NCBI GenBank assembly: GCA_020860645.1 | Contig: JAJBTX010000015.1 | Coordinates: 1 to 34,157 of the forward strand | Origin: Lachnospiraceae bacterium | GTDB lineage: Bacteria > Bacillota > Clostridia > Lachnospirales > Lachnospiraceae | DNA: 34,157 nucleotides | Direction: 5' to 3' | In this document: one piece after another, positions 1 through 34,157 of the stretch | How the letters are laid out: the number at the start of each line of letters is the position of its first letter | How positions within the stretch are numbered: the stretch's first letter is position 1 | Notes under the pieces: model-generated | Databases searched by the model: none | Told to the model about the DNA's origin: nothing | Seen by the model: the letters and a program-made list of their open reading frames with translations, nothing else | Position numbers and translations under genes: made by a program

Positions 1-13
1 CTCTTATTGTTTT

Positions 14-1216
14 CTACAGATCCTCCACCACCTGAAAGATGTAAAATTTAAGATAATATGACTGCTCTGCGGCCCAGAGAATCGGGTGGTCGCAGGCCTG
101 TGTGCGGAACTCGACCTGGCGCAGGCGCCTGTGGGCGGCGCGGGCGGCTTCGCCCAGGGTCTTCGCGAAGAGCTCCGGATCCATGAAGTGGGAGCAGGAG
201 CAGGTAGCGAGGAAGCCGCCGTCCTTCACGAGACGCATGCCGCGCAGGTTGATCTCGCGGTAGCCCCTGACCGCGTTCTTGATGGAACTGCGGGATTTGG
301 TGAAGGCGGGCGGGTCGAGAATCACGATGTCGTAGCGCTCGCCGCGTCGCTCCAGTTCGGGAAGCAGTTCAAATACATCAGCACACTGAAAAGATACACG
401 ATCCTCCACGCCGTTCAGGCGTGCGTTTTCCCGCGCCTGCGCGCAGCCCAGCTCCGAGGCGTCCACACCGAGCACGCTTGTGGCTCCGCCGACTGCCGCA
501 TTCAGCGCGAAGGAGCCCGTGTGCGTGAAGCAGTCGAGCACCTTTTTGTCCTTGCAGAGATGCCGGATAGCGAGACGATTGTATTTCTGGTCAAGGAAAT
601 AGCCGGTCTTCTGGCCGTCCTGTACGTCCACCAGGAAGCGCACGCCATTTTCCACGATCTCTACCTTTGTGTCGAAGGGCTCTCCGATGAAGCCCTTGAA
701 GCGCTCCATGCCCTCCTGCTCGCGCACCTTCGCGTCGCTGCGCTCGTAGACGCCGCGGATGGCGACGCCGTCCTCGAGCAGCACCTTTTTCAGAATGTCC
801 AGAATGCGCGGCTTCAGCCGGTCGATGCCGAGCGCGAGCGATTCCACGACGAGCACGTCTGAAAATTTGTCAACCACCAGGCCGGGCAGAAAATCCGCCT
901 CCCCAAAGATTACGCGGCAGCAGCCGGTGTCGGTCGTGGCCTTGCGGTACTCCCAGGCGTCGCGCACACGCCGTTCCAGGAAAGTGTCGTCGATGACATG
1001 CTCGCGCTTTCTCGCCAGCAGACGCACCCGGATTTTGGAATGTCGGTTCAGAAAGCCGTATCCCAGAAAATAGCCGTCGAAATCGTGCACCTCCACGATA
1101 TCCCCGTCTTCGAAGTGTCCCGCGACGCTCTCGATCTCGTTATCGTAAATCCATGCGCCGCCCGCCTTGGCGGTGCGTCCTTCCCCTTTTTTCAGCGTTA
1201 CAATCGTGTGGTACAT
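14..1216 (-). CDS. Class I SAM-dependent rRNA methyltransferase (RlmI/YccW-like, PUA domain + methyltransferase)
   Basis: 400 aa ORF; N-terminal PUA-like region, 'VLDCFTHTGSFALNAA' SAM motif and 'DIVILDPPAFTKS' catalytic motif typical of RlmI/RlmK-type enzymes. Confidence 0.9.
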   Translation of the reverse strand: MYHTIVTLKKGEGRTAKAGGAWIYDNEIESVAGHFEDGDIVEVHDFDGYFLGYGFLNRHSKIRVRLLARKREHVIDDTFLERRVRDAWEYRKATTDTGCCRVIFGEADFLPGLVVDKFSDVLVVESLALGIDRLKPRILDILKKVLLEDGVAIRGVYERSDAKVREQEGMERFKGFIGEPFDTKVEIVENGVRFLVDVQDGQKTGYFLDQKYNRLAIRHLCKDKKVLDCFTHTGSFALNAAVGGATSVLGVDASELGCAQARENARLNGVEDRVSFQCADVFELLPELERRGERYDIVILDPPAFTKSRSSIKNAVRGYREINLRGMRLVKDGGFLATCSCSHFMDPELFAKTLGEAARAAHRRLRQVEFRTQACDHPILWAAEQSYYLKFYIFQVVEDL

Positions 1217-1367
1217 GATGCGCCTCCTGATTAGTAAAGAATCTTTGCATTACCTGGACATTTTGTCTGGTTGTTTCCCTGACGGTACAGGTCTGAAGCT
1301 TCCGATGAGCCTGAATCTTTGTCAAGTGTAGCTTTTGCGGGAAAATCTGTCAAGCGTTCGCAGGAAG

Positions 1368-1397
1368 GTATAAGGCCCTGAAAATCCGGTCATACTT
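1368..1397 (+). promoter_or_regulatory. Candidate sigma-G (forespore) promoter: GTATA-N18-CATACTT
   Basis: GTATA 1368-1372, 18-nt spacer, CATACTT 1391-1397; compare sigma-G consensus GnATR-N18-CATnnTA; lies ~30 nt upstream of the SASP ORF. Confidence 0.55.
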
Positions 1398-1428
1398 CCT
1401 GTAGAAAAAGGAAAAGGAGCAGATGACC

Positions 1429-1614
1429 ATGGATTTTGAAAAACTGGAATCGAACGACCGGATGAAATATGAAATTGCCGAGGAGCTGGGTCTGCTGGAA
1501 AAAGTGCGGGAGGGCGGCTGGAAAGCACTGTCCGCGCGGGAGACCGGGCGCATCGGAGGGATATTGAGCCGCAGAAAGAAAGCGTTGGAAACGGACGCAA
1601 CGTCTTCGAAATAA
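1429..1614 (+). CDS. Alpha/beta-type small acid-soluble spore protein (SspF-like)
   Basis: 'DRMKYEIAEELGLLEKVREGGWKALSARETGRIGG' matches the SASP pattern (MKYEIA-ELG ... ARE-G-IGG); the GGW segment resembles SspF. Start 1429 preferred over 1423 because of RBS 'aaaggag' spacing. Confidence 0.8.
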   Translation: MDFEKLESNDRMKYEIAEELGLLEKVREGGWKALSARETGRIGGILSRRKKALETDATSSK

Positions 1615-1738
1615 TTTTTTCCTGCCTGTATTGCCCGGCTATTTACGAAATCCGCAATTTGCAAGGCTGTGTACTGGCACGAAAAAGGGGAAGCCGGAAT
1701 AGGCTGTAAGAAGAGAAAAACAGCCGGAGGAGTATGCA

Positions 1739-3424
1739 GTGGACAGCCAGAAGGCCGAAAATGAGCTGAACCTGGCGCTCGACGTGACCGGGCAGGAGCG
1801 GGAGCGCGCGCTTGGCTTAAGCGAGGGTTACGACCCGGAGGAGCAGACTTGGGAGCTGATCGTGAAATATTCCGGGAGTGCAAAGCGGCTGCGTGAGCTG
1901 GCGGAGCAGACGACGGAGCTTTCCGGCGGCTACGCGGTGCTGGTCGTGCGCGCGTCGAAACTGACCGCGCTGGAGGAACTGCCGGAGGTCGAATACATTG
2001 AGAAACCGCGGCGACTGTACTTCGCGCAGACGGAGGGGAAGCGGGCTTCCTGTATGAGTGCCGCGCAGCGCGCGCCGCTGAACCTCACCGGGCGGGGCGT
2101 GATTGTCGCCGTACTGGACTCCGGCGTCGACTGCCGTCATCCGGAATTTCGGAGGGCGGACGGGACGAGCCGGCTCCTGGCGCTCTGGGATCAGACGGGC
2201 GAGGGACCGCCGCCGGAGGGATTCCATATAGGAACTGAATATACGCGGGAGGAGCTGAACGAGGCGCTGCGGACGGGCGCGCCGCTTCCCGGCGACGCAA
2301 GCGGCCACGGTACCGGCGTACTCTCGATCGCTGCCGGAAATCAGGGCGTGGCCTGCGAGAGCGAGCTGCTGGTCGTGAAGCTGGGGACCGCGCGTGAGAA
2401 TGGCTTTCCACGGACGACAGAGCTGATGCAGGGCGTGGAGTATACGCTGCGCAGGGCGCGGGAGTACGGGCTGCCTTTGGCCGTGAACCTGAGCTTTGGC
2501 AATTCCTACGGTTCGCACACAGGACAGAGTCTTCTCGAAACCTGGCTGAATGCGGCGGGCAGGCAGGGCAGGACGGTGATCTGCGCGGGGAGTGGAAATG
2601 AGGGCGCGCGCGCCGGGCACGCGGCGGGAAATCTGCGGGATGCGAAAGAACAGAGAGTGGAAATTTCCATTGCGGACTACGAACCGTCGCTGAATCTGCA
2701 GATCTGGAAGAATTATGCGGACCGTCTCGATATTTATCTCGTGCACCCGCGGGGGCAGACGGCGGGGCCGCTGCATGAGAGTCCTCCGGCGCAGCGGTAT
2801 CTTCTGGGAGAGACGGAGCTCTTGATTTACTATGGAGAACCGCGCCCATACAGCGTGGAACAGGAAATTTTCGTGGAATGGATTGCGAAGGGAAGCTATA
2901 TCGACGCCGGGATCTGGAGTCTGCGTCTCGTCCCGCGAAAGATTGTGGATGGGAACTGGCAGATGTGGCTGCCGTCCGGCGAGGCAGTCGGGAGCGCGAC
3001 GCGATTCCTCGCGCCCACACCGGAAAATACGCTCACGATTCCTTCGACGGCTTCAGGCCTCATCACGGTCGGAGCCTACGACGACCGGACGGACGCGATC
3101 GCTGATTTTTCCGGCAGAGGAATGGCAGGCAGCGGCCTGCAGAAACCGGATCTGGTCGCACCGGGCGTGGAGATCACAGCAGCCGCGCCGGGCGGCACAT
3201 ACCAGAGCCATTCCGGAACCTCGTTCGCAACGCCTTTTGTTACCGGGGCAGCGGCGCTTCTCATGCAATATGGCGTCGTGGATGGTCGCGACGCGTTTCT
3301 CTACGGGGAAAAGGTGAAAGCGTATCTGAGGCGCGGCGCCCGTCCGCTGCCTGCTTTTTCTGATTATCCGAATACAGCGGCGGGCTATGGAAAACTGTGC
3401 GTGGAGGACAGTCTGGATCTATGA
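1739..3424 (+). CDS. S8 family (subtilisin-like) serine peptidase, Csp germination-protease-like
   Basis: GTG start after 'ccggagg'; triad motifs DSGVDCRHPEF, SGHGTGV, SGTSFATPFVTGAAALL all present; large insertion between the His and Ser blocks as in clostridial Csp proteins. Confidence 0.85.
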   Translation: MDSQKAENELNLALDVTGQERERALGLSEGYDPEEQTWELIVKYSGSAKRLRELAEQTTELSGGYAVLVVRASKLTALEELPEVEYIEKPRRLYFAQTEGKRASCMSAAQRAPLNLTGRGVIVAVLDSGVDCRHPEFRRADGTSRLLALWDQTGEGPPPEGFHIGTEYTREELNEALRTGAPLPGDASGHGTGVLSIAAGNQGVACESELLVVKLGTARENGFPRTTELMQGVEYTLRRAREYGLPLAVNLSFGNSYGSHTGQSLLETWLNAAGRQGRTVICAGSGNEGARAGHAAGNLRDAKEQRVEISIADYEPSLNLQIWKNYADRLDIYLVHPRGQTAGPLHESPPAQRYLLGETELLIYYGEPRPYSVEQEIFVEWIAKGSYIDAGIWSLRLVPRKIVDGNWQMWLPSGEAVGSATRFLAPTPENTLTIPSTASGLITVGAYDDRTDAIADFSGRGMAGSGLQKPDLVAPGVEITAAAPGGTYQSHSGTSFATPFVTGAAALLMQYGVVDGRDAFLYGEKVKAYLRRGARPLPAFSDYPNTAAGYGKLCVEDSLDL

Positions 3425-4426
3425 GAGAGTGATGGTGATCGTGACGACGGCGTAGTCGGCAACCCCATATTCCACGCCCACCGCGATCTGCCCGGACAGA
3501 TGCAGTTCCTGCATCGCGTCCGACACGGCGCCAAGAACGAGATTCATTTTGTCCTCCGCCTGTTCCGCGGTGGCGTCACAGACGATCTGGAACTGATAGG
3601 TTCCGCCGGAGAGATAAGCCTGAACGGCGGAAGGAATCTCCTCATCGGAAGAGACGAAGCAGTACGGTTCCTCCAGATAAGGCTCGATGCTTAAGAGACG
3701 ATTGCTCTCTAAATAGCGTGTGTCGGAGCAGACATGTCGGTCCTCCGGCCCCTCAGCGAAATGCGTATCCTCGATGGAACTGTCCGGCACGAGAAAATAG
3801 TCGTAGATAATATTGGAGCCGTCTGTGACGAGCTCGTCGTTTACGAGCGGGTCGTCCCAGGTGACATCCACATTGAACCAGGCGCTGTCCACGCGGACCT
3901 GGTTCCAGGCGTGGGACAATACGGAAGTTCCGTCGTTGGCGCTTCCATAGACCATGAGACTCTCGATCCCGACCTGCTCACACAGGTAATTGAAGGCTCT
4001 TGCGTAGCCCTCGCAGACTGCGGAATGCAGAAGCAGCGCGCCCTCGGCGGTGTAAGCTGTCTCCGGCAGGGTGTCCGCGTAGAGATTTTCATAGTCGTAG
4101 TCCACGTTATACACGAGATAGTCGTGAATCGCCTTGACTGTCTCGTATTCGGACATGTCGGACGAGAGAATGGATGCGGCGATGGTCTCCATCTCGGGCG
4201 AGGACTCTTCGGAGTCCTCCGGGGCTGTTTCCATACTTTCTGGTTCCGGTTCCTCGACGGACGCTTCTGCGTCCTCTGACTCCGTCTGGTCAGAAACCCT
4301 TCGTTCCTGCGTCTCCTCTGTCTGCGTGTCGTTTCCCAGCATGCGCTGCACATATTCGGTAATGTCTGAAAGTCCGCAGCCGGTCAGCAGCAGGGCTGCG
4401 GCGAGTAAAATCATTAATCTCTTCAT
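3419..4426 (-). CDS. Transglutaminase-like domain lipoprotein
   Basis: MKRLMILLAAALLLTGCG signal/lipobox; acidic linker; 'SAVCEGYARAFNYLCEQVGIES...SHAWNQVRVDSAWFNVDVTWDDP' Cys-His-Asp core. Confidence 0.85.
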   Translation of the reverse strand: MKRLMILLAAALLLTGCGLSDITEYVQRMLGNDTQTEETQERRVSDQTESEDAEASVEEPEPESMETAPEDSEESSPEMETIAASILSSDMSEYETVKAIHDYLVYNVDYDYENLYADTLPETAYTAEGALLLHSAVCEGYARAFNYLCEQVGIESLMVYGSANDGTSVLSHAWNQVRVDSAWFNVDVTWDDPLVNDELVTDGSNIIYDYFLVPDSSIEDTHFAEGPEDRHVCSDTRYLESNRLLSIEPYLEEPYCFVSSDEEIPSAVQAYLSGGTYQFQIVCDATAEQAEDKMNLVLGAVSDAMQELHLSGQIAVGVEYGVADYAVVTITITLS

Positions 4427-4596
4427 ATCAACAGTATAAGGAAGAAAAGCATTTCCCGCAAGGAAAACTTGCGGAACTTTCAAAGCTGCGGTATCATGAA
4501 TCTATCAGTTCAGAGCAGCAGCAAAAAGAAAAGGAAGCTTTTGCAGGTTTATCTGCAAAAAGCAGCAAAAAGAAAAGATCACAGGAGGAACAGACT

Positions 4597-4965
4597 ATGA
4601 ACATCATTGCAACAGAAAAAGCCCCCGGGGCGATCGGCCCCTATTCGCAGGGATTTGAAGTAAACGGCCTGATTTTCAGCTCGGGTCAGATTCCGGTAGA
4701 CCCGGCTACGGGAAACATCCCGGAGGGTATCGCGGCGCAGGCGGAGCAGAGCTGCAAGAATGTCGGCGCGATTCTTGAAGCTGCGGGAAGCGGCTATAAT
4801 AAGGTAGTCAAGACGACCTGCTTCCTGGCGGACATCGCGGATTTCGCCGTTTTCAACGAAGTTTACGCGAAATATTTTATCTCCAAACCGGCCCGTAGCT
4901 GCGTGGCGGTACGTGATCTCCCCAAAGGAGTGCTCTGCGAGATAGAAGCGATCGCGGTGAAGTAG
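4597..4965 (+). CDS. ridA: RidA family reactive enamine/imine deaminase
   Basis: 'APGAIGPYSQGFEVNGLIFSSGQIPVDPATG...NVGAILEAAGSGYNKVVKTTCFLADIADFAVFNEVYAKYF' RidA/YjgF signature; RBS 'aggagg'. Confidence 0.95.
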   Translation: MNIIATEKAPGAIGPYSQGFEVNGLIFSSGQIPVDPATGNIPEGIAAQAEQSCKNVGAILEAAGSGYNKVVKTTCFLADIADFAVFNEVYAKYFISKPARSCVAVRDLPKGVLCEIEAIAVK

Positions 4966-4966
4966 G

Positions 4967-5956
4967 TTATCTCACTTCATTCGGCGAGCTGTCGCCACGC
5001 TCGAAGCTGCGTATATTTTCCAGCGTCGTCCGGGCGATGGCCGACAGTGCTTCCCGCGTGAAAAAGCCCTGGTGTGACGTGATCATCACGTTCGGGAAGG
5101 AGAGGAGCCTGGCGGTGACGGAGTGCTCCAGGATCTCATCGGAGCGGTCCTCGAAGACGTTCGGCCCCTCCTCCTCGTAGACGTCGAGTCCCACGCCAAA
5201 GAACTTGTGCGCGCGGATGCCCTCGACCAGGTCGTCGGTCTTTACCAGCGCGCCGCGGGAGGTGTTCACGAGGATCACACCGTCTTTCATCTTCCGGATG
5301 CTTTCCGTGTTGACCATATGGTAGGTGCTGTCCGTGAGCGGGCAGTGCAGGGAGATGAGATCGCTCGCGGCCAGCAGCTCGTCGAGCGCTACATAGGTCG
5401 TGAAATCCATAAGCTCCGGATTCTGGTACACATCATAGGCAATGACCTTCATGCCGAAGCCATGGCAGATTCTCGCCATAGCTGCGCCGATTTTTCCTGT
5501 GCCGACGATGCCTGCGGTTTTCCGGTAGAAATTGATGCCCATCAGGGCGCTGAGGCTGAAATCATTTTCCCGTACCTTCACATAGGCCTTGTGGAGGTGG
5601 CGGTTTACGCCCAGCGCGAGCGCCATCGCGTGTTCGGCGACTGCCTCGGGAGAGTAGCCCGGGACGCGGAAGATACGGATGCCGCAGTGTGCGGCCGCGG
5701 CGAGATTTACATTGTTGAAACCGGCGCAGCGCAGGAGTATCAGCTTTACATTGCAGCTGTGCAGCACTTCGATCGTCTCGCGGCTGATGTCCGCGTTGAC
5801 GAAGGCGCAGACGGCGTCGTAGCCCTGCGCGAGTCTGGCGGTGACGGGCGCGAGCTCCGTCTTCAGAAATTTCACTTCGATATCCGGATGGGTGGCAAGC
5901 TCCCTTGTGAAGGATTCACGGTCATAGTTTTTTGTGTCAAAGAAAAGAATCTTCAT
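4967..5956 (-). CDS. D-isomer-specific 2-hydroxyacid dehydrogenase (D-lactate dehydrogenase-like)
   Basis: GTGKIGAAMARICHGFGMKVIAYD NAD-binding motif; 'GVILVNTSRGALVKTDDLVEGI'; 'NVMITSHQGFFTREAL'. Confidence 0.92.
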   Translation of the reverse strand: MKILFFDTKNYDRESFTRELATHPDIEVKFLKTELAPVTARLAQGYDAVCAFVNADISRETIEVLHSCNVKLILLRCAGFNNVNLAAAAHCGIRIFRVPGYSPEAVAEHAMALALGVNRHLHKAYVKVRENDFSLSALMGINFYRKTAGIVGTGKIGAAMARICHGFGMKVIAYDVYQNPELMDFTTYVALDELLAASDLISLHCPLTDSTYHMVNTESIRKMKDGVILVNTSRGALVKTDDLVEGIRAHKFFGVGLDVYEEEGPNVFEDRSDEILEHSVTARLLSFPNVMITSHQGFFTREALSAIARTTLENIRSFERGDSSPNEVR

Positions 5957-6193
5957 ATCTTTCCATACTCCTTTCCATTCATGGAACAGTGTTCCCGAAA
6001 GGAAGTTTTTTATGGCTTTTCCATATAAAAAAATTGTGGTAACATATAAAAAGTTACGAATGGCCGCGATGTGTACGGCATACTCTGAAGAATTCGGCGC
6101 GCAGTTGGTAGCCTGAAGAGTTTAAATACTCTGAACAGGTTTCTGCATGTAGGGGTATGTAAGTCCTGGACGGATCAGGAGGAGGGCGAAGCC

Positions 6194-7606
6194 ATGTCGA
6201 GGAAAAAACAGCAGAGGCGTATGTTTCTGACCGCATTTCTGGCGGCGCTGGGAGCGCTGCTTCTGTTGCTTGCGGCCTGGTTCCTTTTCTTTGGCGGGAC
6301 GAAGGAGGAAGCCGTCGCGGAAGAGATGGAAATGCAGGAAGAAGAGGAAGAGACGGACCCGCAGACACTTGTCGAGGCGGAAGAAGGCGCGGAGACGGCG
6401 ATCAGCACCGTGAAGGAGATCGCCAGCGAGACGGACGAGATCACGGTGGGTATCGACGTGTCCGGGTATCAGGGGACGATCGACTGGGAACAGGTCGCGG
6501 CCTCCGGCGTTGATTTTGCCATGGTGCGCGTGGGCTACCGCACGCTGAGCGGCGGGGAGATCGCCGAGGACGCCTGCGCCCGCTATAATCTGCAGGAAGC
6601 GGCGGCAAACGGCATTCAGCTCGGCGCTTATTTCTTCTCGACCGCGGTGACGGAGGAGGAAGCAAGGGAGGAAGCTGAGTGGACGGCGGAGCTCCTGGCC
6701 GGTTACCCGATCACCTATCCGGTGGCCTACAACTGCGAGGGCTTTCAGAACGGGTCGAGCAGGCAGGCAGGGCTGAGCGTGGAGGAGCGCTCGGACCTCG
6801 CCGTCGTATTTCTGGATGAAATCGAGGAGCAGGGCTATACGGGCATGTTCTACGCGGCGCGCAATGAGCTTGCGGACAATCTGCTCTGGCAGACGGACGA
6901 GCTTGAACTGAAATACCGCATCTGGGTGGCGCAGTATTCTTCCTACACGACGGAGGTGCCGGACTATGACGGGGAATATGTGATGTGGCAGTACACGAAC
7001 ATGGGCTCCGTGCCGGGGATCGACGGTTATGTGGATCTCGATATCGCGTATTTTGGCTACAGTGAGTCCGCGGCTGCGCAGGATGAGAGTGCGGCGGAGT
7101 ATGTTGAGGCGGACCCGGAGGTTGGCGTGGATTTTGAGGAAGTGGACGAGCAGGTGACGGCGAAGGACGTGACGAACCTGCGCAGTACGATGGACCAGAC
7201 TGACAGCAGCAATATTGTGGCGCAGCTGCAGAACGGCGAGGTGGCAACGCGCACCGGAAAGGGTAATAACGGCTGGTCGCGTCTTACATATAATGGGGAG
7301 ACGCTCTATGCGGTGTCCAGCTACCTGACGACCGATCTCAGCTATACGCCGATATCGGAGGAAGAGGACGACGACGGCTTTAAGACGAAGTTTACGACGG
7401 TCAGCGAGTACGTGACGGCGAAGGATGTGACGAACCTCCGCAACCGCCCGAGTGTCGAGGAACCCTCGGAGGTTATCGTGCAGCTTTATAATGGAGAGGT
7501 GATCGTCCGCACGGGCGTCTCTGATGTGGGCTGGTCCAGAGTAGAATATAACGGGCAGACGCTGTATTGTATCAGCAGCTATCTGCAGGTGACAGAGCAG
7601 GAGTAA
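6194..7606 (+). CDS. Membrane-anchored GH25 (lysozyme-like) protein with two C-terminal bacterial SH3 domains
   Basis: N-terminal TM helix; 'GIDVSGYQGTIDWEQVAASGVDFAMVRVGYR' GH25 start; two repeats beginning 'YVTAKDVTNLR'. Confidence 0.88.
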   Translation: MSRKKQQRRMFLTAFLAALGALLLLLAAWFLFFGGTKEEAVAEEMEMQEEEEETDPQTLVEAEEGAETAISTVKEIASETDEITVGIDVSGYQGTIDWEQVAASGVDFAMVRVGYRTLSGGEIAEDACARYNLQEAAANGIQLGAYFFSTAVTEEEAREEAEWTAELLAGYPITYPVAYNCEGFQNGSSRQAGLSVEERSDLAVVFLDEIEEQGYTGMFYAARNELADNLLWQTDELELKYRIWVAQYSSYTTEVPDYDGEYVMWQYTNMGSVPGIDGYVDLDIAYFGYSESAAAQDESAAEYVEADPEVGVDFEEVDEQVTAKDVTNLRSTMDQTDSSNIVAQLQNGEVATRTGKGNNGWSRLTYNGETLYAVSSYLTTDLSYTPISEEEDDDGFKTKFTTVSEYVTAKDVTNLRNRPSVEEPSEVIVQLYNGEVIVRTGVSDVGWSRVEYNGQTLYCISSYLQVTEQE

Positions 7607-8328
7607 TGGTTATGAAAGGTTTGGGAACGATTATCAATGTGATTGCGGTGCTCGCGGGAGGCGGCATCGGCCTGGTCGTGCGCGGCGGCATGAAGCAGCG
7701 CTATCAGGATATTATGATGCAGGCGCTCGGCATGGCGACGATCTTTGTCGGCATCGTGGGCGCGCTGCAGGGCATGCTGACCATAGAGGACGGAGGCCTC
7801 GGCTCACAGGGGACGCTGCTGCTCGTGCTGTCGCTGACGCTCGGCGGCCTTGTCGGAGAATTTCTGAATATTGAGGAAAAGCTGGAGCAGTTCGGGGAAT
7901 GGCTGAAGCGAAAGGTGCACGCGGAGCAGAATGCACGCTTTGTGGAGGCCTTCGTGACGACCTCGCTCGTGGTCTGCGTAGGCGCGATGGCGATCGTCGG
8001 CGCGCTCGAGGACGGCCTGAATGGCGACGCGAGCATGCTGATCATCAAGTCGGCGCTGGACTTCGCGATCGTGATTGTCTTCGCCTCGACGCTCGGCGTC
8101 GGCAGCCTCTTCTCCGCGATTCCGATCGCGATCTGGGAGGGCGGCATCACGCTGGCCGCGACGCTGATCGCCCCATTCTTAAGCGATGCGCTGATCACGG
8201 ATCTGTCCGCGGTTGGCTCGGTGCTGATCTTCGGCGTGGGCGTAAACCTGCTCTTTGACCGGAAAATCAGGGTGGGCAACCTGCTGCCCGCCCTGTTAGG
8301 ACCGGTTCTGTACCACATCCTACTATAA
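7606..8328 (+). CDS. DUF554 family membrane protein
   Basis: 'GLGTIINVIAVLAGGGIGLVVRGGMKQRYQDIMMQALGMATIFVGI' and the rest of the family pattern; start overlaps the upstream stop (TAATG). Confidence 0.9.
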   Translation: MVMKGLGTIINVIAVLAGGGIGLVVRGGMKQRYQDIMMQALGMATIFVGIVGALQGMLTIEDGGLGSQGTLLLVLSLTLGGLVGEFLNIEEKLEQFGEWLKRKVHAEQNARFVEAFVTTSLVVCVGAMAIVGALEDGLNGDASMLIIKSALDFAIVIVFASTLGVGSLFSAIPIAIWEGGITLAATLIAPFLSDALITDLSAVGSVLIFGVGVNLLFDRKIRVGNLLPALLGPVLYHILL

Positions 8329-8333
8329 AAGTC

Positions 8334-9926
8334 TTATCTATCCCACTTATCACACAGCGAGTTGATCTGTCCGGTGAATTTCGCGAGGTCCTTGTTCGCG
8401 CCGCCCTCGTTGTGGTAGATGACCTGCAAAAGCCGCTTGCCTGCTTCGAGGAGTCGTGCGTAGGCTTCGGACTTTCGCTTCGCAGCGGGCTTTGTCGCGA
8501 CGGGCACAGGCTCCGCCTCCCGCTCCCAGGCGTCTGTGGCCAGATCGAAGAGCGCGCCGGAGAAGGGTGCGCAGGCGGCGAGGCCGTATTCCCGGTTCAG
8601 ACTCTCGGCGAAGTGCTCGCACACCTCGTCGTCCCCGTGGACGACGAAGACCATCTTCGGCGCGGGCGAAAAGGCGCTCGCCCATTTCAGAAGGCCGTCC
8701 CGGTCGGCGTGTCCGCTGATTCCCTCCAGGTTCCGGATCTCGGCTTTCACCTCGATCGTCTCCCCGAAGAGCTTTACACGCTCCGCGCCCTCGCGCAGCG
8801 CGCGGCCCAGCGTGCCGTTCGCCTGATAGCCGACGAAGAGCACCGTGCTCTCCGGTCGCCAGAGATTGTGCTTCAGGTGGTGCTTGATGCGACCGGCCTC
8901 GCACATGCCAGAGGCGGAGATGATGACCTTCGGCGTCTTGTCAAAGTTGATCGCCTTGGACTCTTCGCTTGAGACCGCGAGGTGCAGACCCGCGAAGCGG
9001 ATCGGATTGATGCCCGCTCGAACGAGTGCCATCGCCTCCTCGTCGAAGCAGGACTGGTAATTTTTATTAAAAATGGAAGTGGCCTCGATCGCCAGCGGGC
9101 TGTCCACATAGACCGGAAAATCGATGTCCACAAGCTTCCGTTCCTTGATATCGCGGATAAAATAGAGCAGCTCCTGCGTCCGGCCGACCGCGAAGGCCGG
9201 GATGACAAGATTGCCGCCGCGTTTCAGCGTCCGGCTGATCACCGCTGCGAGCTCTGTGGCGTAGTCGGGCGGCGCGTTGTGGACGCGGTCCCCGTAGGTG
9301 GACTCCATGATCACGTAGTCTGCCGTCTCGGTGGGGAGTGGATCCCGGATCAGCGGCTGGTTGATATTTCCGATGTCGCCAGAGAAGACGAGCTTTCTCG
9401 AGACGTCTCCTTCGGTAATCCACAGTTCAACCGAGGAGGAGCCGAGCAGGTGTCCCACGTCGCGGAAGCGCGCCTGAATCCCGGGGCAGAGATCGATCTT
9501 CTGCTCATAGTCGCAGGGATGGAAGCGGCTGATCGCCCCGAGCGCGTCCTCCATCGTGTAGAGCGGTACATACTCCGGTTCGCCCGCGCGCTTTGCCTTG
9601 CGGTTGCGCCACTCTGCCTCAAACTCCTGGATGTGTGCGCTGTCACGCAGCATGATACTGCACAGGTCGCTGGTGGCGAAGGTGGAGATGATGTCCCCGC
9701 GGAAGCCCTCCTTGTATAAGAGCGGAAGCCGTCCCGAGTGGTCGATGTGCGCGTGCGTCAGCAGTACGTAGTCAATGTGGTGGATGGGAACCGGAATGTC
9801 CTGATTGACATAGGCGTCCCTCCCCTGTTCCATCCCGCAGTCGATCAGAATATTTTTCCCGCAGGCCTCCACGTAGTGGCAACTCCCGGTGACCTCGTGG
9901 TCGGCTCCGACAAAACCAAGCTTCAT
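8334..9926 (-). CDS. MBL-fold beta-CASP metallo-hydrolase with RNA-specificity domain (CPSF/Ysh1-like)
   Basis: 'LLTHAHIDHSGRLPLLYKEGFRG', 'VFSGDIG', 'VIISASGMCEAGRIKHHLKHNLW', 'GISGHADRDGLLKWA'; start at MKLGFVGADHEVTGSCHYVE. Confidence 0.92.
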   Translation of the reverse strand: MKLGFVGADHEVTGSCHYVEACGKNILIDCGMEQGRDAYVNQDIPVPIHHIDYVLLTHAHIDHSGRLPLLYKEGFRGDIISTFATSDLCSIMLRDSAHIQEFEAEWRNRKAKRAGEPEYVPLYTMEDALGAISRFHPCDYEQKIDLCPGIQARFRDVGHLLGSSSVELWITEGDVSRKLVFSGDIGNINQPLIRDPLPTETADYVIMESTYGDRVHNAPPDYATELAAVISRTLKRGGNLVIPAFAVGRTQELLYFIRDIKERKLVDIDFPVYVDSPLAIEATSIFNKNYQSCFDEEAMALVRAGINPIRFAGLHLAVSSEESKAINFDKTPKVIISASGMCEAGRIKHHLKHNLWRPESTVLFVGYQANGTLGRALREGAERVKLFGETIEVKAEIRNLEGISGHADRDGLLKWASAFSPAPKMVFVVHGDDEVCEHFAESLNREYGLAACAPFSGALFDLATDAWEREAEPVPVATKPAAKRKSEAYARLLEAGKRLLQVIYHNEGGANKDLAKFTGQINSLCDKWDR

Positions 9927-9998
9927 GGTGTGTACCCCCTTTCCTCTCCTGTCATTATAGTAGCAAGATTTAAACAAAGATTCAACCGCAAAAGCGGA

Positions 9999-10027
9999 TT
10001 GCCTGTTTTGGAAAATCAGTATATAAT
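9999..10027 (+). promoter_or_regulatory. Candidate sigma-A promoter for the Mrp-like operon: TTGCCT-N17-TATAAT
   Basis: TTGCCT 9999-10004, 17-nt spacer, TATAAT 10022-10027, ~34 nt upstream of the first operon ORF. Confidence 0.6.
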
Positions 10028-10060
10028 GAGCGCAAGCGAGAAGAATGGGGAGCGGCTCTT

Positions 10061-10525
10061 ATGTACATCGCGTTTCTGCTTTTGTGGGTTATTTTCAATG
10101 GAAGAGTGACTTTGGAGATCCTGCTGATCGGGATCATCCTTTGCAGCGCACTTTTTCTTTTTTGCTGCAGATTTCTCGGCTACAGCATGAAAAAAGATCT
10201 CCGTCTGCTGAAGCTGATGCCGCTGGCCGCAGAGTATATCGTCACGCTGATCGCCGAGATCCTGAAGGCGAACCGGCAGGTGCTGCACTACATTGTCACG
10301 CCGGTCTACCAGGTGGAGCCGCGGATCGTGCATTTTAAAACCGATCTGAAGACGGAGAGTGCGCGGGTCGTCCTGGCGAACTCGATTACGCTGACGCCGG
10401 GAACGATCACGGTTGGGCTCGAGGGAGCGGATTTCTATGTGCACTGTCTTGACTCCGATTTTGACACGGATCTGGAGACTTCCGTGTTTGTGAAGCTTCT
10501 GAAGAGGATGGAGGCGGTGGAATAG
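10061..10525 (+). CDS. mrpE: Na+/H+ antiporter subunit E (MrpE/MnhE-like)
   Basis: MnhE-like 'RVVLANSITLTPGTITVGLEGADFYVHCLD' motif; first gene of the antiporter cluster. Confidence 0.9.
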   Translation: MYIAFLLLWVIFNGRVTLEILLIGIILCSALFLFCCRFLGYSMKKDLRLLKLMPLAAEYIVTLIAEILKANRQVLHYIVTPVYQVEPRIVHFKTDLKTESARVVLANSITLTPGTITVGLEGADFYVHCLDSDFDTDLETSVFVKLLKRMEAVE

Positions 10526-10867
10526 ATGTATGAGAAGGTTTATCACGGCTTTCTGCTGCTGTGCATGATCGTGATCGCCGTGCTGATTATCCTGTGTCTG
10601 CTGCGCGCGATTCTGGGACCGCGGCTCGGCGACCGGATCGTATCGATTAATATGATCGGAACCATGACGATCGTGGAGATCGCGATGCTGGCGCTCTATA
10701 TGCGGGAGAGTTATCTCTACGACGTCTGCCTGATCTACGCGATGATCAGCTTCCTGGCGGTTGTCGTGCTGACGAAAATTTATGAGGGGGCTTACCGCGA
10801 AAAGAAGCAGCGCGGCGAGCTGCTGATCAAGGAGACGGACGAGAGAAAGGAGGATGAGGACGAATGA
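10526..10867 (+). CDS. mrpF: Na+/H+ antiporter subunit F (MrpF/MnhF-like)
   Basis: 'CLLRAILGPRLGDRIVSINMIGTMTIV...YDVCLIYAMISFLAVVVLTKI' MnhF pattern; position in the operon. Confidence 0.88.
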   Translation: MYEKVYHGFLLLCMIVIAVLIILCLLRAILGPRLGDRIVSINMIGTMTIVEIAMLALYMRESYLYDVCLIYAMISFLAVVVLTKIYEGAYREKKQRGELLIKETDERKEDEDE

Positions 10868-11196
10868 TTGCCTGGATACAGCTGGCGGTGGGCGGCATTT
10901 TTATCGTGATCGGTCTTCTGACGCTGTGCGTGGCGGTGTTCGGGGTCTACCGCTTTCACTATGTGCTGAACCGGATGCACGCCTCGGCGATGGGAGATTC
11001 GCTGGGTATTCTGTTCATCATCATCGGTCTGATGATCTTAAGCGGCTTGAATCTGGGGACGCTGAAGCTCGCGCTGATCATCGTCTTCTTCTGGCTGGCG
11101 GGACCGGTTTCGAGCCATATGATCGGACAGATGGAGGTGCTGACGAACGAGCATCTGGAGGAAGAATGTGAGGTGCCGGACGATGGAGACTTTTAA
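10864..11196 (+). CDS. mrpG: Na+/H+ antiporter subunit G (MrpG/MnhG-like)
   Basis: 'VAVFGVYRFHYVLNRMHASAMGDSLGILFIIIGLMI...GPVSSHMIG' MnhG pattern; ATGA overlap with the previous gene. Confidence 0.88.
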   Translation: MIAWIQLAVGGIFIVIGLLTLCVAVFGVYRFHYVLNRMHASAMGDSLGILFIIIGLMILSGLNLGTLKLALIIVFFWLAGPVSSHMIGQMEVLTNEHLEEECEVPDDGDF

Positions 11197-11458
11197 AATC
11201 ATTCTGCTGGTCTTTCTGATCCTCTGCGCGATCTCGGTCAGCCTCATCAAAAATTATCTGATATCGGTGATCGTCTTCATGTCCTACAGTCTGGTCATGT
11301 CGGTGATCTGGTTCCTGCTGGAGTCGCCGGATCTGGCGATCACGGAGGCAGCCGTCGGCGCGGGCGTGAGCAGTATTCTGTTCTTTGTGACGCTGCGCAA
11401 GATTCAGGCGCTGCATGACGCCGAGGGAGAGGAAAAGGATGAGCAGAGTCAGGGATAA
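11183..11458 (+). CDS. DUF4040 protein (MrpA C-terminal/MbhD-like)
   Basis: 91 aa; 'IWFLLESPDLAITEAAVGAGVSSILFFVTLRKI' motif of the DUF4040/MbhD family. Confidence 0.85.
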   Translation: METFKIILLVFLILCAISVSLIKNYLISVIVFMSYSLVMSVIWFLLESPDLAITEAAVGAGVSSILFFVTLRKIQALHDAEGEEKDEQSQG

Positions 11459-12395
11459 TTATGAAAACAGCCGGTTCCGTCGTCTGCTTCGCTGGATAAA
11501 CGGAGAAACGGATCCGCTCGAAGGGAAGATGGAGATGAAGCCCCTGCGCGAGGAAGAGCTCAAGGGCGAGTCGGTCTACGATCCGGATCGGATCGACCGC
11601 GCGCGGGTCGAACGCTATCTCGACGATGTGGAGCGCAATACGGAGGTGAGAGCTTTCCGTGTGGTCTACCGGCTCGGCTCGGTGGCGCTCTGTCTTCTGC
11701 TGATCGCGGCGCTGCTGTATGCAGTGTCGTGGATGCCGGCTGTCGGCGACGCGAACGCCCCTGCGAACAATGAAGTCTCACAGCGCTACGTTGAGCAGGG
11801 CCTGGAGGAGGTCGGCGCAGTCAATATGGTTACGAATATGATTCTGAGCTACCGCGGTTTTGATACCTTTGGGGAGACCTGCGTGCTGTTTGTCGCGGCG
11901 ACCTGTGTGATCGTGCTGCTGCGCAGACGGCGCGACGACATCGAGAAGGCGAAGGAGACGGACTGGAAGTACGAGCCGAAGCCGGACGCGATCCTGCAGC
12001 AGGTCACGAAGGTCCTGACGCCGGTCATTTTCCTTTTTGGTGTCTACATTATTTTGAATGGGCATCTTTCGCCGGGCGGCGGCTTTTCCGGCGGCGCAGT
12101 GATCGGCGCGGGGCTGATCCTTTATGTGACGACTTTCGGTTTCCACCGGACGCAGCGTTTTTTTAATGAGAAGACCTACGACTGTGTAAAGGTCGGCGCG
12201 CTGACACTGTACAGCATCACGATGATTTATTATTTCTATACGGGGGCGAACGGGATCGCGAGCCTCTTTAGTACCGGCACGGCGGGAAATATCCTGAGCG
12301 CCGGCATGCTGTTGCCGATCAATATTTTCGTCGGACTCGAAGTGGCCTGTACGATGTACTGCTTTTTCGCGCTGTTTCGGAGAGGGGGAATGTGA
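11439..12395 (+). CDS. MbhE-like + MrpB/MnhB-like fusion protein with N-terminal cytosolic extension
   Basis: 'VNMVTNMILSYRGFDTFGETCVLFVAATCVIVLL' (MbhE/MrpA C-terminal-like) followed by 'LTPVIFLFGVYIILNGHLSPGGGFSGGAVIGAGLIL' (MrpB); ~70 aa charged N-terminus. Confidence 0.85.
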   Translation: MSRVRDNYENSRFRRLLRWINGETDPLEGKMEMKPLREEELKGESVYDPDRIDRARVERYLDDVERNTEVRAFRVVYRLGSVALCLLLIAALLYAVSWMPAVGDANAPANNEVSQRYVEQGLEEVGAVNMVTNMILSYRGFDTFGETCVLFVAATCVIVLLRRRRDDIEKAKETDWKYEPKPDAILQQVTKVLTPVIFLFGVYIILNGHLSPGGGFSGGAVIGAGLILYVTTFGFHRTQRFFNEKTYDCVKVGALTLYSITMIYYFYTGANGIASLFSTGTAGNILSAGMLLPINIFVGLEVACTMYCFFALFRRGGM

Positions 12396-12396
12396 G

Positions 12397-12774
12397 ATGG
12401 GACCGAACCTTGCGCTGAATGTGGAGGAGGTCGCGGCGGTGATTCTCTTTGGCATCGGCTTCACGACGCTGCTGCTTCACCGGAATATGATCAAGAAGAT
12501 CATCGGCCTCAATATCATGGATACTTCGGTGTACCTTTTTCTGGCGGCGATGGGATATATCGAGGGGCGCGCGGCGCCGATCGTGGAGAACGGCGTGACC
12601 GACGTGGAATACTACATCAATCCGATCCCGAGCGGTCTGGTGCTGACCGGTATTGTCGTGTCCGTCAGTGTGACGGCGCTGATGCTGGTGCTGACGGTGC
12701 GCATGTACCGGCGTTATCACTCGCTGGATCTGGATGAGATCCTGATCCGGATGCAGAGGGAGGAGCTGAAATGA
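12397..12774 (+). CDS. mrpC: Na+/H+ antiporter subunit C (MrpC/NuoK-like)
   Basis: 'VILFGIGFTTLLLHRNMIKKIIGLNIMDTSVYLFLAAMGY...NPIPSGLVLTGIVVSVSVTALMLVLTVRMYRRY'. Confidence 0.9.
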   Translation: MGPNLALNVEEVAAVILFGIGFTTLLLHRNMIKKIIGLNIMDTSVYLFLAAMGYIEGRAAPIVENGVTDVEYYINPIPSGLVLTGIVVSVSVTALMLVLTVRMYRRYHSLDLDEILIRMQREELK

Positions 12775-14270
12775 GCTTTGTTCAGAACTTCCCCTGTTTT
12801 TCGATCGTCCTGTGCATGGCCTCCGGGATTATCTCGACGCCGCTGAAGGGAAAAGGGGCGAAGCGCGTGACGCTGTTTGTCGTGTCGCTCGCGGCGCTTT
12901 TGTCCTTCGCGACGCTGCTCTATATCATTTCCACGGGCGCGGGCTTTACCTATACGATGGGGCGCTTCCCGGCTCCGTGGGGCAATGAGCTGCGGGCGGG
13001 CCTTCTGGAATCGCTGCTTGCGACGGTCTTTTCCCTGGTCGTGCTCTGCTCCCTGCTCGGCGGGATGGATCTCATTTTCACGGATGTCGCGGAGGACAAG
13101 GTAAATCTTTACTTTATCCTGGTCGATCTGCTGCTGAGCTCGCTGCTCGCGATTCTCTACACGAACGACCTTTTCACGGCCTATGTGTTTGTGGAGATCA
13201 ACACGATTTCGACCTGCGGCCTGATCATGATCCGGGAGAGTGGGCGTTCGCTGATCGCGGCAACGCGCTACATGGTCATGAGCCTGATCGGTTCCGGCCT
13301 CTTCCTGATCAGCATCGCGATGCTCTACGGCGTCACCGGAAATCTGCTGATGGAATATATTCATGTGGAGATTCTGGAGCTGGCGGCGAGCGGGCAGTAC
13401 CAGGTTCCGCTGCTCGTGATCATCAGCTTCTGCACGGTCGGCCTCGCGATCAAGAGTGGGCTCTACCCCTTCCACTCCTGGATGCCGGACGCCTACGGCT
13501 ACGCCACGATTTCGAGCAGCGCGATCCTGTCGTCGCTGGTGTCGAAGAGCTATATCTTCCTGCTGATCAAGATTTTTTACCGCGTGATCGGTTTCGATCT
13601 CATCGTGCAGAGTAAGATTGTGAACGTGCTGTTTGTCTTCGGCCTGATCGGCATGATCATGGGCTCTGTGTCCGCAATTATGGCAAAGGAAATCTACCGG
13701 ATGATCGCCTACTCGTCAGTCGCTCAGATCGGCTATGTCTATATGGGAATCGGCCTTGCGACGGAGGCGGGGATGGTCGCGGCGGTGTTCCATATTTTGA
13801 CGCACGCGGTCACGAAGTCGCTGCTTTTCCTCTCGGCGAAGGGTCTCAATGAAGCTTCGGGGAGAAAACGCGTCTACCCCGCGCTGCAGGGCGCGGCCTT
13901 CCGTAATCCGCTCGCCGGTGCGGCATTCCTGATCGGCAGCCTCTCGATGATTGGTATCCCGACGCTGGCCGGTTTTATCTCGAAGCTGCTCTTCGCGACG
14001 GCAGCGATCGACGGCTCTCAGAGAAAGATGCTGCCGACGCTGATCGTGCTGGCGGTCAGTACGATCCTGAACACGATCTATTTCCTGCACACGGTCGTGC
14101 GGATCTATACGCCGGTCGGCGCGCCGGAGGAATATAAGGATGTGCGCATTCACCCGACGCCCGGGAGAATCGGCGCGCTAGTAGCATTGATTCTGATGAA
14201 TTTTGGCCTGGGGCTTTTCTCCCAGCCGATTACCGACCTGATACGGGCCGGGATAGAGATGTTTGCATAA
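12771..14270 (+). CDS. Proton-conducting transporter, complex I subunit 5/MrpD-like (antiporter-like subunit 1)
   Basis: NuoL/M/N family; 'AYVFVEINTIST' TM5 Glu and 'GLAIKSGLYPFHSWMPDAYGYA' TM7 Lys. Confidence 0.9.
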   Translation: MSFVQNFPCFSIVLCMASGIISTPLKGKGAKRVTLFVVSLAALLSFATLLYIISTGAGFTYTMGRFPAPWGNELRAGLLESLLATVFSLVVLCSLLGGMDLIFTDVAEDKVNLYFILVDLLLSSLLAILYTNDLFTAYVFVEINTISTCGLIMIRESGRSLIAATRYMVMSLIGSGLFLISIAMLYGVTGNLLMEYIHVEILELAASGQYQVPLLVIISFCTVGLAIKSGLYPFHSWMPDAYGYATISSSAILSSLVSKSYIFLLIKIFYRVIGFDLIVQSKIVNVLFVFGLIGMIMGSVSAIMAKEIYRMIAYSSVAQIGYVYMGIGLATEAGMVAAVFHILTHAVTKSLLFLSAKGLNEASGRKRVYPALQGAAFRNPLAGAAFLIGSLSMIGIPTLAGFISKLLFATAAIDGSQRKMLPTLIVLAVSTILNTIYFLHTVVRIYTPVGAPEEYKDVRIHPTPGRIGALVALILMNFGLGLFSQPITDLIRAGIEMFA

Positions 14271-14285
14271 GGAGGAACGAAGGAA

Positions 14286-15773
14286 ATGACGATTACATGG
14301 ATGTTTGGGGCGGCGATTCTGCTGCCGGTGCTGTCGGGCCTGTTTCTCCTGCTGCGACGGGGAAGGATAAAGAATCGCCGTCTGAAATGCGTCGGGATTT
14401 TCCTGGTGATGGCGCTGACCGCATTGCTGGCGATTGGTCTAATGTTCTCGCCGGATTATGAACTCACAGTCTGGCGGCTGACGGACACGATTTCGCTGAC
14501 TTTCCGTCTCGATGGCCTTGCGCGGCTCTTTATGGGGATGACCGTGGCGGCCTGGACACTGGGCGGTGTCTTTGCCTTCGAGTATATGAAGCATGAGGAG
14601 AATGAGGAACGCTATTTTGGCTTTTACCTGATCGTGCTGGGTGTGTTGCTCGCGCTCGACCAGGCGGGCAATCTGGTGACGCTGTATCTCTGCTTTGAGA
14701 TGATGACGCTGACCTCGCTGCCGCTCGTGCTGCACAATATGTCGCACGAGGCAGTCATGGCGGGACTGAAATACCTGTTTTACTCGATCGGCGGTGCCTT
14801 CACCGCGCTGTTCGGCATTTTTTACCTCTTCGCGAACGGGCTCACCGGCAGCTTCACGCCGGGCGGCTACCTGAGTGCGGGGACGGTTTCTTACACAGGA
14901 ACGACTGGGATGACGCTCTTTGTGCTGCTGCTGATCATCGTCGGCTTTGGAACGAAGGCCGGCATGTTTCCCATGCACGGCTGGCTGCCGACGGCCCATC
15001 CGGTCGCCCCGGCTCCGGCGAGCGCAGTGCTCTCCGGCGTGATCACGAAGGCCGGTGTGCTGGCGGTCGTGCGCGTGGTCTTCTATATGGTCGGCGCAGA
15101 TTTCCTGCGCGGCACCTGGGTGCAGTACACCTGGCTTACCCTGGCGCTGATCACGGTCTTCATGGGCTCCATGATGGCCTACAAGGAGCAGCTCCTGAAG
15201 AAACGTCTGGCCTACTCGTCGGTGAGCCAGGTTTCCTACATCATGTTCGGCCTGGCGACGCTGACGGCGGACGGCTTTGTCGGAGGACTCGCGCATTTTA
15301 TCTTTCACAGCGTGATCAAGGACTGCCTGTTCCTCTGCGCGGGCGCGATTATTTATAATACGCACCGGACGCGCGTCGACGAGCTGCGCGGCATCGGTAA
15401 GGAGATGCCCGTGACGATGTGGTGCTTTACGATCGTCTCGCTCGGCCTCGTCGGTATCCCGCCGCTCTCCGGCTTTGTCAGCAAATGGTATCTGGCTATG
15501 GGATCCCTTGGCTCCGGCACCGGCGTCTTTTCCTGGCTCGGACCGGTCGTATTGCTGCTGAGCGCGCTGCTGACGGCGGGGTATCTTCTGACGCTGTCGA
15601 TCCAGGCCTTCTTCCCGGGTGCGGACTTTGACTACGCGGGCGTGAAGAAGCATGAGGTGAACGCGCTGATGACGGTTCCGATGATCCTCTACGCGGCGGC
15701 GACACTGCTGCTCGGTATGTTCCCGGGCGCGCTGATCGGATTTATCCAGAATATTGCTTCCGCGGTTCTGTAA
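14286..15773 (+). CDS. Proton-conducting transporter, MrpD/NuoL-like (antiporter-like subunit 2)
   Basis: 'LYLCFEMMTLTSLPLVLHN' and 'GFGTKAGMFPMHGWLPTAHPVAPAPASAVLSG'; RBS 'aaggagg'. Confidence 0.9.
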   Translation: MTITWMFGAAILLPVLSGLFLLLRRGRIKNRRLKCVGIFLVMALTALLAIGLMFSPDYELTVWRLTDTISLTFRLDGLARLFMGMTVAAWTLGGVFAFEYMKHEENEERYFGFYLIVLGVLLALDQAGNLVTLYLCFEMMTLTSLPLVLHNMSHEAVMAGLKYLFYSIGGAFTALFGIFYLFANGLTGSFTPGGYLSAGTVSYTGTTGMTLFVLLLIIVGFGTKAGMFPMHGWLPTAHPVAPAPASAVLSGVITKAGVLAVVRVVFYMVGADFLRGTWVQYTWLTLALITVFMGSMMAYKEQLLKKRLAYSSVSQVSYIMFGLATLTADGFVGGLAHFIFHSVIKDCLFLCAGAIIYNTHRTRVDELRGIGKEMPVTMWCFTIVSLGLVGIPPLSGFVSKWYLAMGSLGSGTGVFSWLGPVVLLLSALLTAGYLLTLSIQAFFPGADFDYAGVKKHEVNALMTVPMILYAAATLLLGMFPGALIGFIQNIASAVL

Positions 15774-15782
15774 GGAGGTGCG

Positions 15783-17261
15783 ATGATGAACAGTGCCTGT
15801 CTTGCGCTTGCGGTCGCGCTTCCGATCGTGGGCGGTGCGCTGATGCCGCTGCTGCGGCTGCCTGATAAAAAGAGAAATCTGCTGATCGAGCTCCTGGTGC
15901 TCGCCACCTCGGCGCTGGCCTTCGCCTGTGTCCTGCGGCGCCCGGAGACGAATTTTGTGCTGTTCCATCTGACCGGAAATATGACCTTTTCTCTCCGGCT
16001 CGACGGTCTGGGCTGTGTCTTCACCTGCCTGATTGCGGCGCTGTGGCCGCTCGCGACGCTCTATGCTTTTGAATATATGCGCCACGAGGAGCGCACGACC
16101 AGCTTTTTCTGCTGCTATACGATGACCTACGGGGTGACGCTCGGCGTCGCGATGTCGGAGGATCTCGTGACGATGTATCTGTTTTACGAGTTGCTGACGC
16201 TGGTGAGCGTCTACCTCGTGATGCATCCGATGACCAGAAAGGCGCTGCGCGCAAGCCGGACCTATCTCTACTACTCGATCGGCGGCGCGGCCTTTGCGTT
16301 CATCGGACTCGTATTTCTCATCCTGTATGGGACGACGACGAACTTCGTCCTGGGCGGCGTGCTCGATATGGAGAAGGTTGGCGGCAATGTCCAGCTGATT
16401 CTGCTCGTGTATGTGCTGGCCTTTCTCGGCTTCGGCGTCAAGGCCGCAATATTCCCCTTCTCGGGCTGGCTGCCGAAGGCCTCTGTGGCGCCGACGCCGG
16501 TGACCGCGCTGCTTCACGCTGTCGCGGTCGTGAAATCGGGCGCGTTCGCGCTGATGCGCCTGACTTACTACAGCTTCGGGACGGATTTCCTGCGCGGTAC
16601 CTGGGCGCACTTCGCGGTCATGAGCATCGCAATGATCAGTGTTGTCTACGGCTCGACGATGGCGGTCAGGGAGACGCACTTTAAGAGGCGGCTCGCCTAT
16701 TCAACGATCAGCAATCTGTCCTATGTTATCATGGCTGTGACGATGATGAGTCCGGCCGGGCTGCTGGCCGCCATGTGTCACATGGTTGTCCACGCGGTCA
16801 TGAAGATTGGGGCCTTTTTCTGCTCGGGCGCAGTCCTGCACCAGAGTGGCGTCGAGTACATCGATGAGCTGAATGGCCTGGGGCGGCGGATGCCCTTCAC
16901 TTTCGGCACCTTTGTCATCTTCGGTTGCTCCCTCGCGGGTATTCCCCTCTTCGGGGGCTTCATCAGTAAGTGGTGTATCGCGATGGCGGCCGTCGAGACC
17001 GCGCGCGAGATTCCCTACGCCTATGCCGTGGTCGGCGTTCTGCTCTACGCCGCGCTGATGACCGCGATCTATGTTTTCACGGTGGTCGTCCGTGCCTTTT
17101 TCCCGGACCTGGGCAGTGTCACTCCGCACCCGGAGGTCACCGATCCGAACTGGGAGATGTGCCTGCCGCTCGCGCTCTTTGCCGTCGCGACCCTGGTGCT
17201 CGGGCTGCAATCCGGGCCGCTGCTGGAGATCCTGCAAAGCATCGCAAGCGGGGGGTTCTAG
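15783..17261 (+). CDS. Proton-conducting transporter, MrpD/NuoN-like (antiporter-like subunit 3)
   Basis: 'MYLFYELLTLVSVYLVMHP' and 'GFGVKAAIFPFSGWLPKASVAPTPVTALLHAV'; RBS 'aaggagg'. Confidence 0.9.
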   Translation: MMNSACLALAVALPIVGGALMPLLRLPDKKRNLLIELLVLATSALAFACVLRRPETNFVLFHLTGNMTFSLRLDGLGCVFTCLIAALWPLATLYAFEYMRHEERTTSFFCCYTMTYGVTLGVAMSEDLVTMYLFYELLTLVSVYLVMHPMTRKALRASRTYLYYSIGGAAFAFIGLVFLILYGTTTNFVLGGVLDMEKVGGNVQLILLVYVLAFLGFGVKAAIFPFSGWLPKASVAPTPVTALLHAVAVVKSGAFALMRLTYYSFGTDFLRGTWAHFAVMSIAMISVVYGSTMAVRETHFKRRLAYSTISNLSYVIMAVTMMSPAGLLAAMCHMVVHAVMKIGAFFCSGAVLHQSGVEYIDELNGLGRRMPFTFGTFVIFGCSLAGIPLFGGFISKWCIAMAAVETAREIPYAYAVVGVLLYAALMTAIYVFTVVVRAFFPDLGSVTPHPEVTDPNWEMCLPLALFAVATLVLGLQSGPLLEILQSIASGGF

Positions 17262-17271
17262 GCAAAGGGTT

Positions 17272-17327
17272 AGATACGTGTCGAAGGGACAGGTTGTGAC
17301 ACGGGGTCAGATACGTGGCAAAGGGAC
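17272..17327 (+). repeat. Short direct repeat pair agatacgtg(t/g)c(g/a)aagggac
   Basis: 17272-17290 and 17309-17327, 17/19 identical, 37 bp period; immediately 3' of the third antiporter-like gene. Confidence 0.7.
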
Positions 17328-17338
17328 GGCCCGGGGCA

Positions 17339-17465
17339 GGGATATATCTGTCCGGACTCGCTCCCGCTCAGTGTGCGGACGTAGCGGTACTAAGCTCAGT
17401 CGTCGCCTTACGGCTTGACTTCGCTAAGTGCCGACGCCGCACAATGGTCCGGTCAGATATATCCC
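17339..17465 (+). repeat. Structured palindromic repeat, copy 1 (left arm of an inverted pair)
   Basis: 12 bp terminal inverted repeat gggatatatctg/cagatatatccc; 43 bp segment 17351-17393 is the exact reverse complement of 17849-17891. Confidence 0.92.
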
Positions 17466-17643
17466 GGACCCGGGCCTGGACTTTGGAATGTGTCAGGACA
17501 AGGTCCTTGCATTTATCTGTAAAGGGGCATTTTGTATACTTTGCAAAGTGGAGCCAAGAGGAGTTGCATACCTGCATATGGTGCATATACAGATACAGTG
17601 CCAAGATGAGGGTATTTGCATTGTTGAAAAGGCAGGTTATGCC

Positions 17644-17770
17644 CTTTGTAGAAGTACAGCTGGAAGGCATAGTACTTGTAAATTGAGTTATGGTACAGAA
17701 GTTTCGTTATAGCCAGAGCGGACAGGGCGTAGTGGAGAAGGTTTTATCTCTTTGTAGAAGTGCAGCCTGG
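17644..17770 (+). repeat. Direct repeat pair ctttgtagaagt(a/g)cagc(c)tgg
   Basis: 17644-17663 and 17750-17770, one substitution and one 1-nt indel. Confidence 0.75.
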
Positions 17771-17773
17771 CGT

Positions 17774-17906
17774 GGACAGATAGCTATTACCGGACCATTG
17801 TGCGGCGTCGGTACTTAATGAGAGCGAGCCGTCAGGCGAAGGTCGAATTTAGTACCGCTACGTCCGCACACTGAGCGGGAGCGAGTCCGGAAATAGCTAT
17901 CTGTCC
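17774..17906 (-). repeat. Structured palindromic repeat, copy 2 (inverted relative to copy 1)
   Basis: 15 bp terminal inverted repeat ggacagatagctatt/aatagctatctgtcc; shares with copy 1 the 43 bp outer arm and the inner arm ccgacgccgcacaatggtccggt. Confidence 0.92.
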
Positions 17907-17944
17907 GCACTAGGCGGGAACTAGCCAAGAAAAAGGAGAAGCCA

Positions 17945-20170
17945 ATGTCAGGAAACGTGATGTTATTTCATACGGTGTGGTTCCCCTTCGCGGCGGCCTT
18001 CGTCAGCTATCTGACGGGTCGGCGCAGCAAGGCTGCGCGCGACCGCGTCGTCCAGCTTGCAGTGGCAGCGGAATTTGGGTTGATGCTGGCGGCTGCGGCC
18101 ACATATTTCAGGGGCGGGGAGCAGGAGTTTCTGCTCGCGGGTTTCTGCGGACAGGGCATCTATCTGAAGCTGGACGGCTTCCGGGTGCTCTATGGCGTGA
18201 TTGCGGCTTTCATGTGGCTGGGGACGGGCGTATTTTCGCGGGAGTACTTCGGGCATTACCGGAATCGAAACCGTTATTACTTCTTCTATCTGCTGACACT
18301 TGGCGCGACCATGGGCGTGTTTCTGTCGGGGGATCTGTATACGACGTTTGTGTTCTTTGAGATGATGTCCCTGGCTTCTTATGTGTGGGTTGTCCACGAT
18401 GAGACGGAAAAGGCGATGAAGGCGGGCGAAATCTATCTCGCGATCGCGGTCATCGGCGGACTCGTCATGCTGATGGGGCTGCTTCTTCTCTACGACGCTG
18501 CGGGAACGCTCAGAATGTCGGAGCTTCATGATGCGGTGGCTGCGGTATGGCAGGAGAAGCGGATGCAGATCTACGCGGCGGGAGGCTGCCTTCTGTTCGG
18601 CTTCGGGGCGAAGGCGGGTATGTTTCCGCTGCATGTCTGGCTGCCGAAGGCACATCCGGTCGCGCCGGCGCCTGCGAGCGCATTGCTCTCCGGAATTTTG
18701 ACAAAGACCGGGGTATTTGGCATCCTGATTGTCTGCGCGGAGGTGTTTCGTTATGACGAGAACTGGGGGCTTCTGCTCCTCGGCTTTGGCGTCGTCACCA
18801 TGTTCGGCGGCGCTCTGCTCGCGGTCTTCTCGGTTGACCTTAAGCGGACGCTGGCCTGCTCGTCCATGTCGCAGATTGGATTTATTCTGGTCGGTACAGG
18901 GATGATGGAGCTGCTCGGAGAGGCGAACGCGCTCGCGGTGCGCGGGACGATTCTGCATATGGTCAATCACTCGACGATCAAGCTGATTCTTTTCATGGCG
19001 GCGGGCGTCGTCTACATGAACCTGCACAGGCTGAATCTCAATGAGATCCGCGGTTTTGGACGGAAAAAACCGGTGCTTGCCGGTGTTTTCCTGACGGGGG
19101 CGCTGAGCATCGGCGGCGTACCGGGCTTCAGCGGCTATGTCAGCAAGACGCTGCTGCACGAGAGTATTGTAGAATACGCGGAGGAGCTCGCGGAGCTTGG
19201 GCGCTCCGCCTTCTGGGTGCGCGGCGTCGAGTGGATTTTTCTGCTGACAGGCGGCATGACCGTCGCTTATATGACGAAGCTCTTTGTGGCGGTCTTCCTT
19301 GAGAAGAATCCGGAGAGACAGGCAGAGTATGATGAGAAGAAACATTACATGAACCGGGAGAGCGCGCTCGCGCTGCTCGTTCCGGCGGCTGTGCTTCTGG
19401 TTATGGGATTTTTCCCGTATCTTACGATGAACCGGATTGCGGATCTGGCGCAGGGTTTCCTGCACGGGACTTCGCCGGAGCATGCGGTGCACTATTTCTC
19501 CTGGACGAATCTGCAGGGAGCGCTCATTTCCCTGACGATCGGTGCCGTCGTCTATTTTGGAATAATCCGGAAGTTTCTGATGGGGAGGGACGAATCGGGG
19601 GAGACGTATTATAAGGATCTCTGGCCCGCGTGGCTCGATCTGGAGGACCGGGTGTACCGGCCGGTATTTCAGAAGGGAGCGGTGGCGGTCTGTGGCTTTA
19701 TCTGCGGCCTCATGGACCGGCTGACGCTGACGAAGACACTGCTGCGCGGAGCGACGAATCTGAGCGGCATTGCCTGCGGGATATTGGATCGTCTGTATCT
19801 GGTGAAAATGTTCCTGAAGGGGCTGATGAGTCTCGCGGCGCTGCTCAGCCGCGCCTGCGACTATCTGGTGGACTATGTGCTCGTATTTTTCCGGAGCACG
19901 ACGCACCGGAGTCGGACGGAGCGGCATGTCTATCTGATCGGTTCCCATCTCTCGCGCGTGGCGGGTACGCTGCTTGATCGCGTCGCCGCGGTGCTGAACC
20001 GCACGATTTTGCGGCGCAGGCCGATCCGAAGCTCCTTCGTCGTGCGCTTCGCGGAGTGGGAAGAGGTCCTGTTCAAGACGAGTCGCATGATCAGCGCGAG
20101 CCTCTCCTTTGGTCTGATGCTGGCGATCATCGGTCTTGGCCTGACGCTGGTCTATCTTCTGTGGTGGTAG
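17945..20170 (+). CDS. Large proton-conducting transporter, MrpA/MbhH/HyfB-like (antiporter-like subunit 4) with extended C-terminus
   Basis: 'TTFVFFEMMSLASYVWVVHDE' and 'GFGAKAGMFPLHVWLPKAHPVAPAPASALLSG'; 741 aa with ~190 aa C-terminal extension ending in a TM helix; RBS 'aaaaaggag'. Confidence 0.88.
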   Translation: MSGNVMLFHTVWFPFAAAFVSYLTGRRSKAARDRVVQLAVAAEFGLMLAAAATYFRGGEQEFLLAGFCGQGIYLKLDGFRVLYGVIAAFMWLGTGVFSREYFGHYRNRNRYYFFYLLTLGATMGVFLSGDLYTTFVFFEMMSLASYVWVVHDETEKAMKAGEIYLAIAVIGGLVMLMGLLLLYDAAGTLRMSELHDAVAAVWQEKRMQIYAAGGCLLFGFGAKAGMFPLHVWLPKAHPVAPAPASALLSGILTKTGVFGILIVCAEVFRYDENWGLLLLGFGVVTMFGGALLAVFSVDLKRTLACSSMSQIGFILVGTGMMELLGEANALAVRGTILHMVNHSTIKLILFMAAGVVYMNLHRLNLNEIRGFGRKKPVLAGVFLTGALSIGGVPGFSGYVSKTLLHESIVEYAEELAELGRSAFWVRGVEWIFLLTGGMTVAYMTKLFVAVFLEKNPERQAEYDEKKHYMNRESALALLVPAAVLLVMGFFPYLTMNRIADLAQGFLHGTSPEHAVHYFSWTNLQGALISLTIGAVVYFGIIRKFLMGRDESGETYYKDLWPAWLDLEDRVYRPVFQKGAVAVCGFICGLMDRLTLTKTLLRGATNLSGIACGILDRLYLVKMFLKGLMSLAALLSRACDYLVDYVLVFFRSTTHRSRTERHVYLIGSHLSRVAGTLLDRVAAVLNRTILRRRPIRSSFVVRFAEWEEVLFKTSRMISASLSFGLMLAIIGLGLTLVYLLWW

Positions 20171-20265
20171 GAGCGAATAGCCGCATGTAAGCGCGGAGTC
20201 ATCGGCTTTTCTGTGCAGCGGTGTCGGAATCAGTGTGTATGCTTGTTTGGAAAAGAGTTTAAGAC

Positions 20266-21243
20266 ATGAATAAGAGAAATGAATCAATAGACAGTTTAAA
20301 AGGGATCGCGATCCTGCTCGTGATGTTCGGCCATGTGCAGGTGCACAATCAGATGACCGATCCTTTCCTGTATGATATGATTAAATCCCTGCAGATGCCG
20401 CTGTTTTTCCTGATCAGCGGCTATCTCTGCGGTGTGGGAAGGAAGGTGAAGACGCTCTCTGAGCTGGGGAGACGCATCGGGAAGAGAGCGGTCGCCTATC
20501 TTCTGCCCTTCTTTTCCTGGCTGCTGCTGCAGCACATTACGAATGTGCCGGAAGCGCTGAAGACGGTTCTGTTTCAGCTCGACTATGGTCTCTGGTTCCT
20601 GATGGTATTGTTTCTCTTCACCGCGCTGGCATATATTGCCATGTGGGTGCAGGCGAAGGCCGGTGCCGAATGGGGTTTCTGGCTTGTCTGGCTGTCCGGC
20701 TGCCTGGCAGTGTTGCTCGCGTATCTGAAAGGGGTTGCATTCTTGAGTCCGTCGCTGCAGATCACCTATCTGCCTTACTATACAGCGGCGTATTTTGCGG
20801 GGGCGCATCCGGAAATCATGCGGCGCGTGATCCCAAGGTGGCGGCGCGCCACACTGGCATGGATCGGCGGCGGGATTTTCATCATGATGGCGGCGTCCTT
20901 TGATCTCGTGACCGTGACCGGCGCCGCCATGCTGGTGCTGCAGACCTTCGCTTCCTTTCTTGGCTGCTTCTGGCTTATTCAGATTGTGGTTGACTGGAAG
21001 CCCAACCTGCTCAAAACCAGGCTTGCATGGCTGGGGCAGTACACGCTGGAAATCTATGTGGTACACTACCATTTCGCAGCCATCCTGAACCGCTCCGGCG
21101 CCGTGTACAGCTTCTGGACCCTCAGCGGTCTGCTCTACAGTCTGGCGTCCTTCGCTGTGATGAGCGTGATCACGGCGGCGCTGATTGTGGTGATCCGGAA
21201 AATACCGGTGGTCAGGCTACTGCTGTTTGGAAAGCAAAGATAG
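20266..21243 (+). CDS. Acyltransferase family 3 membrane protein
   Basis: 'RNESIDSLKGIAILLVMFGHVQVH...MPLFFLISGYLCG' acyltransferase_3 N-terminal signature; multiple TM segments. Confidence 0.88.
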   Translation: MNKRNESIDSLKGIAILLVMFGHVQVHNQMTDPFLYDMIKSLQMPLFFLISGYLCGVGRKVKTLSELGRRIGKRAVAYLLPFFSWLLLQHITNVPEALKTVLFQLDYGLWFLMVLFLFTALAYIAMWVQAKAGAEWGFWLVWLSGCLAVLLAYLKGVAFLSPSLQITYLPYYTAAYFAGAHPEIMRRVIPRWRRATLAWIGGGIFIMMAASFDLVTVTGAAMLVLQTFASFLGCFWLIQIVVDWKPNLLKTRLAWLGQYTLEIYVVHYHFAAILNRSGAVYSFWTLSGLLYSLASFAVMSVITAALIVVIRKIPVVRLLLFGKQR

Positions 21244-21249
21244 TCCCGC

Positions 21250-22458
21250 CTATTTCGCAAACAGCTTTTCAAAGCGCTGCATCGCCTCGACGGTCTTCTC
21301 ATAATTTCCGAACGAGGTCAGACGGAAGAAGTTCTTTCCATTTTCCCCAAATCCTGCGCCGGGTGTGCCGACGACCTGGATATTCTGAAGCAGGTAATCA
21401 AAGCATTCCCATGATTCCATGCCGTTCGGGCACTCGAACCAGATATAGGGCGAATTGATGCCGCCGTAGAAGCGGATGCCGAGGCGGCTCATCGTGTCGG
21501 CGATGACGCGCGCGTTCCTCTTATAATAATTGATATTCTCCTGACACTCCGCGATGCCTTCCTCAGAGAAGACGAGCTCGGCGCCCTTCTGCACGATGTA
21601 GGAGGCGCCGTTGAACTTCGTGGACTGGCGGCGGTTCCACATCGCGTTGAGCGACATCTCCTCGCCGGTCGAGGCGGTGAAGACGAGTTCCTTCGGAACG
21701 ACCGTGTAGCCGCAGCGCGTGCCGGTGAAGCCGGCGGTTTTCGAGAGGGAGCAGAACTCGATCGCGCATTTCTTCGCGCCTTCGATTGCGAAAATGCTCC
21801 GCGGAAGCTCCGGGTCGCTGATGAAGGCCTCATAGGCGGAGTCGAAGAGGATGACCGCCTCGTTCGCGAGCGCGTAGTCGACCCACTCTTTCAGCTGTGC
21901 TTTGTTATAGCAGGCGCCGGTGGGATTATTCGGCGAGCAGAGATAGATCACGTCCGCGTGCTGAGATTTGTCCGGCATCGGCAGGAAATCGTTGTCCGCG
22001 TTTCCGGAGAGATAGGTCACCTGATTGCCGCACATGATGTTCGTGTCGACATAGACCGGGTAAACCGGGTCGGGGACGAGCACAACATTGTCATGGCCGA
22101 AGAGGTCGGTGATATTGCCGGTATCGCTCTTGGCGCCGTCGGAGATGAAGATCGCATCCGGGTCGACCTCTACGCCGTTTTTGTGATAGTAAGCGGCGAC
22201 AGCATTTCTCGTCTCCTCATAGCCCTGCTCGGGACCATAGCCCCTGAAGGTCTCGGCGCTCGCCATCGCCTCGACGCCCTGATGGAGCGCGTCCACGACG
22301 ACCTTGCCGAGCGGCAGCGTCACGTCGCCGATACCAAGGCGGATAATCTGCGCGCCCTTCTCGGGATTGCTCTCTTTATACGCTGCTGTGCGGTGGGCAA
22401 TCTCGGAGAAGAGATAGCTGGCTTTCAGATTCAGATAATTTTCATTTAATTTTGGCAT
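21250..22458 (-). CDS. dapL: LL-diaminopimelate aminotransferase
   Basis: 'IIRLGIGDVTLPLGKVVVDALHQGV...ETFRGYGPEQGYEETRNAVAAYY', 'FISDGAKSDTGNI', 'SLSKTAGFTGTRCGYTVVP'. Confidence 0.95.
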   Translation of the reverse strand: MPKLNENYLNLKASYLFSEIAHRTAAYKESNPEKGAQIIRLGIGDVTLPLGKVVVDALHQGVEAMASAETFRGYGPEQGYEETRNAVAAYYHKNGVEVDPDAIFISDGAKSDTGNITDLFGHDNVVLVPDPVYPVYVDTNIMCGNQVTYLSGNADNDFLPMPDKSQHADVIYLCSPNNPTGACYNKAQLKEWVDYALANEAVILFDSAYEAFISDPELPRSIFAIEGAKKCAIEFCSLSKTAGFTGTRCGYTVVPKELVFTASTGEEMSLNAMWNRRQSTKFNGASYIVQKGAELVFSEEGIAECQENINYYKRNARVIADTMSRLGIRFYGGINSPYIWFECPNGMESWECFDYLLQNIQVVGTPGAGFGENGKNFFRLTSFGNYEKTVEAMQRFEKLFAK

Positions 22459-22478
22459 AACGGATGCAGCGTCCTTTC

Positions 22479-24089
22479 TTATATGGAATCTTTCGCCTTC
22501 AGCGCGGCCTCGATGAAGCCGCGGAACAGCGGATGCGGGCGGTTCGGCCTGGATTTCAGCTCCGGGTGCGCCTGGGTCGCGAGGAAGAAGGGATGATCCT
22601 TCAGCTCGATCATCTCCACGATGCGTCCATCCGGGGAAATGCCAGAGAGCACCATGCCGTGTTCGGTCAGTACCGAGCGGAAGTCATTGTTGACCTCATA
22701 GCGGTGGCGGTGGCGTTCGTGAATCAGTTCCTCGCCGTACAGCTCATAGGCCTTCGTGGACTTGTCGAGGACGCAGGGGCAGGAGCCGAGCCGCAGCGTG
22801 CCGCCGATGTCCTCCACGCCGTTCTGATCCGGCATCAGCGCGATGACCGGATAGCGCGTGTTCGGGTCGAGCTCGATGCTGTGCGCATCCTCCAGGCCGA
22901 CTACGTGGCGGGCGAACTCAATGATGGCCACCTGCATGCCGAGGCACAGGCCGAGATAAGGGACTTTATGTTCGCGTGCGTACTGTGCGGCCAGAATCTT
23001 TCCCTCGACGCCGCGGTGACCGAAGCCGCCGGGGACGAGAATGCCGCTGACGTCGCCGAGCAGCTCATCCACGGTCTCCTCGGTGACGGTCTCGGAATCA
23101 ATCCATTTGATATTGACGACCGCATGGTTCACAATGCCGCCGTGTTTGAGTGCCTCGACGACAGAAATGTAGGCGTCGTGGAGCTGGATATACTTGCCGA
23201 CGATCGCGACGCTCACCTCGGTCTGCGGATTGCGCAGCTTTTCGACCATCTCGATCCAGTCGGAGAGATCCGGCTCCGGACAGGGCAGCTTCAGACAGTC
23301 ACAGGCGGCCTGCGCCAGATGCTCGGCCTCCATCGCGAGCGGGGCTTCGTAGAGGTATTCCACGTCGAGGTTCTGGAGGACGTGCTCGCGCGGTACATTA
23401 CAGAAGAGCGCAATCTTTTCCTTGATGCCCTTCTCGAGCGGGTGCTCCGTGCGGCAGACGATGATGTCCGGCTGGATACCCATGCCCTGCAGTTCCTTGA
23501 CCGAGGCCTGCGTGGGCTTGGTCTTCATTTCCTGGGAGGCCTTCAGGTAGGGAATCAGCGTGACGTGAATGATGATCGCATTTTCATGGCCGACCTCGTG
23601 CTGGAACTGACGGATCGCCTCGATGAAGGGCTGTCCCTCGATGTCGCCGATCGTGCCGCCGATTTCGATGATAGCGATGTGTGTCTCCTCTGAAGTGTAA
23701 TTCCGGTAGAAGCGGCTCTTGATCTCGTTCGTGATGTGCGGGATGACCTGCACGGTGCCGCCGCCGTAGTCTCCGCGCCGCTCCTTCTGCAGGACAGTCC
23801 AGTAGACCTTTCCGGTCGTGACATTGGAGTTTTTATTCAGGCTCTCGTCGATGAAGCGCTCATAGTGTCCGAGGTCGAGATCGGTCTCCGCGCCGTCGTC
23901 GGTGACAAAGACCTCGCCGTGCTGCACCGGATTCATCGTGCCGGGGTCGATATTGATATAGGGGTCGAATTTCTGCATGGTCACCCGGTAGCCGCGCGCC
24001 TTGAGAAGCCGTCCGAGAGAGGCGGCCGTGATTCCCTTGCCGAGGCCGGATACGACGCCTCCTGTGACAAATACGTATTTTACTGGCAT
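22479..24089 (-). CDS. pyrG: CTP synthase
   Basis: '[79 protein letters not shown]'; glutaminase 'GLCLGMQ'. Confidence 0.98.
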
Positions 24090-24212
24090 AAGCTTTTGTC
24101 CTCCTGCTGCGTTTTGAAAAACTGTTTCCATTATAGCCGATACGAATGGAAAAAGCGAGACATTCTTCACACTTATTTCAGAAAATCCCCTTAAATTTTA
24201 AAGTGAGGCGTA

Positions 24213-24241
24213 TTGATTTATCGGGGAAGGTTCACTATAAT
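24213..24241 (+). promoter_or_regulatory. Candidate sigma-A promoter for ftsH: TTGATT-N17-TATAAT
   Basis: TTGATT 24213-24218, 17-nt spacer, TATAAT 24236-24241. Confidence 0.6.
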
Positions 24242-24269
24242 AGAAGTGTTACGTGCAAGGAGGAAAAAG

Positions 24270-26174
24270 ATGAGTGACAACAGAACTCCGAACAGGGGTG
24301 GAGATAATAAAAATAATGGTAAAATGCCGAAGAACACCCAGAACATGATGATGTTTCTGGTTTTTCTTATGGTTGGATTTATGCTCTGGAATATGGTGCG
24401 CACGCAGTACAGCTCTGCGACGACGCAGGAGGTCACCTACAATGAGTTCCTGACCATGCTCGAGGAGGACCGCGTCGCGACAGTCGAGGACACCGGTTAT
24501 ACCTGGGAGATCACGCTGAAGGAGGACGAGGACAGCGTCTATTCGGTGACCTATTATACGGGAAAGATGGACGACGACGATCTGCTCCCGCTCATGGTTG
24601 AGAAGGGCGTTGAGATTATCCCCTATGTGCAGGACACCTGGTCCGGGGTTTTGTGGAATATTCTGTCCATTCTGCTGCCGATTGTGCTGCTGTGGGTGGT
24701 CTTTGGCGTGCTGATGCGCCGCATGGGCGGAGCCGGCGGCATGATGGGAGTCGGCAAGAGCAAGGCCAAGGTCTACATTGAGAAGGAGACCGGCGTCACG
24801 TTCCAGGACGTGGCCGGAGAGGAGGAGGCGAAGGAGAGTCTCGTCGAGGTCGTGGACTTCCTTCACAATCCGACAAAGTATACGGAGATCGGCGCGAAGC
24901 TGCCGAAGGGCGCGCTGCTGGTCGGCCCTCCTGGTACCGGGAAGACGCTGCTGGCGAAGGCTGTGGCCGGGGAGGCGCATGTGCCCTTCTTCTCGCTGGC
25001 AGGTTCTGATTTCGTGGAAATGTTTGTGGGCGTCGGCGCGTCCCGTGTCCGCGACCTCTTTGAGGAGGCGAAGAAGAACGCGCCCTGTATCGTCTTTATC
25101 GATGAGATCGATGCGATCGGCAAGAGCCGCGACTCCCGGCTCGGCGGAAATGATGAGCGGGAGCAGACGCTGAACCAGCTTCTCGCGGAGATGGACGGCT
25201 TTGAGAGCAACCAGGCCTGCATTATCCTCGCGGCGACGAATCGCCCGGAGGTGCTCGACCAGGCGCTGCTGCGCCCGGGCCGTTTTGACCGGCGGATCAT
25301 CATGGAGCGCCCGGACCTGAAGGGACGCGAGGATATCCTGAAGGTTCATGCGAAAAATGTAAAGCTTGATGAGACCGTGGATCTGGCGGCGCTCGCGCTC
25401 GCCACGAGCGGCGCGGTGGGCGCAGATCTCGCGAATATGATCAATGAGGCCGCGATTCTCGCGGTGAAGAACGGACGCAAGGCGATCAGCCAGAAGGATC
25501 TGTTCAACGCGATGGAGCTCGTCATGATGGGCAAGGAGAAGAAGAACAAGATCCTGAGCGAGGAGGAGCGGAAGATCGCGTCCTATCACGAGGTCGGCCA
25601 TGCGCTGACGACGGCGCTGCAGAAGGATGCGGAGCCGGTGCAGAAGATCACGATCGTACCGCGCACCTCGGGTGTGCTGGGCTATGTGCTGCAGACGCCG
25701 GAGGAGGAGAAGAACATGATGACCCAGAAGGAGATGGAGGCCCGGCTCGTGACCTATATGGGCGGCAGGGCTGCGGAGGAGATCGTGTTCGACTCGGTGA
25801 CGAGCGGTGCGTCCAACGACATCCAGCAGGCAACGCGGCTCGCCCGGGCGATGGTGACGCAGTACGGCATGTCGAAGAAGTTCGGTCTGATGAACCTGGA
25901 ATCGCGTGAGAGCATGTATCTCGACAATGGAAGCGTGCTGAACTGCAGCGACGCGACGGCGGCGCAGGTGGATGCAGAGATCATGCGCATTCTCGGGGAA
26001 GCTTACGAGGAGGCGAAGCGGCTGCTGAACGAGAACCGCGAGTGCCTGGACAAAATTTCCGCTTTTCTGATAGAGAAGGAGACCATCACCGGCAAGGAAT
26101 TCATGGAGATCTTCCATCAGGTGAAGGATGCGCAGTCCGACTATCACCAGGAAGAGCTCATTTTCGCTGAGTAG
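24270..26174 (+). CDS. ftsH: ATP-dependent zinc metalloprotease FtsH
   Basis: Walker A '[18 protein letters not shown]', '[37 protein letters not shown]', 'SYHEVGHAL' zinc motif; RBS 'aaggagg' before MSDNRT. Confidence 0.97.
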
Positions 26175-26179
26175 CGCGT

Positions 26180-27997
26180 ATGGACTTTAATATCGAAGAG
26201 GAATTGAAAAAGCTGCCCGGAAAGCCGGGTGTCTATCTGATGCATGATGAGCGCGACGCGATCATCTATATCGGGAAGGCGATCTCCCTGAAAAACCGCG
26301 TGAAGCAGTATTTTCAGCCGAGTCGGAACCGGGGCGCGAAGATCGACCAGATGGTGACACACATCGCCCGTTTCGAGTACATTATCACGGATTCGGAGCT
26401 GGAGGCGCTCGTGCTCGAGTGCAATCTGATTAAAGAGCATCGTCCGAAGTACAACACGATGCTGATGGATGATAAGACCTATCCCTACATCAAGGTGACG
26501 GTGCAGGAGGATTTTCCTCGCGTGCTCTTCACGCGGAAGCTTCTCCGGGATCGCGCGAAATATTATGGCCCCTACACGAGCGCCGGGGCGGTGAAGGATA
26601 CCATTGATCTCATCCACAAGCTGTACGGGATACGCACCTGTAACAAGTCCCTGCCAAAGCAGCAGGGAAAGGAGCGCCCCTGCCTGAACTATCACATTCA
26701 TCAGTGCCCTGCGCCGTGTCAGGGTTATATTTCCAAAGAAGAATACGCCGTATCCGTGAAGAAGGCGCTCAGCTTTCTGAACGGAGATTATGAACCAATT
26801 TTAAAGGAGCTCCGCGGAAAAATGGAGCAGGCCGCGGAGGCAATGGAGTTCGAGAAGGCCATCGAGTACCGCGAGCTGCTCGAAAGCGTCAGCAAGATCG
26901 CGCAGAAGCAGAAGATCACGAGCAGCGGGATGGAAGACCGCGATGTGATCGCAATGGCGGTCGACAAGGAGGATGCGGTCGTGCAGGTCTTCTTCATCCG
27001 CGAGGGGCGGCTGATCGGAAGGGATCATTTCTGCCTGCACATCGCCGCGGACGACCGCGAAGAGGATATTCTGACCGCCTTTCTGAAGCAGTTTTATGCC
27101 GGGACGCCTTACATTCCACGTGAGTTGATGCTGCAGCACGAGGTTGCGGACGCGGAGCTGATCGAAGAGTGGCTGAGCGCCCGAAAAGGGCAGCGTGTCT
27201 ATTTGCGTGTGCCGAAGAAGGGCGAGAAGGAAAAGCTCGTGGAGCTGGCGCAGAAGAACGCGCAGATGGTGCTGACGCAGGATCGTGAGCGCATCCGCCG
27301 CGAGGAGGGGCGCACGATCGGAGCGATGAAGGAGCTCGCGAAGCTGCTGGGACTCCCGGAGCTGCGTCGCGTGGAGGCTTACGATATTTCCAATATCAGC
27401 GGTTATCAGACGGTCGGCTCGATGGTTGTGTTTGAGCGGGGACGGCCGAAGCGCTCGGATTACCGGAAATTCCGCATCCGGGGCGTGCAGGGTTCCGACG
27501 ACTATGCGAGCATGGAAGAGGTGCTGACGAGACGCCTGTCCCATTATGAAAATTATCCCGACCTGATCCTGATGGATGGCGGAAAGGGTCAGGTGAATGT
27601 GGCGCTGAAGGTCATGGAGCGCCTGGATGTACAGGTACCCGTCTGCGGCATGGTGAAGGACGACCGCCACAGAACGAGGGGTATCTATTATAACAACGTG
27701 GAGCAGCCGATCAACCGGGACAGCGAGGCTTTCAGGCTCGTGACAAGGATTCAGGATGAGGCGCACCGCTTCGCGATCGAGTACCATCGTTCGCTGCGCA
27801 GCAAAGAGCAGGTGCACTCGGTGCTGGACGATATTCCGGGCATCGGTCCGGCCAGGCGCAGGGCGCTGATGCGGGCTTTCCCGACGCTGGAGGCGATCCG
27901 CGGAGCCTCTCAGGAGGAGCTGGCGGCTGCCGAGGGCATGAACCGGCTCGCCGCGCGGCAGGTGTATGATTTTTTCCACGGAGGGGGAGCTAAGTAA
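26180..27997 (+). CDS. uvrC: Excinuclease ABC subunit C
   Basis: '[34 protein letters not shown]' GIY-YIG domain, UVR segment, '[25 protein letters not shown]', HhH C-terminus. Confidence 0.97.
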
Positions 27998-28074
27998 ACG
28001 GACATCACGAAACATAAAAGTCCACATAGCCGTTGTTCGGAAAAATTATAAAAAGATGCAGGAGGAGAACTACC

Positions 28075-29004
28075 ATGTCTACCGTAGCACTGAACAAAAT
28101 GATTGAAAAGCTGGAGCTGAAAAATCTGGTCCCGGAGGTCGACACGGACGGGATCGTGATCAGCAGTCCGGACATCAACCGCCCGTCCCTGCAGCTCGCG
28201 GGCTATTTTGAGCATTTCGCGAGCGAGCGCGTCCAGATCATTGGCTATGTGGAGTATACATATCTGAAGAGCCTCGACCGGGATGTGAAGGTACGAAACT
28301 ACGAACGCTTCATGTCCAGCGAAATCCCCTGCGTCATCTACGCGTCGCGGACGGAGCCGGACGAGGATATGCTCGAGATGGCCCGTAAATATAAGAAACC
28401 GATTCTGGCCAGCGCCAGGATGACGACCTCGCTGATGGCGGAGGTCATCCGCTGGCTCGGCGTGGAGCTCGCACCGACGATCTCCATCCACGGCGTGCTG
28501 GTCGACGTCTATGGCGAGGGCATTCTGATCATGGGAGAGAGCGGCATCGGCAAGAGCGAGGCGGCTCTGGAGCTGATCAAGCGCGGACATCGCCTGATCA
28601 CTGACGATGTGGTCGAGATTCACAAGGTCAGCGACGATACGCTCGTTGGAACCTCGCCGGAGATTACACGCCATTTCATTGAGCTGCGCGGTATCGGAAT
28701 TATCGATGTGAAGACCCTGTACGGCGTGGAGAGCGTGAAGGAGACGCAGGGCATCGACCTGGTCATCAAGCTCGAGGAGTGGGATAAGGATAAGGAATAT
28801 GATCGCCTTGGCCTCAATGAGGAGTATGTGGAATTCCTTGGGAATAAGGTCATGTGCCACTCGATTCCGATCCGGCCGGGCAGGAACCTCGCGGTCATCG
28901 TCGAGTCTGCTGCCGTGAATCATCGTCAGAAGAAGATGGGCTACAACGCGGCACAGGAGCTGTACCGCAGGGTGCAGGAGAGTATTGAGAGAAACAAACG
29001 CTAG
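28075..29004 (+). CDS. hprK: HPr kinase/phosphorylase
   Basis: 'GILIMGESGIGKSEAALELIKRGHRLITDDVVEI' Walker A and HprK signature; RBS 'aggagg'. Confidence 0.96.
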   Translation: MSTVALNKMIEKLELKNLVPEVDTDGIVISSPDINRPSLQLAGYFEHFASERVQIIGYVEYTYLKSLDRDVKVRNYERFMSSEIPCVIYASRTEPDEDMLEMARKYKKPILASARMTTSLMAEVIRWLGVELAPTISIHGVLVDVYGEGILIMGESGIGKSEAALELIKRGHRLITDDVVEIHKVSDDTLVGTSPEITRHFIELRGIGIIDVKTLYGVESVKETQGIDLVIKLEEWDKDKEYDRLGLNEEYVEFLGNKVMCHSIPIRPGRNLAVIVESAAVNHRQKKMGYNAAQELYRRVQESIERNKR

Positions 29005-29095
29005 TGAGGTGTTTTACTGACATGCAGGCATTATATGAATGATGCACGCGATTCAGGGAATATCGCGTCGGCATGAAAGAGGGAGTCTGGCCAGG

Positions 29096-30037
29096 ATGAA
29101 AAATTATTGTTTTGGAATCGATGTCGGCGGCACGAGCGTGAAGATGGGATTTTTCCGGACGGACGGCGAGCTGCTGGAGAAGTGGGAGATTCCGACGAGG
29201 ACAGAGAATGGGGGAGACGCGATTCTGCCGGATATCGCGGCCTCCGCGCTTGCGAAGCTTGATGCGAGCGGTATAGAGAAGTCCGAGGTCGTCGGCATGG
29301 GAATCGGTATCCCGGGTCCCATCAATGCGGCGGGCGTCGTGCCGCACACGGCGAATCTGGGCTGGGGTTATAAGGAAGTGACGCGGGAGCTTACGGAACT
29401 CACCGGTATCCCCTGCAAAGGCGGAAACGACGCCAACGTGGCTGCGCTCGGCGAGATGTGGAAGGGCGCGGCTGCCGGACATCGAAGCGGCGTGATGGTG
29501 ACGCTCGGCACCGGCGTGGGCGGCGGTATTATCGTCGAAGGAAAGATTCTGGCGGGCGCGAACGGCGCGGGCGGTGAGATCGGCCATATCCATGTGGACG
29601 ACCGCATTCCCGGCGTCTGCGGCTGTGGAAATCATGGCTGCCTCGAACAGGTGGCCTCGGCCAACGGTATCGTAAAGCTGGCCCGTTGGATGGCGCAGGA
29701 GCGCGGGGAAATCAGCACCTCTCTTAACATGGAGAATCTGAACAGCAAGCTTCTCTGGGACGCTGTGAAGGCCGGGGATGCCTTTGCCTGCGAGGTCGCG
29801 GAGCGCTTCGGGTACTATCTGGGGCTTGCACTCGCGAACGTCGCCGCAACCGTCGATCCGGAGGTCTTCATTATCGGCGGCGGCATGTCCAGGGCAGGGG
29901 AGATCATTCTTGATTACATACAGAAATATTATGTGCAGTATACCTTCAAGGCCTGCCGGGACGCGAGGTTTGTCCTTGCGAAGCTCGGAAACGACGCGGG
30001 CATCTATGGCTCGGCGAAGCTGGTGATTGAAGGCTAG
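29096..30037 (+). CDS. ROK family glucokinase
   Basis: 'CFGIDVGGTSVKMGFF', 'GNDANVAALGEMWKGAA', 'GTGVGGGIIVEGKI', ROK Cys motif 'HVDDRIPGVCGCGNHGCLEQVAS'. Confidence 0.93.
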   Translation: MKNYCFGIDVGGTSVKMGFFRTDGELLEKWEIPTRTENGGDAILPDIAASALAKLDASGIEKSEVVGMGIGIPGPINAAGVVPHTANLGWGYKEVTRELTELTGIPCKGGNDANVAALGEMWKGAAAGHRSGVMVTLGTGVGGGIIVEGKILAGANGAGGEIGHIHVDDRIPGVCGCGNHGCLEQVASANGIVKLARWMAQERGEISTSLNMENLNSKLLWDAVKAGDAFACEVAERFGYYLGLALANVAATVDPEVFIIGGGMSRAGEIILDYIQKYYVQYTFKACRDARFVLAKLGNDAGIYGSAKLVIEG

Positions 30038-30218
30038 TGTGCAACTGTACCGTGCGCTGATTTCCCGGGAAGAGGTGCAGGCCGCTGAGACGGACGAGCT
30101 GATCGACAGGATTTATGACGGCTCCGTGGACAAACTGTTCGCGGCGCTGCTCGGCAGGAAGAAGCTCTCCTCGGAGCAGATCGAGCGCCTGAAGCAGCTG
30201 GTCGACGTGCTGGAATAA
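30027..30218 (+). pseudogene. BlaI/MecI/CopY-family repressor C-terminal fragment (HTH domain absent)
   Basis: 'LYRALISREEVQAAETDELIDRIYDGSVDKLFAALLGRKKLSSEQIERLKQLVDVLE' resembles the BlaI C-terminal dimerisation half; upstream sequence is the glucokinase 3' end, leaving no room for the wHTH. Confidence 0.7.
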
Positions 30219-30228
30219 GGAGGCGTCT

Positions 30229-31734
30229 ATGAGTTTACTGCGAATGAGCCTCAAGGGGGCGGTATTAATTCTGGTGATTCTGGTTCTGGCACTGTTCGCC
30301 ACGTCGGCGGAAAAACAGGAGGAGCAGGCGGAGACGATGGCGATCGACTCCGGGCTGGAGCTTCGCGTCGACTTGAATGGGGATGGCGCGTCAATGGCTT
30401 CAATGGAACAGGGAACAGAGTCAGATGACGCTGAAAACAGTCTTTCGGCTGGCTCGCCGATCACAGTGGCAGGTTTAGAGGTTTCTATCAGGCATTCGGA
30501 AACGGACAGCACGTGGCAGGTCGTTGCCGAAGACGACGAGATGGGGCAGGAAACAAAGATCATGGAACTTGGCGACGATATCGATATCGCGCTGGAGGAT
30601 ATTGGAAAACTGATGGGGATGCCGGCATTCATGGTCCAGTATACCTATGCCGGCGGTTACTGTACCGATCGCCATTATTTCGGGATCTGGAACAGCGAAT
30701 GTGTGAATCTCGGGTACGGCGGCGGATATGAGAACTCGGCGGATTATATTCTGGATGTAGACGGCGACGGCGTCACAGAGCTGATCTGCAATTCCCTGTA
30801 CAGCGACGGAGGATGCTCTGCCACGATTTATCGGCGGGATGGAGAACGGGTCTTGTATGGCTCCTGTGGCGATCTGCGTACAGGAGAGTCGGATGCCTCA
30901 CTCAGCTCTTCCCATGCCGCATGGACTTCGTGGTATCTTCCGAGGGAAAATGTGGTGGTAGTTACCTACGAGAAAGATGGGATTTCTCAGACGGAAAAAT
31001 GTGAGATCGACATAAGCCGGATTACGATGTATGAGTATGTACATAACTATGGTGTGGAAGAGCTGCAAAACAGCGATCAGGCTTTCGGGAAGACGCTCTG
31101 GAATATTTATCTGTCCGGCGTCCTCACTGACGGGACGCAGTTAGCGTATATCAATATGGAAGCGGCCGAGGCCAGCAGTTTCGCGATCGCTGACGTGGAC
31201 GGCGACGGGATGGAGGAGCTGCTGCTCGACTGGGAGGACAGCACCATGGCCGGGATGGAGGAGCTCATCTTCGGTTATGACGGGGATGAGGTCTATGTGG
31301 AATTTGCGGCGTTCCCATCGCTGCGGATCTACGACAACGGCGTTATTGAGGCGGACTGGTCGCACAATCAGGGATTTTCGGGACGGTTCTGGCCTTACCA
31401 TGTCTACCTGTATGATGCGGAGACTGACGCGTATCAGTTCTCGTGCGGCGTGGAGGCCTGGGACTGGGAGGTAAGCCCGGAAAATGGGCTGGGGACATTT
31501 CCGGAGGACGTTGACATGGACGGAGACGGTCTCGTTTACTGCATCACCACGGACGAAGTCGATCCCTATGCCGATATCACATGGATCGATGGCGGCGCGT
31601 ATGAAGGCTGGCACGACTCCTGTGTCGGCGATGCGAAGGAGCTCAGCTTTTCCTGGCAGCAGCTGACGGAGGAGAATATTGCCGCACTGGGATATCCGAA
31701 GCCCGATGTGGAGATCGCGGAACCGGCGGGGTGA
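30229..31734 (+). CDS. Membrane-anchored extracytoplasmic protein with BlaR1/M56-like N-terminus and DVDGDG-containing region; M56 peptidase core absent
   Basis: 'MSLLRMSLKGAVLILVILVLA' resembles the M56 N-terminal TM1; no HExxH or multi-TM region follows; 'LDVDGDGVTELICN' and 'IADVDGDGMEELLLDWED' Asp-rich repeats. Confidence 0.6.
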   Translation: MSLLRMSLKGAVLILVILVLALFATSAEKQEEQAETMAIDSGLELRVDLNGDGASMASMEQGTESDDAENSLSAGSPITVAGLEVSIRHSETDSTWQVVAEDDEMGQETKIMELGDDIDIALEDIGKLMGMPAFMVQYTYAGGYCTDRHYFGIWNSECVNLGYGGGYENSADYILDVDGDGVTELICNSLYSDGGCSATIYRRDGERVLYGSCGDLRTGESDASLSSSHAAWTSWYLPRENVVVVTYEKDGISQTEKCEIDISRITMYEYVHNYGVEELQNSDQAFGKTLWNIYLSGVLTDGTQLAYINMEAAEASSFAIADVDGDGMEELLLDWEDSTMAGMEELIFGYDGDEVYVEFAAFPSLRIYDNGVIEADWSHNQGFSGRFWPYHVYLYDAETDAYQFSCGVEAWDWEVSPENGLGTFPEDVDMDGDGLVYCITTDEVDPYADITWIDGGAYEGWHDSCVGDAKELSFSWQQLTEENIAALGYPKPDVEIAEPAG

Positions 31735-31874
31735 TGGCCTTTTGCGAGTTTCTTTTTGACCGGCTCTGTGAGTCTCCCGGCAAGACCCTTAGCGAGACCT
31801 TCGCGTTCAGGAAAGTGTAGCTCACATAGTTCGAATTGTCGAAATATTGTAATTGAAATGGAAGAGGTACGAAG

Positions 31875-32423
31875 ATGAAGATTGCAGTTATATTTCCGGG
31901 CGTCGGTTATCATGTAGATAAGCCGTTGCTCTATCACAGCAAAAAGATCGCCGCCGCGCAGGGCTACGAGCTCAAGGACGTGCCTTATGGCGATTTTCCG
32001 TCCGGCGTCCGGGGCGACAGGGAGAAAATGAACGCCTGTTTTCTCACAGCGATCGAACAGGCGGAGGATATCCTGAAAGACGTTGATTTCTCGCGGTACG
32101 AGGAGATTCTCTTCCTGTCGAAGAGCATCGGCACGGCGATTGCCTCGGCATATGGAAGCAGGCATAAGCTGCGGACGCGAAACGTCTATTTCACACCGGT
32201 CGGGGAGTCCTTTCCCTTCATGGAGCAGCCGGGCATCGTGTTTCACGGAACTGCCGACAACTGGGTCGACACGGAGCTTATCCGGGCGGAGTGTGAAAAA
32301 CGAGGGCTGCCGCTTTACATTATTGAGGACGCCAATCATTCCCTGGAGACCGGAGACTGGGAGCAGGATCTGCAGAATTTGCAGAGGATTATGGCGGAGG
32401 TAGAACGGTATTTGCGGTCATAA
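31875..32423 (+). CDS. Small alpha/beta hydrolase-like protein
   Basis: 'ILFLSKSIGTAIASAYG' nucleophile-elbow-like segment, 'PGIVFHGTADNWVDTELI', 'IEDANHSLETGDW' terminal His. Confidence 0.75.
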   Translation: MKIAVIFPGVGYHVDKPLLYHSKKIAAAQGYELKDVPYGDFPSGVRGDREKMNACFLTAIEQAEDILKDVDFSRYEEILFLSKSIGTAIASAYGSRHKLRTRNVYFTPVGESFPFMEQPGIVFHGTADNWVDTELIRAECEKRGLPLYIIEDANHSLETGDWEQDLQNLQRIMAEVERYLRS

Positions 32424-32510
32424 AAGAGCAGCGAGGCGTTTCTTGAGTTCCTCATTCTCTGCAAGAGCCTTCTCTTTTGCCGCTCGCTCAGTTTCTCATG
32501 CTGCCTGTTC
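32418..32510 (-). pseudogene. Degraded C-terminal coiled-coil tail (Rpn/transposase-family-like) remnant
   Basis: Minus-strand reading ...SEQAA*ETERAAKEKALAENEELKKRLAALL* has an in-frame TGA and no body upstream. Confidence 0.35.
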
Positions 32511-32652
32511 TGAGGTTTATGATACGGAAAATTTCGAAATACGTCAAATCAGTGATATTTTGATTTAATGAAACTTACTCTTGCAAGAAGTAGTGCAGGC
32601 TGGTATTTACTTTTGCAAACTGGGAGGGTTAGAGTTTTTATAGATTTTTAAG

Positions 32653-32680
32653 TTTACAAACGCTGTATTTCATGTATAAT
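32653..32680 (+). promoter_or_regulatory. Candidate sigma-A promoter for the type III antitoxin RNA: TTTACA-N16-TATAAT
   Basis: TTTACA 32653-32658, 16-nt spacer, TATAAT 32675-32680, ~33 nt upstream of the tandem repeats. Confidence 0.65.
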
Positions 32681-32712
32681 GTAGATAGAAATCATTCTGA
32701 TTTCTTCATCAC

Positions 32713-32814
32713 GAAGAGTCCTGTGACGGTTCCGACAGGACGGTAAAATAAAAGTGACCGGGTGAAGAGTCCTGTGACGGTTCCGACAGGACGGTAAAAT
32801 AAAAGTGACCGAGT
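32713..32814 (+). ncRNA. Putative type III antitoxin RNA: two 51-nt tandem repeats plus short partial third
   Basis: 32713-32763 and 32764-32814 are 50/51 identical; each has stem gtcctgt/acaggac with loop gacggttccg and an A-rich segment taaaataaaag; a third partial copy (gatgag) follows. Confidence 0.75.
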
Positions 32815-32825
32815 GATGAGAAACG

Positions 32826-32851
32826 GTGGGAGGAGTCTTTCCTCCCACTTT
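32826..32851 (+). terminator. Intrinsic-terminator-like hairpin between antitoxin repeats and toxin
   Basis: gtgggagga (32826-32834) / tcctcccac (32840-32848), 9 bp perfect stem, 5-nt loop, short T run. Confidence 0.7.
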
Positions 32852-32868
32852 CTACAGGGAAACGCACT

Positions 32869-33456
32869 ATGAAAATAAAAGACGAGTTTGATTATCAGGT
32901 ACTGAACCTGACAGATGCGTTTTTTGATGCCTATCCTGATCCCCCTTATAACGAAATTGCGAGAAAGAAAAATCGCCCATATGCCTGCCTGTTGATTCAG
33001 TCGCATTATGGTTATTTTATAGCCATTCCCTATCGAAGTCATATTAACCACAAATATGCGTACCGATTTAAAAAGAGCAGGCGTTCGCAAAGAGCCAGAT
33101 CAGGTTTGGACTACAGTAAAGTGGTCATCATCACAAATGTTGATCACATAGGGGCGGAAGACGCGATTATTGATCAGGATGAGTACAAGGAAACACGTGA
33201 CAATATAAAATACATACGAAATGATGTTGTTCGGTATATTGACAATTATGTCGATCATCTGAACGGTACTCGCATTGTCTACGATGAGATCGAATTTTCC
33301 CGTGTCTATCGGTTTTCCACATTGCCATATTTTCATAAAGAGCTGGGAATTGTGAAATTGCAGCCTCGTCTGGAAAGTGATATGATAAAACAAAATTCGA
33401 TCAAGGAGCAGTGGAACAGTTTATGCAGACAAAGCTTCTGGCATGCGCCACATTAA
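32869..33456 (+). CDS. Probable type III toxin-antitoxin endoribonuclease toxin (ToxN/AbiQ/CptN/TenpN-like)
   Basis: 195 aa; 'KNRPYACLLIQSHYGYFIAIPYRSHI' and 'RSGLDYSKVVIITNVDHI...IDQDEYKETRDNIKYI' fit the ToxN-superfamily pattern; downstream of tandem repeats + terminator. Confidence 0.72.
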   Translation: MKIKDEFDYQVLNLTDAFFDAYPDPPYNEIARKKNRPYACLLIQSHYGYFIAIPYRSHINHKYAYRFKKSRRSQRARSGLDYSKVVIITNVDHIGAEDAIIDQDEYKETRDNIKYIRNDVVRYIDNYVDHLNGTRIVYDEIEFSRVYRFSTLPYFHKELGIVKLQPRLESDMIKQNSIKEQWNSLCRQSFWHAPH

Positions 33457-34046
33457 AAAACGAACTGGAGTTTCTGTGTCAGAGGATGCACATTTCCTAT
33501 GAGACGATCTGGATTGAATCCGGACTGCATAATCGCCCGGAGCTCCTTCACAAACGCATACAGACGGAGCTGGATCAGATCACAGACTGTGACCGTCTCC
33601 TTGTCGCGTTTGGAAACTGCGGGAATGCGCTGACAGACCTTCAGAAGGGAGATTATGAGATGATTATCCCGAGGGTGGATGACTGCATTTCTCTGTTTTT
33701 TGGATCCGATGCGGTTCGAAATGCTTATGGCAGAGAGCATGCGTCTATCTATCTGACGCAGGGCTGGATGGATGGCGAGAGCAATATTGTTGCGGAATAC
33801 CAGCATATGCTGGATAAGTATGGACAGGAAACCGCGGACAGTATTATAAAGATGATGTACGGACATTATAAAGAGCTGGCGCTGCTGGACACCGGTGTGA
33901 CGGATATACAATGTCTCGTTGACGAGACCGCGAAGGTGGAAGACATCGTCCATCTCACGAGGAGAGTTGTTCCGGTCGGGCTTGGTTATCTGGAAAGATT
34001 GCTGACCGGACCGTGGAGTGAGGAGGAATTTCGTATTTTCAGGTGA
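33423..34046 (+). CDS. DUF1638 domain-containing protein
   Basis: 'MQTKLLACATLKNELEFLC...DRLLVAFGNCGNALTDLQKGDYEMIIPRVDDCISLFFGS...IYLTQGWMDGESNI' DUF1638 pattern. Confidence 0.85.
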   Translation: MQTKLLACATLKNELEFLCQRMHISYETIWIESGLHNRPELLHKRIQTELDQITDCDRLLVAFGNCGNALTDLQKGDYEMIIPRVDDCISLFFGSDAVRNAYGREHASIYLTQGWMDGESNIVAEYQHMLDKYGQETADSIIKMMYGHYKELALLDTGVTDIQCLVDETAKVEDIVHLTRRVVPVGLGYLERLLTGPWSEEEFRIFR

Positions 34047-34157
34047 ACCGCCGAAATAAAGCCAGGAGGCAGAAACGTATGGATCATGGCGAATTTTCCG
34101 CATGCTGAAGTGAAAAGTTTACTTCCACTTTGAAAAGAGGGCCAAATGGAGTGGCAA

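What the first reader, a model, noticed from the sequence alone, without database searches (positions are those of the whole stretch)
32653..33456. Probable type III (RNA-protein) toxin-antitoxin locus with two 51-nt pseudoknot-capable repeats
Seen: sigma-A-like promoter (TTTACA-16-TATAAT), then two 51-nt tandem repeats (50/51 identical) plus a short partial third, then a 9-bp terminator-like hairpin, then a 195-aa ORF. This order (promoter, tandem-repeat RNA, attenuating terminator, toxin) is the known architecture of the toxIN/cptIN/tenpIN families. In each repeat the loop of stem gtcctgt/acaggac contains cggtt, which can pair with the downstream gaccg, giving an H-type pseudoknot like known ToxI/CptI RNAs. 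The A-rich taaaataaaag in each unit is a plausible self-processing site. The protein resembles the ToxN superfamily ('KNRPYACLL...YFIAIPYRSHI'), but I cannot assign it to CptN or TenpN; the 51-nt unit may mark a divergent subfamily.
Basis: partly seen in the sequence, partly recalled or inferred. Interest (0 to 1): 0.87.

Follow-up and report, generated by a model that had tools for sequence, protein, structure and literature searches.

The report
TenpIN-type RNA-protein toxin-antitoxin locus
This is an ordinary but well-formed member of a known family of bacterial self-poisoning modules, in which a knotted repeat RNA holds an RNA-cutting toxin in check; comparing relatives shows the RNA's fold and ties the module to an RNA family that Rfam lists without a function.

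Summary
[quoted passage not shown] The H-type pseudoknot is supported by covariation: in 30 distinct homologous units all 360 pair cells are standard pairs, 49 with changes on both sides (0 of 500 shuffles). The A-rich stretch is loop L2 inside the pseudoknot; the likelier processing site is a conserved GA(A/T)GA linker between units. And 51 nt is not odd: units of 45-53 nt are usual in relatives. The module looks mobile: a 95%-identical cassette sits in three unrelated contexts, and here its toxin end is cut off, giving a foreign 33-residue tail that may impair it. By-products: Rfam's '6A RNA' (RF02925) is the TenpI repeat of other TenpIN loci; three species of one genus keep a conserved toxin-less 6A array; one genome has toxin and antitoxin in reversed order. 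Function is inferred, not assayed. New member of a known kind.

The parts
32635..33352 (+). Cassette shared at 95% DNA identity with two relatives in unrelated genomic contexts (L016, L017); marks the mobile unit
   Evidence: blastn
32653..32680 (+). Promoter: -35 TTTACA (32653-32658), spacer 16, -10 TATAAT (32675-32680)
   Evidence: conserved inside the shared cassette
32705..32712 (+). Leader TTCATCAC, complementary to the terminal linker GTGATGAG (32813-32820); possible closing helix around the array
   Evidence: 13 of 15 arrays complementary; 0 of 1000 permutations across loci reach the observed total; relatedness not controlled
32713..32763 (+). TenpI repeat unit 1: S1 32718-32724/32735-32741, S2 32727-32731/32756-32760, A-rich loop L2 32742-32755
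32764..32814 (+). TenpI repeat unit 2: S1 32769-32775/32786-32792, S2 32778-32782/32807-32811, L2 32793-32806; begins with linker GAAGA 32764-32768 (candidate processing site)
32815..32820 (+).
32826..32853 (+). Rho-independent terminator-like hairpin (9 bp) and T-rich tail between antitoxin RNA and toxin gene
   Evidence: a hairpin lies at the same place in relatives
32869..33456 (+). tenpN toxin gene, 195 aa; family core residues 14-159
   Evidence: NCBIfam NF047358 165.4 bits, E 8e-49; all 24 aligned relatives match the same model; ToxN/AbiQ/MazF-like model
33355..33456 (+). Foreign C-terminal tail (residues 163-195), absent from nearly all relatives; made by the cassette's truncated 3' end running into the next gene
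33423..34046 (+). Neighbouring DUF1638 gene (likely start ATG 33423), overlapping the end of tenpN by 34 bases; not part of the TA
   Evidence: Pfam PF07796 E 1.6e-42

Best explanation
A chromosomal TenpIN-family type III toxin-antitoxin locus. One promoter makes an RNA with two 51-nt TenpI units, each folding into an H-type pseudoknot (S1 7 bp, S2 5 bp, A-rich L2). Most transcripts should stop at the hairpin, so antitoxin RNA is in excess; read-through gives TenpN, a ToxN/MazF-fold endoribonuclease. TenpN should cut the precursor in the GA(A/T)GA linkers and be held inactive by the pseudoknots it releases, becoming free when antitoxin supply fails (phage infection, plasmid or locus loss). Shown here: gene order, toxin family, fold, pseudoknot covariation, linker conservation, movement of the cassette. 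Inferred from known type III systems: cleavage, inhibition, abortive infection.
For: NCBIfam TenpIN equivalog match far over cut-off; every one of 24 relatives matches the same model. In a sample of 392 genomes of the order, 17 carry TenpN over cut-off, and inspection shows a repeat array next to the gene in all 17, upstream in 16 and downstream in one. Pseudoknot covariation: 49 two-sided changes in 30 window-type units, including G-C to U-A in S2, and 32 in 21 more distant units, with changes on both sides at 3 of 4 S2 pairs. AF2 model pLDDT 87 matches ToxN_Bt 4ato (TM 0.62 by target), ToxN_Pa 2xd0 (0.56), AbiQ 4glk (0.53), with MazF chains best by E-value. Known TenpIN of Photorhabdus is a working anti-phage TA (PMC5377504).
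Against: No assay. The Foldseek matches have modest E-values (best 6e-3). The window's TenpN has lost its native last residues and carries a 33-residue foreign tail; a sister copy (L017) has a stop at codon 68, so this lineage's copies decay. The genomes are mostly MAGs.
Confidence: 0.93

Rival explanations
1. It is a TenpIN locus by descent but already inactive: the toxin's 3' end was replaced on insertion beside the DUF1638 gene, and the module is decaying.
For: Nearly all relatives end within a few residues of ...YFHxELGI, while here 33 foreign residues follow and the ORF overlaps the next gene by 34 bases. Sister copy L017 has a TAA at codon 68. Truncated tenpN remnants behind single repeat units exist (L086, L039).
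Against: The family core 14-159 is complete and scores 165 bits; all residues invariant in the alignment are present; promoter, both pseudoknots and terminator are intact. One relative, L003, also has a long tail.
Confidence: 0.15
2. The locus belongs to the CptIN or ToxIN family rather than TenpIN.
For: phmmer against the PDB gives only a weak hit to CptN (E 0.22); gene order is common to all three families.
Against: Only the TenpIN model matches in NCBIfam. A CptIN-like locus found as a control (L015) has a different toxin and a 45-nt unit that carries the published CptI_Er repeat.
Confidence: 0.03
3. The repeats are an unrelated regulatory leader (attenuator, riboswitch) that happens to precede the ORF.
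For: A terminator hairpin stands before the ORF.
Against: The same pseudoknot array adjoins TenpN in unrelated contexts, on plasmids and in other phyla (L058 Fusobacterium, L059 Clostridium plasmid), and moves with the toxin as one cassette.
Confidence: 0.01

Closest known systems
TenpIN family, type III TA (founder: Photorhabdus luminescens TenpIN)
   Same: Toxin family by curated profile; repeat RNA, terminator, toxin in that order; ToxN-like fold
   Different: Lachnospiraceae subgroup; two 51-nt units with loop CGGTTC; TenpN with a foreign C-terminal tail; no phage test here
Rfam RF02925 '6A RNA'
   Same: The same H-type pseudoknot topology, A-rich L2 and GA(A/T)GA linkers; it is the antitoxin array of other TenpN loci
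   Different: The window's own units are hit by no Rfam model: a sequence subgroup that Rfam lacks
CptIN of Eubacterium rectale (PDB 4RMO)
   Same: Type III; H-type pseudoknot of 45 nt with A-rich L2; flanking processing at GA/AAG
   Different: Toxin of another family; sequence similarity only E 0.22
ToxIN / AbiQ (2XD0, 4ATO, 4GLK)
   Same: Gene order; toxin fold (TM 0.53-0.62 by target)
   Different: 34-36-nt repeats; no sequence-level match

Membership tests
TenpIN (type III TA) | Toxin matches the TenpN family profile over cut-off | tested here: met
   165.4 bits, cut-off 90
TenpIN (type III TA) | Tandem repeat RNA directly upstream of the toxin | tested here: met
   51 nt x 2.1 at 32713-32820; arrays at TenpN relatives
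TenpIN (type III TA) | Rho-independent terminator between repeats and toxin | tested here: met
   32826-32853
TenpIN (type III TA) | Toxin with ToxN (Kid/MazF-like) fold | tested here: met
   AF2 model, Foldseek matches to ToxN, AbiQ and MazF; E-values modest
TenpIN (type III TA) | Antitoxin repeat folds as a pseudoknot | tested here: met
   Covariation of S1 and S2; structure not solved
TenpIN (type III TA) | Toxin is an endoribonuclease that processes the repeats and is neutralised by them | not testable with these tools
   needs expression and RNA assays
CptIN | Toxin of the CptN family | tested here: not met
   Only TenpIN matched in NCBIfam; phmmer to CptN E 0.22
ToxIN | Toxin of the ToxN/AbiQ sequence family, 34-36-nt repeats | tested here: not met
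   No Pfam or PDB sequence match to ToxN; unit is 51 nt
Rfam 6A RNA (RF02925) | Window repeats reach the family's gathering score | tested here: not met
   No 6A hit in the window at gathering or at E up to 10

The most novel reading that the evidence does not exclude
The TenpI antitoxin is a broad pseudoknot RNA family that Rfam already holds in part, unexplained, as '6A RNA'; besides toxin-linked copies it includes free-standing, selectively conserved antitoxin arrays without any tenpN in the genome (three species of one genus), which would act in trans as standing antidotes against incoming TenpIN elements; and window-type arrays are closed by a helix between leader and terminal linker that could control processing.
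Probability: 0.35. Interest if true: 0.65.

Novelty: new member of a known kind. Interest (0 to 1): 0.4.

Why it matters
The locus itself adds one more TenpIN system. The comparison adds more: a covariation-supported pseudoknot for TenpI (no TenpN chain was found in the PDB by sequence), a candidate processing site, and a testable identity for the Rfam family 6A RNA. Solitary conserved arrays, if they neutralise toxins in trans, would be RNA antidotes to a selfish or defensive module.

Tried and rejected
Rfam scan of the locus: no family. Pfam: only sub-threshold DUF5748. PADLOC: nothing significant. Phage-borne mimics of the window-type unit: two pattern scans of 2.9 million viral contigs found none; a TenpN search there found none either. 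PDB profile search: no TenpN structure. Empty-site comparison: relatives with the upstream gene lack both the TA and the DUF1638 gene at this place, so the exact insertion point could not be shown. An apparent homology of the C-terminal tail with L018 and L022 was rejected: their ORFs stop before it. The founding papers on TenpIN (10.1093/nar/gks231) and, from memory, on 6A RNA (10.1093/nar/gkx699) are not held, so published TenpI unit lengths and any earlier 6A-TA link could not be checked.

Full report
Observation. All parts described are present at the stated places: promoter 32653-32680, two 51-nt units differing at one base, a 9-bp hairpin with a T-rich tail and a 195-aa ORF. The third partial repeat is just the six-base linker that flanks every unit.

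What the protein is. NCBIfam names it a TenpIN toxin with 165.4 bits against a cut-off of 90. All 24 relatives aligned match the same model. The AlphaFold2 model (pLDDT 87) resembles ToxN_Bt, ToxN_Pa, AbiQ and MazF chains: by target-normalised TM-score ToxN_Bt leads (0.62), by E-value MazF (6e-3). No TenpN chain turned up in the PDB by sequence profile.

Where it occurs. The window's genome is a 2.5-Mb assembly; its closest TenpN relatives lie in Lachnospiraceae MAGs. In a sample of 392 genomes of the order, 17 carry TenpN over the cut-off. Reading the flanks, I found a repeat array beside all 17: upstream in 16, downstream in one. Similar toxins occur on plasmids of Listeria, Escherichia, Salmonella, Clostridium and others, and arrays of the same design precede TenpN in Fusobacterium and on a Clostridium plasmid.

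The RNA. Thirty distinct window-type units were aligned and the named pseudoknot counted: 360 of 360 cells are standard pairs, 5 of 7 S1 pairs and 1 of 5 S2 pairs have changes on both sides, 49 such cells in all, 0 of 500 shuffles as high, and slid partners pair in at most 45% of cells. Relatedness of the sequences inflates such counts, but in L018-L020 the two units of one array carry different, matching S2 pairs (CTGTT/GACAG, CGGTT/GACCG). In 21 more distant units the same topology holds with S2 versions such as GAGC/GCTC, GGTC/GACC, GAAC/GTTC and AGGCT/AGCCT; 90.7% of cells pair, and a few rows are out of register in the alignment.

Processing site. The A-rich TAAAATAAAAG lies between S1 and S2 as loop L2, like the A-rich L2 of CptI that packs on S1 (PMC4627078). 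The motif GA(A/T)GA sits in the linker between the units in 22 of 23 arrays surveyed, and often before the first and after the last unit. CptI is processed at the corresponding junction (GA/AAG were kept at the unit's edges to allow processing). I therefore place cleavage in the linker, as inference.

Leader. In 13 of 15 window-type arrays the leader can pair over 6-10 bases with the last linker, and no permutation of linkers across loci reached the observed total in 1000. In the window this is TTCATCAC with GTGATGAG. Related sequences share both sides, so this is suggestive only.

Mobility and state. A 718-base stretch (32635-33352) is 95% identical in L016 and L017, whose flanks are unrelated to the window's and to each other, whereas a chromosomal gene shared with L017's genome is 86% identical. 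No transposase was seen next to it. In the window the copy lies among remnants of a gene that is intact in relatives, and its 3' end is cut, so tenpN reads 33 foreign codons into the start of a DUF1638 gene. L017 carries a stop at codon 68. The window's toxin may thus be impaired, though its core is complete.

Link to Rfam 6A. RF02925 hits the arrays of most non-window-type TenpN loci. In the 392-genome sample 14 genomes have 6A; 10 of them are TenpN-positive with the two adjacent. Three others (G095, G129, G157, one genus) have a two-unit array with promoter and terminator but no TenpN in the genome. About 150 columns from the end of the upstream gene through the first unit show no difference among the three species while the flanking genes differ at many sites. 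The fourteenth match (G173) is weak.

Verdict. An ordinary TenpIN locus, correctly spotted, with a correctable detail about processing. What is worth keeping is the pseudoknot evidence, the 6A link and the solitary arrays; that no one has reported the 6A link could not be verified, since the key papers are not held and the literature searches were empty on this point.

Noticed in passing
L028, L029, L031, L034-L036, L007, L030, L058, L059 (array upstream of tenpN): Rfam RF02925 '6A RNA' matches the antitoxin repeats of these TenpN loci: 6A RNA appears to be TenpI.
   Followed up: partly
L062 1501-1604, L060 and L061 (genus of G095): Solitary two-unit 6A/TenpI arrays with promoter and terminator, no tenpN in the genus; promoter region and first unit identical in three species while flanking genes diverge.
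   Followed up: partly
L008 1399-2150 (also L067): Reversed order: tenpN first, then a separate promoter and two repeat units (S2 GAAC/GTTC) downstream.
   Followed up: partly
window 32705-32712 with 32813-32820; A4: Leader complementary to the terminal linker in 13 of 15 window-type arrays.
   Followed up: partly
L086 1501-1555, L091, L093: Single TenpI units without an intact tenpN; in L086 a truncated tenpN start follows: decayed loci.
   Followed up: partly
window 32425-32547: Remnants of a minus-strand gene that stands at this place in relatives L053 and L054; probably a Rpn/PD-(D/E)XK-type gene, by recollection only.
   Followed up: no
L015 1320-1416 and 1474-1938: A CptIN-like locus whose 45-nt unit carries the published CptI of Eubacterium rectale.
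   Followed up: partly
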